DNA of 64,000 nt, taken from Nitrosococcus halophilus Nc 4 (GTDB lineage Bacteria; Pseudomonadota; Gammaproteobacteria; Nitrosococcales; Nitrosococcaceae). Shown piece after piece: positions 1 through 64,000 of the stretch. Both the position numbers and the translations under genes were made by a program. The stretch covers positions 3,148,001 through 3,212,000 of the forward strand of contig NC_013960.1 in the NCBI RefSeq assembly GCF_000024725.1, in the 5' to 3' direction. Position 1 is the stretch's first letter. The number at the start of each line of letters is the position of its first letter. The notes under the pieces were generated by a model. That model ran no database searches, was not told the DNA's origin, and worked only from the letters and a program-made list of their open reading frames with translations.

Positions 1-200
1 CCAGGGTTAAAATTTAGCTCGTTGGAGAGCCATGTCAAAATGGCATTGTTTTGTCCCTGGCTCGCCGCTTTGGGAATTCTCCTCTAACAAGGGGAATTGG
101 TTACTACTCGGGCTTCTAGATTTCCCCAAATAAGGCCGAGTGTGGTCCCCAACCCGGCCTGCAACAGCCTTCGTCTGCTGATCCTCTTTGGCAGTGACAT
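1..200 (-). pseudogene. Truncated Tat-signal exported protein with in-frame amber codon
   Basis: An ATG at 200 is preceded by an ideal Shine-Dalgarno (aaggag, about 10 nt away) and lies 28 nt after the stop of the ATPase gene. The first 38 codons encode a twin-arginine-like signal (SRRRLLQAG followed by a hydrophobic stretch GLGTTLGLIWG), as in substrates of the Tat exporter. A TAG at 84-86 ends this frame, but the same frame then stays open to the window edge (about 27 more codons). I read this as the 5' part of an exported-protein gene carrying a nonsense mutation, or a recoded stop. The mature function cannot be told. The gene continues, if at all, beyond position 1. Confidence 0.45.
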
Positions 201-228
201 GGTTGATATCTTCTCCTTGTTGAGCCCA

Positions 229-2187
229 CTAAGGTTGATTTGCCTCCTGCCGTGCTTGAACCCGTTGTAGAGCGGTACGCAGGGCAAAATCATCAGGAAA
301 GATGCTCAAGGCCCGTTTATAATAAACAGTGGCCAGATCCAATTGCTTTTGATTTTCGGCCTTCAGACCCCAATTAACATAATAATCGCGAATCCGCTGA
401 AGGCCTTTGGCAACCTCCGAGTGATTGGGTACCATTTTTAATATTTTAGTATAGGTTTCGTAAGCGTTGTCGCCTTCTGGGGTCGTAAGCTTGAAATCAG
501 CCTCTTGCTGTTTAGCCTGCTTTAGGAGTAGAGCGATTCGCTGTGTTTGTGATGGCTGAACAGGGTTTTTTTTGGGGTTGGCCTCAGGCATTGGGGTATT
601 TTGATCTTGTTGCTGTTCCTTTTGCTGTAGAAGGGGCTCGGTTTCCCCTTCTGAAGAGGTTTCGTCCTTTTCCCGGTCAAGCTGGGAGGTGGCGGCGGGT
701 GGTTGTGCTATTGGCGCCGGTAGCACGCTGGTGTCTAGGGGAGGTGGAGTTTGTGTAGAATCCGCCTGGGGTTCAGAATAAGAGGCCATAGTCTCTTGAA
801 TTTCTTGATGGATACTGGCCTCACCTTCTTCGCTGCCAGCATTGACTGCTAGCGCGGTTTCATCTCCGTTTTTCTCCAGTGAGGGAGGGAGTATTTGATT
901 CGCAGCGATTTCAATTTCCCCAAGAGATTCTTCAGCTTTTTCCTCAGCCAGGTTTTCTGCTTTATTAGTAGTGCCTTTAAACAGCTCAGTGAATTCAGCG
1001 GCTGAGGGAAGAGAAGTTCTGCCTGGAGCCAATATCAACAGGTAAAAGCTAGCGATTATGAGGACGGCTGTGGCTCCCAAAGCGATGGCCATTTGTGTTT
1101 TTTTTCCACTGATACGCAGGTCCTGTCGGGAGGAGGTAACGTCCTGGTGGGGTTGAGTAATATTTTTCGGCGTTGATGTCCCCTCTGCCAAATCATCCTT
1201 GGGTAAAGGGGTGATGGGAGGGAGTCGACTCTCATCCTGAGCTGGGGTGTCCTCTTCCCTTGGCTCTGTGGAGGTGGGAGGCGTTGCAGTCGCCTGGTGG
1301 TTGTGGGGTAGGGGCTTTTCTGTTTTGGGTGAGAAAGCCGCTTCAATTCCTTTGGCCAAGGGCGGATTGCCGGAGGGATTCTCATTACCTAGGGCTAGCC
1401 ACAGCCCCTGGGCGACCTCGTCGATTATCTGGGGAGAAATGAGTTTTTTATCAATGAGGCTGGCCTCTAGAAGGGCTGCATCGCAGAGACGGTTAATAAG
1501 CCGGGGAATGCCGTGGGAGATCTCTGCTAGGCGGGCTATCGCTTCTGGGCTAAAGGGACTCTTATTAGCATAACCGGCTTGGCGCAGGCGAAGGTCAATA
1601 TAGGGACTGATTTGATCCGCAAGCAGAGGGAGGAGGGAATACCCTTTTACTACATCTTGATTTTTGAGCAATAAACTCAGGTGTTCGGAGGCATTATTCC
1701 GAACGGCTAATACAATGAAGAAGGGCGGGATTATAGTTTCCGCAGGATTGGTTAGCTTAAAAAGGGCTTGCACCGCTTCTTGGGAAAGGCTGTCTGCTTC
1801 ATCCACCAGGATGATTAACCGCTTTCCTGTTTGAGAAATATCCTGTCCAAAGGCCTCTAGGGCCGAGAGTCTGCCATTAACAGAGGGGTCTTTAGCAATG
1901 ATATCAAATTGATTCTGTATAAAGGCTAGAAGCTCTTCAAGGGGCAGCTTGGGATTGCTAATAAAGATAACCGGATAAGTTTTTCCGAGCTGCTCCATAA
2001 AGCGAGTCAACAGAAGTGTCTTTCCGACTCCGGGAGGGCCGGAGATTACCGCCATACGGAGAGTGCTAATAAGGCCTTCAAGTAGACGTTTGCTGACTAA
2101 CTTGTGAAAAGGGGCTGGGAAGAAATAATGGGGATCCGGCACTAATCGAAATGGATGATCCTTAAGCCCAAAATAGTGTGTATACAT
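229..2187 (-). CDS. ExeA/MshM-like AAA ATPase with TM segment and C-terminal TPR region
   Basis: 652 aa. The N-terminal opening (YFGLKDHPFRLVPDP) is typical of the ExeA/GspA family of ATPases that help assemble secretion or pilus machinery at the envelope. Walker A is GPPGVGKT (residues 50-57) and Walker B is LIILVDEAD (124-132), giving a complete AAA domain to about residue 270. An acidic, proline-rich linker surrounds one membrane segment at about 365-387. The last 80 residues look like TPR helices (VYYKRALSIFPDD). Known family members act with a peptidoglycan-binding partner, which is not visible here. The following small Tat-signal ORF may be co-transcribed. Partner and substrate are unknown. 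Confidence 0.85.
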   Translation of the reverse strand: MYTHYFGLKDHPFRLVPDPHYFFPAPFHKLVSKRLLEGLISTLRMAVISGPPGVGKTLLLTRFMEQLGKTYPVIFISNPKLPLEELLAFIQNQFDIIAKDPSVNGRLSALEAFGQDISQTGKRLIILVDEADSLSQEAVQALFKLTNPAETIIPPFFIVLAVRNNASEHLSLLLKNQDVVKGYSLLPLLADQISPYIDLRLRQAGYANKSPFSPEAIARLAEISHGIPRLINRLCDAALLEASLIDKKLISPQIIDEVAQGLWLALGNENPSGNPPLAKGIEAAFSPKTEKPLPHNHQATATPPTSTEPREEDTPAQDESRLPPITPLPKDDLAEGTSTPKNITQPHQDVTSSRQDLRISGKKTQMAIALGATAVLIIASFYLLILAPGRTSLPSAAEFTELFKGTTNKAENLAEEKAEESLGEIEIAANQILPPSLEKNGDETALAVNAGSEEGEASIHQEIQETMASYSEPQADSTQTPPPLDTSVLPAPIAQPPAATSQLDREKDETSSEGETEPLLQQKEQQQDQNTPMPEANPKKNPVQPSQTQRIALLLKQAKQQEADFKLTTPEGDNAYETYTKILKMVPNHSEVAKGLQRIRDYYVNWGLKAENQKQLDLATVYYKRALSIFPDDFALRTALQRVQARQEANQP

Positions 2188-2369
2188 AACCTTCTATAGT
2201 GACCGTGAAAAAGTTACTGCGGTGATAAAGAGATATTTGGCTTGAGGAAATAGCCTGATTAAATGTAGCAGTATTAGATGCAAATTGGGATAAAAAAGGG
2301 AGTAATGCCATCTAAAATGGGTTATTTATAAATACGTAGACATATTTGAGTGAGAACAGCGTTCGTTCT

Positions 2370-2696
2370 ATGGAAATTCGTAATATTAATAGCGCTATTC
2401 CCAATACGCTCCCAGAAGAACTGTACACCCTGTTGCTGCAGGGGAATAGCTTTCGGCTAGAGCGTATTGTCTCGCGGGGACATTCAACGCCAGTGGGGAA
2501 ATGGCTTGATCAGGAGCAACATGAATGGGTGATTGTCCTTTGTGGCAGCGCTGGACTGTTGTTTGCCGGGGAACAGGAGCCGCGCATATTGCGCGCTGGA
2601 GATTATGTCCATATTCCGGCCCGTTGCCAACACCGGGTTGCGTGGACCGATCCGGTGGAGGATACAGTCTGGTTAGCTTTCTATTATAATTCATGA
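2370..2696 (+). CDS. Cupin-domain protein
   Basis: 108 aa from ATG 2370; a TTG at 2346 would add eight residues, and neither has a strong ribosome site. A single small beta-barrel cupin is indicated by the sequence HEWVIVLCGSAGLLF, followed by a glycine turn (LRAGDYVHIPARCQHRV) with the usual second-motif histidines. The possible metal ligands are His and Glu in the first motif and His in the second. The reaction is unknown, as cupins of this size include isomerases, dioxygenases and pure binding proteins. The stop codon overlaps the next start by 4 nt (ATGA), so the two genes are likely translationally coupled. It is divergent from the ATPase gene. Confidence 0.75.
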   Translation: MEIRNINSAIPNTLPEELYTLLLQGNSFRLERIVSRGHSTPVGKWLDQEQHEWVIVLCGSAGLLFAGEQEPRILRAGDYVHIPARCQHRVAWTDPVEDTVWLAFYYNS

Positions 2697-3979
2697 GGCA
2701 GTACCAATCCTATACTGGATTAGTCAATATATTTGTACTGGCCGTTTTCCTACCATTGGCAATAGCCCAGGCTGGAAGTAGTCACTTGGGGAATTTAACC
2801 GCTATAGAGACCGCCGGTAAAGCGATGGACAGGCTTCCCTTGCTGAGTCCTGAGGTCGGGGAAAAGGAGGGAGGTAAATTTTGGCGCTTTCTACTTACAG
2901 AAGAGCGCAAGGCAACCTCAACCCTTTATCTGCCGGATCAGTGGAGGCGGGCCACAACGCCTGAGTTAGCGCTAGGTCGCGACTATGCCTGGAATTTAGA
3001 GGCAGATGCCAAGCTGTTTTCGGACCAGCTACGCTTATATGGCAAGTATGGATGGACTCGCTATCATAGGGATCCTTTCGCAGTTGTACCCATCCAAGAC
3101 GATAGTGCTTACAAACTGCAATTGAGCTATCAGCCCTTGCAGACCAGCTCCTTTTTTGGAACCCCCTTGAATTGGAATATGGGGGTGATGCATAACCGGG
3201 TGGGGGATTTTTTTGGAAGCCCCGCCGAACCTGCTGGAGATCAGGGAGTGTCCCTGTGGAAAGGGTTCACCCACTTGGATTGGCAGGGACTAGTACTTGA
3301 TACTTCGGCGATCCAAGAGGCCCATAACCGTGGGAGCTCTTCTTTTCGAGCGCCGCAGCAAATTCATCGTATTCAACTAAAGGGGCAATATCAGTTTCAT
3401 CACTTTGAGTTGCCCTTGTGGCTAGGCCTGTCTAGTCTTGGTATGAAGTTCTCTAGAGAGCGCGCTGAGGGGGGGGAGCGGCTATCTTCCAAGGCTGAGT
3501 TTAAGGCTAATTTTTCCTACCAGGACTGGAACTGGAACCTCAGCCAACGTCTGAATTGGGATGAGCTTGAAACCATGGCGGCAGAGCCTGATTACTTGGC
3601 TGTCACTGCCGCAGAGGTTCGCCTCAAACTGCTTAGCAACGGCCTGAGCTTAGCGCCTATTCTCCATTATCAGCGCCGCGATGCTGATAATGGTGCTAAC
3701 GAACAATTATCAATAGGGGTCGATAGCCGTGCTGTATTCCTTCCAGAACGTTTCGAGGGGCAATTCCGAGTGGCAGTGAAACAAGACTGGAATAGGGCAA
3801 GCTTGAAACGCACCTACACGACTAGCGGTAACTTGGATTGGCGACTCACTCGTCCTAAGGCTCAGATTCCCGCAGTACGCCTATATCTTGAAGGACGTTA
3901 TCAAGCTATTGCCGATAAAATACACCGTATTGATTTTACTGAAGATTATCGAGTCCTTTTGGGGATTGCCTTGGACTAA
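2693..3979 (+). CDS. Exported protein of unknown function, possible outer-membrane barrel
   Basis: 428 aa. It begins with a cleavable signal peptide (hydrophobic FVLAVFLPLAIAQAG, cleavage near AQA). The mature part is rich in alternating aromatic and polar residues with repeated short strands (for example RLYGKYGWTRYH, NWNLSQRLNWDEL, LRLYLEGRYQ-like stretches), which suggests an outer-membrane or periplasmic beta structure. I recognise no named domain. Its start overlaps the cupin gene by 4 nt, so the two are probably expressed together. It may be a porin-like or surface protein, but the C-terminus (GIALD) lacks the classical final phenylalanine of autonomous barrels, so this stays inference. 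Confidence 0.7.
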   Translation: MRQYQSYTGLVNIFVLAVFLPLAIAQAGSSHLGNLTAIETAGKAMDRLPLLSPEVGEKEGGKFWRFLLTEERKATSTLYLPDQWRRATTPELALGRDYAWNLEADAKLFSDQLRLYGKYGWTRYHRDPFAVVPIQDDSAYKLQLSYQPLQTSSFFGTPLNWNMGVMHNRVGDFFGSPAEPAGDQGVSLWKGFTHLDWQGLVLDTSAIQEAHNRGSSSFRAPQQIHRIQLKGQYQFHHFELPLWLGLSSLGMKFSRERAEGGERLSSKAEFKANFSYQDWNWNLSQRLNWDELETMAAEPDYLAVTAAEVRLKLLSNGLSLAPILHYQRRDADNGANEQLSIGVDSRAVFLPERFEGQFRVAVKQDWNRASLKRTYTTSGNLDWRLTRPKAQIPAVRLYLEGRYQAIADKIHRIDFTEDYRVLLGIALD

Positions 3980-4020
3980 GCGGGAGGTGATGCAGCTTTA
4001 TCTGGTGGGAAGCAAATATT

Positions 4021-4746
4021 ATGCACACGATACCTAGAGCGCCCGGCGTTGTTCGGCTTATCGTGGGATTAACCAGTTTGGCTATCCTCGGTTCGGTTAT
4101 GCTGACAGCATTGGGCTTTTTATTGCTGAAGCGGGCGATAGAGGTCGAAATTCTCCTGATTACGGCGGTGGTGGTGGCTCTGGTGGTGCCTTTGCTTATT
4201 CTTGTTTTTTTTAGGCTAATTTTTGCGGGAAATAGGGAGCATGGGGGGCGACGGTTAGCCATTAAGGAGCTTTGGTCTCAGGCATTTAATTGCCGGTATT
4301 TGCTCCAGCAAGCCGAGATAACCTTGGTTCAAGCAAAGCGTGGAAGCACCACTTTCTCGTTGCTATTGCTCGAGATAGATAACCTTAAGGAAATAAAGGA
4401 GATTTATGGTTTTTCGGCGGCTGAGCGGGTATTGCAGGCCCTAGCCCAGGCTGGTCTAGAGATTGTCCGCTCCAGTGATGTGATAGCCCGCTGCAGCGAT
4501 GAGAAGTTTATGATGTTTTTGCCGGAGACGGGTACGGAAGAGGCGCTCATTATTGCCCATCGGATACGCCATGTGCTTTCCCAAGTCCCGGTGATTATTG
4601 GCAATACCTTAATCAGTTTCACCGTGAGTATTGGGGTTGCCGCCTATGATGAAAATACGGTCACCATTGATCGTTTACTGCGCCGCGTAGGTCAGGCCCT
4701 TTATAACGCCAAGCAACATGGGTCTAACCGGGTGGAAGTCGGTTAG
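4021..4746 (+). CDS. Membrane GGDEF-family protein with degenerate active site
   Basis: 241 aa. Two membrane segments (about 11-35 and 44-66) precede a GGDEF fold (about 105-238). The fold is recognisable from LLLEIDNLKEIKEIYG, which contains the metal-type Asp120, and from SIGVAAYDENTVTIDRLLRRVGQALYNAKQHGSNRV. The signature loop reads SDEKF (159-163) where active diguanylate cyclases have GGDEF, so synthesis of cyclic di-GMP is doubtful. The inhibitory-site motif RxxD is intact (RSSD, 150-153), exactly five residues upstream. This fits a membrane receptor for cyclic di-GMP rather than an enzyme. It stands alone after the cupin pair and has no obvious effector neighbour. Confidence 0.85.
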   Translation: MHTIPRAPGVVRLIVGLTSLAILGSVMLTALGFLLLKRAIEVEILLITAVVVALVVPLLILVFFRLIFAGNREHGGRRLAIKELWSQAFNCRYLLQQAEITLVQAKRGSTTFSLLLLEIDNLKEIKEIYGFSAAERVLQALAQAGLEIVRSSDVIARCSDEKFMMFLPETGTEEALIIAHRIRHVLSQVPVIIGNTLISFTVSIGVAAYDENTVTIDRLLRRVGQALYNAKQHGSNRVEVG

Positions 4747-4869
4747 CTGAAAGCAACGCCATCAGATCAAGCCAAGAGAACAAGCAGCAAAGGCTAAATT
4801 GGCCTATGCTTATTTTAGGTGAATTATAAGGAGAAAGGAGGGCCTATAACATACCCTCGAGCTATCCCC

Positions 4870-7626
4870 ATGTTGCAAAGATCCCAAGCCTATTCAAGTG
4901 AATTATCTACCTTGGTTCAATTTGTTGATGACCTTTCATCTTCTGAGGAAAAGCAGGCGTTACTGGCCTTAACCAAGGAAGGAGAACAGGCTTGGTCCTA
5001 TGCCTCCCTCGCCCATCAAGTTGAATTTTTAGCCCGCGGTCTCAAGCAAGTGGGGATCGGCCCTGGAGAGGCGGTGGCGCTTTTGGCGGAAAGTCGCCCT
5101 GAAACTATTCTGGCTTGCCTGGCGGTGATCAAGACTGGGGCGATGATTGTTCCCTTGGATGCCCAGTTTGGTTCCCGGGTACTTGAATTCGTTTTGCAAG
5201 ATTGTGGAGCGGGTGTTCTTTTTACCACCGCCGAGCGTTTTGAGCGGGTAGCGCAACTTAAGCTAGACCGGGAAATCCGCCCTATTTTGCTAGATGCGGA
5301 GCCTAAGGACCCCCGTAGTTGGCAAGCCATCTCGACTAAAAGCGGCGGTGAATTTCCTTCGGTTTCTCCCTCCGAAACTGCGGCCTTATTTTATACTTCG
5401 GGAACCACCGGTGCTCCCAAAGGCGTTCCCCTTAGCCATGAGAATTTGGTTTTTCAACTCAATACCCTGCGTGCCGCAGACTTAGTTGCAGAGAAGGAAC
5501 GGGTACTACTTCCCCTGCCGTTGCATCATGTTTATCCTTTTGTCGTGGGCATGCTGGCGCCATTGGCCTTGGGGCTGACACTGGTGCTCCCCCAATCCCT
5601 TACGGGCCCCCAGATTATTCGTGCCTTGCGCCAAGGCCAGGTGACTTTTGTGGTGGGAGTGCCTCGTCTCTATAGTGCGCTGTATTCGGGAATTGAGTCC
5701 CAGTTGGCTGCTCGGGGGGTTATTTTGGGGCAGCTTTTCAAAGCCATAATCCGTTGTTTGGTTGGGTTGCAACGACGTTTCTCGTGGAATTTGGGTAGAG
5801 GGTTGCTGCGACCCCTCCATCGACAATTGGCCCCTCAACTCCGGAAGATGGCCTCAGGGGGCGCAGCCCTTAACCCGGAGCTTGCCTGGAAACTCCAAGG
5901 ACTCGGTTGGCAAATCGCCATCGGTTATGGGTTGACGGAAACTTCGCCCCTGTTGACTTTAAATCCACTGGGCACCAGGAAGCCCGATAGTGTCGGGAAA
6001 CCCATTCCGGGAGTGGAGATCCGGATCGATACTTCAGCTGCCCCTGGAGAAGGACAGCGGGTGCCAGGCAATGAAAAAGGCAGCACTTATCCAGTAGGAG
6101 AAATTTTGGCCCGTGGGCCAGGGGTATTTGCTGGCTATCATCATCTTCCTGAGAAAACCCAGGAAGCTTTTGTCGAGGGTTGGTTTCGGACAGGGGATTT
6201 GGGGTATTTTGATGAGGCAGGTTACCTTTATCTCCTTGGCCGGGTCTCTACCCTTCTGGTAACAGAAGGTGGAGAAAATATTCAGCCTGAGGAAGTGGAA
6301 GAGTCCTATCAAGCTAATCCCCTGATTCGAGAGATGGGGGTGCTACAACGGGAAGGGCGGCTGGTGGCGGTGATTGTTCCAGAACTCAGCGAGATACGCC
6401 GCCAGGGGATAAGCGATAGGGATCAAGCCATTCGAAAGGCCTTGGCCCAGGTCTCGAAACAACTTCCCAGTTATCAGCATCTTTCTGATTATGTCCTGAG
6501 CCGGGACCCATTGCCCCGGACTCGTTTGGGCAAAATACGGCGGCATCTGCTTGCCCAATATTTTGACAAGGCAAGAGAGGCGGGTCAGGCTCCAGAGGTG
6601 AAGACAGCCGGGCCGCTGCCACTAGAGGAAATGTCAGACCAGGATCAGGCGCTGTTGGAAAATCCAGCGTCGCGGCGGGTATGGGAATGGTTGGCGGAAC
6701 GTTACGGCCATCGCCATTTAACCCCGGAGACCAGTCCTGGCTTGGAGCTGGGAGTCGATTCTTTGGAATGGCTCAATTTGTCTTTCGAAATCCGTGAACG
6801 TACTGGGATTGAGTTAGGCGAGGAGGCCATTGGCCGGATCGAGACGGTTCGCGATCTCCTGCAAGAGGTGGCGGAGGCCTCGGAAGCCACCACCCCAGCG
6901 ACGGCTCCCGAGGCGTTTTTAGAGCATCCAGAAGAGGCGCTCAGTGAGAGTCAACGCCGCTGGCTCCGACCTTTGGGACCGGTCGGTTCTCAGGTGTCTA
7001 GAATCCTCTTTGGGTTAAACCGGCTATTCATGCGCAGCTTATTCCGTCTTCAAGTGAACGGTCTAGAGCAGGTTTCGGGGCAAAGCCAATTTGTCATCAT
7101 CCCCAACCATTGCAGTTATCTTGATCCCTTTTTGTTGGCTGCCGCCTTAGGTTCCCACCGTCTCCACCGAACTTACTGGGGGGGATGGGCTGGAGCGGCT
7201 TTTAGAACTCCTTTCCAGCGCCTGGGTAGTCGATTCGCTGGCGCTATCCCCATTGATCCTGAAAAAGGAGTGCTTTCAAGTTTAGCCCTGGGGGCGGCAG
7301 TGCTCAAGGGGCAGAAGAACCTGGTTTGGTTTCCTGAAGGCGGACGCTCAGTCGATGGTAAACTTCAGCCCTTTAAACCTGGCATTGGCCTGCTGCTAGA
7401 ACATTTCTCGGTTCCCGTGGTGCCCGTGGTTATTCAAGGTTCCCATGAGGCGCTTCCCGTGGGAAAACGGCTCCCCCGGCTGCGCACCTCTATTACTATC
7501 TCTTTCAGTGAACCGCTCGATCCCCGGGCGCTGGCCCAGGAGGGAGAGGGGGATAGGGCTTATCAACGAATCACACAGGCTTTGCATGATCATATTGCAA
7601 GGCGTCTTGGTGAGAGATTGAAATAG
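4870..7626 (+). CDS. Fused AMP-dependent acyl ligase / acyl-carrier domain / PlsC-type acyltransferase
   Basis: 918 aa from ATG 4870; an upstream GTG (4819) would add 17 residues, and no site has a well-placed ribosome site. Domain order: AMP-binding ligase (P-loop YTSGTTGAPKGVPLSH near 175-190; GYGLTETSP; C-terminal LPRTRLGKIRR), then a carrier domain with the phosphopantetheine serine in LGVDSLEW, then a lysophospholipid acyltransferase (NHCSYLD = HX4D motif, and FPEGGRS). The fusion could activate a fatty acid, load it on its own carrier arm and pass it to a lysophospholipid. E. coli Aas fuses acyltransferase and ligase in the opposite order and without a carrier. The substrate is unknown. 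Confidence 0.85.
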   Translation: MLQRSQAYSSELSTLVQFVDDLSSSEEKQALLALTKEGEQAWSYASLAHQVEFLARGLKQVGIGPGEAVALLAESRPETILACLAVIKTGAMIVPLDAQFGSRVLEFVLQDCGAGVLFTTAERFERVAQLKLDREIRPILLDAEPKDPRSWQAISTKSGGEFPSVSPSETAALFYTSGTTGAPKGVPLSHENLVFQLNTLRAADLVAEKERVLLPLPLHHVYPFVVGMLAPLALGLTLVLPQSLTGPQIIRALRQGQVTFVVGVPRLYSALYSGIESQLAARGVILGQLFKAIIRCLVGLQRRFSWNLGRGLLRPLHRQLAPQLRKMASGGAALNPELAWKLQGLGWQIAIGYGLTETSPLLTLNPLGTRKPDSVGKPIPGVEIRIDTSAAPGEGQRVPGNEKGSTYPVGEILARGPGVFAGYHHLPEKTQEAFVEGWFRTGDLGYFDEAGYLYLLGRVSTLLVTEGGENIQPEEVEESYQANPLIREMGVLQREGRLVAVIVPELSEIRRQGISDRDQAIRKALAQVSKQLPSYQHLSDYVLSRDPLPRTRLGKIRRHLLAQYFDKAREAGQAPEVKTAGPLPLEEMSDQDQALLENPASRRVWEWLAERYGHRHLTPETSPGLELGVDSLEWLNLSFEIRERTGIELGEEAIGRIETVRDLLQEVAEASEATTPATAPEAFLEHPEEALSESQRRWLRPLGPVGSQVSRILFGLNRLFMRSLFRLQVNGLEQVSGQSQFVIIPNHCSYLDPFLLAAALGSHRLHRTYWGGWAGAAFRTPFQRLGSRFAGAIPIDPEKGVLSSLALGAAVLKGQKNLVWFPEGGRSVDGKLQPFKPGIGLLLEHFSVPVVPVVIQGSHEALPVGKRLPRLRTSITISFSEPLDPRALAQEGEGDRAYQRITQALHDHIARRLGERLK

Positions 7627-7656
7627 GAAGATGACAGGGGGTGGTAGTTAGGTCGT

Positions 7657-8211
7657 ATGGCCCGAATTATTGGTATTTCAGGGAGTTTGCGCAGGGGTTC
7701 GTTGAATGCTCTGCTGCTGAATGCGGCGGTTCAGGCTGCGCCCGAGGGCGTTTTCATCGCGGTGGCCTCCATTCGTGGTATCCCCCTTTATGATGGGGAC
7801 CTTGAAGCCTCGGAAGGAGTTCCTCGAGCGGTTGTTGCTTTGAAGGATAAAATTGCTGCTGCCGATGCTCTATTGCTAGTCACCCCGGAATATAACCACT
7901 CTCTTCCTGGTGTTTTTAAAAATGCGATTGATTGGCTTTCTCGGCCGCCAGGGGATATTTCCCGGGTTTTCCGGGGTAAACCCGTAACCTTGATGGGGGC
8001 TACTCCGGGAGGGATGGGCACAGCCTACTCGCAAACTGCTTGGCTGCCGGTTTTTCGCGCCTTGGGGATGCGCCCTTGGTTTGGTCGTTCACTGAATGTA
8101 TCCCAGGCCCATACCGTATTTGATGACTCAGGGGCGTTGTCCGATGGGCAACTCAGAGAGCGTCTTCAGGCTTTTGTGAAGGAGTACGCAGCTTTTGTCG
8201 CAGCCCAGTAA
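7657..8211 (+). CDS. NAD(P)H-dependent FMN reductase (ChrR/YieF family)
   Basis: 184 aa. It has the flavodoxin-like fold of NADPH-dependent FMN reductases: phosphate-binding loop GSLRRGSLN at the N-terminus and the family signature TPEYNHSLPGVFKNAIDW around residues 78-95. Members of this family reduce quinones, chromate or azo dyes with FMN and protect against redox stress. The actual substrate cannot be told. The protein is cytoplasmic with no signal peptide. It starts 30 nt after the acyl-ligase fusion and may belong to that transcript. It converges on the following minus-strand gene with only 14 nt between stops. Confidence 0.85.
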   Translation: MARIIGISGSLRRGSLNALLLNAAVQAAPEGVFIAVASIRGIPLYDGDLEASEGVPRAVVALKDKIAAADALLLVTPEYNHSLPGVFKNAIDWLSRPPGDISRVFRGKPVTLMGATPGGMGTAYSQTAWLPVFRALGMRPWFGRSLNVSQAHTVFDDSGALSDGQLRERLQAFVKEYAAFVAAQ

Positions 8212-8225
8212 GGGAGATGCAACCG

Positions 8226-9212
8226 TTAAGGAATCTGAGCCCGGCCAAGGGTGTTGGTGTCTGTACCGAACCAAAGGGTCTGGGAGGGTCTGTGGAAGTA
8301 CATGTGGCGTACGGTCCCGCCGCCGCTAGGAATGTCGGTGACGCTAAAGAAATTTTCGGTGGTGGGATCAAAGCCGACCAGGTGGTTGGGTAGGTGCCCC
8401 GTTTCTGCAAACCATAACCGATCCTGATCGTCAATGGCCATGCCATAAGGCCGGGCCTTCTTCCCCCCTGGCACCGCCCATTCCTGGATTTGGCCCGAGG
8501 TGGGATTTAGTTTCCCAAGATAGCCTTGGGCATAGTCTACATACCAGATACTTCCGTCCGAGGCTGCCGCGATACGCCGGGGGCGGGCTTTCTTCCGGGA
8601 TAAAGGGACTTCCTGAATGCGCATGTTTTCGGGATCGATCCAGCCTAATTTGTGGCTGCCGAATTCGGTGAACCACGGCCGATTTTGGTGATCGATGACA
8701 ATACCGTAGGGGCGAGCCCCTGGCGTAGGTACTGGAAGCAGTGTGATCTCACCACTCTTTGGCGCCAACTTGCCAACAAAATTACTCATTTGCACGGTAA
8801 ACCAGATCTGCTGTTGCTGATCGAACACTAGGGTATGGGGGTCATGGGCATTAGAGTCCGGTAAAACATATTTTTGGATCGCACCGCTTTGGGGATTTAA
8901 CTTGCCAATGTGGGCAGCCAGGTTACCGGCATACCAGACTGGCCCATCTTCGGCCACAATTAGGTTATGGGGGCCAGTGTCTTGCTCTAAAGGGTATTTT
9001 TTAAAATTGCCATTACCGGGATGGAGCGCAGCGATATAATCTCCCCGTTGGCCGACAAACCAGACTCGTCCCTGGGTATCAACAAAGGGATCGCGAGGAC
9101 GGGAGTCTTTCCAGGGAACGGGCCATTCGGTAATGGTCACTTCATTGGCGAATCCTGGTAGCTGCCAAATATTAAGTATCAATAATAGAACTAAGGACGC
9201 GTAATATCCCAT
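8226..9212 (-). CDS. Exported six-bladed beta-propeller, virginiamycin B lyase-like
   Basis: 328 aa with a signal peptide (LVLLLILNIWQLPGFA). A unit of about 42-45 residues repeats along the chain: a glycine/proline loop such as ARPYGIVIDHQNRPWFTE followed by GKLNP or GWIDP. This is the streptogramin-lyase (Vgb) propeller pattern. True Vgb opens streptogramin B antibiotics, but most exported relatives are sugar- or lactone-binding propellers of unknown role, so I do not assign resistance. The start has a good ribosome site (ggggag, 8 nt upstream). It is alone on its strand and faces the AT-rich spacer 9213-9799, where its promoter must lie. Confidence 0.8.
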   Translation of the reverse strand: MGYYASLVLLLILNIWQLPGFANEVTITEWPVPWKDSRPRDPFVDTQGRVWFVGQRGDYIAALHPGNGNFKKYPLEQDTGPHNLIVAEDGPVWYAGNLAAHIGKLNPQSGAIQKYVLPDSNAHDPHTLVFDQQQQIWFTVQMSNFVGKLAPKSGEITLLPVPTPGARPYGIVIDHQNRPWFTEFGSHKLGWIDPENMRIQEVPLSRKKARPRRIAAASDGSIWYVDYAQGYLGKLNPTSGQIQEWAVPGGKKARPYGMAIDDQDRLWFAETGHLPNHLVGFDPTTENFFSVTDIPSGGGTVRHMYFHRPSQTLWFGTDTNTLGRAQIP

Positions 9213-9677
9213 CAGCCAAATCTCCCCTGAAAGCGCAAGTAGTGAGCCTATCTTTTATTGGGGAACAGTTCAACAGGCCAGGAAACTATAATCGACCTTT
9301 TAATAAGGGTTATATTATATCTCTTTCAAAATACCCATTCATCCTAATATAGTCATTTTGAGGGTATGTGTATCGTGACTCGACCGACCTCCCTAAACTT
9401 TGATATATTATATCTCTCTCTAGAAATAACAATTTCTAAATAATAATCCACCACCAACCCCTCCTAAAGCGAGGCGCTCGTAGGCATTGGCACAATGACC
9501 CTTTTCATCTACGGAAAAGACAACCAATAAAAGCTTATTAAGGCTTTCTGCACTATTTCTTGGCGGAAAACAGGATAAAGCAACATAGAAAAGGAGTACT
9601 TTTAACCAACACCAGTTTCACCCAATTTATAACGCCATTTCGAACCGTGAACGCCAGCCAGTTCGAGTTGAATATGA

Positions 9678-9707
9678 AATTCATGATAATAGGGATTATC
9701 ATGAATT
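9678..9707. promoter_or_regulatory. Perfect 13-bp inverted repeat upstream of KfrA-like gene
   Basis: AATTCATGATAAT (9678-9690), a 4-nt spacer AGGG, then its exact reverse complement (9695-9707), 92 nt before the GTG start. There is no following T-run, so it does not look like a terminator. KfrA of plasmid RK2 represses its own gene by binding a palindrome in its promoter, so this is a candidate operator. That role is inferred. Confidence 0.5.
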
Positions 9708-9729
9708 AATTGATAAAAATGTACTAAAA

Positions 9730-9746
9730 ATTACATAATATGTAAT
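9730..9746. promoter_or_regulatory. 17-bp palindrome in the promoter region of the KfrA-like gene
   Basis: ATTACATA, one central A, TATGTAAT: eight-base perfect arms, 53 nt upstream of the start codon. Very AT-rich sequence around it suits a promoter. It is a second candidate operator, different in sequence from the 13-bp repeat just upstream. Confidence 0.4.
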
Positions 9747-9799
9747 AATTATTTTTCTGTTTTTATTAATGGTAAACATTTAAATCGAGGAAATACTCC

Positions 9800-10855
9800 G
9801 TGGCACAAATAGATACTCGAACTCTAGTAAAACAAACAGCGGATACTTTGCTCGCCGAAGGTATCCGCCCCACAGTTGCTAATGTCCGGGCACGTACGGA
9901 ACGAGGTAGCGCGGGAACCATCAACGCCGCACTTCAAGAATGGTGGCAGAATTTGGCTACGCGCCTAAACCAATTTGAAACCCGGCCGGAGATCCCAGAG
10001 CCGGTATTTACTATTGCCGGACAAGCTTGGGAGACCGCTCTAGAGGAAGCAGAGGCACTCCTTGGAAAGGAACGTAAAAAATTACAGCAAGCACAAGAAG
10101 CTAATGAAGCAGCAGTGAAAATGGCTCGCCAGGCCCAACAAGCGGCAGAACAGCAGACCGAAGTGCTAGCCAAACGTCTCGAAACCTTGGAAGAGGCTCG
10201 CTTAACACTTGAGCGTCAGCTTGCCTCGGAAAAGGTACGTACAGAAAATTTAACTACCCAGATCGAAGAATTACAGGAAGGTTTAGAGCAGAAAAAACAA
10301 GCCCTAGGGGAGCAAGCAGAACGTTATGAAGCTCAGTTGGCCCGAGAGCGGGAGCAAGGGGCCGCCCTAGAACAACATTTAGTAGTGCAGCTAGATGAGC
10401 AAAAAGTCTTAAGAAAACAACAGGAAAAGTTTTTGCGGGAGCGAGAAGCACAGTGGCGGAAACAAGAAGAAAAGCGACAACATCAACAACAATCCACCCT
10501 CACTCAGCTTACCCGAACCCAAGAAAAACTCAAGGGATTGGAGGAAAACTTAAAAGCTTTAAAAACCGAAGCTCAAACATTTCAGCAAGAAAAAGAGCAA
10601 TGGATGAAAAAAGTGGTCACGTTGGAAGAGGAAAAAAAACATGCTGCCAGCGAACAAATACGGTTACGGAACCAAATAGCAGAACTGAAGGAACAAATGG
10701 AGACTATAACTTCACAACGGGAGAAGTTATCCAAGCAGTTGCGGCAAGCGGATTCTCGACAAGCCGCTTATGAGGCGGAAAACCGCACAATCCAGGCCCT
10801 ATTAGAACAGTGGGCGATTATACCAGAGCAGGACTACCCTACCAAAAAGTCATAA
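9800..10855 (+). CDS. KfrA-like DNA-binding protein with long coiled coil
   Basis: 351 aa from a GTG start preceded by gagg. Residues 1-60 match the KfrA N-terminal DNA-binding domain (LLAEGIRPTVANVRART followed by RGSAGTINAALQEWW). The rest, about 85-335, is an almost unbroken charged coiled coil rich in Gln, Glu, Lys and Leu. KfrA proteins are typical of broad-host-range plasmids, where they autoregulate and form filaments linked to partition. Chromosomal copies are often on integrated elements. Here the flanks are ordinary genes, but the AT-rich upstream spacer with palindromes hints at acquisition or a stand-alone autoregulated unit. It is likely a self-controlled regulator or nucleoid-type protein. 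Confidence 0.8.
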   Translation: MAQIDTRTLVKQTADTLLAEGIRPTVANVRARTERGSAGTINAALQEWWQNLATRLNQFETRPEIPEPVFTIAGQAWETALEEAEALLGKERKKLQQAQEANEAAVKMARQAQQAAEQQTEVLAKRLETLEEARLTLERQLASEKVRTENLTTQIEELQEGLEQKKQALGEQAERYEAQLAREREQGAALEQHLVVQLDEQKVLRKQQEKFLREREAQWRKQEEKRQHQQQSTLTQLTRTQEKLKGLEENLKALKTEAQTFQQEKEQWMKKVVTLEEEKKHAASEQIRLRNQIAELKEQMETITSQREKLSKQLRQADSRQAAYEAENRTIQALLEQWAIIPEQDYPTKKS

Positions 10856-10866
10856 TAACTTGCCCT

Positions 10867-10896
10867 ATTGAATAAGTATGACATACTTTATTCAAT
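10867..10896. repeat. Near-perfect inverted repeat after the KfrA-like gene
   Basis: ATTGAATAAGTATG, one base, then CATACTTTATTCAAT: 14- and 15-base arms that pair with a single bulge. It sits in the 65-nt gap between the KfrA-like gene and the phosphoesterase gene. No T-run follows, so it is either an unusual terminator, an mRNA-stabilising hairpin or a protein-binding site. Confidence 0.45.
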
Positions 10897-10920
10897 TACT
10901 CAGGTAATTAGTTAGACAAC

Positions 10921-12093
10921 ATGGCTCAATATTCCCAAAATTCCATATCTAATCGTGCTCCAATAAATCGCTCGTTGATGCGTTGGATTATCCGCTCCAT
11001 TTTTCCCGCCTACTTAGGCATACATGTTTATGCTTATGTGCAGTTGACCACGGCTTGGGAACCTAGCCTTGAGGCACAACTATTGTTTGGCGCTTGGCTA
11101 ATTTTGATGGTTTTATCATTATTTTTTATTCGGCGCCTAGAAGTAAGCGGATACCGGTGGTTAGCAGCAACTATAGCCTGGGTGAGCTATACATGGATGG
11201 GGTTTATTTTTTTATTCTTCTTTATCTCTCTTGGTACCCAGTTTTTTATCTCCATAACCCAGGTTGTGGCTGCGCCGCAGGATTTTGATCCTCGTACAAC
11301 CCCAATGGAACCCATTAGGATAGCGTTAGGGCTGAGCGCGGGAGTATTGATTTATGCTTTATGGCGGGGGGCTTGGCCTCGCCTAGTGCGAGTTTCTCTG
11401 CATTCACCCCGTCTTCCCCCGGGGACTTTTTTACGCTTGATTCAGATTTCCGATCTTCACCTTGGATTGATCCCTACTCCTTTACGCCTAAAGCGGATTC
11501 TAAGGATCATCAAGGTGGCTTCCCCAGATTTAGTGGTATCTACTGGTGATTTCACTGATTTGCGGACTGATCAACCTTGCCCGGTTCTGTCAGATTTAGC
11601 AGCCCTTAAAGCTCCCCTAGGAAAATATGCAATCATCGGTAACCATGAGTGTTATGCAGGGCTTCCTCAATCCGAGCAGGTGCTGCAACAAGCTGGTTTT
11701 ACTATATTGCGGCAACAGTGGGTGGACCTTGGTGGAGTCATTCAATTGGCGGGGGTGGATGATCCGGTTGCAGTTAGTGGGCGTCCACACCTTGAGGAGG
11801 AAGCCCTACAAAATGCTGATCCGGAGAAATTTACCGTGCTCCTTAAGCATCGGCCAGAATTTGAATCTTCAATGGTGGATCGGATTGATCTGCAACTCTC
11901 GGGACATACCCACGATGGGCAAATTTTCCCTTTTACTTTATTGCCCCGATTACTTTACCAAGCCCGCCCTGGATTAACCCGATTTGGCCGAGCGGCTTTA
12001 TACTTAAGCCGTGGTACCGGGACTTGGGGTCCACCCATGCGCTTTCCTTTCGCACCAGAGGTGACTCTATTTGAAATTAAGGGAACAGGGTAA
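10921..12093 (+). CDS. Membrane-anchored metallophosphoesterase (YkuE-like)
   Basis: 390 aa. The N-terminal third carries about four hydrophobic membrane segments (such as LFGAWLILMVLSLFFI and GFIFLFFFISLGTQFFI). The C-terminal domain, from about residue 165, has all calcineurin-type metal motifs in order: SDLHLG (D-x-H), TGDFTD (GD), GNHECY (GNHE) and SGHTHDGQ (GHTH). The enzyme should therefore bind two metals and hydrolyse a phosphoester at the membrane. Relatives of this build are listed as YkuE-type phosphodiesterases acting on lipids or unknown substrates. It is followed after 15 nt by uvrC, so co-transcription is possible although the functions are unrelated. Confidence 0.88.
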   Translation: MAQYSQNSISNRAPINRSLMRWIIRSIFPAYLGIHVYAYVQLTTAWEPSLEAQLLFGAWLILMVLSLFFIRRLEVSGYRWLAATIAWVSYTWMGFIFLFFFISLGTQFFISITQVVAAPQDFDPRTTPMEPIRIALGLSAGVLIYALWRGAWPRLVRVSLHSPRLPPGTFLRLIQISDLHLGLIPTPLRLKRILRIIKVASPDLVVSTGDFTDLRTDQPCPVLSDLAALKAPLGKYAIIGNHECYAGLPQSEQVLQQAGFTILRQQWVDLGGVIQLAGVDDPVAVSGRPHLEEEALQNADPEKFTVLLKHRPEFESSMVDRIDLQLSGHTHDGQIFPFTLLPRLLYQARPGLTRFGRAALYLSRGTGTWGPPMRFPFAPEVTLFEIKGTG

Positions 12094-12108
12094 AGTGGTT
12101 TTGTCGTA

Positions 12109-13923
12109 ATGCTAAACCCATCTTTTGATGCTTACGCTTTTCTAAAGAATCTGACTTCTCGTCCAGGTGTTTACCGTATGCTGGATGCAGAAGGTAAAGT
12201 CCTCTATGTGGGTAAAGCACGAAATCTCAAAAGGCGTTTGAGCAGTTATTTTCGAAAAACTGGCCTAGCGACTAAGACACACAGACTGGTCAGTCAAATT
12301 TTCGATATTGAAATCACCGTCACCCACACCGAAAATGAAGCACTGATTCTAGAAAATAATCTCATCAAAGCGTTGCAGCCCCGCTATAATGTTCTGTTAA
12401 GGGATGATAAAAGCTACCCTTATATTTTTCTTTCTGCTGACGATTTCCCCCGCTTAGGATTCCATCGGGGGGCGAAGCGAACGCCCGGCCAATACTTTGG
12501 CCCTTACCCAAGCGTGGGGGCAATGCGGCAGACGCTGAGGCTACTCCAGGAAGTGTTTCCTGTACGTCAGTGTGAAGATAGCTTTTATCGCAATCGCTCT
12601 CGTCCCTGCTTACAATATCAGATTAAGCGTTGCACCGCTCCCTGTGTTGGCCTGATTGATAAGGAGCGTTATCACCAGGATGTTCAGCATGCGGTAATGT
12701 TTCTGGAGGGGCGGGATCAACAGGTCATTGACGAATTGGTCGCACGGATGGAGGAGGCCTCCCAACAGCTTGCCTTTGAACAAGCGGCCTATTACCGGGA
12801 TCGGATCGCCAGCTTGCGCCGGATCCAAGAACGTCAGTATATCAGTGGCAAGGAAGTGGATATCGATGTGCTTGGAGCAACGGTCAAAGGGAGCACAGCC
12901 TGCGTAGAAGTTTTTTTTATTCGCGGTGGACGGAACTTGGGAAATAAAACTTTCTTACCAAAATTTCAAGGGAACCTTACCCCAAGAGAGTTGCTTTCTG
13001 CCTTTATTCCCCAATATTACCTCAACCGAGAGATTCCACCAACCCTGGTTCTAAGCCATCAACCTGAGGACATGGAACTATTGACCGAAGTGCTCAGCGA
13101 GCAGGCTGGAAGAAAAATTATGCTGCTCAGGCCGACCCGAGGTTCTAAAATACGCTGGGTAAAGATGGCCTTGACAAATGCCGAAATTAACTTAAATCGG
13201 TGTCTTGTAAAGAAGACCAGCATTGTGGAACGGTTTAAGAGTCTGCAACAATTACTTGGATGGACTAATTTGCCGCAACGCCTTGAATGTTTTGATATTA
13301 GCCATACTCGGGGAGAGGCCACGGTGGCTTCCTGTGTGGTATTTGACAGAGAGGGGCCCAATAGCACCGATTACCGGCGATTTAACATTGAAGGGGTCAC
13401 TCCCGGGGATGATTACGCTGCTCTGCGCCAAGCCCTAACCCGGCGTTATCGCCGACTTAAGAAAGGGGAGGGTATACTCCCCGATTTGCTGGTCATTGAC
13501 GGTGGTAAGGGACAATTGGCCCAGGCGGTTACCGTACTCAGAGAAATAGGGATTGAGGAAACTACGGTACTAGGAATTGCCAAGGGACCCGAACGTAAAG
13601 CGGGGCAGGAAACCCTATTGCTGGCGGGGCGTGATACTCCAGTAATAGTCGCACCCGATTCTCCCGCCTTGCATCTATTGCAACATATCCGTGATGAAGC
13701 CCACCGTTTTGCCATAACCAGCCATCGTAAGCGCCGGATTAAAGGACATAAGATTTCTCCCTTGGAGACAATCCCAGGTCTTGGTCCCAAGCGGCGCCAG
13801 AGGCTATTGACTCAATTAGGCGGATTGCGAGAAGTTGCCCGAGCAGGGGTTGAAGAGTTAGCTCGCGTGCCGGGAATCAGCCCGGGTTTGGCACAACGTA
13901 TTTATGATTCCTTTCATGGGTAG
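12109..13923 (+). CDS. uvrC: UvrABC excinuclease subunit C
   Basis: 604 aa, a normal length. UvrC makes both incisions beside bulky DNA lesions after UvrA and UvrB have marked them. The N-terminal GIY-YIG nuclease is visible (PGVYRMLDAEGKVLYVGKA, about 18-36), then a UvrB-binding UVR motif near 200-235 (FEQAAYYRDRIASL), the RNase H-like nuclease (ECFDISHTRGEATVASCVVF, and LLVIDGGKGQL with its acidic residue) and a helix-hairpin-helix pair at the end (IPGLGPKRRQRLL and VPGISPGLAQRIYD). Order uvrC-pgsA-tRNA Gly-Cys-Leu is the same as in E. coli. Confidence 0.97.
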   Translation: MLNPSFDAYAFLKNLTSRPGVYRMLDAEGKVLYVGKARNLKRRLSSYFRKTGLATKTHRLVSQIFDIEITVTHTENEALILENNLIKALQPRYNVLLRDDKSYPYIFLSADDFPRLGFHRGAKRTPGQYFGPYPSVGAMRQTLRLLQEVFPVRQCEDSFYRNRSRPCLQYQIKRCTAPCVGLIDKERYHQDVQHAVMFLEGRDQQVIDELVARMEEASQQLAFEQAAYYRDRIASLRRIQERQYISGKEVDIDVLGATVKGSTACVEVFFIRGGRNLGNKTFLPKFQGNLTPRELLSAFIPQYYLNREIPPTLVLSHQPEDMELLTEVLSEQAGRKIMLLRPTRGSKIRWVKMALTNAEINLNRCLVKKTSIVERFKSLQQLLGWTNLPQRLECFDISHTRGEATVASCVVFDREGPNSTDYRRFNIEGVTPGDDYAALRQALTRRYRRLKKGEGILPDLLVIDGGKGQLAQAVTVLREIGIEETTVLGIAKGPERKAGQETLLLAGRDTPVIVAPDSPALHLLQHIRDEAHRFAITSHRKRRIKGHKISPLETIPGLGPKRRQRLLTQLGGLREVARAGVEELARVPGISPGLAQRIYDSFHG

Positions 13924-13991
13924 GCATAAGAGTGAACCTAAGTGGGAATAGCTGTGGTAAGGTAAAGGCTCCGTTGGTTCTTGAGCGGAAA

Positions 13992-14579
13992 ATGGCCAAA
14001 TTCATGCCCATCTACACGATTCCTAATTTAATGACGGTGCTCCGTATTGTCGCCATTCCTATTTTAGTGGTGGTATTTTACCTTCCTGTGCCCTATGCCC
14101 GCGGGATTTGTGCGGCGTTGTTTGGTTTGGCGGCCATTACTGACTGGTTGGATGGTTACTTAGCGAGGCGTTGGCAACAAACCTCGCCATTTGGGGCTTT
14201 TCTTGATCCTGTTGCTGATAAATTAATGGTAGTCGTGGCCTTGATATTGCTACTACAGAGTCATCCCTCCATACCAATGGCCCTTTCGGTGGCGGTGATC
14301 GTTGGCCGGGAACTGACGATATCCGCACTGCGGGAATGGATGGCGGAAATTGGATTGCGAGCCAGTGTTGCGGTATCCATGTTAGGAAAATTCAAAACCA
14401 CCTTTCAGATGGTTGCGGTTTTCCTGCTGCTCTATCAAGATCCTATTGGGCCGATTCCGGTATGGGAGATTGGTTTGGTCCTTCTCTATATCGCAGTGGC
14501 CTTGACTTTAGGGTCGATGATCGTTTATCTCAATGCTGCCTGGGCGGCACTGTCCGGGCGGGCGGAAGATCGGGTCTAG
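13992..14579 (+). CDS. pgsA: CDP-diacylglycerol--glycerol-3-phosphate 3-phosphatidyltransferase
   Basis: 195 aa. It makes phosphatidylglycerophosphate from CDP-diacylglycerol and glycerol-3-phosphate in the inner membrane, the committed step to phosphatidylglycerol and cardiolipin. The CDP-alcohol transferase signature is complete: D-x2-DG-x2-AR-x8-G-x3-D-x3-D in TDWLDGYLARRW through GAFLDPVADK. About five membrane segments are seen. I chose ATG 13992 because the protein then starts MAKFMPIYTIPNLMTVLR, right before the usual IPN motif; a GTG at 13932 would add a 20-residue tail not typical of the family. It ends 1 nt before the tRNA operon promoter. Confidence 0.94.
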   Translation: MAKFMPIYTIPNLMTVLRIVAIPILVVVFYLPVPYARGICAALFGLAAITDWLDGYLARRWQQTSPFGAFLDPVADKLMVVVALILLLQSHPSIPMALSVAVIVGRELTISALREWMAEIGLRASVAVSMLGKFKTTFQMVAVFLLLYQDPIGPIPVWEIGLVLLYIAVALTLGSMIVYLNAAWAALSGRAEDRV

Positions 14580-14580
14580 C

Positions 14581-14608
14581 TTGACATAAAAAAGTTCGCT
14601 GTTACAAT
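14581..14608 (+). promoter_or_regulatory. Sigma-70 promoter of the tRNA Gly-Cys-Leu operon
   Basis: TTGACA (14581-14586) and TACAAT (14603-14608) separated by 16 nt, ending 14 nt before the first tRNA. The -35 box begins directly after the pgsA stop codon. The strong boxes suit stable RNA expression. Confidence 0.75.
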
Positions 14609-14622
14609 AATCACCGCATTGG

Positions 14623-14698
<76 letters not shown>

Positions 14699-14763
14699 AA
14701 TCATATTCTGATAATTTTCAGGGATTTCCTCCCTTAGTATAATCTTTAAAGTCATCCAATTTA

Positions 14764-14837
14764 GGCTGGGTGGCAGAGTGGTCATGCAGCGGCCTGCAAA
14801 GCCGTGGACGCCGGTTCGATTCCGACCCCAGCCTCCA
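14764..14837 (+). tRNA. tRNA-Cys(GCA)
   Basis: 74 nt with CCA encoded. Acceptor stem GGCTGGG pairs with CCCAGCC; anticodon loop CCTGCAAAG gives GCA; T-loop GGTTCGATTCC. It lies 65 nt after tRNA-Gly and 167 nt before the split tRNA-Leu. The 167-nt spacer shows no gene. Confidence 0.97.
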
Positions 14838-15004
14838 TTCCTTAAATGGATATAAGTTGAAGTATTGCTTCATCGTTGAATTCGCGTTAAAGTTCCCTGG
14901 GTTATGGATCTTAGAGACCAGGAAGGTCCAGATTCCACGCTCATTTTGTCGGACTGATAAATAAAATTAAAGTTGGTAGCGGCGAAATTCCGAAGCCCCC
15001 CAAG

Positions 15005-15338
15005 GCCCGGGTGGCGAAATAGGTAGACGCAAGGGACTTAGTCACTTGAGCACCTAGACGGGAAACCTCTAGCGTGAATGGAGTCAAATTCGGGGAAACC
15101 TCAGCGCTTTTTAGGGTGGTGGCAATCCCGAGCTAAGCCTTGTTTTTTAAGGAAAGTGTAGAGACTTAACGGCTCCTACCTAAGTTATTGTTTCGATTCC
15201 CAGACGAGGCGATGATAGGGTAAAGATAAAGTCCAGACCACAAATGTGCTTTATTAAGCACAGCAGCGAAAGTTGTAGCGGGTAAGAAAATCCCTTGGGG
15301 GAAACCCCGTGCCGGTTCGATTCCGGCCCCGGGCACCA
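15005..15338 (+). tRNA. tRNA-Leu(UAA), interrupted by a group I intron
   Basis: Exons are 15005-15039 and 15287-15338; joined they give an 87-nt tRNA with CCA encoded. Acceptor stem GCCCGGG pairs with CCCGGGC. The anticodon stem AGGGA/TCCCT forms only after joining, giving loop CTTAAAA and anticodon TAA. The long variable arm of class II tRNAs (GGGG-AAA-CCCC) is in the second exon, followed by T-loop GGTTCGATTCC. The break is between U34 and A35, the site used by the tRNA-Leu(UAA) intron of cyanobacteria and chloroplasts. Position in the operon equals E. coli leuZ. Standard tRNA scanners may miss or misplace this gene. Confidence 0.93.
15040..15286 (+). ncRNA. Group I intron in tRNA-Leu(UAA), 247 nt, no internal ORF
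   Basis: The 5' exon ends in U and the intron ends in G (15286), as in all group I introns. A guide GAG (15048-15050) can pair with exon CUU to form P1 with a U-G pair at the splice site. The four core elements are present in order: P (about 15087-15099, AATTCGGGGAAAC), Q (15123-15138, CAATCCCGAGCTAAGC), R (15156-15172, including AGAGACTTAACGG) and S (15223-15234, AAGATAAAGTCC). P4 forms from TCGGG (15090-15094) with CCCGA (15127-15131). P7 forms from GACT (15163-15166) with AGTC (15230-15233). A hairpin GTGCTT/AAGCAC (15246-15261) and a GAAA-capped stem near 15263-15275 lie in the 3' part. The whole resembles the cyanobacterial tRNA-Leu introns I know. Small size and lack of a homing endonuclease suggest a self-splicing, non-mobile form. 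Confidence 0.92.
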
Positions 15339-15350
15339 TCTATGAAAAAA

Positions 15351-15383
15351 AGCCCCAGGCCTTAATAGACCTGGGGCTTTTTT
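15351..15383 (+). terminator. Rho-independent terminator of the tRNA operon
   Basis: Nine-base perfect stem AGCCCCAGG / CCTGGGGCT with a 10-nt loop, followed by six T and preceded by seven A. It begins 12 nt after the tRNA-Leu CCA end. The flanking A and T runs would let it act in both directions. Confidence 0.92.
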
Positions 15384-15466
15384 ATTGCTAGGGAATGCTC
15401 TCAAGGAATTAATGTCGGTGCCGCTACCATTTCACTCCGGTCCAGTTTCAGCAGGATGGTTATCCA

Positions 15467-16066
15467 ATGGCGTTTCATTCAAAAATAATCATATTATGGG
15501 GGTTCGTATCGATCATCGGAGGAGCGGCAAACGCCCAGGCCTCCAGCAGTTTGGCGCTCAGCAATAATAACACCCAGGCCAATGCCGCCATGAGTTATAA
15601 TGTGGTGTTCAAAACGCCAGGGGCCTTAGCAACGCCTAGCGATGAATTTCGACCGGGTCTGCAAATTCCCACCGGCCAAGCGGGGCAGTATACACCACTG
15701 TATTTCGTAACTTCCGCCTCCATCACCGGCGGTGGAGACGGGGCCAACCAACCGATCTTCATCGAGACTAACCTAGTTCCTGGACAAAACAATACGGGTT
15801 ACTTCGATATCACCGTTTACTCATCTGACCTCAAGCCCGCCAACGGCTCCACCGGTATGAAGGCGCTTAAAGCGGATGACGGCCCCCAGCCGCAACAAAT
15901 TCGACGCCGCCATTACAATGGTAAGCTGATGGCGGCTACCACCGACCTCCGTGTCGGCGCGAATGCTCAGATCCCCCTGTCACTTCCGTTCACCGATAAA
16001 ACCCCCGACACCACAATTCACTTCGGTGAATTGCTGCTTGAAGACAGCCAGGACCGGCAACAATAG
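15467..16066 (+). CDS. Exported protein of unknown function; frame continues past its amber stop
   Basis: 199 aa up to TAG 16064-16066. A signal peptide is clear (IIILWGFVSIIGGAANA, cleavage near ANA). The mature part is low in cysteine and rich in Thr, Pro and Gly, with strand-like stretches (GYFDITVYSSDL, DTTIHFGELLLED). I recognise no domain. After the amber codon the same frame stays open for 55 more codons to TAG 16232-16234 and reads like the end of an immunoglobulin-like domain (APPVPGKYHLISRVLG, SSLNLEVVASE), with the same GC-rich third positions. The gene is probably broken by a nonsense mutation, or the stop is read through. It follows the tRNA terminator and has no clear partner. 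Confidence 0.65.
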   Translation: MAFHSKIIILWGFVSIIGGAANAQASSSLALSNNNTQANAAMSYNVVFKTPGALATPSDEFRPGLQIPTGQAGQYTPLYFVTSASITGGGDGANQPIFIETNLVPGQNNTGYFDITVYSSDLKPANGSTGMKALKADDGPQPQQIRRRHYNGKLMAATTDLRVGANAQIPLSLPFTDKTPDTTIHFGELLLEDSQDRQQ

Positions 16067-16252
16067 TTGTGGGTAGCGCCGATCATCGGCCTGGGCTCCC
16101 AGCACGGAGGCCGAGTTTTGACGGCAATTCAAGCCCCTCCAGTCCCCGGCAAATACCACTTGATTTCCCGTGTACTGGGCCAACCGGAAACGGTTTCAAG
16201 CTTAAATTTGGAGGTCGTGGCATCAGAGAATTAGGGAATTATTGGCAGAAGC

Positions 16253-16705
16253 TTATCTTCTGCTGGAGTTGGTTCCTGTATCGTAGGCCTTGATAAGGGT
16301 TGCCAACTGTTGTAGTAGTTCATTAGAGGCGGCACTGTTTTCCGTCATCACAGCACGTTTGTCAGGTAAAGGCGGTGCAGGAGGGGGTGCCTGTTGGCCA
16401 AAATAAAAGCCGAGCACCAACGTAATAATAGGTGGAATCACCTTGATAAGCGAATCAAACACAAGTTTGCCCGGGGCCTCGCTGTCTTTTTCGGCTGAAG
16501 GCCCCCAAGTGCAAACCGCTATCCCTAAAATAAGTAAAAATGCAAGAACAGATAAAACACCGGCCGCGAAATATAATCGTCGAACCTCGAAATCCGGTGG
16601 AGAACCATTGAATGCTTGAAAGATCACCCAAAGGGTGATGAGACCAGAAATGATAATCAGCCCCCAGAGGGAGATGATCCTTGAGAGTGAGTTGCTGCTT
16701 TGCAT
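16253..16705 (-). CDS. Small membrane protein of unknown function
   Basis: 150 aa. It starts at an ATG with an excellent ribosome site (ggagg, 10 nt upstream). Three hydrophobic segments are seen: about 10-32 (ISLWGLIIISGLITLWVIF), 45-67 (YFAAGVLSVLAFLLILGIAV) and 88-104 (VIPPIITLVLGFYFGQQ). A proline-rich linker (PPPAPPLP) and a polar, probably cytoplasmic or periplasmic, tail follow. No named domain is recognised. It is transcribed away from the OPT transporter gene; the 279-nt AT-rich space between them must hold both promoters, but I see no clear boxes in it. Confidence 0.7.
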   Translation of the reverse strand: MQSSNSLSRIISLWGLIIISGLITLWVIFQAFNGSPPDFEVRRLYFAAGVLSVLAFLLILGIAVCTWGPSAEKDSEAPGKLVFDSLIKVIPPIITLVLGFYFGQQAPPPAPPLPDKRAVMTENSAASNELLQQLATLIKAYDTGTNSSRR

Positions 16706-17005
16706 CGTCTTTTTCCTCCAAAGTTAAGGGGTGGCTTCTTTAAACAAATCAACGATCGTGCCAGCAGGAACCCTAGTGGTAATTTATTTAATAATATACT
16801 GATATTTAATATTTTTTATCATTGTTTCTCCCTTAAAAAAATATCCGAAAAGTTGGTTTAAAAACAACAAAGTGTTGATGATATAGTTCTCACAATACAT
16901 GGTGGAGGTAATAACCCCCTACAGAGATATTTTATTGATTATTTTCCCTTCAGGGACTGAGACTTCAATTAGGAGAATATCTCGTTGAGCAAGGAGAGTG
17001 CTGAG

Positions 17006-18943
17006 ATGCAAGAAGTTACGGTGCCACCACCTCAGCTTACTATCAAAGCGATAGTGCTGGGCGTCCTGCTGGCAGCGCTCCTTGCGGGGGCGAATGCATA
17101 TCTGGGGCTATTTGCTGGCATGACCGTCTCGGCTTCAATCCCCGCAGCGGTCATCTCCATGGGGGTGCTGAGTTTGTTCCGCCGCTCCAATATTTTGGAG
17201 AACAATATTGTCCAAACGGGAGCTTCAGCCGGCGAGTCCCTAGCTGCCGGGGTGATCTTCACCCTTCCGGCACTGGTGATCATGAACTATTGGCCTGCTT
17301 TCGATTACGGGTGGGTGCTGGTAATCGCCGGCCTAGGCGGGTTGTTGGGAGTGCTATTCACCATTCCCTTGCGCCGTTCCCTCATTGTGGAGGAAGGACT
17401 CACCTTCCCAGAAGGTATTGCCACAGCGGAAGTATTGCGGGTCGGTGAGAATCCAAAACGGGGTCTCGGCTACCTCATGGGGGCTGCCCTAGCCGGTGGG
17501 TTGACCAAGTTGGCGGAGACGGGATTGGGGCTTTGGAATAGTGTGGCCCAGACAGGGGCCTACATGGGCAAAGCCGCTGTTTATGGAGGGGCTAATCTTT
17601 CCCCCGCTTTACTCAGCGTAGGCTATATTGTGGGCATCAATATTGCTGGGTTGGTTTTCGCCGGTGGCGTTATTGCCTGGTGCCTAGCTATCCCCCTGTA
17701 TAGCGCCTTCTTTCTCGAAGCCCACCCAGAGTTGGCAGCCCTGGCCGCCAAAGGCGTTTCGGCCGTTGATCTGGCCTATGCTATCTGGTCGGCTGAAGTG
17801 CGCTATCTGGGGGTGGGAGCAATGCTGGTGGGTGGGCTCTGGGCATTATTTTCCATGCGTCGCTCCTTGGTCACGGCTCTTCAAGGGGGGCTGCGCCAAT
17901 ATACAGGGCATAGAGACAAGGTTTTATCCCCTGCCGAGCGGGATACCCCTATGAAGTGGGTGCTTCAGGGTATCCTACTGCTCTTAGTGCCTCTCTTTTT
18001 TCTCTACCATAGCATCCATAGCCAGGTGACTTTGGGTATTAGTCTGACCATGACCCTGGTCATGGTGATTGCCGGTTTTCTCTTTGCCTCCGTAGCGGCC
18101 TACATGGCCGGTTTGGTAGGTTCATCCAACAATCCTATCTCCGGCGTAACCATTGCTACTATCCTCTTTTCCTCCCTGGCACTACTATGGCTCATGGGTT
18201 CGGAAACAGCGATAGGCCCCATGGCGGCTATCCTGATTGGCGCGGTAGTGGCTTGTGCTGCTGCTATTGCGGGGGACAATATGCAGGATCTGAAGGCGGG
18301 TTATCTGGTGGGGGCAACCCCCTGGAAACAGCAACTCATGCAGGGGATAGGCGTCCTTTCCTCGGCTCTGGTCATGGCGCCCATCTTAAATTTACTGCTC
18401 AAAGCCTATGGTATGGGGGTTCCGACACCTGAGCACCCCAACCCCCTGTTAGCTCCCCAGGCGACTTTGATGGCTTCAGTAGCGGAGGGCGTTTTCGGTG
18501 CTGATCTTCCCTGGAAGATGGTAGGGTTAGGGGCGTTAATGGGAGGAGCCATTATTGGGATGGATAGTTGGCTTAGCGCCCGTGGTTCATCTTGGCGGGC
18601 ACCGGTACTAGCCGTAGCAGTAGGCGTCTACCTGCCATTAAATTTGTCCGTACCGATTTTTATCGGTGGGCTGATCGCCAAGGCGGCTGAGAGGGTTCGC
18701 CATCGCCTTGGCGATCCGCAGCATAGGGAGCGCCATCGGCGTTATGGTTTGTTGGTGGCTGCAGGTTTAATCACTGGCGAAGCGTTGGCCGGTATTTTGA
18801 TGGCAATTCCCATTGTAATCACGGGCGACCGTGAAGTGTTGGCATTGGCCCAGGCCCCCTGGGGGGGGCTTCCTGGGCTGGTGGTGGTGGGAGTTATTGC
18901 CTGGGGGTTATATCGTGCAGCCTGCGGTGGTCTCGGAAAATAA
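17006..18943 (+). CDS. OPT-family oligopeptide/metal-chelate transporter
   Basis: 645 aa from ATG 17006, with aaggag 9 nt upstream; a TTG at 16985 also has a ribosome site and would add seven residues. About 14-16 membrane segments are visible. Family hallmarks are the N-terminal AGANAYLGLFAGMTVSASIP, NILENNIVQTGASAGES, the LTFPEGIATAEVLRVG loop and GLVGSSNNPISGVT. Bacterial OPT proteins import peptides or metal chelates across the inner membrane by proton symport; the substrate here is not known. The stop overlaps the following start by one base, so it is coupled to the ceramidase-like gene. Confidence 0.9.
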   Translation: MQEVTVPPPQLTIKAIVLGVLLAALLAGANAYLGLFAGMTVSASIPAAVISMGVLSLFRRSNILENNIVQTGASAGESLAAGVIFTLPALVIMNYWPAFDYGWVLVIAGLGGLLGVLFTIPLRRSLIVEEGLTFPEGIATAEVLRVGENPKRGLGYLMGAALAGGLTKLAETGLGLWNSVAQTGAYMGKAAVYGGANLSPALLSVGYIVGINIAGLVFAGGVIAWCLAIPLYSAFFLEAHPELAALAAKGVSAVDLAYAIWSAEVRYLGVGAMLVGGLWALFSMRRSLVTALQGGLRQYTGHRDKVLSPAERDTPMKWVLQGILLLLVPLFFLYHSIHSQVTLGISLTMTLVMVIAGFLFASVAAYMAGLVGSSNNPISGVTIATILFSSLALLWLMGSETAIGPMAAILIGAVVACAAAIAGDNMQDLKAGYLVGATPWKQQLMQGIGVLSSALVMAPILNLLLKAYGMGVPTPEHPNPLLAPQATLMASVAEGVFGADLPWKMVGLGALMGGAIIGMDSWLSARGSSWRAPVLAVAVGVYLPLNLSVPIFIGGLIAKAAERVRHRLGDPQHRERHRRYGLLVAAGLITGEALAGILMAIPIVITGDREVLALAQAPWGGLPGLVVVGVIAWGLYRAACGGLGK

Positions 18944-19728
18944 TGCTCTCCCATCTGCAAATCCGAATTCTCTGGCTACTAGGGATAGTGGTGATCTGCG
19001 GCCTGGGAATATTGCTTTTGGACCCTATCCCTCAGGACCCAAACTATCACCGCTTTGCGGATGATCGTCCTTATTTCGGGATTCCCCATTTTTTAAATGT
19101 GATCTCTAATTTTCCCTTGATGCTTGTTGGCATTGTCGGTTTGGGATGGGCTCTTAAGGTTAGAAATGTTGCGCCGGATCCCTTGCTGCTTTTGCCATAT
19201 GGAATCTTTTTCGCGGGTGTTTTTTTGACAGGCGTTGGATCCTGTTACTATCACGTTTTTCCTGACAATAAAACCCTGGTTTGGGATCGTTATCCTATGA
19301 CTTTGGCCTTTATGGCCCTTTTTAGCGCTATCTTAATGGAACATGTGAGTCGCAAGGGGGGAATGATTTTACTGCCTGGGCTTTTGCTGTTGGGTTTTTT
19401 CAGCGTTTGGTATTGGGGGCATACTGAGCGCTTGGACCTGGGGGATCTCCGTCTTTATGGAGGAGTCCAGTTTGTACCGCTACTGCTTATCCCCTTTATC
19501 CTCGCTTGGTTTCGTTCCGGTTATAGTAAGCGCCACTACTTCTTTTATGCCCTCGGCTTCTATGGCCTAGCAAAAGTATTGGAGCATTTTGATAGGGAGA
19601 TTTTTCAAGCAACCGGAGTTGTCAGTGGCCACTCCCTTAAGCATCTAGCGGCGGCATTGGCTGCCTTCGTTATCCTATTCATGCTCTGCCATAGGCAATC
19701 TCAAGAAAAGCCGGGCGGAATATTATAA
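18943..19728 (+). CDS. Ceramidase-like integral membrane hydrolase (CREST superfamily)
   Basis: 261 aa with about seven membrane segments. The central motif GVGSCYYHVFPDNKTLVWDR and the later VSGHSLKHLAAALAAF provide Ser, His, Asp and His residues in the arrangement of the CREST superfamily (alkaline ceramidases, PAQR receptors and Per1), whose members use a zinc site to hydrolyse amides in lipids. The substrate in a bacterium that may lack ceramide is uncertain; other acyl-amide lipids are possible. The start codon overlaps the OPT transporter stop (TAATG), implying joint translation. Confidence 0.8.
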   Translation: MLSHLQIRILWLLGIVVICGLGILLLDPIPQDPNYHRFADDRPYFGIPHFLNVISNFPLMLVGIVGLGWALKVRNVAPDPLLLLPYGIFFAGVFLTGVGSCYYHVFPDNKTLVWDRYPMTLAFMALFSAILMEHVSRKGGMILLPGLLLLGFFSVWYWGHTERLDLGDLRLYGGVQFVPLLLIPFILAWFRSGYSKRHYFFYALGFYGLAKVLEHFDREIFQATGVVSGHSLKHLAAALAAFVILFMLCHRQSQEKPGGIL

Positions 19729-19763
19729 ACTGTAGGTTTCAATCCTTCTTTGGGGGAGTCCCT

Positions 19764-20249
19764 GTGAAGGCCCCAAAAATCGCTGCTCATGCTCTCTTTG
19801 CCGTCTTGGTTGTTTTTGGGTTCCCAACGGTGCCCATTGCGGTAGCGGATATTACCGGCTATGCGCTGGTGCAAGATGACGGTTCGCTGAAAGTAGGCAG
19901 ACGGATCATTCATCTCTATGGCATTTACATTCCCCAGACCCCCGTGACCTGCCGCTCATTTTTGCAGCCTAGACGTTGTGCGCCACGGGCAGCCTTGGCG
20001 CTAGATTTCAAGATTCAGGGGTTTGTCCATTGTGAGGAGAGAGAAATCAATCAAGATGGCAGTATCAGCGCCGTTTGCCATGCCGATTATACCTCGGTTT
20101 CCATGGGGGTCGATTTGGCTGCTTACCTGTTAGAGCAGGGTTGGGCAGTGGCCTTGCCTGATGCCCCCTTTGAATATCATGTGCTTGAGAAAATCGCGCG
20201 GCATAAAGGCTTTGGAATATGGGGGTTTTCCGAGATGATCATTCGGTAA
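19764..20249 (+). CDS. Exported nuclease-fold (SNase-like) protein, catalytic residues altered
   Basis: 161 aa from a GTG start after a GGGGGAG ribosome site. It has a signal peptide (AHALFAVLVVFGFPTVPIAVA). The remaining region follows the staphylococcal-nuclease OB-fold: an early strand pair ending IIHLYGIYIPQT, a central cysteine-containing part, and the typical LAAYLLEQGWAVALP followed by AR-KGFGIWG. In active thermonucleases the first loop reads like R-L-x-G-I-D-A-P-E. Here Arg is His, Asp is Tyr and Glu is Gln, so calcium-dependent nuclease activity is unlikely. It may be a binding protein. Four cysteines suggest disulfides in the periplasm. Confidence 0.7.
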   Translation: MKAPKIAAHALFAVLVVFGFPTVPIAVADITGYALVQDDGSLKVGRRIIHLYGIYIPQTPVTCRSFLQPRRCAPRAALALDFKIQGFVHCEEREINQDGSISAVCHADYTSVSMGVDLAAYLLEQGWAVALPDAPFEYHVLEKIARHKGFGIWGFSEMIIR

Positions 20250-20274
20250 TCCTGCTAAAGTAAAGCCCCTGGGG

Positions 20275-21501
20275 GTGTCAGTGACAATTTTGGTGATTAA
20301 TTCTGGAAGTTCATCGATTAAGTACCAGCTTTTTAAAGGGAACTCAGCTCTTGCAGGGGGAATTGTAGAGCGTATTGGGGAGCCGAAAAGTCGCTTCGTT
20401 CATCGTTTGTTCCAGAGTCGACAAACAATTGAAGAGACTATTTCTGAAGAGCCTGTCTCGAATCATGGGGAGGGAATGAGTCGGATCTTTACGGCCCTCA
20501 TGGAATCCGGTTGTTTGCAGCATGAAGCAGACTTATTAGGCATCGGTCATCGGATCGTCCATGGCGGAGAAGCCTTCAAAGAGCCTACTTTAATCGATGA
20601 TCAAGTGTTGACTAGGATTGCTGAAATTATTCCCTTGGCGCCTTTGCACAATCCTGCCAACCTCAAAGGTATCCAAGTGGCGCTGGAGATCTGCCCTCAT
20701 GTGCCCCAGGTGGCGGTATTTGATACGGCGTTCCACCAAACTTTGCCTCCCCCCGTTTTCCATTATCCCTTGCCCTATTGCTGGTATAAAACCCACCATG
20801 TTCGCCGCTATGGATTTCATGGTACTTCCCATCACTATGTTTCCAAACAGGCTGCCGCCTATTTAAAGCAGCCCCTTGAAACACTCCATTTGATCACGTT
20901 ACATCTTGGCAATGGGGCCAGTGCGACGGCGATTAAAGCCGGCAAAAGCATGGATACCTCCATGGGAATGACCCCCCTTGAAGGGTTGATGATGGGGACC
21001 CGCTGTGGCGATATTGATCCTTCCCTCCCCTTATACCTGACCCAGGCCTTGGGAAAATCTCCAGAGGAACTGGATTCGCTACTCAATAGGGAAAGTGGCC
21101 TAAAAGGAATCTGCGGCACCAACGATATGCGGCAGGTCCATGCCTTAGCTAAAGCGGGCGACCCCCTAGCCAGTTTGGCCATAGAGATGTATTGTTACCG
21201 GATAAAAAAATATATTGGCGCCTATTATGCGGTGCTAGGGCGTCTCGATGCCCTGATTTTTACGGGGGGTATTGGCGAAAATGACGCTCTGATTAGGAAT
21301 CATGTCTGTGCTGGGCTTGCCCATCTAGGCATTGTGATTGACCATAAGAAAAATCAAACGGCAGGCCATGACATTTTTGCTATTCAAGGGGAAGGGGGAG
21401 CGGTGACCGTGCTTGTGATTCCTACCGATGAAGAATTGGAAATTGCTCAGCAAACCCTTGCCCTTATTCAAAACCAAAAATGCTTAGACGCCCATTCCTA
21501 A
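20275..21501 (+). CDS. ackA: Acetate kinase
   Basis: 408 aa. It interconverts acetate plus ATP and acetyl phosphate plus ADP in the cytoplasm. All family blocks are present: NSGSSSIKY at the N-terminus, GHRIVHGGE, FDTAFHQT, RYGFHGTSHHY, HLGNGASATAI, GMTPLEGLMMGTR and FTGGIGEN. The start may be GTG 20275 or GTG 20281; the GGGGG just before favours the second by spacing, a two-residue difference. No pta gene is adjacent. It lies at the head of the glycogen/trehalose region and could work with phosphoketolase-derived acetyl phosphate encoded elsewhere, which is inference. Confidence 0.96.
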   Translation: MSVTILVINSGSSSIKYQLFKGNSALAGGIVERIGEPKSRFVHRLFQSRQTIEETISEEPVSNHGEGMSRIFTALMESGCLQHEADLLGIGHRIVHGGEAFKEPTLIDDQVLTRIAEIIPLAPLHNPANLKGIQVALEICPHVPQVAVFDTAFHQTLPPPVFHYPLPYCWYKTHHVRRYGFHGTSHHYVSKQAAAYLKQPLETLHLITLHLGNGASATAIKAGKSMDTSMGMTPLEGLMMGTRCGDIDPSLPLYLTQALGKSPEELDSLLNRESGLKGICGTNDMRQVHALAKAGDPLASLAIEMYCYRIKKYIGAYYAVLGRLDALIFTGGIGENDALIRNHVCAGLAHLGIVIDHKKNQTAGHDIFAIQGEGGAVTVLVIPTDEELEIAQQTLALIQNQKCLDAHS

Positions 21502-21540
21502 GGCGTATTTTGGGCCTTTTAACTCATCTTAGGATAAGCT

Positions 21541-23679
21541 TTGGTGCCCCAAAGTACGTGGACGACTGATAACGCCTCTTCCCAAGGCGCTCACATCGGT
21601 CCCGGCAATCCTTTACCTTTAGGGGCTTGGCCTAGGAATGGGGGAGTGAATTTTGCGTTATTTAGCCGTCATGCTACCGCCGTCCAATTAGAGCTCTATT
21701 ATACTCTCCTTGACCATTATCCCTTTTTGAGGGTGCCACTAGATGCTGCAAATCACCGTACCGGCGATATTTGGCATGTGTGGGTGAGTGGGGTAGAGGT
21801 GGGATATTGTTATGGTTACCGAGTATCAGGCCCCTACGATCCCAAGCGAGGTCACCGTTTTAATCCCCGGCGTTTATTGCTAGACCCCTATGCTATTGCT
21901 ATTGCCGGCGCTTCGCATTTGGATTTCGGCCATGCGCGAGGTTATGATCCCGCCTCACCAAAGCAAGATCTTACCCCCTCTCAGGAAGACAATGCGCCTG
22001 ACACGGCTAAGGCGATTTTAGTCGATTCCCATTATGAGTGGGAGGGTGATCGGCCTCGCCGCCGCCCTTGGCGAGAGACCATTATTTACGAGACCCATGT
22101 GCGCGGGTTTACTGTCCACCCTTCTTCGGGAGTGGAGCATCCTGGCACCTACCGAGGCCTTATTGAGAAAATTCCTTACCTTAAAGATCTCGGTATTACC
22201 GCAGTGGAGCTGCTGCCGGTACAAGAGTTTAACGAGAACGAAAATATTCGCTTAAATCCCCTTACTGGAGAACGACTACGTAATTACTGGGGATACAGTA
22301 CTATTAATTTCTTCGCCCCTAAAAAGTCTTATTCCTGTATGGAATATCCCGGCAATCAAGTGGCGGAATTCCGGGATATGGTCCGGGCTCTCCATGAAGC
22401 GGGCATTGAGGTTATCTTAGATGTGGTGTTTAACCACACCGCCGAAGGAAATGAGTTGGGGCCCACCCTGAGTTTCCGGGGATTGGATAATACCATTTAT
22501 TATCTTCTGGGAGAGGATAAGCGCTATTACCGGAACTATACGGGGTGTGGTAATACGGTGAATTGTAATCATCCCGTGGTGCGGGATTTCATCCAAGATT
22601 GCTTGCGTTACTGGGCCATTGAGATGCACGTGGACGGATTCCGTTTTGACCTGGCCTCGGTGTTGGGACGGGATAAGGCTGGGCACCTATTGCCAAATCC
22701 CCCCTTGTTGGAACATATCGCCGAAGATCCTATTTTGCGAGATGTCAAATTGATTGCTGAGGCTTGGGACGCTGGGGGGGCCTATCAGGTGGGGAGTTTC
22801 CCCGGTCGGCGCTGGTCGGAATGGAACGGGCGGTACCGTGACGACGTGCGACGCTACTGGCGTGGAGATGGGGGGATGAGGGGCATTTTCGCTTCCCGAC
22901 TCACCGGGAGTGCAGATATTTATCAGCATTCCGGAAAACAGCCTATCAATAGCATTAATTTTGTGACTTGTCATGACGGATTTACCCTTAATGACTTGGT
23001 CAGTTATCGCCATAAGCACAATGAAGCGAATGGCGAAGATAACCGGGATGGCAGCGACGCCGATTTTAGCTGTAATTATGGGGTGGAAGGCTATACGGAT
23101 GATCCCCACATTAATGGAGTACGGCTTCGCCAGATCAAAAACTTTCTTGCTACCTTAATGCTCTCGCGGGGAGTTCCCATGTTGCTGGGAGGGGATGAGT
23201 TTCGTCGCAGCCAAAGAGGTAATAATAATGCCTACTGTCAGGATAACGAAATCTCCTGGTATAACTGGCATCAATTGAGTCAGGAACAGGAAATCTATCG
23301 TTTTACCCGGGAGATGATTGCCCTTAGGAAACGCTATGCGGTGTTCTCTGAGGTGCGCTTTTATACGCCCCAGGAGGTGAGTTGGTTTGACTTAGAGGGA
23401 CAATCTCCAGATTGGCATGCCCCTGAGGGGACACTGGGGTGCCTAATTCGAAAAGCAACCCGCCATGGAGCATTATGCTTGCTCTTTAACCCTCAAGCCC
23501 ATGAGGTGATTTTTAAGTTGCCTGAATTCACTGGCCATTGCTGGCAAATACTGGTGAATACGGCGGCGCCCACGCCCATGGATATTAGCGTTTCCCATGG
23601 GGTGACGCCTTTGCCCCATCCAAGACATTGCCGACTTGAGGCCCATACCCTAATGGTATTGCGGGAAGCCTCTATCTGA
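21541..23679 (+). CDS. glgX: Glycogen debranching enzyme (isoamylase type, GH13)
   Basis: 712 aa. It cleaves alpha-1,6 branches of glycogen limit dextrin. The N-terminal CBM48 domain (PLPLGAWPRNGGVNFALFSRHA) precedes a GH13 barrel with DVVFNHTAEG, DGFRFDLASVLGRD (nucleophile Asp370), LIAEAWDAGG (acid Glu407) and VTCHDGFTLNDLVSY (Asp479). It starts at TTG 21541 or GTG 21544. It is 14 nt upstream of glgP, with which it should act: the phosphorylase shortens outer chains and GlgX removes the stubs. The released maltotetraose-size chains are also substrates for the trehalose enzymes encoded downstream. Confidence 0.95.
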   Translation: MVPQSTWTTDNASSQGAHIGPGNPLPLGAWPRNGGVNFALFSRHATAVQLELYYTLLDHYPFLRVPLDAANHRTGDIWHVWVSGVEVGYCYGYRVSGPYDPKRGHRFNPRRLLLDPYAIAIAGASHLDFGHARGYDPASPKQDLTPSQEDNAPDTAKAILVDSHYEWEGDRPRRRPWRETIIYETHVRGFTVHPSSGVEHPGTYRGLIEKIPYLKDLGITAVELLPVQEFNENENIRLNPLTGERLRNYWGYSTINFFAPKKSYSCMEYPGNQVAEFRDMVRALHEAGIEVILDVVFNHTAEGNELGPTLSFRGLDNTIYYLLGEDKRYYRNYTGCGNTVNCNHPVVRDFIQDCLRYWAIEMHVDGFRFDLASVLGRDKAGHLLPNPPLLEHIAEDPILRDVKLIAEAWDAGGAYQVGSFPGRRWSEWNGRYRDDVRRYWRGDGGMRGIFASRLTGSADIYQHSGKQPINSINFVTCHDGFTLNDLVSYRHKHNEANGEDNRDGSDADFSCNYGVEGYTDDPHINGVRLRQIKNFLATLMLSRGVPMLLGGDEFRRSQRGNNNAYCQDNEISWYNWHQLSQEQEIYRFTREMIALRKRYAVFSEVRFYTPQEVSWFDLEGQSPDWHAPEGTLGCLIRKATRHGALCLLFNPQAHEVIFKLPEFTGHCWQILVNTAAPTPMDISVSHGVTPLPHPRHCRLEAHTLMVLREASI

Positions 23680-23693
23680 GAAGGAGTCTATTT

Positions 23694-26222
23694 TTGGTTT
23701 ACCCTTTTTCTATCAGGTCGTTACCAGAAGAACTTAAGCCCCTGCAAGAGATAGCGCTGGATTTGCGTTGGACCTGGAGCCACGCCGGAGACGCCCTGTG
23801 GAAATCCTTAGCCCCTGAAGTTTGGGGGCGGACTAAAAACCCGTGGCTTATTTTGCAAAATCTATCCCAGGATCGCCTTTCTCAACTGGCGAAGAATGCT
23901 AAATTCAAAGCTCACCTCCAGGAATTGATGGAAGATCGGCAGTGTTATATGGAGAGCCAGGGGTGGTTCAGGGAAACCCATGGGGATAAGGCGCTACGGG
24001 GGGTCGCCTATTTTAGCATGGAATTCGGGGTAGGCGAGGCCCTACCTCTTTATGCGGGGGGGTTGGGAGTTTTGGCAGGAGATTACCTCAAAACTGCCAG
24101 TGACCTCGGCGTTCCCGTGGTGGGGGTCGGGTTGCTATTCCAGGAGGGGTATTTTCGGCAAATTTTGGGCAGTGATGGCTGGCAGCAAGAAAGTTATCCC
24201 TATAACGATCCGGCTAGTCTACCCCTGGAGCCAGTGTTAGCCGATGGGGGGCGACTCCATATTAGCCTAGATCTCCCTGGGCGTACCTTGCTATTACGGG
24301 TATGGCGGGCTCAAGTGGGCAAAGTTCCCCTCTATCTCTTGGATAGCAATGATCCGCTGAATACGCCAACCGACCGAGGGATTACCACCATCCTCTACGG
24401 CGGAGGGCCAGAGCGTCGCTTGATGCAGGAAGTCGTGCTTGGCATTGGCGGGTGGCGGTTGTTGGAGGCTCTGAAGCTGCCTATTGATGTCTGTCACCTT
24501 AATGAGGGGCATGCGGCGCTGGTCATCCTAGAGCGGGCCCGCAATTTTAAAGTCCGCAATGGCTTTAATTTCCATGAAGCCTTAATGGCTACTCGGGCAG
24601 GTAATATTTTTACCACCCATACTCCGGTTGCGGCAGGTTTTGACCGTTATAGTCCGGCTTTGTTGAGTAAATATTTTTCCTATATCCATCGATATTTAGA
24701 TGAGCTGGAGATTACGGTTGAGGAGCTATTGGCATTAGGACGCAAGAACCCTAAAGACTCCAATGAACCCTTTAATATGGCCTATTTGGCGCTCCGCGGC
24801 TGCGCCATGGCCAACGGCGTGAGCCATCTGCACGGGGAAGTGAGCCGCAGGATGTTCACCTCCCTCTATCCTCGCTGGCCCCTTGAGGAAGTGCCCGTGG
24901 GGCAGATTACCAATGGCGTTCATGTCCCTAGTTGGGACTCCGTTTGGGCTGATCAAGTTTGGACTGAGGCTTGTGGTAAAGGCCGCTGGATGGGGTCCCT
25001 GGAGGCCCATGGGGAGGCAGTGAAAGGGATTTCTGATCAACAGCTTTGGAGTTTTCAGACCGATGAACGCAAGCAGTTTATTAATGCCGTCAGGGAACGT
25101 TTGGCCAGGCAATTGGGAGAGCAGGGCAGTGATCCGGAAACGCTCGCAGAAGCCAACCGGGTGCTTGATCCTAATGCCTTGACCCTTGGTTTTGCGCGTC
25201 GTTTTACTGAATATAAGCGTCCCACCATGTTGCTTCACGACCCGGAGCGACTGGTTCGCTTGTTGACTCATCCGGAGCGGCCAGTGCAGTTAGTAGTCGC
25301 CGGTAAGGCCCATCCGGAGGATGAGAGGGGCAAGGAGATGGTACAGGCGTGGGTAGCCTTCGTGCAGCGTCCTGAGGTCCGTCAGCGGGCGGTTTTTCTT
25401 CAAGACTATGACATCTCCCTAGCCCAGGAGCTCGTGCAAGGCGTGGATCTGTGGATTAACACTCCCCGTCGTCCTTGGGAAGCTTGTGGGACCAGTGGGA
25501 TGAAGGTCCTGGTCAATGGGGGGCTCAATCTTTCCTCCCTTGATGGCTGGTGGGCTGAGGCTTACCGTCCGGAAGTGGGTTGGGCTTTAGGGGAGGGTGA
25601 AGATGGGGATCCTGAATGCGATGGAATCGAAGCGGAGCGGCTTTATCTGTTGTTGGAAGAAAAGGTGGTCCCTGCTTTTTATGAGCGTAATCGGGAGGGT
25701 ATTCCTGAATCCTGGGTTTCCCGAATCCGAACCAGCATGGCGCACTTAGCTCCCAGCTATAGCAGCAACCGAATGTTGCGGCAATATGTGGAACACCTGT
25801 ACCTTACTGCCGCGGCTGCTTACCAGAAACGCAGTGCTAACGGGGGTAAACTGGCTAAAGAACTGTATCAGTGGCAAGAAGAGCTAAAGCGGCACTGGCA
25901 TGAAATTCACTTTGGTAATCTAGATATTCGCCGGCAGCCGGATGAACAAAATTGGATGTTCGAGTTACAAGTATATTTGGGCGAAGTTTCACCCCAGGGG
26001 GTGCAGGTGCAACTTTATGCTGAACCTAAAAAGCAAGGAGAACCGCCGGTATGTCAGGTCATGGCCCCTAGGAAAGCTATTTCCGGGGCTATCAATGGTT
26101 ATCTTTATCAGGCAGTGGTGCCTAGTAAGCGCCCTGCGGCCGACTATACCCCCCGTATTATTCCTTATCATCCAGAGGCCAAAATCCCGGGGGAAATGAC
26201 CTCTATTCTCTGGCAGCGGTAA
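23694..26222 (+). CDS. glgP: Alpha-glucan (glycogen) phosphorylase, DUF3417-containing type
   Basis: 842 aa from a TTG start with aaggag 7 nt upstream. It releases glucose-1-phosphate from alpha-1,4-glucan using pyridoxal phosphate. The N-terminal part (LRWTWSHAGDALWKSL) is the DUF3417 module of the non-classical, TIGR02094-like phosphorylases. The barrel has AYFSMEFGVGEALPLYAGGLGVLAGD (quoted only in part elsewhere), HLNEGHAAL, and the PLP site ACGTSGMKVLVNGG with Lys604. This type is found beside GlgX or GlgA in many bacteria. It follows glgX by 14 nt, so the two form an operon. Confidence 0.94.
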   Translation: MVYPFSIRSLPEELKPLQEIALDLRWTWSHAGDALWKSLAPEVWGRTKNPWLILQNLSQDRLSQLAKNAKFKAHLQELMEDRQCYMESQGWFRETHGDKALRGVAYFSMEFGVGEALPLYAGGLGVLAGDYLKTASDLGVPVVGVGLLFQEGYFRQILGSDGWQQESYPYNDPASLPLEPVLADGGRLHISLDLPGRTLLLRVWRAQVGKVPLYLLDSNDPLNTPTDRGITTILYGGGPERRLMQEVVLGIGGWRLLEALKLPIDVCHLNEGHAALVILERARNFKVRNGFNFHEALMATRAGNIFTTHTPVAAGFDRYSPALLSKYFSYIHRYLDELEITVEELLALGRKNPKDSNEPFNMAYLALRGCAMANGVSHLHGEVSRRMFTSLYPRWPLEEVPVGQITNGVHVPSWDSVWADQVWTEACGKGRWMGSLEAHGEAVKGISDQQLWSFQTDERKQFINAVRERLARQLGEQGSDPETLAEANRVLDPNALTLGFARRFTEYKRPTMLLHDPERLVRLLTHPERPVQLVVAGKAHPEDERGKEMVQAWVAFVQRPEVRQRAVFLQDYDISLAQELVQGVDLWINTPRRPWEACGTSGMKVLVNGGLNLSSLDGWWAEAYRPEVGWALGEGEDGDPECDGIEAERLYLLLEEKVVPAFYERNREGIPESWVSRIRTSMAHLAPSYSSNRMLRQYVEHLYLTAAAAYQKRSANGGKLAKELYQWQEELKRHWHEIHFGNLDIRRQPDEQNWMFELQVYLGEVSPQGVQVQLYAEPKKQGEPPVCQVMAPRKAISGAINGYLYQAVVPSKRPAADYTPRIIPYHPEAKIPGEMTSILWQR

Positions 26223-26265
26223 GTTGGCCAAATTTCAGAACAATCTTAACTAGTTGATTTAACAC

Positions 26266-27267
26266 GTGAGACGCTATTGGATTTTAGCTCTGCTCGCCTT
26301 AGGCTTGGGCCTGATGATTCCGCTGAGTTATGGTGGGTTAGCCGTCTTTGAACGCCTCAGTCAGGTGCCTTTTTGGCTACCCTTGCTCACCCTGGGTATG
26401 ATCTTCATCGGTTGGAATTTTAATGCCGCAAAGCTGCGGATATTGGTCTCTGCGGTAGATACCAAGCTTTCCCACAAGAGTGCCCTGGGGACGGTGATGG
26501 CCTGGGAATTTGCTTTTTCCGCGACCCCAGCAGGTAGTGGGGGAGTGATCAGTTATGTTTACCTTCTGAATCGGTATGGCGTCAAAACCGCCCACGGGGC
26601 TGCGGTGTTTGCCATGGAGTTGGGAATAGACCTGTTGTTCTTCGTCACCGCTTCCTTCATTGTAGTGATAAAGTTAGCGACCAGTGCGACCTATGATGTT
26701 CATCTGGGGTTTATTCTGGTGGCGGTATTGCTCACCGGGGGGATGGGATTTATGTGGGTGCTTGCCCATCAATATCGGAGATTGTTGCGGATATTGGGCT
26801 ATCTGTTGAAAGTATTGAGGGTGTCGGCTGTTTTGCGCAAACGGGCAGCCCGTTGGATGCTCCGTCTCCGTAGTGGCTTGACACTACTCTTAGGACTACC
26901 CCGGCGGTATTTGTATGCAGCTTATCTCTTATGTATCGGGCATTGGCTCTTACGTTTCAGTGTCCTTTATGTCCTCTTGCTAGGATTGGGAGAAGATATT
27001 CCCTGGCCTTATCTGTTTATTACCCAAGTATTGATATTGGCCTTGGGGCATTTCACCTTTTTACCTGGGGGGACCGGTGGGGTCGAACTTGGGTTTGGCG
27101 CCATGCTGGGACCCTTTCTTGACAGTGCCACCCTGGCTACAGCCCTTGTGCTTTGGCGTTTCGCTACTTTTTACTGGTATCTCATTGCCGGTGGACCAGT
27201 GTTTGCGGCGGTGGCGGGTCCAGTGATTTTTCGAACCTTGGTTCAGGCTACTAGCCGGAAATCATAG
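26266..27267 (+). CDS. Flippase-like integral membrane protein (LPG-synthase TM domain / UPF0104)
   Basis: 333 aa from a GTG start, with about eight membrane segments. It has the pattern of the membrane domain of lysylphosphatidylglycerol synthase and of archaeal AglD: EFAFSATPAGSGGVISYVYLLNRYGV near 80-105 and the conserved FLPGGTGGVELG near 265-277. Proteins of this kind are thought to flip or handle lipid-linked groups. No catalytic aminoacyltransferase domain is attached. It follows glgP by 43 nt, but its link to glycogen metabolism is unclear. Its end overlaps the end of the convergent permease gene by 6 nt. Confidence 0.78.
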   Translation: MRRYWILALLALGLGLMIPLSYGGLAVFERLSQVPFWLPLLTLGMIFIGWNFNAAKLRILVSAVDTKLSHKSALGTVMAWEFAFSATPAGSGGVISYVYLLNRYGVKTAHGAAVFAMELGIDLLFFVTASFIVVIKLATSATYDVHLGFILVAVLLTGGMGFMWVLAHQYRRLLRILGYLLKVLRVSAVLRKRAARWMLRLRSGLTLLLGLPRRYLYAAYLLCIGHWLLRFSVLYVLLLGLGEDIPWPYLFITQVLILALGHFTFLPGGTGGVELGFGAMLGPFLDSATLATALVLWRFATFYWYLIAGGPVFAAVAGPVIFRTLVQATSRKS

Positions 27268-28485
27268 CGATACTAGCTGAGCGAGTAGTAACCCCAGACT
27301 AAAGCAGAATCCGGCGATGGGAACCCACAAGGGAAAGGTTCTGGCCCCTGGAGGGTGAGGAGTGCGGCGCTTGACACGCCACAGTGCCAAGTTGACTAGT
27401 GAAAAGACTACCAGAATTAGACCACTGGTGATGGCGGCGAGGGTCACCAAGGGAAATAATAAAGCCAAAAGAATGATCAGCCCGGTGACCAACAGGGTGG
27501 CAGGCCAGGGCGTGTGGGTTTGGGGATGGATATAGCCTAAGAATACCGGCAACCAACCCTGGCGACTCATTCCATAAAGAATTCGAGAAGCCATAATGAG
27601 CTGGATTAAGGCGCCATTAATCACGGCGACCATTCCAATGAGACTGATAATGGTGGGTGAGGCACCCGTAGCTGAGGTATAAAGGAGGGCTAGGGGAGCA
27701 TCGCTTTGCCCTAGTACCGCAGGCTCAATGCTAAGCACCGCCACCAGGGCGACACTGGCGTATAAAATGGTGGAGGCAATGAGCGCAAAGAAGATTCCGA
27801 GGGGTAAGTTACGGGGAGCTTGTTTGACCTCTTCAGCTACATTCACCATGTCTTCAAACCCGATATAGGCATAAAAGGCAAGAAAGGCGCCGGCGATGAT
27901 TCCTTGCCAGTTTTCTCCTTGGGAAAGAGAAAGCAGCTTTGGCAGGTTCTCGGGCAAGGTGCTCAAACTTCCCCGGGAGACCCATAACAAGAGTACTAAC
28001 CCTCCGGCCTCAAGCAGGGTAATCACGGCAATCAAGCGCACCGACTCCCTAATACTCCAGAGAGCGATGCCGCCAAGAAGGAGCAGTAACCCTGGCATGA
28101 TTAACCCGGGCGAAAGATCAAAGAATAGCTGAAAATAACCGGCAAAGCCCTTTGCCATTGTGGCCGCTGAGACCATGCCCGCTAGAGCGATCAACAACCC
28201 CACCAATACCGACAAGAAACGCCATTGAAAGCCTTCATAGAGGTAAACCGCCTCTCCGGCACTGTGAGGATGGCGGGAGGCAAACTCGGCATAGCTCAAA
28301 GCAGTGAAGGTCGCCACTAAGGAAGCTAGAAAAAAGGCAAGGGGGGCGAAATAGCCGGCAGCTCCCACGACCTTCCCCATAAGGACATAAATGCCTGCTC
28401 CCAAAATATTCCCTAGGCCATAAAAGGTCAGCAGCGGTAATGAAATCGTGCGCTTTAATGATCCCTGATGGCTATGATTAGTCAT
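27262..28485 (-). CDS. APC-superfamily amino acid permease
   Basis: 407 aa from ATG 28485; earlier ATGs at 28599 and 28614 are possible but add a non-hydrophobic tail of 38-43 residues that overlaps the divergent gene. There are twelve membrane segments. The first (LPLLTFYGLGNILGAGIYVLMG) contains the G-x-G-I motif that binds the amino-acid backbone in APC transporters, and AGAFLAFYAYIGFEDMVNVAEE is the usual segment 6 region. It probably imports or exchanges an amino acid. It is the only minus-strand gene inside the storage-sugar region, which suggests it was inserted there independently. Confidence 0.88.
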   Translation of the reverse strand: MTNHSHQGSLKRTISLPLLTFYGLGNILGAGIYVLMGKVVGAAGYFAPLAFFLASLVATFTALSYAEFASRHPHSAGEAVYLYEGFQWRFLSVLVGLLIALAGMVSAATMAKGFAGYFQLFFDLSPGLIMPGLLLLLGGIALWSIRESVRLIAVITLLEAGGLVLLLWVSRGSLSTLPENLPKLLSLSQGENWQGIIAGAFLAFYAYIGFEDMVNVAEEVKQAPRNLPLGIFFALIASTILYASVALVAVLSIEPAVLGQSDAPLALLYTSATGASPTIISLIGMVAVINGALIQLIMASRILYGMSRQGWLPVFLGYIHPQTHTPWPATLLVTGLIILLALLFPLVTLAAITSGLILVVFSLVNLALWRVKRRTPHPPGARTFPLWVPIAGFCFSLGLLLAQLVSL

Positions 28486-28642
28486 GCCTTGCTCGGTTTT
28501 AGTTGACCCTTGGGGCTCGGGTTGCCCATTGCTTTGGGGCAATAATCCACTATGCTTTCTATAACATATAGTTGATAGGAAAACTGTTTCCAAAGCCATT
28601 GCAACAGAACCCATGATACACTCTCATCGCCCAGGAACCTTT

Positions 28643-29278
28643 ATGCTCAAGGATTGTGCGCTCATTGCCATTGCCACAGGCAGGAAGGTGATGACCCTGA
28701 AGGAACTCGGAGACGGATTGCTTAGCATCACCCCAGCCAGTATTTATTACCATTTTTGGGGGGGGCTGTTGCAACCTCGCTTTGAGGAACGGGAATATAA
28801 CAATGATTTTGCTGCCTGGGTGCGCCATGGCTTGCATGATGGGGTATTGGCGGAGCGCCTAGCTGTCGTTGATCCCACCGAGTTTGCTGATTTGGAGGCC
28901 CTGCGCCAGGAGTTGGTGGAGCTGATAGAAGAACGCCTGGAAGAAAGTGAGTTTGTCGGTTGGGTGAGAGGGACTCAGCAGTTTGAATTCATCCGCTCAC
29001 AGATTGTGGTGTTTGATACCCACCAACGGGTGGAACAACCAGAAGAATTGGCTGAATGGATGCCCCATCTTTCCACAAGCAGTATTTTCTATCATTTCAT
29101 CGACGCGCGGAGGCGCTTTCCAGCAGGCGGTGAAGATTTTAGCGTGTGGCTACAGGGCTTTGGCGAAGATTATCAAGGACTTTGTAAGGAGTTGGCAGCG
29201 ATCGATCCCTATTTTGGCAGTTTAGCCGAGCTTCGGCATCAGTTGGTCCTCACCTTCAAAGGTTACCTGGAGCAGTAG
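28643..29278 (+). CDS. DUF5752 family protein
   Basis: 211 aa from ATG 28643, which has agga 8 nt upstream (ATG 28613 would add ten residues without a ribosome site). Two related halves are visible: TPASIYYHFWGG...FAAWVRHGLHDGVLAERLAVVDP and TSSIFYHFIDAR...FSVWLQGFGEDYQGLCKELAAIDP, so the protein is an internal duplication. The repeated SI-YYHF and W motifs are characteristic of DUF5752, a family known beside trehalose or sucrose glycosyltransferase genes. The function is unknown. It lies 3 nt from treT and is surely in the same operon; a role as partner or regulator of TreT is a fair guess. Confidence 0.82.
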   Translation: MLKDCALIAIATGRKVMTLKELGDGLLSITPASIYYHFWGGLLQPRFEEREYNNDFAAWVRHGLHDGVLAERLAVVDPTEFADLEALRQELVELIEERLEESEFVGWVRGTQQFEFIRSQIVVFDTHQRVEQPEELAEWMPHLSTSSIFYHFIDARRRFPAGGEDFSVWLQGFGEDYQGLCKELAAIDPYFGSLAELRHQLVLTFKGYLEQ

Positions 29279-29281
29279 ACC

Positions 29282-30517
29282 ATGTTGCTGCGGGACTATG
29301 CAGAAATTACCGGTGAGGATGTGATTGACCAGCTGCGCCAGCTTGCTGAGCCCCTGCGGGGAATGAAGGTGGTGCATGTCAACTCGACCCGTTTGGGAGG
29401 GGGAGTGGCGGAGATTCTGACCAAATTGGTCCCGTTAATGAGGGAGCTGGAGATCGACACCCACTGGGAAGTCATTACCGGAGAGTCCGCATTTTATGAC
29501 TGTACCAAAGCTTTTCATAATGCCCTCCAGGGGAACCGAATTGCTGTCCGGGAGGACCTGTTGAGAACCTATGAGCGGACCACTGCCGAAAATGCGGAGC
29601 GGCTGCGCCCCCTATTGGAGGAAGCCGATTATGTTTTTATCCATGATCCCCAGCCGGCGCCCCTGCTCGGCTATTGTCCCCACCGCAAAGGGAAGTGGAT
29701 ATGGCGTTGCCATATCGATATTAGCCATCCTTACCGGCCGATTTGGCGATATTTAAGAAAGTACATCGAGCCTTATGAAAGCAGTGTTTTCTCCCTCTCC
29801 GCCTTTGCCCAAGCGCTGCCCCATACCGAATACATTATTCCCCCGAGCATTGATCCTTTGAGTGAAAAAAATATTGACCTGGAACCGAGTGAAGTGGCTG
29901 CAGTGCGACAACGTTTCGGATTAGATCCGTCGCGACCTTTGCTGGTCCAGATCTCACGCTTTGATCGCTTCAAGGACCCCTTAGGAGTCATCCGTGCTTA
30001 TCAGCTGGCCAGAAAATTCTTACCCCAATTGCAGTTGGTTTTAGCGGGCGGGGGTGCCAGTGATGACCCGGAGGGCCGGATAGTGCTAGAGGAAGTGCAG
30101 CTTGCCGCAGCGGAAGATCCCGATATTCATATTCTCCTTCTGCCGCCTGATTCCCACCGAATTATCAATGCCCTGCAACGGGCCGCTGATATTGTATTGC
30201 AGAAATCACTACGGGAGGGGTTTGGGTTGACGGTGACAGAGGCTTTGTGGAAGGCCAAACCGGTGATTGGCGGGGACACGGGGGGGATTCGACTGCAGGT
30301 GACGAACCATCATACTGGCTTTTTGGTCAGCACTCCAGAGGGGGCGGCGCTGCGGATCCGCTACCTCCTGCACCAACCTCGGAAAATGGCGGAAATGGCA
30401 GTAAAATCTCGTGAATTTGTGCGGGATAACTTTTTAATTACTCGGCAACTCCGCGAGTATCTAACCCTTATGGTCGCTTTGCTGCATGGCAAGGAGGACC
30501 GAATTATTTTGGAATAG
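29282..30517 (+). CDS. treT: Trehalose synthase glycosyltransferase (TreT-type, GT4)
   Basis: 411 aa. It has the two-domain GT-B fold of GT4: N-terminal VVHVNSTRLGGGVAEIL, then THWEVITGESAFYDCTKAFHNALQG, which is typical of TreT, and C-terminal QISRFDRFKDPLGVI plus SLREGFGLTVTEALWKAKPVIGG with the nucleotide-sugar-binding Glu residues. TreT transfers glucose from ADP- or UDP-glucose to free glucose and makes trehalose in one step. The donor preference is not known here. It is coupled to the DUF5752 gene upstream and lies just before treZ. A sucrose-related glycosyltransferase is a less likely alternative. Confidence 0.85.
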   Translation: MLLRDYAEITGEDVIDQLRQLAEPLRGMKVVHVNSTRLGGGVAEILTKLVPLMRELEIDTHWEVITGESAFYDCTKAFHNALQGNRIAVREDLLRTYERTTAENAERLRPLLEEADYVFIHDPQPAPLLGYCPHRKGKWIWRCHIDISHPYRPIWRYLRKYIEPYESSVFSLSAFAQALPHTEYIIPPSIDPLSEKNIDLEPSEVAAVRQRFGLDPSRPLLVQISRFDRFKDPLGVIRAYQLARKFLPQLQLVLAGGGASDDPEGRIVLEEVQLAAAEDPDIHILLLPPDSHRIINALQRAADIVLQKSLREGFGLTVTEALWKAKPVIGGDTGGIRLQVTNHHTGFLVSTPEGAALRIRYLLHQPRKMAEMAVKSREFVRDNFLITRQLREYLTLMVALLHGKEDRIILE

Positions 30518-30524
30518 GATTAGG

Positions 30525-32393
30525 ATGCGGCAATATCACTCCATGCCTTTTGGCGCCGAGTTGACAGGACAGGGGACCGTGCGTTTCCGGTTGTGGGCTC
30601 CTGGGGCTCAGCAGGTGGAGTTATGCTTAGAGAGTCAACCAGAATTAACTCCTTTAGCTATGAACCCTAAGAAAGAGGGGTGGTTTGAATTGGAAACCGA
30701 GCAGGCTGGGGTAGGAAGTTTATATTACTACCGGATTGACAATGAGGTACAAGTTCCTGATCCGGCTTCCCGTTTTCAGCCTCAGGATATCCACGGTCCC
30801 AGCGAAGTGGTTGACCCAACGGCCTTTGCATGGGAGGACGACCAATGGGGAGGGAGACCCTGGGAAGAGACCGTGATCTATGAGGCCCATGTGGGAACCT
30901 TCACCCCGGAGGGTACTTTTCGAGGGCTAGAGACCCGCCTTGACCATCTGGTGGAGTTGGGAATCACCGCTTTGGAATTAATGCCGGTTGCCGATTTTCC
31001 TGGTCGTTGGGACTGGGGATATGACGGGGTTTCCTTGTTTGCGCCAGACAGTTGTTATGGCCGGCCACAGGATCTCAAATCGCTAGTGCAAGCTGCCCAT
31101 AGCCGTGGATTGATGGTGTTCTTGGATGTGGTATATAACCATTTTGGCCCAGAAGGTAACTACCTGCATCGATATGCTCCGGATTTTTTCACGGAGCGTC
31201 ACCAGACCCCTTGGGGGGCAGCCATCAATTTTGATGGGGAAAATGCCCATTGGGTCCGACATTTTTTTATTCACAATGCCTTGTTTTGGCTGCAGGAATA
31301 TCGGTTTGACGGCCTTCGGCTTGATGCGGTCCATGCTATTGAGGACGATTCCAAGCGCCATATTCTGGAAGAGTTGGCTGAGACCGTCCACCGTCATTTT
31401 GGGTCGGGGCGCCAGGTGCATCTGGTCCTGGAAAACGATAACAATAGGACCCATTATCTTGACCGCAAAGCCAATGGCAAGCCCCGTTGGTATGTGGCCC
31501 AATGGAATGACGATATCCATCATGCCTTGCATGTCTTAGCGACCCAGGAAACTACCGGTTATTATCTGGATTATGCGGATCAACCTATCACCCACCTAGG
31601 GCGTTGTTTGAGTGAAGGTTTTGATTACCAGGGACAGCGGTCCCCTTATCGAGGAGGACAACCCCGGGGGGAACCCAGTAAGACTTTGCCGCCGAGTGCC
31701 TTTGTCGCCTTCTTTCAAAACCACGACCAGGTGGGTAACCGGGCCTTTGGTGACCGGATCACGACGTTAGCAGAGCCTGAAATGGTGCAGGCATTAACGG
31801 GGTTGCTTTTACTCTCACCCTTTCCGCCCCTCCTGTTTATGGGCCAGGAGTGGGGAGCCACACAGCCTTTTCCCTTTTTCTGCAATTTTGGTGAAGATCT
31901 GGCCCCAAGTGTCAGGGAAGGGCGACGGCGAGAGTTTGCCCGCTTTCCTGAATTCAGTGATCCCGCTGCTCGAGAGCGGATTCCGGATCCCACGGCTCAG
32001 ACTACTTTTGAAAGTGCCGTGTTGGACTGGACCCAGGCAGCTAGTGCAACAGGCAGAAAATGGTTTGATCTGCACCAGCAGTTACTGCACCTGCGGAATC
32101 AATTCATCGTCCCCAGGCTAGCCGCTCTTACCAACATTCAAGGTGACTATAAACACTTGTCCGAATGGGCACTGCAAGCCCACTGGCAGCTGGGGGATGG
32201 ATCCCTGCTGACGGTATTGGCCAATTTAGGGGATACCCCCGTTTCCTTATCAGCACCTCCCCTGGGACGGTTGCTTTTTATAACTTCCCCGGATCTCGAG
32301 CAGGCCTTAGTTCGAGGGGAACTATTCCCTAGGACGGTGGCTTGGTTTCTAAAGGGGATCTCAACAACCCAGGAGGATGACATTGAATTCTAA
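30525..32393 (+). CDS. treZ: Malto-oligosyltrehalose trehalohydrolase
   Basis: 622 aa from ATG 30525 (aggattagg just upstream); an ATG at 30486 would add 13 residues inside the treT end. It cuts the alpha-1,4 bond next to the terminal trehalose made by TreY and releases trehalose. It is a GH13 barrel: ELMPVADFPGRWDWGYDGV, DVVYNHFGPEGNYL, FDGLRLDAVHAIEDDS (nucleophile Asp), LVLENDNN (acid Glu) and FFQNHDQVGNRAFGDR. A CBM48-like N-terminal domain (VRFRLWAPGAQQVELCLE) is present. It is followed after 28 nt by treY. Confidence 0.94.
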   Translation: MRQYHSMPFGAELTGQGTVRFRLWAPGAQQVELCLESQPELTPLAMNPKKEGWFELETEQAGVGSLYYYRIDNEVQVPDPASRFQPQDIHGPSEVVDPTAFAWEDDQWGGRPWEETVIYEAHVGTFTPEGTFRGLETRLDHLVELGITALELMPVADFPGRWDWGYDGVSLFAPDSCYGRPQDLKSLVQAAHSRGLMVFLDVVYNHFGPEGNYLHRYAPDFFTERHQTPWGAAINFDGENAHWVRHFFIHNALFWLQEYRFDGLRLDAVHAIEDDSKRHILEELAETVHRHFGSGRQVHLVLENDNNRTHYLDRKANGKPRWYVAQWNDDIHHALHVLATQETTGYYLDYADQPITHLGRCLSEGFDYQGQRSPYRGGQPRGEPSKTLPPSAFVAFFQNHDQVGNRAFGDRITTLAEPEMVQALTGLLLLSPFPPLLFMGQEWGATQPFPFFCNFGEDLAPSVREGRRREFARFPEFSDPAARERIPDPTAQTTFESAVLDWTQAASATGRKWFDLHQQLLHLRNQFIVPRLAALTNIQGDYKHLSEWALQAHWQLGDGSLLTVLANLGDTPVSLSAPPLGRLLFITSPDLEQALVRGELFPRTVAWFLKGISTTQEDDIEF

Positions 32394-32421
32394 TTATGAT
32401 GGTGCAAGGAGGAGATAGGCC

Positions 32422-35334
32422 ATCAAAATCATCCCCCGCGCTACTTACCGATTACAATTTAATAGCCATTTCACCTTTGCTGATGCTGAGGCGATTGTTC
32501 CCTATCTCCATGAGCTCAGGGTCAGTCACTGTTATGCTTCCCCCTACCTTAAGGCCCGTTCAGGCAGCCCCCACGGTTATGATATTGTGGATCATAATGC
32601 CCTGAACCCGGAAATCGGTGATAGGGACACCTTCGTTTCCTGGGTTCAGGCTTTGCATCGCCAGGGGATGGGACAAATCCTTGATATTGTGCCTAACCAT
32701 ATGGGCGTAGGCGGCGATGATAACGCCTGGTGGCTCGATGTACTAGAACAGGGGCCTGCTTCCGAATACGCTGCTTATTTTGATATCGATTGGCGACCTA
32801 TCAAGGAAGAGTTGCGGGGTAAAGTGCTGTTGCCCTTGCTTGGGGATCACTATGGCACAGTGCTCGAAAAAGGTGAACTGCGGCTAACCTTTGATCTTGA
32901 ACAGGGGCAGTTTAGCATTTGGTTTTATAATCATCGTTTTCCTGTTGATCCCAGTACTTATCCAGATATTTTGGGCCATGGTCTGGAACGATTAGCGGAG
33001 CATCTAGCAGAAGAAGAAGCCCCTTTTCTGGAGTATCAAAGTCTCATTACAGCTTTTGAGCATCTTCCTTCCCGTTATGACACCCGGGTTGAGAAGCGAG
33101 TCGAGCGTCTCCGTGATTGTGTCATCTACAAGCGGCGCCTGGCAGAATCTTGTCGAAAATATCCTGCCATTGGAGCCTTTGTATTTGACACAGTGGCTGC
33201 TTTCAATGGGGTGGTGGAGCAACCGGAAAGCTTTGATCTCCTGCACCACTTATTGGAGCGGCAAGCCTATCGGCTTGCCTATTGGCGCGTCGCTTCCGAT
33301 GAAATTAATTATCGCCGCTTTTTTGATATTAATGATCTCGCTGGTCTACGGATGGAAAATCCAGAAGTCTTTGAAACTACCCACCGGTTTATCTTAGAGC
33401 TAGTAAAAGAGGGAAAAGTGGATGGATTGCGCATCGATCATCCCGATGGTCTCTACAATCCTCCCAGCTATTATCAGCGGCTCAATCGGCAGATTGCAGA
33501 GATCAGAGGCGAAGAGGAAGCCGCCGATGGCAATTTGAAGTCCAGTTATTATCTGGTGATTGAAAAAATCCTGGCCAGCTATGAACACCTGCCGGAGAGT
33601 TGGCCGGTTTCTGGCACCACCGGTTATGAATTTGCCTATGTTAATAATGGATTATTTGTCTATCCTGGTTCACAAAAAGAGTTTGATCAAATTTATACCC
33701 GCTTTATCCGGCATCAGTGGGATTTCGATGAACTACTCTACGAGCGTAAGAAAATCATCATTCGGGTCCAACTTTCCAGTGAACTGACAGTACTTGCCAA
33801 TATGCTCAATAGCATTGCCCAAGCGGATCGCCATACCCGTGATTTCACTTTGAACGGTTTGCGTGAGGCCTTGACCGAGGTAGTGGCCTGTTTTCCAGTT
33901 TATCGTACCTATGCAGATGTGGATCAGGTTTCGGAAGAAGATAAGCGTTTCATCCAGTGGGCAGTGATTCAGGCAAAGAAGCGCAGTCCGGCTGCCGACA
34001 TCAGTATCTTTGACTTTATCCAGGCTATCCTGCTCCTAGAAATCTCCACGCGGTCTGCTTTCTCCCAGGAAATCATCTCCTTCGTTATGCGGTTCCAACA
34101 ATATACAGGGCCGACCATGGCAAAGGCCCTTGAGGATACCGTGTTGTACATTTACAATCGCTTGGTTTCCCTCAATGATGTGGGCAGTGACCCGCGAAAC
34201 TTTGGTGTTTCCCTCACAGCTTTTCATCGCGCCAATCAGGAACGGGCACAACGTTGGCCCTATGGAATGGTGGCCTCTTCTACCCATGACAGTAAACGCA
34301 GTGAGGATGTCCGTGCTCGCCTTAATGTACTTTCTGAAATGCCAGGGGAATGGCGTAAACATTTAAATCGTTGGGCGCGCATCAACCGGGCTAAGATACG
34401 TAGGCTAAATGGGTTTCGGGCTCCGAGCCGTAATGATGAGTACTTGTTTTACCAGACGGTACTAGGCACCTGGCCCCTATTCGATATGGGGGAAGAAGAA
34501 CTAGTAGAGTTTCGGGATCGTATTGAGGCTTATATGCTGAAGGCCGTCAAGGAAGCAAAGGTTCATACTTCTTGGATAAATCCCGATACAGAGTATGAAA
34601 CAGCAGTCGTGCATTTTGTGCGCAGTGTGCTGGGGAACTTAGAGAAGAATCCTTTTTTGGCGGATTTCCTGCCATTTCAACGGCGAGTAGCGGGATTGGG
34701 ATTATTGAATAGTTTATCCCAGCTTCTGCTAAAGTTAACCGTGCCTGGTGTGCCAGATATTTACCAAGGCAATGAGCTATGGGAATTTCGCCTAGTTGAT
34801 CCTGATAACCGCCATTCGGTGGATTTTGCCTTGAGACAGCGGATGCTCCAAGAACTGATGTTATTGATCAAGTCAAGCCAGTCTTTGACACCATGCGTAC
34901 ATAAATTATTGAAAAACAAGGAAGATGGCCAGGTAAAGCTTTATCTAACATGGAAAGTGCTATCTTTTCGTGCCAAGTTACCCTTGCTTTTCCAAAAGGG
35001 AGATTATCTCCCCTTGTCTGTCCAGGGAATAAAGGCGGATCATCTTTGTGCCTTTGCAAGAAAACATCAAGGTCAGGTAGTCGTGTCAATTGTCCCCCGT
35101 TGGTTGGCACTGTTGGGTAGTAACGAGGATGAACTACCCCTGGGCGAATCTTTGTGGCAGAAAACCTGGGTGGAAGTCCCAGCAGTCAAAGAAAAGGAGA
35201 ATTTTACTAATGTATTGACTGGTGAAGTGGTGGCAGTCGTGCAGCATAATGGCAAATTTTATGTCCCTGCCGGGAAGCTGTTTGAAAGTTTTTCTGTAGC
35301 GCTGTTGGCTCCCTCTTCTCTTGTTGCTGCCTAA
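32422..35334 (+). CDS. treY: Malto-oligosyltrehalose synthase, apparent AUC start
   Basis: 970 aa if started at ATC 32422. It rearranges the reducing-end bond of maltodextrin to the alpha,alpha-1,1 bond of trehalose. The frame upstream of the first NTG codon (GTG 32587) encodes the conserved TreY N-terminus IPRATYRLQFN and ASPYLKARSGSPHGYDIVDH, which is part of the GH13 barrel and cannot be left out. A perfect Shine-Dalgarno AAGGAGG (32406-32412) stands 9 nt before ATC 32422, and an in-frame TAG (32416-32418) blocks any earlier start. Further motifs: DIVPNHMGVG, GLRIDHPDGLYNP, TSTHDSKRSEDVR-like ASSTHDSKRSEDVRARL and VPDIYQGNELW. Known automated choices would cut off 55 residues. Confidence 0.9.
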   Translation: MKIIPRATYRLQFNSHFTFADAEAIVPYLHELRVSHCYASPYLKARSGSPHGYDIVDHNALNPEIGDRDTFVSWVQALHRQGMGQILDIVPNHMGVGGDDNAWWLDVLEQGPASEYAAYFDIDWRPIKEELRGKVLLPLLGDHYGTVLEKGELRLTFDLEQGQFSIWFYNHRFPVDPSTYPDILGHGLERLAEHLAEEEAPFLEYQSLITAFEHLPSRYDTRVEKRVERLRDCVIYKRRLAESCRKYPAIGAFVFDTVAAFNGVVEQPESFDLLHHLLERQAYRLAYWRVASDEINYRRFFDINDLAGLRMENPEVFETTHRFILELVKEGKVDGLRIDHPDGLYNPPSYYQRLNRQIAEIRGEEEAADGNLKSSYYLVIEKILASYEHLPESWPVSGTTGYEFAYVNNGLFVYPGSQKEFDQIYTRFIRHQWDFDELLYERKKIIIRVQLSSELTVLANMLNSIAQADRHTRDFTLNGLREALTEVVACFPVYRTYADVDQVSEEDKRFIQWAVIQAKKRSPAADISIFDFIQAILLLEISTRSAFSQEIISFVMRFQQYTGPTMAKALEDTVLYIYNRLVSLNDVGSDPRNFGVSLTAFHRANQERAQRWPYGMVASSTHDSKRSEDVRARLNVLSEMPGEWRKHLNRWARINRAKIRRLNGFRAPSRNDEYLFYQTVLGTWPLFDMGEEELVEFRDRIEAYMLKAVKEAKVHTSWINPDTEYETAVVHFVRSVLGNLEKNPFLADFLPFQRRVAGLGLLNSLSQLLLKLTVPGVPDIYQGNELWEFRLVDPDNRHSVDFALRQRMLQELMLLIKSSQSLTPCVHKLLKNKEDGQVKLYLTWKVLSFRAKLPLLFQKGDYLPLSVQGIKADHLCAFARKHQGQVVVSIVPRWLALLGSNEDELPLGESLWQKTWVEVPAVKEKENFTNVLTGEVVAVVQHNGKFYVPAGKLFESFSVALLAPSSLVAA

Positions 35335-35484
35335 AAGGATTTCGTGATTAAGCTTAACAGGCCATGAGTTAAAATTTCATGGGAACGGGTCTACTTAGGG
35401 TTTTCCTGCAATAACCGACTTAAGTTAAGAGCGGTTGATTTTATCTTTTGAATTTTATCCGTAGGTGGCGAAGCATCGATTATT

Positions 35485-36024
35485 ATGCTTATAAGAGCTC
35501 CAGTAATTTGGCTATTAATACTTGCTTTTCTTGTTCTTTTCCTGATCCCCCCCAGATTTCGTCTCCAAGTGCTAGGAAGCTTTATTTTACTGGCTTTGAT
35601 TGGATTTTTGTTCTCTCAGCCTGGAGAAGAAAAAATAGAAGAGTTTAGAAATCTTGTCCCCCTTGAGCAGGTTGAGTTTGTCGATATTGAGCTGCAACGC
35701 GGCCCTGGAGTAGGCGAGAAACTGGTTGGAAAGATTTTAAACCATTCACCTTCTTATGCGCTAACCGGGATTGGTATTCAATTGATCATCAAGGACTGCA
35801 TTGGAAGTGACGACACATCCCAAGAAGTTTGTACTGTCTTAGAAGAGGCGCAGGTACATTTACCGCTGTTTGCTCCGCCTCAAGAGGAAGGCGAATTTGA
35901 AAAGCGTTTGTATCTGAGAGAATTACATATACAGGGGCGTAAGCAATGGGAATATACAGTCCTTTATACCGAGACCAAGCAGCGAGGATTTTGGGAAAAA
36001 CTTCCTTCTTTTCTCCAAGATTGA
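35485..36024 (+). CDS. Membrane-anchored protein of unknown function
   Basis: 179 aa. Two close hydrophobic segments at the N-terminus (VIWLLILAFLVLFLIPP and GSFILLALIGFLFSQ) are followed by a soluble domain of about 125 residues with beta-strand character (FVDIELQRGPGVGEKLVGKI, ALTGIGIQLIIKDC). I recognise no named family with certainty; the latter region recalls FxLYD-type extracellular domains found in lipoproteins and membrane proteins. The stop TGA overlaps the proposed TTG start of the next lipoprotein gene, which suggests that the two envelope proteins are made together. Confidence 0.65.
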   Translation: MLIRAPVIWLLILAFLVLFLIPPRFRLQVLGSFILLALIGFLFSQPGEEKIEEFRNLVPLEQVEFVDIELQRGPGVGEKLVGKILNHSPSYALTGIGIQLIIKDCIGSDDTSQEVCTVLEEAQVHLPLFAPPQEEGEFEKRLYLRELHIQGRKQWEYTVLYTETKQRGFWEKLPSFLQD

Positions 36025-36437
36025 GGATCTTTTTGGGATTAATCTGGATCAGTTGGCTAGTGGGGTGTGCTGGTGGGCTGACCAAGGAGCGTCTCGTCAC
36101 CCTTGAAGATGCGATTCAGGCCTATGCTTCTGGCGTGCGTTGGCAGCACCATGAGCTGTTAAATACTTTAATACGCCCCCAGGATCAGCAGCCCAAACCT
36201 ATTTCCCGGGAATTTTGGGACAATGTTCGAGTGACGGGGTACGAAATTCGCGGACGCCAGCTATCGGAAGATGCACTAACGGCTGAAGTGACTATTGAGT
36301 TTGATTATTACCACCCAGATGATAGTGTTATTCGGAGTCTTACCACTCAGCAGAGTTGGTGGTATGAGGAGGAATCGAGACGTTGGTTCCTAGATGGGAA
36401 CTTGCCAAATTTTACTCAGGCATCCTCTTCCCATTGA
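36021..36437 (+). CDS. Putative lipoprotein of unknown function
   Basis: 138 aa from TTG 36021, which overlaps the previous stop (TTGA) and yields a textbook lipoprotein signal: short basic start, hydrophobic IFLGLIWISW, lipobox LVGC with lipidated Cys17. An ATG at 35946 would give a 25-residue extension inside the previous gene and spoil the signal, so I prefer TTG. The mature part is a small alpha-plus-beta domain (LVTLEDAIQAYASGVRWQHHELLN, TAEVTIEFDYYHPDDSVI, QSWWYEEESRRWFLDG) like many NTF2-like or DUF-type lipoproteins. Function unknown. Confidence 0.68.
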   Translation: MRIFLGLIWISWLVGCAGGLTKERLVTLEDAIQAYASGVRWQHHELLNTLIRPQDQQPKPISREFWDNVRVTGYEIRGRQLSEDALTAEVTIEFDYYHPDDSVIRSLTTQQSWWYEEESRRWFLDGNLPNFTQASSSH

Positions 36438-36552
36438 ACTTAAAACCTTAGGGGGTACGCGGGAAGGTTATGAGTCAGTATACTATAGTGATGACGGCAT
36501 CCATTATCGTTTAGGGGTATAATTTCGAGGAAGTTATAACGACTTATCGATT

Positions 36553-36581
36553 TTGAAAAATATGCTATATATGTGTTAATA
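36553..36581 (+). promoter_or_regulatory. Possible promoter of tRNA-Leu(UAG)
   Basis: TTGAAA (36553-36558) and TTAATA (36576-36581) with 17-nt spacing, 22 nt before the tRNA. The -10 box is weak. The rest of 36438-36603 shows no gene. Confidence 0.35.
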
Positions 36582-36603
36582 ATGCCGTTAATATCACAAT
36601 CAT

Positions 36604-36689
36604 GCGAAAGTGGCGGAATCGGTAGACGCGCTGGTTTTAGGTACCAGTGGGGTAACCCCGTGAGAGTTCGAGTCTCTCCTTTCGCACCA
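36604..36689 (+). tRNA. tRNA-Leu(UAG)
   Basis: 86 nt with CCA encoded. Acceptor stem GCGAAAG pairs with CTTTCGC; anticodon stem CTGGT/ACCAG with loop TTTAGGT gives UAG; long variable arm GGGG-TAA-CCCC; T-loop AGTTCGAGTCT. Unlike the tRNA-Leu at 15005 it has no intron. It lies just upstream of tig, as in several gammaproteobacteria. Confidence 0.97.
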
Positions 36690-36763
36690 ATAAACGTCGC
36701 TGCCAGATCCCTCTTCTGAGCAGAGATAGAGTATTAAAAACAAGAGGTTGAGGTAATATATCT

Positions 36764-38095
36764 ATGCAGGTCACGGTAGAAGCGACCGGGGAGTTAGAGC
36801 GGCGCTTGACCATTACGTTGCCGGGAGGGGATTTCGAGAATAGGGTTCAAGAACGCTTGCGGTCCATGGCTCCGCGGGTGAAAATGGACGGTTTTCGCCC
36901 TGGGAAAGTCCCCTATAAGGTGGTGGAGCGCCGGTATGGTCCTGCTGTGCGCCAGGAGGTGTTGGATGAATTCGTCCAAAATAGCTTCCGTGATGCCATC
37001 CAACAAGAATCCCTGCGTCCGGCCGGGCCGCCACGGATTGAACCGTCCCAGTGGGAAGCAGGTAAGCCTTTTGAATACACCGCAACCTTTGAGGTATTGC
37101 CTGATATCGAGTCTATTAGCCTTGAGGGGATTAAGGTTAAGCGACCCCAGGCTGAGACTACGGATAAGGATATTGACAGCGTCCTGGAGAAGCTGCGTAA
37201 TCAACACGTAGAGTGGGAGCCGGCAGAGCGTCCTGCCCAAGAAGGTGATGGGGTGACCATTACTTATCACGGTACCATCGAGGGAGAGCCTTTCCCGGGA
37301 GGAAGCAGAGAGGATTTTTTTGCTATCTTGGGTAAAGGGACTCTGCTCGATGAATTTGAAAAACATCTGATAGGTGCTGAAAAGGGCCAAGAGCTCAATT
37401 TTGAGGTTACCTTTCCGGAAGATTATGGTAATCGAGAGTTGGCTGGTAAAAAGGTGGACTTTGTAGTGAAGGTCACCTCTGTGGCAACACCGCGGTTACC
37501 GGAGATTAACGAGGATTTTGCAGAGAAGCTTGGTATCCAAGAAGGTGGAGTAGAGGGTTTGCGCCAAGAAATCAAGGCTTCGATGATACGGAACCTGGAT
37601 CAGGCCATCCGTGACCGACTGCGGGACCAGGTGATGGATGGCTTACTGGCCGCTAATCCTATCACTTTGCCAACTTCTTTGGTGGAGGAGGAAACCCGAG
37701 CCTTGCGGGAGCAGACCCAGGCGAACTTGGCTAGACAGGGTATTAAAACCCAGGAGCTTCCCGTAGATGAATCCCTATTCATAGAGCAGGCGCGCAGGCG
37801 CGTGGCTTTAAGGTTAATTTTGGGGACTCTTTTGGAAAAACAAGGAATTAAGGCGGATCAAGAAAAAGTAAAGCAAAGAATTGCAGAGCTTGCTGCCAAT
37901 TATGAGGATCCAGAAGAATTTTCTCGGTGGATATTTAGCGATCGAGAGCGTTTCTCCGAGATTGAAGGGGCCGTTTTAGAAGCACAACTCGTTGATTGGG
38001 TATTGGATCAGGTTGAGGTTTTAGATGAGCCGATGAGCTTTGAAGAGGCGGTGAATCCTTCTGTTGAATCACCAGAGAAGAAAGTTTCGGATTAA
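36764..38095 (+). CDS. tig: Trigger factor (ribosome-associated chaperone)
   Basis: 443 aa, normal length. It binds the ribosome exit tunnel and shields nascent chains, and has prolyl isomerase activity. The ribosome-binding signature GFRPGKVP (about 44-51) is present. The FKBP-type domain lies at about 160-245 (GDGVTITYHGTIEGEPFPGG, ILGKGTLLDEFEKHLIGA) and the C-terminal helical cradle follows. It starts the tig-clpP-clpX-lon cluster that is conserved in proteobacteria, with 59 nt to clpP. Confidence 0.97.
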   Translation: MQVTVEATGELERRLTITLPGGDFENRVQERLRSMAPRVKMDGFRPGKVPYKVVERRYGPAVRQEVLDEFVQNSFRDAIQQESLRPAGPPRIEPSQWEAGKPFEYTATFEVLPDIESISLEGIKVKRPQAETTDKDIDSVLEKLRNQHVEWEPAERPAQEGDGVTITYHGTIEGEPFPGGSREDFFAILGKGTLLDEFEKHLIGAEKGQELNFEVTFPEDYGNRELAGKKVDFVVKVTSVATPRLPEINEDFAEKLGIQEGGVEGLRQEIKASMIRNLDQAIRDRLRDQVMDGLLAANPITLPTSLVEEETRALREQTQANLARQGIKTQELPVDESLFIEQARRRVALRLILGTLLEKQGIKADQEKVKQRIAELAANYEDPEEFSRWIFSDRERFSEIEGAVLEAQLVDWVLDQVEVLDEPMSFEEAVNPSVESPEKKVSD

Positions 38096-38154
38096 CGAGG
38101 TAGTTTCAAGTATTTGAGCTGCCGCTAAGGTGAAGACTTAAAGGTAGAAAATGC

Positions 38155-38766
38155 ATGGCTGATAGCCTCAATACTTTGGTTCCGATGGTCGTGGAGCAAA
38201 CGGCCCGTGGAGAGCGCGCTTACGATATCTACTCCCGCCTGCTGAAGGAACGAGTGGTGTTCTTGGTGGGACCTGTAGAAGATCATATGGCGAATTTGGT
38301 CGTGGCCCAATTGCTTTTTTTGGAATCTGAGAACCCGGATAAGGATATTCATCTATACATTAATTCTCCAGGGGGTTCAGTTACGGCTGGGCTATCCGTT
38401 TATGATACCATGCAATTTATTAAGCCAGATATAAGTACCCTTTGTATTGGGCAAGCGGCAAGCATGGGAGCGGTGTTGTTGGCAGGAGGAACCCAGGGTA
38501 AACGCCACTGCTTGCCCCATTCACGGCTTCTTATTCATCAGCCCTTGGGCGGGTTTCAGGGGCAAGCTGCTGATATTGATATCCATGCTCGGGAGATTAT
38601 GTTGGTTCGAGAGCGTTTAAATCATATTCTGGCCAAACATACGGGGCAACCTATTGAAAAAATTCAACGGGATACCGATCGTGATTATTTCATGAGTGCA
38701 AATGAATCGGTGGCCTATGGATTGGTTGACTCAGTGCTTCAGCAGCGTGGCGAGACATCTCTCTAG
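38155..38766 (+). CDS. clpP: ATP-dependent Clp protease proteolytic subunit
   Basis: 203 aa. It forms the two-ring serine protease chamber served by ClpX or ClpA. The catalytic serine is Ser103 in [12 protein letters not shown], the histidine is His128 in [12 protein letters not shown], and the aspartate is in the DTDRDYF region. The N-terminal loop [19 protein letters not shown] includes the usual processing region. An overlapping ATG four bases upstream (38151) is out of frame, so ATG 38155 is the start. I see no heat-shock promoter in the 59 nt before it. Confidence 0.97.
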
Positions 38767-38856
38767 GAAGTCTGGATATTGGGGAACCACAGAACTTAGC
38801 TAGAACTCTAATGGATCAGGTTAAGGCCACTTGTTTACCTGTAGGAAAGAGAAGTC

Positions 38857-40131
38857 ATGAGTAACGACAAACCCCGCAGAGGCGACGACGATAGACTGCT
38901 TTATTGCTCTTTTTGTGGAAAGAGCCAGCATGAAGTGCGGAAACTAATAGCAGGTCCCTCTGTTTTCATCTGCGATGAGTGTGTCGAACTTTGTAACGAT
39001 ATCATTCGTGAGGAAATGCAGGACAGGCTTTCCTCGGGTAAGAGTAGCCATCTTCCCACACCCCACGAAATTAGGGACATCCTGAACCAATATGTGATCG
39101 GTCAAAATCGTGCTAAAAAGGTGCTGTCGGTGGCCGTTTACAACCACTACAAGCGCCTTCAGTTGGGTAAGAAAAATGATGACGTTGAGTTGTCGAAGAG
39201 TAATATCCTGTTAATTGGTCCTACGGGAAGTGGTAAAACGCTGCTTGCCGAGACTTTAGCACGTTTATTGGATGTTCCATTTACTATTGCCGATGCCACC
39301 ACCCTCACGGAAGCGGGTTATGTGGGCGAAGATGTAGAGAATATTATCCAGAAATTGTTACAAAAATGTGATTATGATGTTGAAAAGGCCCAAACCGGCA
39401 TCGTTTATATCGATGAAATAGATAAGATTTCCCGTAAATCCGATAATCCTTCTATTACTCGTGACGTCTCTGGCGAAGGAGTACAGCAGGCTTTGCTGAA
39501 GCTGATCGAAGGAACCATCGCCTCTGTGCCACCCCAAGGAGGACGAAAGCACCCCCAGCAAGAATTCTTACAGGTCAATACGGCAAACATCCTCTTTATT
39601 TGTGGTGGTGCCTTTGCTGGCCTTGAGAAGATTATCCGAGACCGCTCTAAAAAGGGGGGAATCGGCTTTTCTGCCGAGGTCAAGAGTGTGGAAGATAAGC
39701 GGAGCATGGGGGAAATCTTGCAAGCTGTTGAACCGGAGGATCTTATCAAGTATGGGCTGATCCCTGAGTTTGTAGGTCGGATGCCGGTCGTTGCTACCCT
39801 CGATGAATTGGATGAAGCCGCGCTTATCCGTATTCTCACTGAGCCGAAGAACGCCCTGACCAAGCAGTTTGCCCGGTTGTTTGAAATGGAGAACAGCAAG
39901 GTTGAGTTCCGCGAGGATGCTCTACGGGCAGTTGCAGCTAAGGCCATGGAACGTAAAACCGGTGCGCGAGGACTACGTTCGATCCTTGAAAATGTTTTGC
40001 TGGATACGATGTATGATCTCCCCTCAATGGATCATGTGAGTAAGGTGGTGATTGACGAGAGCGTTGTAAAAGGGGAGGCAGAGCCGTTGCTCATTTATGA
40101 AAATCAGGAAACTAAGGCAGCATCCGATTAA
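38857..40131 (+). CDS. clpX: Clp protease ATP-binding unfoldase subunit
   Basis: 424 aa. This AAA+ unfoldase recognises tagged substrates and feeds them to ClpP. The N-terminal C4 zinc domain is complete (Cys17, Cys20, Cys39, Cys42). Walker A is [12 protein letters not shown], Walker B is [11 protein letters not shown], sensor and IGF-type ClpP-binding loop (GGIGFSAEV) are present, and the arginine-containing C-terminal region [12 protein letters not shown] closes the domain. It follows clpP by 90 nt; RBS gagaag lies before the ATG. Order clpP-clpX-lon is classical. Confidence 0.97.
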
Positions 40132-40181
40132 AAAAGCATCGATAAGTTTTGAGGTTATTCTGTGGTGCCCTCGTTACGCCA

Positions 40182-40210
40182 CTTGATTTTGGGTTTGGCA
40201 CCCCCCATAT
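40182..40210 (+). promoter_or_regulatory. Sigma-32 type heat-shock promoter upstream of lon
   Basis: CTTGATT (40182-40188), a 14-nt spacer, then CCCCATAT (40203-40210). This matches the heat-shock consensus CTTGAAA-N(11-16)-CCCCATnT closely. Transcription would start near 40217 and leave a leader of about 120 nt before lon. lon of E. coli is also controlled by sigma-32. Confidence 0.65.
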
Positions 40211-40338
40211 AAAGAAACGGGGCCCTTCCTGCTTTGGCAATTCCCCATCGGCTGAGGTCTGCCTTTTGAAATTGTATTCTGACAATCAGCCGAAATCTAA
40301 TTTCTAGCCTATTTTCCAATATATTGAGGTTTTCCAGC

Positions 40339-42783
40339 ATGGAGAAAGACAGCACGAAAACCGATGTAGAGGTAGATGAGACCAAAGGGTTTTCTACACC
40401 GGTGTTACCATTGCGTGATGTCGTTGTTTATCCCTATATGGTGATTCCCCTCTTTGTTGGCCGGGAAAAATCCATTAGAGCACTTGAATCAGCTATTGAA
40501 ACTAACCAACAGATATTGTTGGTCGCTCAGAAGAATCCTGCTCAGGACGATCCTCAGCCTGAAGATATTTACGGTATCGGGACCCTGGCGAATATCCTGC
40601 AATTGCTCAAACTTCCTGACGGAACGGTTAAGGTGCTTGTGGAAGGTAGCGAGCGCGCTCGAATTCGCCAATACACGAGCAGGGAAGATTACTTTTGCGC
40701 ACAACTATTTCATTACAAAAATATTGGAGAGGATGATCGGGAAACAGAAGTCCTGAGCCGTTCTCTTCTCAACCAATTTGAGCAATACGTTAAACTCAAT
40801 AAAAAAGTTCCTCCAGAAATTCTGTCTTCACTCTCGAGTATTGATGATTCGGGTCGTTTAGCAGATACCATTGCCGCCCATATGGCGCTTAAGATAGAGG
40901 AAAAGCAGGCTATTCTAGAAATTAATAATGTCCGGGAACGTCTGGAACATTTATTAGGGCTTCTAGAATCTGAAATCGATATCCTGCAAGTAGAAAAACG
41001 CATTCGTGGGCGCGTTAAGCGGCAGATGGAAAAAAGCCAGCGTGAGTATTACCTCAACGAACAAATGAAAGCTATCCAAAAGGAATTGGGTGAACTTGAA
41101 GATGTTCCCAACGAAATCGAGGAGCTCACCAATAAGATTGAAAATGCCGGTATGCCAAAGGAAGTTAAAGCCAAGGCAGTGGCCGAGCTGAATAAGCTGC
41201 AGATGATGTCGCCCATGTCGGCGGAAGCGACTGTAGTGCGCAATTATATCGATTGGCTGATTAGCGTGCCTTGGAAAAAACGGAATCGGGTTCGTTTGGA
41301 TCTAGCCAAAGCGGAAACAGTGCTCGAGACCGATCACCACGGTTTAGAAAAAGTCAAGGAACGGATTCTTGAATATCTTGCTGTGCAGCAACGAGTTAAG
41401 CAATCTAAGGGCCCTATACTCTGCTTGGTAGGTCCTCCAGGGGTGGGAAAAACCTCTATTGCGCGTTCCATTGCCCGAGCAACCAACCGTAAATTTGTCC
41501 GCATGTCTTTGGGAGGAGTCCGGGACGAAGCGGAGATCCGGGGACATCGCCGGACCTATATTGGCTCAATGCCAGGCAAAATTATTCAGAATTTAGCAAA
41601 GAACGGTACTCGTAACCCTCTATTCTTGCTGGATGAAGTCGATAAGATGGCCATGGATTTTCGCGGCGACCCCGCATCGGCCCTATTAGAAGTCTTGGAT
41701 CCAGAGCAAAATCACGCATTTAATGATCATTATCTAGAGGTAGACTATGACCTCTCCGAGGTCATGTTCGTGACTACTGCAAATACCTTAAATATTCCAG
41801 GGCCTCTACTTGACCGGATGGAAGTCATCCGAATCTCTGGTTACACAGAGGATGAAAAGGTCAACATTGCAACCCGCTATCTTATTCCAAAATCAATCAA
41901 AGCTAATGGCCTCAGGGAAGGTGAGCTTGCCATCTCTGATGCTGCTGTGAGAGATATTATCCGTTACTATACTCGCGAGGCTGGGGTCCGTAACTTGGAG
42001 AGAGAAATTTCCAAGATTTGCCGGAAAGTAGTCAAGCGAGTTCAACTGAAGCCAACGACCAAGAAAGTAACGGTTAATACTCGTAATCTGGACTCTTTCT
42101 TGGGGGTTAGGCAATATCGTTTTGGCCGGGCTGAGGAGCAGGATCGGGTAGGTCAGGTAACGGGGTTGGCCTGGACAGAAGTGGGAGGAGACTTGCTGAC
42201 GATAGAGTCTGCGGTGATGCCTGGTAAAGGGAAAGCAACTTACACAGGCCAGTTGGGCGATGTCATGCAGGAATCAATTCAGGCGGCAACTACGGTAGTG
42301 CGTCACCGGGCTGAGCGATTGGGTGTTGATCCCGATTTTTATCAAAATTATGACATTCATATCCACGTGCCGGAAGGTGCCATTCCTAAGGATGGTCCGA
42401 GCGCTGGAAGCGGCATGTGCACAGCGTTGGTTTCTGCTCTAACCAATATTCCTGTACGTGCCAATGTGGCCATGACAGGGGAAATCACCTTACGGGGGGA
42501 AGTCTTGCCTATTGGTGGAGTGAAGGAAAAGCTGCTCGCAGCCTTGCGCGGTGGGATTGAAATCGTATTAATTCCGGAAGAAAATTGCAAGGATTTGGCT
42601 GAAATTCCTAAAAACATCACTCAAAACCTCGATATTCGCCCTGTTAAGTGGATCGAAGATGTGCTTGCGGTTGCTCTACAGCATATGCCGGAGGCCAAAA
42701 AGAGTAGTGATGACTCAATTCTGGACGAGGAAAAGAAAACGATAAGGCGCCGAGGGAAATCAGCCTCGGTAAGAACCCATTAA
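40339..42783 (+). CDS. lon: ATP-dependent protease Lon
   Basis: 814 aa from ATG 40339, which has gagg 10 nt upstream; TTG 40324 would add five residues. This soluble AAA+ serine protease removes misfolded and some regulatory proteins. N-terminal substrate domain ([20 protein letters not shown]), coiled-coil linker, Walker A GPPGVGKT (365-372), Walker [10 protein letters not shown], and the protease domain with catalytic Ser688 in PKDGPSAG and a Lys in the [10 protein letters not shown] segment. The usual hupB does not follow; the next gene encodes a SPOR protein. A heat-shock promoter precedes it. Confidence 0.97.
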
Positions 42784-42810
42784 AATTAAAGTCTTGACAG
42801 TGTATTTACC

Positions 42811-43416
42811 GTGCTGGAGCAAAATCTAAAGCAACGGTTGGTTGGCGCGATGGTGTTGATAGGAATGGGGATCATTGTGATCCCTTTTCTGTTGGGGGAA
42901 CCGTCCGAGATTGCCCTTGAACCTGAGCGCCAAGAGTCTGTGGGGGGGAAGGGGGATTCGTTATCTCAGATAGAGCTTCCATCAAACAAACGTGAAGATC
43001 CTGCGTTTGTTTCTGCGGTTAAGTTGTTGCCAGAAGAAGATAAGCGGGAATCGTCAAATCTTGAGGGACTCGACCAGGAGAGAAAGCTTTCTACGCCGCT
43101 GCCGGCTAGGGGGACCCCTTTGAGTTCCTTAACAGAATCACCCAATTCTGCCCCGCCTAGATCCCCGGAGGTTGTAAGGGGCTGGTTTATCCAAATAGGC
43201 AGTTTTACCCATCAGAAAAATGCGCTACGAATGCGCAATGATGCGGTTTCTTCTGGCTATAGGGCGTTTATAAAAACAGTAAAAAATGGGGCAAAGGCGG
43301 TTTATAAAGTTCGGGTAGGCCCGGAGAAGGATAAAGTGCGCGCTAAAAAACTTAAGGAAGAATTAGAACGGCAGCTGCAGATTAAGGCTTTTATTATCTC
43401 ACCCTCCAAGGGTTGA
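42811..43416 (+). CDS. SPOR-domain cell-division protein (DedD-like)
   Basis: 201 aa from a GTG start. A short cytoplasmic end (QNLKQRLVGA) and one membrane segment (MVLIGMGIIVIPFLLG) match DedD. A proline- and charge-rich linker leads to a SPOR domain at about 125-201 (GWFIQIGSFTHQKNALRM, VYKVRVGPEKDKVRA). SPOR domains bind septal peptidoglycan that lacks stem peptides, so the protein should gather at the division site. Its stop is followed immediately by the cvpA start. The dedD-cvpA-purF order is the same as in E. coli. Confidence 0.9.
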   Translation: MLEQNLKQRLVGAMVLIGMGIIVIPFLLGEPSEIALEPERQESVGGKGDSLSQIELPSNKREDPAFVSAVKLLPEEDKRESSNLEGLDQERKLSTPLPARGTPLSSLTESPNSAPPRSPEVVRGWFIQIGSFTHQKNALRMRNDAVSSGYRAFIKTVKNGAKAVYKVRVGPEKDKVRAKKLKEELERQLQIKAFIISPSKG

Positions 43417-43923
43417 ATGGGGAATAAGGTCTTGATCTGGGTAGATTATTTAATTATTGGAATCGTTTTTATCTCGGGAGTTATCAGTTTGGCCAGAGGT
43501 TTTGTCAGGGAAACTTTATCCCTGGCTGCTTGGGTATTGGCTTTTTGGGTGGCTTTAGGTTTCTCACCCCAGGTTGCTGAGCAGCTAACTGAGCTGATTT
43601 CTGTTCCACCTTCACTGCGGTTAGTCATCGCCTTTTTTCTGCTCTTGCTGTTAACTTTGTTGCTTGCGGGGATAGTCAACTATCTCATTGTCAAATTAGT
43701 GCAAACAACGGGCTTAACGGGTACAGATCGAATGCTTGGCGTTATCTTTGGTATTACCCGAGGGGTAGCCATTGTGACGGTGCTGGTTCTCTTGGCTGGA
43801 ATGACTCCAATACCCCAGGACCCATGGTGGCGGGATTCCCAATTGCTTAATTATTTTCAGGGACTAGCCCTTTGGGCACGGAGCTTCATGCCCCCTGATA
43901 TCGCCGGACATATTCAATTTTAA
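43417..43923 (+). CDS. cvpA: CvpA family membrane protein
   Basis: 168 aa with four membrane segments (for example YLIIGIVFISGVISLARGFV and LVIAFFLLLLLTLLLAGIV). CvpA was named for colicin V production in E. coli and has a more recent link to bile and envelope stress tolerance; its reaction is unknown. The start codon abuts the stop of the SPOR gene with no gap (TGAATG) and purF follows after 28 nt, giving the well-known cvpA-purF arrangement. Confidence 0.92.
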   Translation: MGNKVLIWVDYLIIGIVFISGVISLARGFVRETLSLAAWVLAFWVALGFSPQVAEQLTELISVPPSLRLVIAFFLLLLLTLLLAGIVNYLIVKLVQTTGLTGTDRMLGVIFGITRGVAIVTVLVLLAGMTPIPQDPWWRDSQLLNYFQGLALWARSFMPPDIAGHIQF

Positions 43924-43951
43924 ATAACCCATTATGAGGGGATAGGAAAAA

Positions 43952-45463
43952 ATGTGCGGTATCATCGGCATTGTGGGTAATGGGGAGGTTAATCAAACCC
44001 TGTATGATGGTCTCACGGTATTGCAGCATCGAGGGCAAGATGCGGCGGGTATCGTGACCTATGATAAAGGGCGGTTATATCTGCGTAAGGATAATGGCCT
44101 GGTTAAGGATGTTTTCCAGACCCGCCATATGTTGATGCTTAAGGGGAGCATGGGGATGGGCCACGTTCGTTACCCCACCGCAGGTTGTTCCTCCTCGGCT
44201 GAAGCCCAACCCTTTTATGTGAATTCCCCCTATGGCATTACTTTTGCCCACAACGGCAACCTTACTAACACTGAGGAACTAAAACAGGCCCTTTTCCAGG
44301 CAGATAGGCGGCATATTAATACCAACTCTGATTCAGAAGTATTACTTAATGTGCTTGCCCATGAGTTGCAGCAATTAAACAAAATGCGCATCATGCCGAG
44401 CGACCTGTTTACTGCAGTCAGCCAAGTGCACCAGCGTTGTCGGGGGGCATATGCGGTGGTGGCGATGATTGCGGGCTACGGTATCCTGGCTTTTCGGGAT
44501 CCCTATGGGATTCGCCCTCTGGTTTTTGGCAAGCGTGAAGGATCGGGTAAAGCTGAATATATCGTGGCCTCTGAAAGCGTTGCTATTGACGCCCTGGGGT
44601 ATAAATTAGTCCGCGATGTAGCGCCGGGGGAAGCCATTTTCATTGATATGAATGGTAAATTTCATGCCTGGCAGTGCGCCGATAATTCAATGTATTCCCC
44701 GTGTATTTTTGAATATGTTTATCTTGCCCGACCTGATTCGATGATCGATGATGTTTCGGTACATAAATCCCGCATGCGAATGGGAGAAAAACTTGCGCAG
44801 AAAATATTGCGAGAGCGTCCGGATCACGATATTGATGTGGTTATCCCCATCCCTGATACCAGTCGCAGTGCGGCTTTGCAGCTAGCCTATGCTTTGGGAG
44901 TTGTGTATCGAGAAGGATTCATCAAGAATCGCTACATTGGTCGGACCTTCATCATGCCTGGTCAGAAACAGAGAAAAAAGTCGGTCCGCCAGAAACTCAA
45001 TCCCATTGATTTGGAATTTAAAGGCAAAAACGTGTTGCTCGTAGATGACTCCATCGTACGGGGGACCACCTCCCAACAGATCATCCAGATGGCGCGAGAG
45101 GCAGGTGCTCGCAAGGTGTATTTTGCTTCAGCTTCCCCTCCTGTACGCTATCCTAATGTCTATGGTATTGATATGCCCGCAGCGAGCGAATTAGTCGCCC
45201 ATGGCCGTACTGAGCAAGAAGTTGCCAATATTCTAGGTGCCGATTGGCTAATCTATCAGGATTTACTAGACCTTATCGAAGCAGTTCGTAAGCGCAATCC
45301 TGCGCTTACTTGCTTTGACACTTCTTGTTTTACCGGCAATTATATTACTGGTGATGTCAATACTGAGTATTTAAAGCAGCTGGAAAACAATCGCTCGGAT
45401 AGTGCTAAGTGGGTTCAGGAAGAACGTGACATGAATATCATTGAGCTTTATAACACGGCATAG
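43952..45463 (+). CDS. purF: Amidophosphoribosyltransferase
   Basis: 503 aa. It catalyses the first step of purine synthesis, making phosphoribosylamine from PRPP and glutamine. The N-terminal nucleophile is Cys2, exposed as residue 1 after methionine removal ([10 protein letters not shown]). The glutaminase domain continues with FAHNGNLTN and [10 protein letters not shown]. The PRPP motif is [13 protein letters not shown] in the second half. The normal regulator is PurR or ADP/GMP feedback; I see no riboswitch or operator before cvpA. A strong promoter for the next operon follows its stop. Confidence 0.97.
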
Positions 45464-45470
45464 TAATATT

Positions 45471-45499
45471 TTGACAGCATTGACGCCGCTCGCTAAAAT
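45471..45499 (+). promoter_or_regulatory. Strong sigma-70 promoter of the yceD-rpmF-plsX-fab operon
   Basis: TTGACA (45471-45476), 17-nt spacer, TAAAAT (45494-45499). It starts 7 nt after the purF stop. The expected transcription start, near 45506, is only about 9 nt before the yceD ATG, so the mRNA would be almost leaderless. Confidence 0.8.
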
Positions 45500-45514
45500 T
45501 CTCCGTTTTGTTAT

Positions 45515-46066
45515 ATGGTGAAAAGCTTACCGGATCGTATATTGCCTTGGCAATTGGCCCGATCTGGTCGAACGCTTCAAGGGCAAGTACCCCTTGCCCA
45601 AATGCCGCAACTAGGACAGGAAATTCTTAATAGGCAAAGCGTTGCTGAAGTTGAGCTTGCATTTGACTGTGATGAGGGAGGTTGCTGCTTTGCCCAAGGG
45701 CGCATCAGGGCGGACCTACAGTTGGTTTGTCAACGCTGTTTGCAACCAGTAGAAATTGAGCTTGATACCCAAACAAAATTGGGATTAATGGTGGCTGAGT
45801 CGGAAATCCACCGTTGGCCTGATGAATATGAACCATGGATTGTAGAACCGGAAGAGACCGCATCCCTATGGAGCCTGGTGGAAGAGGAATTGCTTCTAGC
45901 TCTCCCCATCGTAGCCAGGCATCCTCTCGGTGAATGTCCTCAGGGTGAAGTCCCCCAATGGGTGGTAGATCAAGATAAAAAAGAAGAGCAAGGAACATCT
46001 CAGCAGGGGTCAAGCCCTTTTGCAGTCCTTAAAAATTTCAAAATTAAAGATAAGCGCGATCCATAA
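45515..46066 (+). CDS. yceD: YceD/DUF177 family protein (23S rRNA accumulation)
   Basis: 183 aa. The family is needed for normal 23S rRNA levels in bacteria and plants and is nearly always beside rpmF. The paired cysteine motif LVCQRCLQPVEIEL near the middle and the ELLLALPIVARHP region followed by a final NPFAVL-like segment (SPFAVLKNFK) mark it. There is no Shine-Dalgarno before the ATG, and the promoter sits just upstream, so translation may be leaderless or nearly so. It is the first gene of the ribosome/fatty-acid operon; rpmF follows after 47 nt. Confidence 0.9.
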   Translation: MVKSLPDRILPWQLARSGRTLQGQVPLAQMPQLGQEILNRQSVAEVELAFDCDEGGCCFAQGRIRADLQLVCQRCLQPVEIELDTQTKLGLMVAESEIHRWPDEYEPWIVEPEETASLWSLVEEELLLALPIVARHPLGECPQGEVPQWVVDQDKKEEQGTSQQGSSPFAVLKNFKIKDKRDP

Positions 46067-46113
46067 AATAGAGACGATGTGCGTCCACCCGTTTAAATTT
46101 AAGGAGCATTACC

Positions 46114-46311
46114 ATGGCTGTTCAGCAAAACAAGAAAACCCCTTCTAAGCGGGGTATGCGCCGCGCCCATGATGGGCTGCGGAAACCTACTCTTTCTGTG
46201 GACGCCTCCTCTGGAGAAACCCACCGCCGGCATCATATTACGCCAGACGGTTATTACCGGGGTAAAAAGGTGCTGGTCAGTAAGGACGAGGCCGAAGCCG
46301 AAGAAGAATAA
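46114..46311 (+). CDS. rpmF: 50S ribosomal protein L32
   Basis: 65 aa, the usual size of bacterial L32. The N-terminus [19 protein letters not shown] is typical, with the basic residues that contact 23S rRNA, and the end is GYYRGKKVL plus an acidic tail. The zinc-binding cysteines of some L32 forms are absent, as in E. coli. RBS aaggag lies 9 nt before the ATG. The position between yceD and plsX is conserved across bacteria. Confidence 0.96.
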
Positions 46312-46324
46312 AGGCGCTCCAGCA

Positions 46325-47347
46325 TTGACTGTAACAATTGCGTTAGATGCCATGGGGGGTGATCATGGCCCCCAGGTGGTGGTTCCTGCCGCACTCAAGG
46401 TCCTCTCTGAAATGGAGGACGTTAGATTGATTTTGACCGGGGACCAAGATCTGCTATGTAGCTTGGTAGCAGCACACCATGGGGAAATAGGGGCGCGTTT
46501 AATTATCCAACATGCCTCGCAAAAAGTTGAAATGGATGAGGCACCCTCTCAAGCTTTACGGGCTAAAAAAGATTCTTCCATGCGGGTTGCTATTAACCTA
46601 GTTAAGAACGGGAAGGCCGATGCCTGTGTCAGCGCTGGTAATACTGGTGCCTTAATGGCTATTGCCCGTTTTGTACTCAAGACTCTCCCTGGGATTGACC
46701 GACCTGCTATCGTTTCTGCTCTGCCGACAATCCAGGGGCATTGCTACATGTTAGACTTGGGTGCTAACGTGAATTCCAGTGCTGAAAATCTATATCAGTT
46801 TGCATTGATGGGTTCGGTATTGGCCAATGCCATTGATAATGTTCCGGAACCGTCGATCGGGCTATTAAATATTGGCACTGAAGTCATTAAAGGTAATGAA
46901 CAAATCAAACAGGCAAGCCGTATGCTCGCTCAGAGTCATTTGAACTATGTGGGATTTGTCGAGGGGGATGATGTCTACGAAGGCCGTGTTGATGTGGTTG
47001 TCTGTGACGGTTTTGTAGGAAATGTGGCATTAAAATCCAGCGAAGGGGTCGCACGAATGGTCCGCCATTACCTGCGGGAGTCCTTCCAACGCAACTTTTT
47101 TACCCGCCTTGTGAGTCTCCTTGTTCGACCAGTACTGAAGACTTTTCGAGAGCGAATGGATCCCCGTCGCTACAATGGAGCTAATTTGCTAGGGCTTAAT
47201 GGGGTGGTCATAAAAAGCCATGGTGGGGCAGATATGACAGCTTTTGCCCACGCCATCCGCATTGCTGTAATTGAGGCCCGTAAGGACGTGCCGAAACACA
47301 TCAGTGCCCATATAGAGCCGTGGTTGTTAGAAGGGCAAGCAGTTTGA
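46325..47347 (+). CDS. plsX: Phosphate acyltransferase PlsX
   Basis: 340 aa from TTG 46325, with aaagg 10 nt upstream; a start further upstream would overlap rpmF in another frame. PlsX converts acyl-ACP and phosphate to acyl phosphate, the donor for PlsY in phospholipid synthesis, on the membrane surface. Motifs: [12 protein letters not shown] at the start, [13 protein letters not shown] and [15 protein letters not shown]. The gene lies 13 nt after rpmF and its stop overlaps the fabH start (TTGA), so synthesis of the lipid enzymes is tightly coupled. Confidence 0.94.
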
Positions 47348-48312
47348 GTTATGCTCGTATCATAGGAACCGGTGGGTTTCTTCCTGAAAGAATCCTCACT
47401 AACGCCGATTTAGAGCGGATGGTGGAGACCTCTGATCAGTGGATTACTGAACGGACGGGAATCAAAAGGCGGCATGTGGTCGATCCTGGGCAAACCGCTT
47501 GCGATCTTGCTGAATTAGCCACTCGGCGGGCCATTGAAGCGGCGGGTATCTCACCCCAGGAGATTGATCTTATCGTGGTGGCTACCACCACTCCTGACCG
47601 GGTCTTCCCTAGCACTGCCTGTTTGCTCCAACAACGATTGGATATCCATGGCTGTGCTGCTTTTGATATCCAGGCCGTTTGTACAGGTTTTGTCTATGCC
47701 TTAGGTGTGGCTGAGAAATTTATTCGTACCGGTAGCGCTCGAACTGCCTTGGTCGTGGGAACTGAGACCTTATCTCGCATCGTCGACTGGACTGATCGCA
47801 CTACTTGTGTGCTTTTTGGCGATGGTGCAGGAGCGGTCGTGCTTCAAGCCAGCCCAGAACCTGGAATACTTTCAACCCACCTTCATGCGGATGGTAGTTA
47901 CCAACAACTCCTGACTGTACCGGCTGGTATTTCTGAAGCCTATGAGCTGCTGAAGCAAGGAGAGGCTTTTATTCAGATGCAAGGAAATGAGGTTTTCAAG
48001 ATGGCGGTCCGAACTTTGGAGCGCATTGTTGAGGAAACGCTAGCAGCCAATAGTATGGATCAGCAGGAAATTGATTGGCTTATTCCTCACCAGGCTAATA
48101 TCCGAATTATTGCCGCTACTGCTAAAAAGCTCAATCTTCCCATGGAACGGGTTGTCGTTACTGTTGATGCCCATGGTAATACCTCTGCGGCCTCTGTTCC
48201 TCTAGCCCTTGATATCGCGGTCCGTGATGGGCGTATTAAGCGGGGAGACACGCTTCTCCTTGAAGCCTTTGGCGGTGGCTTCACCTGGGGCTCCGCTTTG
48301 CTAATGTATTGA
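47344..48312 (+). CDS. fabH: 3-oxoacyl-ACP synthase III
   Basis: 322 aa from TTG 47344, overlapping the plsX stop, with aaggg 8 nt upstream; this gives the standard N-terminus [19 protein letters not shown]. FabH condenses acetyl-CoA with malonyl-ACP and starts fatty-acid chains. The Cys-His-Asn triad is present: Cys113 ([10 protein letters not shown]), His in IPHQANIRI and Asn in [10 protein letters not shown]. The GFTWG ending ([11 protein letters not shown]) is normal. Next gene fabD is 7 nt away. Confidence 0.96.
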
Positions 48313-48319
48313 AATAAAG

Positions 48320-49261
48320 ATGAATAAATTAGCGTTTGTGTTTCCGGGACAGGGTTCTCAAGCCCTGGGGATGTTAGCTGACCTGGCCGAATCCCAACCT
48401 CAAGTCCGAGAGACCTTTACCCAAGCCTCTGCCATTCTTGGATATGATCTGTGGCAGTTGGTGCAGGCAGGACCTGAAGAGGACTTGAACCGCACTGACT
48501 ACACTCAGCCTGCCATGTTGGCGGCGGGGGTGGCTGTTTGGCGGGTTTGGCGCGCCGCAGGAGGACAGTGCCCAGCTTTTATGGCGGGACACAGTTTAGG
48601 AGAGTATACGGCATGGGTGTGTGCCGGAGCCATTGAGTTTGAAGCAGCGGTAGGGTTGGTTGCCGATCGAGGGCGTTATATGCTGGAGGCCGTACCGCAA
48701 AAGGAAGGAGCAATGGCTGCTATTCTTGGCCTTTCTGATGAAGCGGTCAAAAATATTTGCAAACAAACTGCCCAGGGTCTGGTCATAGAAGCTGTTAATT
48801 TTAATGCCCCGGGCCAAGTGGTGATCGCAGGGCACGCTGAGGCGGTTAACCGAGCAGTAGAAGAGGCCCGGGAAGTTGGAGCAAAGCGGGCTGTGACTCT
48901 TTCGGTGAGTGTTCCTTCCCATTGTCGACTTATGGAGCCGGCGGCAGAGCGGCTTCGCCAACGCCTCTCAGACTTTGCTATTAAAACACCGTCTATTCCC
49001 GTAGTGAATAATGTAGATGTGGCTGTTAACCAAACTCCAGAGGCTATCGGTGATGCTCTAACTCGCCAGTTGGATCATCCCGTACGTTGGGTGGAAACGA
49101 TAGCTTGGCTAAAGTCCCAGGGGGTAAGCACGTTGGTTGAATGTGGGCCCGGTAAGGTGTTGACGGGGTTAATCAAGCGAATTGATAAGAGTATGGCAGC
49201 ATTGCCAGTTCACGACCCGGCCAGCCTTGAGAAAGCACTGAAAATAGTTGGAGAAGCATAA
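48320..49261 (+). CDS. fabD: Malonyl-CoA:ACP transacylase
   Basis: 313 aa. It loads malonate onto acyl carrier protein for chain extension. The active serine is Ser92 in GHSLGEYTAWV; the catalytic histidine is in SVPSHCRLM; the FPGQGSQ motif is at residues 8-14. The length is normal. It is placed 3 nt before fabG in the fatty-acid operon. Confidence 0.97.
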   Translation: MNKLAFVFPGQGSQALGMLADLAESQPQVRETFTQASAILGYDLWQLVQAGPEEDLNRTDYTQPAMLAAGVAVWRVWRAAGGQCPAFMAGHSLGEYTAWVCAGAIEFEAAVGLVADRGRYMLEAVPQKEGAMAAILGLSDEAVKNICKQTAQGLVIEAVNFNAPGQVVIAGHAEAVNRAVEEAREVGAKRAVTLSVSVPSHCRLMEPAAERLRQRLSDFAIKTPSIPVVNNVDVAVNQTPEAIGDALTRQLDHPVRWVETIAWLKSQGVSTLVECGPGKVLTGLIKRIDKSMAALPVHDPASLEKALKIVGEA

Positions 49262-49264
49262 TCA

Positions 49265-50008
49265 ATGAAATTGGAAGGCAAAGTTGCTTTAGTGACAGGA
49301 GCAAGTCGAGGTATCGGCCGGGCTATTGCCGAGGCACTTGCTCTCCAAGGAGCGACAGTTGCTGGAACGGCCACATCAAAAGCAGGTGCAGATGGGATTA
49401 CTGCTTTTCTTGCAGACCAGGGGTGGTCAGGTGTCGGTGTGGTCTTAGATGTTTCCGAGCCCACCTCAATTGATTCAGCCCTAGCTGCAATAGTAGAGCA
49501 GCTAGGTGCCCCTGCTATTTTGGTAAATAATGCCGGCATTACCCGCGATAATTTACTAATGCGCATGAAGGATGAGGAATGGGAGGCCATCCTGAATACC
49601 AACTTGACTTCTGTTTACCGCCTTTCGAAGGGGTGTATTCGAGGTATGGTGAAAGCCCGTTGGGGACGTATTATTAATATCACCTCGGTAACGGGGGTGA
49701 TGGGAAATGCCGGGCAAACCAATTATGCCGCCGCAAAAGCGGGCATGATAGGATTTACCAAAGCTCTTGCGCGAGAGGTGGGAGCGCGTGGAATTACCGT
49801 TAATACTGTGGCGCCAGGCTTTATCGATACGGACATGACACGTGCTTTGGACAACTCTCAGCGAGAGGGATTACTGGCGCAAATTCCGCTGAACCGGTTA
49901 GGCAATGCCCAAGAGGTTGCGGCTGCAGTGGCTTTTCTTGCAAGCCCAGAGGCGGGCTATATTACGGGGGAAACCTTGCATGTCAATGGCGGACTCTATA
50001 TGACTTAG
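49265..50008 (+). CDS. fabG: 3-oxoacyl-ACP reductase
   Basis: 247 aa short-chain dehydrogenase. It reduces 3-oxoacyl-ACP with NADPH. Cofactor loop TGASRGIG (11-18), NNAGITRD, catalytic Ser in INITSVTG, Tyr and Lys in NYAAAKAG, and the normal VNTVAPGFIDTDM are all intact. It follows fabD by 3 nt. After its stop, a small inverted repeat TGTGAT / ATCACA (50016-50034) lies in the 110-nt gap to acpP. Confidence 0.97.
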   Translation: MKLEGKVALVTGASRGIGRAIAEALALQGATVAGTATSKAGADGITAFLADQGWSGVGVVLDVSEPTSIDSALAAIVEQLGAPAILVNNAGITRDNLLMRMKDEEWEAILNTNLTSVYRLSKGCIRGMVKARWGRIINITSVTGVMGNAGQTNYAAAKAGMIGFTKALAREVGARGITVNTVAPGFIDTDMTRALDNSQREGLLAQIPLNRLGNAQEVAAAVAFLASPEAGYITGETLHVNGGLYMT

Positions 50009-50118
50009 TTGTGTTTGTGATACTTGAGATCACATTATCTTGTCGCTTTAGGGGGTTACCGATAAACTAGCACCCGCAGTTAAGTCTGCGAGACTGTCTT
50101 TTGGAGGAATAAATTGTT

Positions 50119-50355
50119 ATGAGTGACATAGAAACCCGAGTTAAGGAAATCGTGGTTGAACAGCTGGGAGTGAATTCCGATGAAGTGGCTAATGAGTCAT
50201 CTTTTGTAGATGATCTTGGTGCTGATTCACTAGATACTGTAGAGCTTGTAATGGCGCTGGAAGAAGCGTTTGAGTGTGAAATTCCCGATGAAGAAGCGGA
50301 GAAAATTTCCACTGTTCAAGAAGCGATTGACTACATCAAAGAACGTCAAGGGTAA
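50119..50355 (+). CDS. acpP: Acyl carrier protein
   Basis: 78 aa, very acidic. It carries growing acyl chains on a phosphopantetheine arm at Ser37 ([17 protein letters not shown]). The other helices ([11 protein letters not shown] and [10 protein letters not shown]) match E. coli AcpP closely. It has a strong ribosome site (ggagg, 11 nt upstream). The larger gaps before (110 nt) and after (91 nt) suggest separate, higher expression, as is known for acpP. Confidence 0.98.
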
Positions 50356-50449
50356 ACATACTACTCATTAATCCGTAGTAAGAGGCCAGGCCGTATCATG
50401 GAAACACCGTAATGCGGCCGCGTTTCTTTATTTAAAAGGGGGTAATTTG

Positions 50450-51694
50450 TTGTCTGACAGGCGGGTTGTCGTTACCGGTCTCGGTACTGTTTGTCCAATG
50501 GGGTTGAGTGTTGAAGAATCTTGGACCAACATCTTGGCGGGTAAAAGTGGTATTGGACCCATTACCCATTTTGATGTTTCAAGTTTTTCTGTCCGTTTTG
50601 GGGGTGCGGTAAAGGGATTTGATGTGAGCCATTATCTTCCCCTTAAAGATGCCCGTAAAATGGACCCCTTTATTCACTACGGTATTGCGGCATCTAAACA
50701 GGCCATTGAAGATGCGGGGTTAGAAATCAATGAAGCCAATGCCATCCAAGTAGGGGTTGCCATTGGTTCAGGGATTGGTGGCTTGCACGGGATTGAGTTG
50801 GGACATGGAGCGTATCTCCAAGGGGGGCCACGAAAGATTTCTCCCTTTTTCGTGCCGAGCAATATCATTAACATGATTGCCGGGAATTTATCTATCCTTT
50901 ATGGGATGAAGGGCCCTAATATCGCTATTGTGACTGCCTGTACTACGGGAACCCACAATATCGGTGAGGCGATGCGTATCATCCAGCGTGGTGAGGCGGA
51001 AGTTATGATTGCCGGTGGTGCTGAAATGGCCACTTCTCCTACCGGACTGGGTGGTTTTGCCTCTGCCCGTGCCTTGTCCACCCGCAATGAAGATCCAGAA
51101 ATTGCCAGCCGTCCTTGGGATAAAGACCGGGATGGTTTTGTCCTCAGTGATGGGGCGGGAGTTGTCGTCCTGGAAGAGTTAGAACATGCTAAGCGACGAG
51201 GGGCTCAAATCTACGCTGAGGTAGTGGGCTTTGGGATGAGCGCTGATGCCTATCATATGACTCAGCCACCGAAAGATGGAGAGGGCGCTGCCCGGTGCAT
51301 GGCGAATGCGTTGAAGGATGCTCATCTCAATGGGGAAGAAGTGGATTATATCAATGCTCATGGCACTTCAACGCCTGCTGGTGATCGGGCCGAAACTTTA
51401 GCGGTTAAAGCTGTTTTAGGAGATTATGCCGAAAAGGTTGCGGTGAGCTCTACCAAGTCAATGACGGGGCATTTGCTAGGTGCTGCCGGAGGGCTTGAGG
51501 CCATATTCTCGGTGTTGGCTATCCGTGATCAAGTTGCCCCTCCCACCATTAATATCTTTAATCTCGATCCGGAATGTGAAGGGCTAGATTATGTGCCGAA
51601 TACCGCTCGAGAGATGAAGATTGAAACGGTTATCTCTAACTCTTTTGGCTTTGGTGGCACCAATGGATCTTTGGTCTTCCGCCAGTTAAAGTAA
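50450..51694 (+). CDS. fabF: 3-oxoacyl-ACP synthase II
   Basis: 414 aa from TTG 50450, which is 7 nt after GGGGG; TTG 50447 is also possible. FabF elongates acyl-ACP, including palmitoleoyl to cis-vaccenoyl. Cys164 in [11 protein letters not shown] is the nucleophile; the two histidines are in [11 protein letters not shown] and [11 protein letters not shown]. The end [10 protein letters not shown] is normal. It follows acpP as in most proteobacteria and precedes pabC. Confidence 0.96.
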
Positions 51695-51727
51695 ACTTCT
51701 CGTTTGTGGAGGTCTGCTTTATCTCCA

Positions 51728-52549
51728 ATGATCCTTATCAATGGCCGGGTGACCTCTGAGATTGAGGTTGCTGATCGAGGCCTGCACTATGGCGATGGGT
51801 TATTTGAGACTATTGCTGTCTGTAAGGAACGTGCTGTACTTTATGCCGCCCATTTAAGGCGGTTAGAGGAAGGTTGCCGCCGTTTGGCAATAGCGGTACC
51901 TAAGCGGGAAGTCCTTGATAAGGAGGTAGCTAATCTCTGCCAGGGGATCTCCCAGGGGGTGCTGAAAATTATCGTGACTCGGGGAAGCGGAGGTCGCGGC
52001 TATCGGCCACCCCCCCAACCTCAACCAACCCGCATTCTTTCCATGCATCCCTGGCCAGATTATCCGGCGGTTTCTAGTGAGTACGGGATAACTCTTCGAA
52101 TTTGCCGGACTCCTTTAGGCCACAATCCCTACTTAGCGGGAATCAAGCATCTTAATCGGTTAGAACAGGTATTAGCCCGAAGCGAGTGGGATGATCCAAT
52201 GATCCCTGAAGGGGTGATGCTAGACTCTCAAGGGTACGTTATCGGGGGAACCATGAGCAACCTCTTCATTGTCCGAGAGGGTAATCTGCAAACGCCTGAT
52301 TTAATTAGCTGTGGGGTAGCCGGAGTTATGCGGGGGTTTATCTTGGAACAGGCCCTCCCATTGGATTTAAAAGTGACGGAATATTCATTGACACTGGCGG
52401 ATCTCAAAAGCGCAGAAGAGGTTTTCGTCTGTAATAGCTTAATGGGACTATGGCCCGTACGCCGTTTTGAGGAAACCCAATATCCGTTAGGGCCAGTGAC
52501 CCAGCGCTTGCGGCAACGAATTCATAGCCAACTTTCCTGGGGTTGTTAA
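51728..52549 (+). CDS. pabC: Aminodeoxychorismate lyase
   Basis: 273 aa from ATG 51728; a GTG at 51704 would add eight residues and neither has a well-spaced ribosome site. It is a fold-type IV PLP enzyme that removes pyruvate from aminodeoxychorismate to give 4-aminobenzoate for folate. The PLP lysine is in AGIKHLNRLEQVLA; RGLHYGDGLFETI at the start is typical. A D-amino-acid or branched-chain aminotransferase has the same fold, but the position between fabF and mltG is the one of pabC in E. coli. Confidence 0.92.
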   Translation: MILINGRVTSEIEVADRGLHYGDGLFETIAVCKERAVLYAAHLRRLEEGCRRLAIAVPKREVLDKEVANLCQGISQGVLKIIVTRGSGGRGYRPPPQPQPTRILSMHPWPDYPAVSSEYGITLRICRTPLGHNPYLAGIKHLNRLEQVLARSEWDDPMIPEGVMLDSQGYVIGGTMSNLFIVREGNLQTPDLISCGVAGVMRGFILEQALPLDLKVTEYSLTLADLKSAEEVFVCNSLMGLWPVRRFEETQYPLGPVTQRLRQRIHSQLSWGC

Positions 52550-52573
52550 AAGAATAGGCAAGCCAGCGATATC

Positions 52574-53584
52574 ATGCGCAAATCTTTTCTCTTTTCATTG
52601 GTCTTTTTAGGTTTTAGCATGGGATTGTTGGTGCTGTGGGTAAAGTTTGAATATGACCGTTTTTACCATACTCCACTTAAAGTAGGCCAGGAAGGTTTGC
52701 ACCTGGTAGTTCCGAGCGGTGCTACAGTGCGCTCTGTGGCTACTGAACTCCACCAAAGGGAAGCCCTAGAGTACCCACTCTACTTGGTATTATTAGCCCG
52801 CTGGCAGGGGGTGGCTCGAGATATTAAGGCCGGTGAATATGATGTTCAACCGGCAACGACACCGCCGCAATTTCTGCGCCAAATCGTGGCAGGTAAGGTC
52901 AAGCAATACAGCTTGACCTTGGTGGAAGGATGGACTTTTTCGCAAGTGATGAAGGCGGTCCAAAATAGCCCTCATCTTCGGCAAACTTTGGGAGAAATAC
53001 CCGTCTCTGAGATTATGAAGCGTCTCGGTTATCCTCAAGAACATCCCGAAGGGAGGTTTTTCCCTGATACTTATTTCTTTCCTCGAGGCACCACTGATGT
53101 GGACTTTTTACAGCGAGCATACCAGCTCATGGCAGAACATCTGGCGCGGGAATGGGGGGATAGAACCCCTGGACTTCCTTATCAGAACTCCTATGAAGCC
53201 TTGATTTTGGCCTCTATCGTGGAACGGGAAACGGCATTACCTGAAGAACTGTCTTTGGTTGCTGGAGTATTCACCCGGCGTTTGCAAAAGGGAATGCGTC
53301 TACAAACCGATCCAACGGTTATTTACGGTCTAGGGGAGCGGTTTGATGGGGACTTGCGGCGTCGAGATTTAAGGGAAGACACGCCTTATAATACTTATAC
53401 CCGTTCGGGGCTTCCTCCTACGCCTATTTGTATGCCTAGTCTCGGAGCCCTAAAAGCGGCATTGCGTCCTGCCGGGGGAGAAGCCTTATACTTTGTTGCC
53501 CGGGGGGATGGTAGCCATTATTTCTCCGCGACCTTTGAAGAGCATAGGGCGGCAGTGCAAACTTATCAGCTGGATAGAAATTAA
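52574..53584 (+). CDS. mltG: Endolytic murein transglycosylase MltG
   Basis: 336 aa. One N-terminal membrane anchor (FLFSLVFLGFSMGLLVLWV) and a periplasmic domain. MltG cuts newly made glycan strands and so ends chain growth. The catalytic glutamate is Glu217 in ASIVERETALPEELSLVAGV, followed by the conserved LQTDPTVIYGLG and the TPIC-P loop (LPPTPICMPSLGALKAAL). It lies 24 nt after pabC and 6 nt before tmk. Confidence 0.95.
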   Translation: MRKSFLFSLVFLGFSMGLLVLWVKFEYDRFYHTPLKVGQEGLHLVVPSGATVRSVATELHQREALEYPLYLVLLARWQGVARDIKAGEYDVQPATTPPQFLRQIVAGKVKQYSLTLVEGWTFSQVMKAVQNSPHLRQTLGEIPVSEIMKRLGYPQEHPEGRFFPDTYFFPRGTTDVDFLQRAYQLMAEHLAREWGDRTPGLPYQNSYEALILASIVERETALPEELSLVAGVFTRRLQKGMRLQTDPTVIYGLGERFDGDLRRRDLREDTPYNTYTRSGLPPTPICMPSLGALKAALRPAGGEALYFVARGDGSHYFSATFEEHRAAVQTYQLDRN

Positions 53585-53590
53585 GCGCCT

Positions 53591-54232
53591 ATGGGCAGAG
53601 GTTGTTTTATCTCGGTTGAAGGCATCGAGGGAGCAGGAAAAAGCACCCAGTTGAAATTTATTCAACAATTACTTGAGAGCGCTGGTAAAGCCGTTACCGT
53701 TACCCGTGAACCCGGTGGCACTCCCCTAGGAGAGCAGATCCGAACGTTATTATTGACGCCAAGGTTGGAGGGGATGTCCGCCGAAACAGAACTCCTACTA
53801 ATGTTTGCGGCCCGTGTTGAGCATGTGCGACAAGTGATTTCTCCCGCTCTAGCGAGGGGAAGATGGGTGCTTTGTGATCGCTTTACAGGTGCCAGCTACG
53901 CTTACCAAGGTGGGGGACGGGGGTTGCCTCTAGCCCGCATTGAAGCACTTGAACATTGGGCGCTAAATCATTTGCGTCCCGATCTGACCCTTTTGCTTGA
54001 TGTCCCGGTTGGGGTGGGGTTACAGCGGGCGGCAAGTCGTCGCCAACAGCCGGATCGTTTTGAACAAGAGCAGGCTGGTTTTTTTGAATGTGTCCGTAAG
54101 GCCTATCTTTCTTTAGCTAAGGAGCGGGTGGATGAGTTTCGCTTGATTGATGCCTCCATGCCTTTACCAGAAGTACAAGAGGCTATTCAACAGGTCATTA
54201 TGGCATTTATAGAGGCCAATCAGGGTGCCTGA
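53591..54232 (+). CDS. tmk: Thymidylate kinase
   Basis: 213 aa. It phosphorylates dTMP to dTDP. The P-loop is GIEGAGKST (10-18); the DR-Y substrate motif is CDRFTGASYAYQGGGRG, and the LID region with RAASRRQQPDRFE carries arginines. The next gene, holB, starts 8 nt before its stop, so translation is coupled as in E. coli. Confidence 0.96.
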   Translation: MGRGCFISVEGIEGAGKSTQLKFIQQLLESAGKAVTVTREPGGTPLGEQIRTLLLTPRLEGMSAETELLLMFAARVEHVRQVISPALARGRWVLCDRFTGASYAYQGGGRGLPLARIEALEHWALNHLRPDLTLLLDVPVGVGLQRAASRRQQPDRFEQEQAGFFECVRKAYLSLAKERVDEFRLIDASMPLPEVQEAIQQVIMAFIEANQGA

Positions 54233-55238
54233 ACTTTATCCGTGGCAGCGATTTCATTGGAATAGCCTGATGGCCTCCCAGGCTAGAAAACGCATGCCCC
54301 ATGCCCTCTTGCTGGCAGGGCCCGTGGGAATGGGGAAACGTGATTTTGCAGCCAACTTAGTTCAAGCCTTGTCCTGTGAAGACCCCCAAGAGGGGGGACA
54401 AGGCTGTGGCTTCTGCTCTGGGTGTCGCCTGCAACGTGCTGGCAGCCATCCTGACAATATGAATCTATTTCCCCAGGAAGGAAGACAAACGATTTCGGTG
54501 GATCAGATCCGACAAGTCCAAACCCACTTAGCACTCAAGGCGCGGCAATCAAACGTTAAGACGGTCACAATCTTACCCGCTGAGGCAATGACCTTGAATG
54601 CTGCCAACAGCCTGCTTAAAGTCTTGGAAGAGCCTCCTGGCAAGACTGTTCTGATCCTCGTTACTGCTATAGTTTCACGACTTCCCATGACTATCCGCAG
54701 CCGCTGTCAGCGGTTGTTGTTTTCACCCCCCCATCAGGAAGAGGCGCAATTATGGCTGCGGCAGCGACTACCTTCCTCTAGAGAGCGGGAACTGAAGATC
54801 TTGCTAACTCTGGTAGGGGGGGCTCCCTTGCGAGCTTTGCAATACGCCGAACAGGATTTTTTATCGCTCCGCAAGCATTTTATTAAAAATCTTTTTTTCC
54901 TGGCCCAAGATAAGGCGGATCCTCTTGAAATAGCCCAGAATCATCTTAAGAACGATTTAGGAGAACCGCTATATTGGATGTCTACGTTGGTGGGAGACAT
55001 CCTCCGTCTCAAAAGCGGAACCTCTGGAAAATTTCTAGTGAACCACGATATTGCCGATTCACTCCAGTTACTTGCTGAAAGGACAGATTTCAAAATGCTG
55101 TTTGCGTTGTTAGAGAAAATCGATCGCGATCTGTGGCTGTGGAAAGGGCAGATCAGTGTCAACCCCCAGCTCCTCCTAGAAGGGTTATTGATCCAATGGT
55201 TTTGGTGTTTTAGCGAGGTTAATCATGAGTATACCTAA
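54225..55238 (+). CDS. holB: DNA polymerase III subunit delta prime
   Basis: 337 aa from a GTG that overlaps tmk by 8 nt. It is the non-catalytic clamp-loader arm that works with delta, tau/gamma and the beta clamp. An N-terminal AAA module contains GPVGMGKRDFA and a zinc module with four cysteines (SCEDP through GCGFCSGCRL). The arginine-finger SRC motif is in IRSRCQRLLF. The C-terminal helical domain is divergent. It overlaps the PilZ gene by 14 nt. Confidence 0.93.
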   Translation: MPELYPWQRFHWNSLMASQARKRMPHALLLAGPVGMGKRDFAANLVQALSCEDPQEGGQGCGFCSGCRLQRAGSHPDNMNLFPQEGRQTISVDQIRQVQTHLALKARQSNVKTVTILPAEAMTLNAANSLLKVLEEPPGKTVLILVTAIVSRLPMTIRSRCQRLLFSPPHQEEAQLWLRQRLPSSRERELKILLTLVGGAPLRALQYAEQDFLSLRKHFIKNLFFLAQDKADPLEIAQNHLKNDLGEPLYWMSTLVGDILRLKSGTSGKFLVNHDIADSLQLLAERTDFKMLFALLEKIDRDLWLWKGQISVNPQLLLEGLLIQWFWCFSEVNHEYT

Positions 55239-55593
55239 CCGGCCAGGCTCTCCACCTCCTCGGCAAGGAATATTATCCTTGACTATCAAAGATACCAACG
55301 CCCTCTATCATGCTTATATTCCCTTCACTAAAAATGGGGGCTTATTCATCCCAACGAGTAGAAATTATCGTATTGGGGACGAAGTTTTCATGCTTCTTAC
55401 TTTAATGGAAGAAACCGAAAAGATCCCTGTTGCCGGTAAGGTGGTTTGGATTACCCCTCGGGGAGCTCAGGGTAATCGGGCTGCTGGAATTGGCGTTCAA
55501 TTTAATGATATTAATGGAGGTGCGGCTCGTGCCAAAATTGAAGATTATCTGGCCGGGATGCTCAAGTCTGAAAAACCGACTCATACTATGTAA
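55225..55593 (+). CDS. pilZ: PilZ-domain protein (type IV pilus type)
   Basis: 122 aa, a single PilZ beta barrel: ILSLTIKDTNALYHAYIPF, then GGLFIPTSRNYRIGDEVFMLLTL, and VPVAGKVVWITPRGAQGNRAAGIGVQF-like strands. The RxxxR motif needed to bind cyclic di-GMP is not evident at the N-terminus, as in Pseudomonas PilZ itself, which binds the pilus ATPase PilB through FimX. It follows holB with a 14-nt overlap, the order known from Pseudomonas and Xanthomonas. A role in pilus control is inferred. Confidence 0.88.
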   Translation: MSIPNRPGSPPPRQGILSLTIKDTNALYHAYIPFTKNGGLFIPTSRNYRIGDEVFMLLTLMEETEKIPVAGKVVWITPRGAQGNRAAGIGVQFNDINGGAARAKIEDYLAGMLKSEKPTHTM

Positions 55594-55685
55594 GTGGGCT
55601 TAGTTAGTCATTATCATTTTAAAAGTGATAAAATGGCTGTTGAAAGTTAAATGATTCTCTGCCAAATAACCAGTGATAAAGCTCT

Positions 55686-56468
55686 ATGTTGGTTGATTCC
55701 CATTGCCATCTGAATTTGCTCGATTTGTCCCCCTTTGGTGGTTCGGTCCACCCTGTAGTGGCAGAAGCCCGGGAAGCTGGGGTGAATCACATGCTCTGTG
55801 TCTCGGTGGACCTAGAAACTTTTCCTGATATTCGTGGGTTGGCGCAGGAATACCCTGAAGTATCCGCCTCCGTTGGGGTACACCCCAATACGTGGGGAGG
55901 CACTGAACCCACTGTAGAGCAGTTAGTAGAGTTGGCAACTACTCCAGAGGTCGTTGCGATTGGGGAGACGGGTCTGGATTATTTTCGTAGCGAAGGGGAT
56001 TTGGAATGGCAGCGTGAACGGTTGCGAGTCCACATTGCGGCGGCAAAGGGGTGTGGAAAACCGCTTATTATCCATACCCGACAAGCAAAAAAAGATACCT
56101 TGCGTATTCTGCAAGAAGAGGATGCCGGTGAAGCGGGGGGGGTATTTCACTGTTTTACCGAAGATTGGGAAATGGCAAAGGAGGGGCTAGACCTAGGGTT
56201 CTATATTTCTTTTTCCGGAATTGTTACCTTCCGCAGTGCTAGTGCTTTGCAAAAAGTGGCGTCCCAAGTTCCGGCTGATCGTTTGTTAATAGAAACCGAT
56301 TCTCCTTATCTAGCGCCAGTACCCCACCGGGGAAAACCCAACCAACCGGCTTATGTCCGTTATGTAGCTCAATGCATTGCCGAGCTGCGAAAAACCTCGG
56401 TGGCGGATATTGAAGATCTAACGGCAGAGAACTTCTTTTCTTTGTTCTCTAGAGCGGAACCTGTCTGA
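55686..56468 (+). CDS. TatD-family metal-dependent DNase
   Basis: 260 aa TIM-barrel hydrolase. Metal ligands are in VDSHCHLN (HxH), GETGLDY (Glu), IIHTRQA (His), VFHCFTED (His) and IETDSPYLAPVP (Asp). In its position after holB-pilZ it corresponds to YcfH of E. coli. Relatives remove 3' ends of DNA or deacylate D-aminoacyl-tRNA; the exact substrate is open. The 92-nt gap after the PilZ gene contains a short inverted repeat and may hold its own promoter. Confidence 0.93.
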   Translation: MLVDSHCHLNLLDLSPFGGSVHPVVAEAREAGVNHMLCVSVDLETFPDIRGLAQEYPEVSASVGVHPNTWGGTEPTVEQLVELATTPEVVAIGETGLDYFRSEGDLEWQRERLRVHIAAAKGCGKPLIIHTRQAKKDTLRILQEEDAGEAGGVFHCFTEDWEMAKEGLDLGFYISFSGIVTFRSASALQKVASQVPADRLLIETDSPYLAPVPHRGKPNQPAYVRYVAQCIAELRKTSVADIEDLTAENFFSLFSRAEPV

Positions 56469-56490
56469 GAATTGATCAGAGGAGAAAGTG

Positions 56491-56661
56491 ATGGAAAAGC
56501 AGGATAAACAGTTAATATACATCGTTGGAGTGATAGCTCTATTTATTATTTTAATGGTTATAGTGGGTATCACCCAAATGGGAGGTGGAGGAGAAAAAGA
56601 GGTTCAATTGATTGATCCCCAGTTACTTCAAGAGGAAATTGAGCGAGCAAAAGACAATTAG
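56491..56661 (+). CDS. Small single-pass membrane protein, 56 aa
   Basis: An ATG at 56491 with a good ribosome site (agaggagaaag, about 7 nt away) opens 56 codons to TAG 56659-56661. The product has a short charged start (MEKQDKQ), one membrane segment (LIYIVGVIALFIILMVIVGI), a glycine hinge (GGGGE) and an amphipathic acidic-basic tail (LIDPQLLQEEIERAKDN). It lies 22 nt after the TatD gene and is likely in the same transcript. It ends 1 nt before the end of the convergent aminotransferase gene. No family recognised; the layout looks like a small envelope-stress or complex-associated subunit, which is only a guess. Confidence 0.7.
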   Translation: MEKQDKQLIYIVGVIALFIILMVIVGITQMGGGGEKEVQLIDPQLLQEEIERAKDN

Positions 56662-56662
56662 A

Positions 56663-57811
56663 TTAGATATCACGCTCTGGAAATTCAGAGACTAGCTCCA
56701 AAGCTTGCTTAAGCCCCTCCTTGGGGGTGTAGAAATGGGGGGAGAAACGGATGCCGCCCCCCCGGTGGGCGCAGACCACGCCTTGTTCCATCAAATAGCG
56801 GTGGAGGGCGGCGGGGTCTGCGCCCTGGCGTTTGAAAGTGACAATACCGGAACGTCTCTCCAGGGAAGCAGGGGATAATAATTGGAGTTCGGGTTCTTTC
56901 TGGATCTGCTCGATGAGATAGGTTGAATTCGCAAGCACAGCCTGTTCCACATGGGCTATTCCTACCTTATCGAGTAACAAGCTCAAACTTCCCTTAAGTG
57001 CGATAATCCCTATCGTATTGAGACTACCACATTCAAATCGTCGCGCAGAACGGGCGATGCTCCAGTCCTTGCGGTTGTAATCTCCCATAGCTTCCACCAT
57101 ATGCCACCCAAATTGATGGAGTTTTAGCTTTTCTCGTGCTTCAGGTCGGCTATAGAATATTCCCATACCTTCTGGCCCCAGCATCCATTTATGACCATCA
57201 GCAACCACGAAATCGGCTTGGTTGGCTTGGCAGTCAAAACTTAGTGCCCCTAAGCTTTGAATAGCGTCAACACAAAATAAGAGACCTCGCTGCCGACAAA
57301 ACCGGCCTAGCTTCTCCAAATCCATCTTCAATCCGGAAGCGTATTGAACGGAACTGATAGTTAATAATTGGGTACGTTCATCTACTTGAGCTAGCAAGGA
57401 GTCCTCAGGGGTCAGTTCCGCGTTCAGATTGGCCTCGCGTAATTCTACATCTCGTTCAGCTAGCGCTTGCCAAGGGATGCGATTAGAAGGAAATTCTTGA
57501 TCGCTAGTTACAATGTTGTCACCAGGCTGCCATTCCAAGCCGCTAGCAATGATAGATAAGCCTTCTGAAGTGTTTTTAATCAGTGCAATATCGTCTATTG
57601 AAGGGGCGTTAATCAAATGGCAAGCCAATTCTCGCAGTTGCTTTTCCGTTTCTACCCAACGGGAGTAATACCGAGCTCCTGTCGTGGCATTTTCTTCAGC
57701 AAAACGCTTGACGGCCTCCGCGCTCTGTTGAGGCCAAGGTGCAACGGCGGCGTGATTAAGATAAATAAGCCCTTTTTGTTGAGGGAATTGGTCTGCGTAA
57801 TTTTTCTTCAT
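56663..57811 (-). CDS. Class V aminotransferase / cysteine desulfurase-like enzyme
   Basis: 382 aa. It is a fold-type I PLP enzyme: IYLNHAAVAPWP near the start, NTSEGLSIIASGLEWQPGD, the PLP Asp in VDAIQSLGAL, and the Schiff-base Lys208 in VVADGHKWMLGPEG. The desulfurase-type active cysteine loop before the C-terminus is not evident; HRGGGIRFSPHFY is found instead. The family includes isopenicillin N epimerase-like, kynureninase-like and SufS-like enzymes, and I cannot choose among them. There is no ribosome site upstream of the ATG. It follows the DUF29 gene on the same strand by 25 nt. Confidence 0.82.
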   Translation of the reverse strand: MKKNYADQFPQQKGLIYLNHAAVAPWPQQSAEAVKRFAEENATTGARYYSRWVETEKQLRELACHLINAPSIDDIALIKNTSEGLSIIASGLEWQPGDNIVTSDQEFPSNRIPWQALAERDVELREANLNAELTPEDSLLAQVDERTQLLTISSVQYASGLKMDLEKLGRFCRQRGLLFCVDAIQSLGALSFDCQANQADFVVADGHKWMLGPEGMGIFYSRPEAREKLKLHQFGWHMVEAMGDYNRKDWSIARSARRFECGSLNTIGIIALKGSLSLLLDKVGIAHVEQAVLANSTYLIEQIQKEPELQLLSPASLERRSGIVTFKRQGADPAALHRYLMEQGVVCAHRGGGIRFSPHFYTPKEGLKQALELVSEFPERDI

Positions 57812-57836
57812 TATTTATAATTTAACATAATATATA

Positions 57837-58253
57837 TTATGCGAACTCCAGAAAGTTCTCAATCAATCCGGAAAATATTCCGCCTCGAGAATCTGTTTCC
57901 AGGTCCAGCCAGTTTGCTCGAAGGTGGCAAGTTTCCTCGCCAAATTCAAAAATCCGTGGACGTAAACTAGGATTGTCCTTCAATACACCTTTCACGGCTA
58001 CCCGCTGCTCTTTGATAGTTAATTGCCAGCTCTTACCCCGCCGTTGTGGCTGATACTGCCATTTAAGTAGATGCCCTAGCAGCACGGTCAATCGGTTTTT
58101 GAGTTCTCGCCGTTCACCGCCTGCCATATCCTCCAGTTCCTCAGCCACTTGTTCTAACTCCTGCGGGGTTAATAAACCGGCTCTAGCCCGTTGGGCGGCA
58201 TTCAATGCCCAAGCGTGAAAATCTTGTTCAGGGGAAAGCTCCTGGTGTGTCAT
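57837..58253 (-). CDS. DUF29 family protein
   Basis: 138 aa from ATG 58253, which has aaggag 8 nt upstream; earlier starts would lack it. The sequence DFHAWALNAAQRARAG followed by LEQVAEELEDMAGGERRELKNRLTVLLGHLLKWQYQPQRR is characteristic of DUF29, a helical cytoplasmic family frequent in cyanobacteria and gammaproteobacteria, often in many copies. No function is known. It is 69 nt downstream of the Tus-like gene on the same strand and 25 nt before the aminotransferase gene. Confidence 0.87.
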   Translation of the reverse strand: MTHQELSPEQDFHAWALNAAQRARAGLLTPQELEQVAEELEDMAGGERRELKNRLTVLLGHLLKWQYQPQRRGKSWQLTIKEQRVAVKGVLKDNPSLRPRIFEFGEETCHLRANWLDLETDSRGGIFSGLIENFLEFA

Positions 58254-58322
58254 CTCTGCTCTCCTTAATCTCAAGAATCTCAAGTTATCACTTACCCCAG
58301 ATGCCAAAACATATCTCCATGG

Positions 58323-59204
58323 CTATGAAGAAGATATATAACGGTGGCCCCGAATGGTTAATAAGAACGGGGTCGTCTCAATGGTGGCATCGTTGCGTCG
58401 TAGTCGCAACCCTGTTGGTGGTGGTTCCTCTGGAAGAGGCCGAAGGCGAGGAAGATTATCATAACGAGATGCTGGATAAAAAATGGGTAGAACCGCCCGC
58501 TTTTGTGCCCGCCGTGTTATTCCCTCCTCTGTGGACCAGGCAATATTAGCTCGAGGGTGAATATGGGGAGGATTGACAATGGCTAGACGTTCGTTAGGAT
58601 CACATTGGCCTAAACGACGCAGGTCTTCTTCAATTAGGAGGGAATTACCTTGAGCTTTTTCAAGGCGCGCTTCTAAACGGTGCCGCGCCTCTGTGATATC
58701 GATGCTCTCAATTTTTGGTAAGCGACTCCAAACGAAACTTACTGATTCTGGTATTTGTTCTAGGATAACAAGCTTTCGTGTTGCCTGTCGGCGATGTAAA
58801 CGGGCATGTCCCAAAGATGCTAGAGCAATTTTAATTAAAGGTCGCAATACAGAAATACCTGTTTCTTGATCTTGTTCTTCGATTTTAATGCCATCCATGT
58901 TTTTTAAAGCTTGCTGCAAGGCGACTTTAGTTTCATTAACATGGTGAACGGTTTTTAGGGTGGTAGCAGAAACCCCTACTAGAGCGGGGCATATGCGTGT
59001 GGAAACCGGATCCTGTCCATCCTGATAATCAATTGCAGTGACTATTTGACGGAGTTGTATACGGGACTTATTGGGGTCTTTTTCGTGCCATACCCATAGG
59101 GGATAGCCCTCTTCTTCCCTTAAGGATTGATCAAGTATCCTTAGATGGCTTTCTAAGCGATTCATTGCAGTAGCAAGGACAGCGCGAAGTTGACTGTGTA
59201 TCAT
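58323..59204 (-). CDS. Possible DNA replication terminus site-binding protein (Tus-like)
   Basis: 293 aa, mostly basic. I compared it from memory with E. coli Tus (309 aa): shared landmarks are the start RLESHLRILDQSL against RMEQELAIFAAHL, the block RICPALVGVSATTLKTVHHV against RLPGVLCYQVDNLSQAAL, then FVWSRLPKIESI against FEWVHRHLPGLITL, and the strand end TIRGHRYISSS against IPRLHLYVAD. Tus binds Ter sites and stops replication forks from one side. If right, the gene suggests that this region lies near a terminus. No close copy of the E. coli Ter core GTTGTAAC is seen near the gene. The ATG at 59204 lacks a ribosome site; Met at 59165 is an alternative. Confidence 0.5.
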   Translation of the reverse strand: MIHSQLRAVLATAMNRLESHLRILDQSLREEEGYPLWVWHEKDPNKSRIQLRQIVTAIDYQDGQDPVSTRICPALVGVSATTLKTVHHVNETKVALQQALKNMDGIKIEEQDQETGISVLRPLIKIALASLGHARLHRRQATRKLVILEQIPESVSFVWSRLPKIESIDITEARHRLEARLEKAQGNSLLIEEDLRRLGQCDPNERLAIVNPPHIHPRANIAWSTEEGITRRAQKRAVLPIFYPASRYDNLPRLRPLPEEPPPTGLRLRRNDATIETTPFLLTIRGHRYISSS

Positions 59205-59367
59205 AAAGGCGTATTTCTAATTTAAGATGTATCTACTGGGGATTCCGATCCTATCATGCAAGAGATATAATAGAACAGTAATTATGTTTGATTTATCTTA
59301 ATAACCTCCTCAATTTATTTGCGTTATTATATAAATCGCTATCTCAGTTCTTCTAGGAGGCAGGAGA

Positions 59368-59889
59368 ATGTCAGCATGGTATTTCGCCTATGGCGCCAAT
59401 ATGCTTACTGATGTTCTGGTGCGGCGTCGAGGTATTATTCCCCTTTCCAGCGAACAAGCTCGTCTTGATGGATATCAACTCGTCTTTAACCAACCTGGAT
59501 TACCCTATATCGAACCTTGTTTCGCCAGCATTCAACCTACACGAACAGATTGCGTATATGGCGTTCTCCATCATTTAACGGCTCATACTGCCACCCAAAT
59601 AGATCGGTTCGAAGGTCGAGGCTATCAGCGTCTTATGATTAAAGTTGAAGGTGCAAAAAGTGGTTGGATAAGTGCCTGGGCCTACCAAAGTTCCCGTCCC
59701 ATAGAAGGCCGTCGCCCCTCACGACGCTACCGTGACTTGTTGATTGCCGGTGCCCAGGAGTTTAATCTCCCCCAAGAATACATCGCTTACCTAAAGCAAA
59801 TCCCGTATAGTGATTTTCCTCTTATTTCCAGACTCTTACCGCCCCTTATAGAAGTGATTGAACGGACCAAGCGAAGGAGTACTTCATGA
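59368..59889 (+). CDS. Gamma-glutamylcyclotransferase-fold protein
   Basis: 173 aa with an excellent ribosome site (aggaggcaggag). The substrate-binding loop FAYGANM (residues 6-12; usual form YGSN) and the catalytic-type acid in [17 protein letters not shown] are conserved. Members release pyroglutamate from gamma-glutamyl dipeptides or amines. Which substrate is used is not known. The start of fumC overlaps its stop by 4 nt (ATGA), so the two are translated together. It is divergent from the Tus-like gene; the 163-nt space between holds both promoters. Confidence 0.85.
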
Positions 59890-61292
59890 GCACAACCCAA
59901 CAAAACAAACGCATTGAAACCGACAGTATGGGTGAAATCGAGGTACCCGCCGATCGGTATTGGGGCGCCCAAACCCAGCGCTCGTTGATTTATTTTTCCA
60001 TTGGTCAGGATTTTATCCCCCAGGAAGTGATAGAAGCTTTTGGACTCATCAAAAAGGCAGCTGCCTTAACCAATGCAGAACTAGGTAAGCTATCAAAGGA
60101 GAAAGCCCACCTTATTGCCCAAGCGGCAACAGAAATTGTGGATGGTAAGTTCGAAGGCCATTTCCCATTGCGGGTTTGGATGACGGGGAGCGGGACTCAA
60201 GCAAATATGAACGTCAATGAGGTCATCGCCAACCGGGCTATTGAGCTTGCCGGAGGGGTCAGGGGCAGCAAAGAGCCTATCCATCCCAATGATCATGTCA
60301 ATTTGTCTCAATCTTCTAACGACACTTTCCCCACCGCGATGCATATTGCCTCAGCCAAAGCTATCCAAGCCCGGCTGCTTCCCCAAGTGCGAAGGCTGCG
60401 CGATGCCCTCTATCAAAAAGCAGAGGAATTTGAAGGGATTGTTAAAATTGGGCGCACTCACTTGCAAGATGCCGTCCCTTTAACCCTGGGGCAAGAATTT
60501 TCTGGCTACGTGGCCCAACTAGATGATGATCTCAAACGGATTGAAATGGCCTTACCTGGGCTCTATGAGTTAGCCATCGGCGGGACCGCTGTGGGTACCG
60601 GCTTAAATGCTCCCCCTCAATTTTCTGAACGGGTCAGTGCCTACCTTAGTAAATTTACCGGCCTTCCCTTTGTTCCCGCAAGCAATAAATTTGCCGCCTT
60701 AGCCGCCCATGATGGGATGGTAATGGCCAGCGGAACCCTGCGGGTATTAGCTTGCTCCCTAATGAAAATCGCCAATGATATTCGCTGGTTAAGTTCCGGA
60801 CCCCGCTGCGGATTGGGCGAACTCCTATTACCGGCCAATGAACCCGGCTCTTCCATCATGCCTGGAAAAGTCAACCCCACCCAGTGCGAAGCGATGACCA
60901 TGATAGCGGCACAAGTCATGGGTAATGATACCGCCATTGGGATTGCCGGCTCCCAAGGTAACTTTGAACTTAACGTTTTCAAGCCCATGCTGGTCTTCAA
61001 CCTACTCCACTCCATCACGCTTCTAACAGACGGTTGCCACAATTTCACCCGCTTTTTGGTAGAAGGGCTCAAAGCAAACCGAGCCCAGATTGCACGCTAT
61101 GTAAACCAATCCCTCATGTTAGTGACCGCATTGACCCCCGAGATTGGTTATGACCAAGCGGCAAAAGTCGCCCACTACGCCCTCGAAAAAGAAGTTTCCC
61201 TTAAACAAGCCTGTTTAGACCTCAAGGTATTGTCAGCCGAAAAGTTTGACGCCATTGTGCAACCGGCTAAGCTTGCCCATCCTTTTGAGTAA
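59886..61292 (+). CDS. fumC: Fumarate hydratase class II
   Basis: 468 aa. It hydrates fumarate to malate in the citric acid cycle without an iron-sulfur cluster. The superfamily signature [15 protein letters not shown] is near residues 320-334 with the catalytic serine; other motifs are [16 protein letters not shown] and [21 protein letters not shown]-like text at 190-210. The start [23 protein letters not shown] (in part) is standard. It overlaps the cyclotransferase gene by 4 nt. Confidence 0.95.
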
Positions 61293-61715
61293 CCCCTCCC
61301 TGGGAGGTTGGGGGGGATACGCGCCCTATGCGGGTGCCTCCCCCTCAAAGCCATTTCCAAGTGCCCTCTAAAGCTAAAGCAGAATTTAAAATATAGCTAA
61401 AACAATCAGTTGAAATCCCCCACTCTAGTGGTTTAAATCAACCGCTTTATTGGATTTCCAAATCTCGTTAACTGGCTTCTATTACCTCACTTTTTCTGAG
61501 TATTTAGTGAGTTATCCCTCGTCTTATAAAGCTGGCACAGAAGTCGCATTAAAAGAAAAGGTTCTCGTAGCCCTGTTATACCCATTCGCTTTGACAGGCC
61601 TAAATTGGCTTCCTCCTTCTACGAAAGCCATCTAGGGACAGAAACAGCAGGGCATGAAAAGCGACCAATGAGGTATTTATTAAATAAACATCAATAAAGA
61701 CGGGATCATTAAAAG
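61293..61715. other. Non-coding spacer with hairpins
   Basis: A GC-rich stem just after fumC (CCTCCC/GGGAGG at about 61298-61311) may stop transcription although no T-run follows. An imperfect inverted repeat (GTTGA...CCACT CT AGTGG...TCAAC, 61409-61442) lies further on. Short frames of about 34-61 codons are open on both strands at 61450-61640, without a ribosome site. I see no known gene. Confidence 0.5.
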
Positions 61716-63359
61716 ATGGCACAGCACACTGAAACCCTTAATATTCCTAAAACAGGTTTTGCTGGCTTAAGAGAAAACCTGGCCGCTGATTTAAGGGCGG
61801 GACTCAGTATTTCCCTGATTGCATTACCCTTAAGTTTGGGAATTGCACTAGCGTCCGGTTTTCCACCCATGGCGGGCCTAATTGCAGCTATTATCGGAGG
61901 CATGCTCGTTTCTCGCATCAACGGCTCCTATGTCACCATCAATGGACCGGCAGCCGGATTGATTGTAGTGAACCTGGCAGCCATTGAAAGCCTTGGTCAA
62001 GGAGACCCCCAGGCGGGATACCTCTATGCTCTAGCCGCTATTTTTGTGGCAGGCATTTTGGTTTTCCTCATTGGCGCGGCCAAAGCCGGAAAACTGGCGG
62101 ATATTTTCCCCACTTCGGTTATTCACGGCATGTTGGCTTACATTGGGGTAGTCATCTTTGCCAAGATGATTTTCAAAATGCTGGGGGCAATTCCAGAAGT
62201 AGAGAAAATTTTAGGCTCTGATGTCCTTGGAACCATTGCCGCCATTCCCCAAGGTTTGGCTGATATGCTTCCCTCTGTCGCCATAGTGGGGGGTATTTCT
62301 TTGCTGATCATGGCGCTTCACCCCCTAATCAAGATCAAATTTATTCAGCTCATCCCGGCTCCCCTGTGGGTGCTGCTCTTTGCAATTCCAGCAGGTGCAG
62401 CCCTAAACCTGGGGACCCTGCAAGAGCAGCTAAATCTTGGAGAGGGAAATGAATTACTCCTTACCTTACCTGGTAATCCCCTGGATGCAGTGGCTTGGGT
62501 AGGAGGATTTAGCCCCGATTTTGGTAAAATTATGAGTGGCGCCTTCTGGTACGCTGTTATCAGCATCGGCTTGGTTACGGCCATCGAATCGGCCCTGAGC
62601 ACCAAAGCCGTGGATCAAATAGATCCCTATCACCGGCACTCGGATATCAGCAAAGACCTACGTGGAGTGGGTGCGGGGGGTGCTGTTTCCGGCCTCCTTG
62701 GCGGCTTGCCCATGATTGCTGAAATTGTCCGTAGTAAGGCTAATGTTCTGATGGGAGCCAGAACTGGCTGGTCTAACTTTTTTCACGGTACCTGTATTTT
62801 AATTTTTATTTTTGCGTTGGCCCCGGTAATGCAAATGATCCCCATTTCAGCTTTGGCGGCCATGATGGTATTTGTGGGATATAAGCTAGCTTCTCCCGCC
62901 GAATTTATTCATACCTACAAAATTGGACGGGATCAACTCCTCTATTTCCTGGTCACTCTAATTACCTGTATTTTCACTAACCTGCTGGTAGGGGTTTTCG
63001 TCGGCGTTATCTTTAAATTCTTCTACGAGTGGTTCATCATAGGAGCCCCTGCTTCCACCCTCTTTGTGCCCAGCCTAACTGTGGATAAGGCTAGTGAGAG
63101 CGAGTATCAGGTACACGTGAAAAAAGGAGCGATGTTTACCAATTATCTCTCTTTCAAACGTCAGTTAGATAAACTGCCCAAAGGTAAGAAAATCGTCGTC
63201 GATTTTTCCGAAGCGAAAATGGCGGACTTTACTACCCAGAGCGCTTTGAATCACTACGGCAAACTCTATAGCGAAACTGGAGGATCGGTGGAGTTGGTGG
63301 GGCTGGAACAGCTTAAATCCTATTCGGATCACCCCCAATCAACACGCTATCGGCGTTAG
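61716..63359 (+). CDS. SulP-family (SLC26) anion transporter with STAS domain
   Basis: 547 aa. About 12-14 membrane segments; LRAGLSISLIALPLSLGIALASGFPP is the typical first region (only its pieces count as motif), then NGPAAGLIVV and the TAIESALSTKAVDQIDP loop near 290. The C-terminal STAS domain (about 455-540) contains KIVVDFSEAKMADFTTQSAL. SulP proteins carry sulfate, bicarbonate or chloride/dicarboxylates; a marine chemolithoautotroph could use it for bicarbonate, but no carbonic anhydrase is adjacent in the window. The substrate is not decided by sequence. Confidence 0.9.
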   Translation: MAQHTETLNIPKTGFAGLRENLAADLRAGLSISLIALPLSLGIALASGFPPMAGLIAAIIGGMLVSRINGSYVTINGPAAGLIVVNLAAIESLGQGDPQAGYLYALAAIFVAGILVFLIGAAKAGKLADIFPTSVIHGMLAYIGVVIFAKMIFKMLGAIPEVEKILGSDVLGTIAAIPQGLADMLPSVAIVGGISLLIMALHPLIKIKFIQLIPAPLWVLLFAIPAGAALNLGTLQEQLNLGEGNELLLTLPGNPLDAVAWVGGFSPDFGKIMSGAFWYAVISIGLVTAIESALSTKAVDQIDPYHRHSDISKDLRGVGAGGAVSGLLGGLPMIAEIVRSKANVLMGARTGWSNFFHGTCILIFIFALAPVMQMIPISALAAMMVFVGYKLASPAEFIHTYKIGRDQLLYFLVTLITCIFTNLLVGVFVGVIFKFFYEWFIIGAPASTLFVPSLTVDKASESEYQVHVKKGAMFTNYLSFKRQLDKLPKGKKIVVDFSEAKMADFTTQSALNHYGKLYSETGGSVELVGLEQLKSYSDHPQSTRYRR

Positions 63360-63371
63360 GCTAATATTGCT

Positions 63372-63399
63372 GGGGAGGCGACAAGGTTGTGGCCTCCCC
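63372..63399 (+). terminator. GC-rich stem-loop after the SulP gene
   Basis: GGGGAGGC pairs with GCCTCCCC, with an inner ACAA/TTGT stem across a G-G mismatch. It begins 13 nt after the stop. There is no T-run after it (CCCCTCCTTAAG), so it may be a processing or weak termination signal. Confidence 0.45.
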
Positions 63400-63615
63400 C
63401 CCCTCCTTAAGCTTAAAAATGATGGAACATTGGCCCTCTTAATTCATGCAGCCTTTCCTGCTGCGATTACTGTGAAGGGAACTACAGAGAGGGTTCAAAC
63501 AGCTTTTAGCAACATAAAAAACAAGTAAAAATCACTCTTTATTCAGTAAGCTGCGGATTGCTACCATTCTAAGTTTTTGAAAAAAATCATTTTTATCTAA
63601 AGGAGAATATCATAG

Positions 63616-64000
63616 ATGAAAAGAAAAATGACAAAAATCCCCTTTTATCTTGCCCTTCTCTCATTCTTGACGACCACTCCAGCCCTGGCGGGTACCGATA
63701 ATGTCTTCGGTTCTTGGACTTCTCTCACTCTCCAGGGTGATTTTGGTTTTCTTTCCCCTGAAGGAAAAGATTTCCGTTGGATGATTATCGATCAGGCTCG
63801 GACCCGGGATGATAAGGATCTTAATCCTGCTCGTTTTCCTGGTGATAATGGATTTTCACCGCGATTTTCAGAGAATCTGCTGTGGGTACAAGGGGGCTAT
63901 AATTTGACGGAACACTCCAGTATCTGGCTAGGCTATACCCATGACTGGATAAAGCAACTCAATGGGGGACATTTTCAGGAGAGTCGTCCCTACCAAGATT
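63616..64000 (+). CDS. DUF2490-type outer-membrane protein, truncated by window end
   Basis: 128 codons are visible from ATG 63616, which has aaaggag about 11 nt upstream; the 3' end lies outside. A signal peptide is clear (IPFYLALLSFLTTTPALA). The mature start (GTDNVFGSWTSLTLQGDFGF), then LLWVQGGYNLTEHSSIWLGY and the W-x-Q motif, followed by ESRPYQD, match the DUF2490 family of predicted outer-membrane beta barrels. The role of this family is unknown. It has its own 256-nt upstream region after the SulP gene. Confidence 0.75.
   Translation, partial: MKRKMTKIPFYLALLSFLTTTPALAGTDNVFGSWTSLTLQGDFGFLSPEGKDFRWMIIDQARTRDDKDLNPARFPGDNGFSPRFSENLLWVQGGYNLTEHSSIWLGYTHDWIKQLNGGHFQESRPYQD

Follow-up and report, generated by a model that had tools for sequence, protein, structure and literature searches.

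The 64,000-nt stretch of the Nitrosococcus halophilus Nc 4 genome analysed here, referred to as the window, contains a cluster of three tRNA genes in the order Gly(GCC)-Cys(GCA)-Leu(UAA). The cluster is downstream of uvrC, an identity assigned from its sequence, and of pgsA (13932..14579; all features given with coordinates are on the + strand), a neighbour and host marker that encodes a CDP-alcohol phosphatidyltransferase (PF01066, E 2e-38). A sigma-70-like sequence, TTGACA-16-TACAAT (14581..14608; 11/12 in a consensus scan), precedes the tRNA genes and presumably functions as a promoter. The tRNA-Gly(GCC) (14623..14698) and tRNA-Cys(GCA) (14764..14837) genes were identified by ARAGORN and Rfam, and the third gene, tRNA-Leu(UAA), is split. 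Its 35-nt 5′ exon (15005..15039) ends with U34, the first base of the anticodon, and its 52-nt 3′ exon (15287..15338) extends from A35 to an encoded CCA. Between them is a 247-nt group I intron (15040..15286) with an IC3-like layout and no ORF, and with the G at 15286 as its last base. Directly 3′ of the CCA, a scan of the sequence located a hairpin and T-run that resemble an intrinsic terminator (15351..15384). When joined, the exons form a complete class II tRNA-Leu with the anticodon UAA, and ARAGORN in intron mode (-i) reports a tRNA-Leu(taa) with a 247-nt intron; by both, the break after U34 and the extent of the insert given in the initial annotation are exact. The Rfam group I model, RF00028, matches 15029-15250 with 63.7 bits (E 8e-14; gathering score 50). 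Neither default ARAGORN nor the Rfam tRNA model called the split gene in the window, in keeping with the earlier remark that the gene is easy to overlook. The agreement of Rfam, ARAGORN in intron mode and the covarying 62-pair structure described below confirms the presence of a group I intron in tRNA-Leu(UAA).

The secondary structure was established from an alignment of 29 homologous introns and has 62 base pairs, in P1, P2, P3, P4, P5, P6, P6a, P7, P8, P9.0, P9, P9.1 and P10. RNAalifold recovered P2, P3, P4, P5, P6, P6a, P8, P9.0, P9 and P9.1, with 38 covarying pairs, and P1, P7 and P10 were then added. RNAalifold cannot draw the P7 pseudoknot, and its pairing of GGACT with AGTCC was rejected as spurious. 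An internal guide, UUGAG (15046..15050), pairs through GAG with exon CUU to form P1, which includes the U34.G pair, and through UU with exon A35A36 to form P10, with 100% and 98.3% of the cells paired, respectively. P2 (15051..15076) is a hairpin capped by a GAAA tetraloop, in which 6 of 8 pairs have changed on both sides. The 5′ strand of P3 (15080..15085) pairs with 15171-15176 (100% paired, 3 covarying pairs) and that of P4 (15090..15095) with 15126-15131 (99.4% paired). P6 and P6a (15132..15157) are at the site that, in relatives, has a homing-endonuclease ORF, and P6 is 100% paired with T-A, G-C and C-G alternatives. P7, the guanosine-binding helix (15163..15166, pairing with 15230-15233), is 100% paired with one covarying pair and is pseudoknotted with P3. 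The P8 helix and loop (15177..15222) are 99.1% and 91.2% paired with 6 covarying pairs, and P9.0, P9 and P9.1 (15237..15283) are 98.9%, 93.5% and 97.9% paired, respectively, with 13 covarying pairs. Over the 29 introns, 96.6% of the cells are paired as in the 62-pair structure, against 34-46% once the partner strands are slid 1-3 columns out of register, a control that somewhat favours the structure as this was partly derived from the same alignment. The double changes are independent of that derivation. Changes on both sides are present at 39 pairs, none of 500 shuffles reached this number, or any of the five measures used, and at one position in P3, A-U, G-C, U-A and C-G all occur. Chance is ruled out by the 39 double-changed pairs together with pairing far above the slid and shuffled controls. 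The splice-site U.G pair and the terminal G before the 3′ exon are present in 29 of the 29 introns. The group I core read from the insert in the initial annotation is thus recovered by the covariance search and by the covariation of the core pairings, which together define P3-P8, with the P7 guanosine-binding helix and the P3/P7 pseudoknot. The IC3 designation refers to the layout, that is, ready alignment with known IC3-type tRNA introns and the presence of a short P5, P9.0, P9 and P9.1.

Reading the exon sequence CUU|AA backwards, with a G opposite U34, predicts the guide 5′-UUGAG-3′. Among 94 loci with a Leu(UAA) intron, in which a few genomes are represented twice, 87% have UUGAG within the first 45 nt, against 4% of shuffled sequences. 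In other tRNAs, the guides predicted from their own junctions are UCGAG for Ser(UGA), present in 4 of 4 introns, UUGUG for Ile(CAU), in 69% of 29, UUGGG for Arg(CCU), in 2 of 2, and UUGCA for Thr(UGU), in the single example, with matches in 2-8% of shuffles over all tRNA types. The rule fails for Leu(UAA) introns located after U33 (0 of 5), which likely have a longer P1, and mostly for Arg(UCU) (1 of 3). That the guide tracks the host tRNA ties the intron sequence to the mechanism of splicing and points to retargeting of introns between tRNAs. Retargeting is directly testable, as the guide-exon covariation spans Leu, Ser, Ile, Arg and Thr tRNAs. In the splicing reaction proposed, the precursor would fold so that 5′-UUGAG-3′ aligns both exons (CUU|AA), a guanosine bound in P7 would attack after U34 at the invariant U.G pair, and exon 1 would then attack after the terminal G to generate the mature, UUA-reading tRNA.

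A tRNA search of the whole genome, covering the 4,079,427-bp contig and a second contig of 65,833 bp, identified 44 uninterrupted tRNAs, including tRNA-Leu with the anticodons CAA, CAG, GAG and UAG, and found no second tRNA-Leu(UAA) gene. An intact second copy, which the initial annotation had considered would make the split gene a dead one, is therefore absent. Each of the window's 32 long ORFs uses UUA, which occurs 271 times among their Leu codons. This codon is not read by tRNA-Leu(CAA) under standard decoding. As the split gene is the sole UAA gene and every long ORF in the window uses UUA, it must give a working tRNA, and the precursor must presumably be spliced. It is true that default annotation tools do not see the split gene and that its splicing is deduced from the sequence, but a dead gene, in which the intron has lost its ability to splice, or results from misassembly, and another tRNA reads UUA, is hardly credible given that this is the only UAA gene, that UUA is heavily used, that the core pairings and guide are conserved in six species and that relatives assembled independently also carry the intron. 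The tRNA introns of Anabaena and Azoarcus are capable of self-splicing in vitro, and the complete catalytic core of the Nitrosococcus intron, with its GAAA-capped P2, P9.0, P9 and P9.1, similarly counts against a requirement in cells for host proteins, such as a synthetase-type splicing factor or an RNA chaperone, rather than RNA alone. We consider such a requirement unlikely, but there are group I introns known to depend on host proteins, for example those that are CYT-18-dependent (PMC3984707), and the predicted P1 has only 3 bp, so that the exons may depend on the anticodon stem for their positioning.

The intron is present at the same pgsA-Gly-Cys-Leu locus in all six Nitrosococcaceae genomes examined, those of four Nitrosococcus and of both other genera, and the gammaproteobacterial host and uvrC-pgsA-Gly-Cys-Leu locus had been correctly recognized at the outset. 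A search with the group I model detected no such intron in 57 genomes of the other family of the order. One genome of that family (G007) has a different, larger group I intron (L006:1448-1823), apparently in tRNA-Leu(CAA), between positions 32 and 33. A second match to the junction pattern in the N. halophilus genome (L293) is not flanked by tRNA exons and was dismissed as chance. Plasmid and phage collections yielded no full copy of the intron, their matches being limited to pieces of tRNA exons or other introns. Of 369 evenly sampled species of Gammaproteobacteria, 19 have the intron in their genomes by the 5′-junction pattern with full exon checks, and the Rfam survey added a twentieth (G356), so that about 20 of the 369, in 16 families, have the intron; a contig end truncates one additional copy. 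The pattern for an intronless site, with 1 mismatch allowed, is present in 321 of the 369, an upper bound as tRNA-Leu(CAA) genes are also admitted, and 11 of the intron-bearing species have no intact copy within 1 mismatch.

Scanning of GTDB contigs identified, among the matches listed, at least 45 Leu(UAA) introns after U34, some in genomes that overlap the class sample. The hosts of these listed matches include Thiohalophilus thiocyanatoxydans, Methylobacter, and Steroidobacteraceae and Acidiferrobacteraceae MAGs and, in other phyla, Acidobacteriota (at least 4), Bacteroidota, Bdellovibrionales and the cyanobacterium Myxacorys. Titles of MAG records, such as 'Klebsiella pneumoniae' (L162) and 'Akkermansia' (L084), look unreliable and were left out as taxonomy. 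The scan under-samples other lineages, as its pattern was modelled on the Nitrosococcus intron lineage; the set of 20 cyanobacterial introns used below was obtained independently, via Rfam. Surveys based on Rfam undercount the intron family, as introns that score below the gathering score of the group I model (L066, L083, L092, L126, L145) are missed. Among Gammaproteobacteria, Beggiatoa and Ca. Thiomargarita nelsonii had earlier been described as having tRNA-Leu(UAA) genes broken up by putative group I introns (PMC4853749), which were recognized from BLAST and annotation gaps and reported without a secondary structure or subgroup. With this precedent, about 20 gammaproteobacterial species in the sample and copies in other phyla, the premise of the initial annotation that the intron is an exception outside cyanobacteria does not hold. 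Reviews list tRNA group I introns for cyanobacteria and for alpha- and betaproteobacteria (PMC4033280). A search of the open-access literature found neither the Nitrosococcus intron nor any HNH gene within a tRNA-Leu intron described. Putative introns of this kind had thus already been mentioned for gammaproteobacterial tRNA-Leu(UAA) genes, and the more novel part is the existence of relatives that bear an endonuclease.

At least 12 of the 45 listed introns are 681-739 nt long, and each has one intact antisense ORF that is located between the two P6 strands, or slightly overlaps them, and so in the P6a loop. The product, 154 aa in most cases, has HNH motifs and paired zinc ligands (PF13392/PF01844), and these proteins are 64-71% identical to a reference member across Gammaproteobacteria and one Acidobacteriota locus. 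As in HNH endonucleases of mobile group I introns, there is an HNH_3/HNH domain with CxxC...CPNCH, encoded in a peripheral loop of the intron, but the gene is antisense to the intron and is located in a tRNA gene, and a search for a close solved structure of the protein found none. The ORF has a median pN/pS of 0.28 over 66 pairs, which, as synonymous sites are near saturation, shows protein-level constraint alone. Four of the sampled Gammaproteobacteria genomes have the endonuclease gene, and the intron at L178 retains a 28-aa remnant. The endonuclease probably lets introns that carry it invade intronless tRNA-Leu(UAA) genes. There is no endonuclease gene in the Nitrosococcus introns, or in this intron anywhere in the family, and a genome search for relatives of the HNH protein in Nitrosococcus returned only weak, unrelated HNH proteins. 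With no relative of the endonuclease left in its intron, past mobility in the Nitrosococcus lineage is something that we infer.

Related introns are also present in other tRNAs. Those in tRNA-Ile(CAU), after U36, are common in Gammaproteobacteria (L012, L013, L017, L019, L022, L023, L025, L026, L028, L029, L031, L032, L034-L036, L041, L042, L044, L045, L049) as well as in Betaproteobacteria (L080 and others). As exemplified by the Azoarcus intron, they have an IC3-like core and an anticodon-loop site after a U, and their UUGUG follows the same exon-matching rule, but the site is after U36 of a different tRNA and their identity to the Nitrosococcus intron (L001) is about 54-64%. The Gln, Met, His, Asp and Ser isotypes that ARAGORN assigned to other introns are artefacts of intron placement and were rejected, as the anticodon loops read Ile(CAU), Thr(UGU) and others; the Ile(CAU) introns were mislabelled Gln or Met. 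A related intron with the guide UCGAG splits tRNA-Ser(UGA) after U34 at L081, L160, L168 and L194 (and L152), mostly in betaproteobacteria, for example Achromobacter and Pusillimonas. Introns after U33, which adds a third site of insertion within the anticodon loop, are present in tRNA-Leu(UAA) (L099, L149, L154, L171, L179), tRNA-Leu(CAA) (L103, L180, L195) and tRNA-Ile(CAU) (L046, L073). In gammas, alphas and Rhodothermales, introns are also found in tRNA-Thr(UGU) (L014, L015, L018, L021, L108), possibly tRNA-Lys(CUU) (L024), tRNA-Arg(CCU) (L048, L056, L196) and tRNA-Arg(UCU) (L137, L150, L174). At two loci in congeneric genomes (L050, L060), P6 has an insert with a CCCTCTCCC/GGGAGAGGG inverted repeat that is perhaps a miniature mobile element. 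Three strong group I matches outside tRNA genes (L005, L010, L011) are on a 209-kb contig (C4 of G017) that may be viral, and at L043 and L075 (G227 and G086) two to three group I matches, possibly rRNA introns, are within 2-3 kb, outside any recognizable tRNA.

A maximum likelihood tree of the introns, based on 213 core columns and with a bootstrap that had not settled, has the 20 cyanobacterial introns in one group (97/92) and the remaining Leu(UAA) introns, together with proteobacterial Ser, Ile and Arg introns, in the other (98/95). The Myxacorys intron groups with those of Acidobacteriota and a few Gammaproteobacteria and so is of the non-cyanobacterial type, in agreement with earlier work on a polyphyletic origin of cyanobacterial tRNA-Leu introns, as cited in PMC5733544. 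AU tests reject none of the constraints imposed, namely a grouping of cyanobacteria with Nitrosococcaceae (p 0.15), a single clade of all Leu(UAA) introns (p 0.2) and monophyly of the six Nitrosococcaceae (p 0.21). L001 shares up to 84% identity with introns from unrelated Gammaproteobacteria; with cyanobacterial introns its median identity is 58%, and the best value, 67%, is to the atypical Myxacorys intron. Intron and PgsA distances are strongly correlated within Nitrosococcaceae (Mantel r 0.89, 32/5000 permutations) and weakly, although positively, across families (r 0.35, 78/5000 permutations).

The initial annotation had suggested as origins either a cyanobacterium-like donor or an old shared intron. 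The tRNA and the U34/A35 site are those of the intron of cyanobacteria and plastids (PMC4033280), and the Anabaena-type IC3 intron has the same core layout and, in most copies, the guide UUGAG. The P3 signatures differ (GGAGUC/GGCUCC rather than GCUCUC/GGGAGC). A recent lateral transfer into the Nitrosococcus host of this intron, or of a whole cyanobacterial tRNA-Leu(UAA) gene, is nevertheless highly improbable. The identities favour gammaproteobacterial over cyanobacterial relatives, all six members of the family have the intron with divergence to match, and the tRNA exons and the locus are native. With the 20 cyanobacterial introns forming a separate clade, import from such a donor is unsupported, even though the AU test is weak on this point and does not reject cyanobacteria and Nitrosococcaceae together. 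Of the second suggestion, vertical descent within Nitrosococcaceae stands. In its strict form, a single ancient intron, already present in a common ancestor of Cyanobacteria, Proteobacteria and other groups, would have been lost many times and never transferred laterally, and this would account for the shared site across phyla and for the many gammaproteobacterial copies at the same Gly-Cys-Leu locus, and is compatible with the AU result for a single Leu(UAA) clade. We judge it distinctly unlikely, given the patchy presence of the intron across the class, endonucleases that are 64% identical between Gammaproteobacteria and Acidobacteriota copies, the weak correlation with PgsA across families and the non-cyanobacterial intron in Myxacorys. 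Some deep vertical inheritance is possible, as the correlation across families is positive, but its weakness and the homing-endonuclease genes in relatives favour repeated lateral spread.

It is, in sum, very probable that the only tRNA-Leu(UAA) gene of the genome is split by a functional, ORF-less group I intron whose lineage differs from the main one of cyanobacteria and includes HNH-bearing relatives, and that this intron was acquired by the ancestor of the family and has been inherited vertically. The best reading of the acquisition is that the donor was another proteobacterial or similar lineage, with transfer presumably in that direction, and that the endonuclease gene would have been lost or never have come along. 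A broader proposal, that we put forward tentatively and at a little under even chances, is that a mobile family of group I introns, driven by the HNH endonuclease and present across phyla, targets the anticodon of an essential, single-copy tRNA and has its guide rewritten on moving to other tRNAs. The Nitrosococcaceae intron would then be an endonuclease-free, vertically fixed descendant of this family, the site shared with cyanobacteria would be convergent or reflect an ancient split, and the family would be missed by default annotation.

The UUA-reading tRNA is essential and yet is missing from the default calls in genomes that bear the intron. tRNAscan-SE 2.0, by its own account, is not designed for tRNA genes with group I introns (PMC8450103). 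As default calls miss the split tRNA, many Gammaproteobacteria probably have tRNA counts and codon-decoding tables that are one gene off, and, if an HNH-driven family is correct, the host tRNA would be unannotated in about 5% of the species of this class. Introns with an endonuclease, with a remnant (L178) and without either, all at one site, and intronless sites in relatives, provide a natural series on the spread of a ribozyme intron, its loss of mobility and its fixation in an essential gene. The site of the textbook 'ancient' tRNA-Leu intron of cyanobacteria and plastids is, in other phyla, occupied by an apparently separate lineage.
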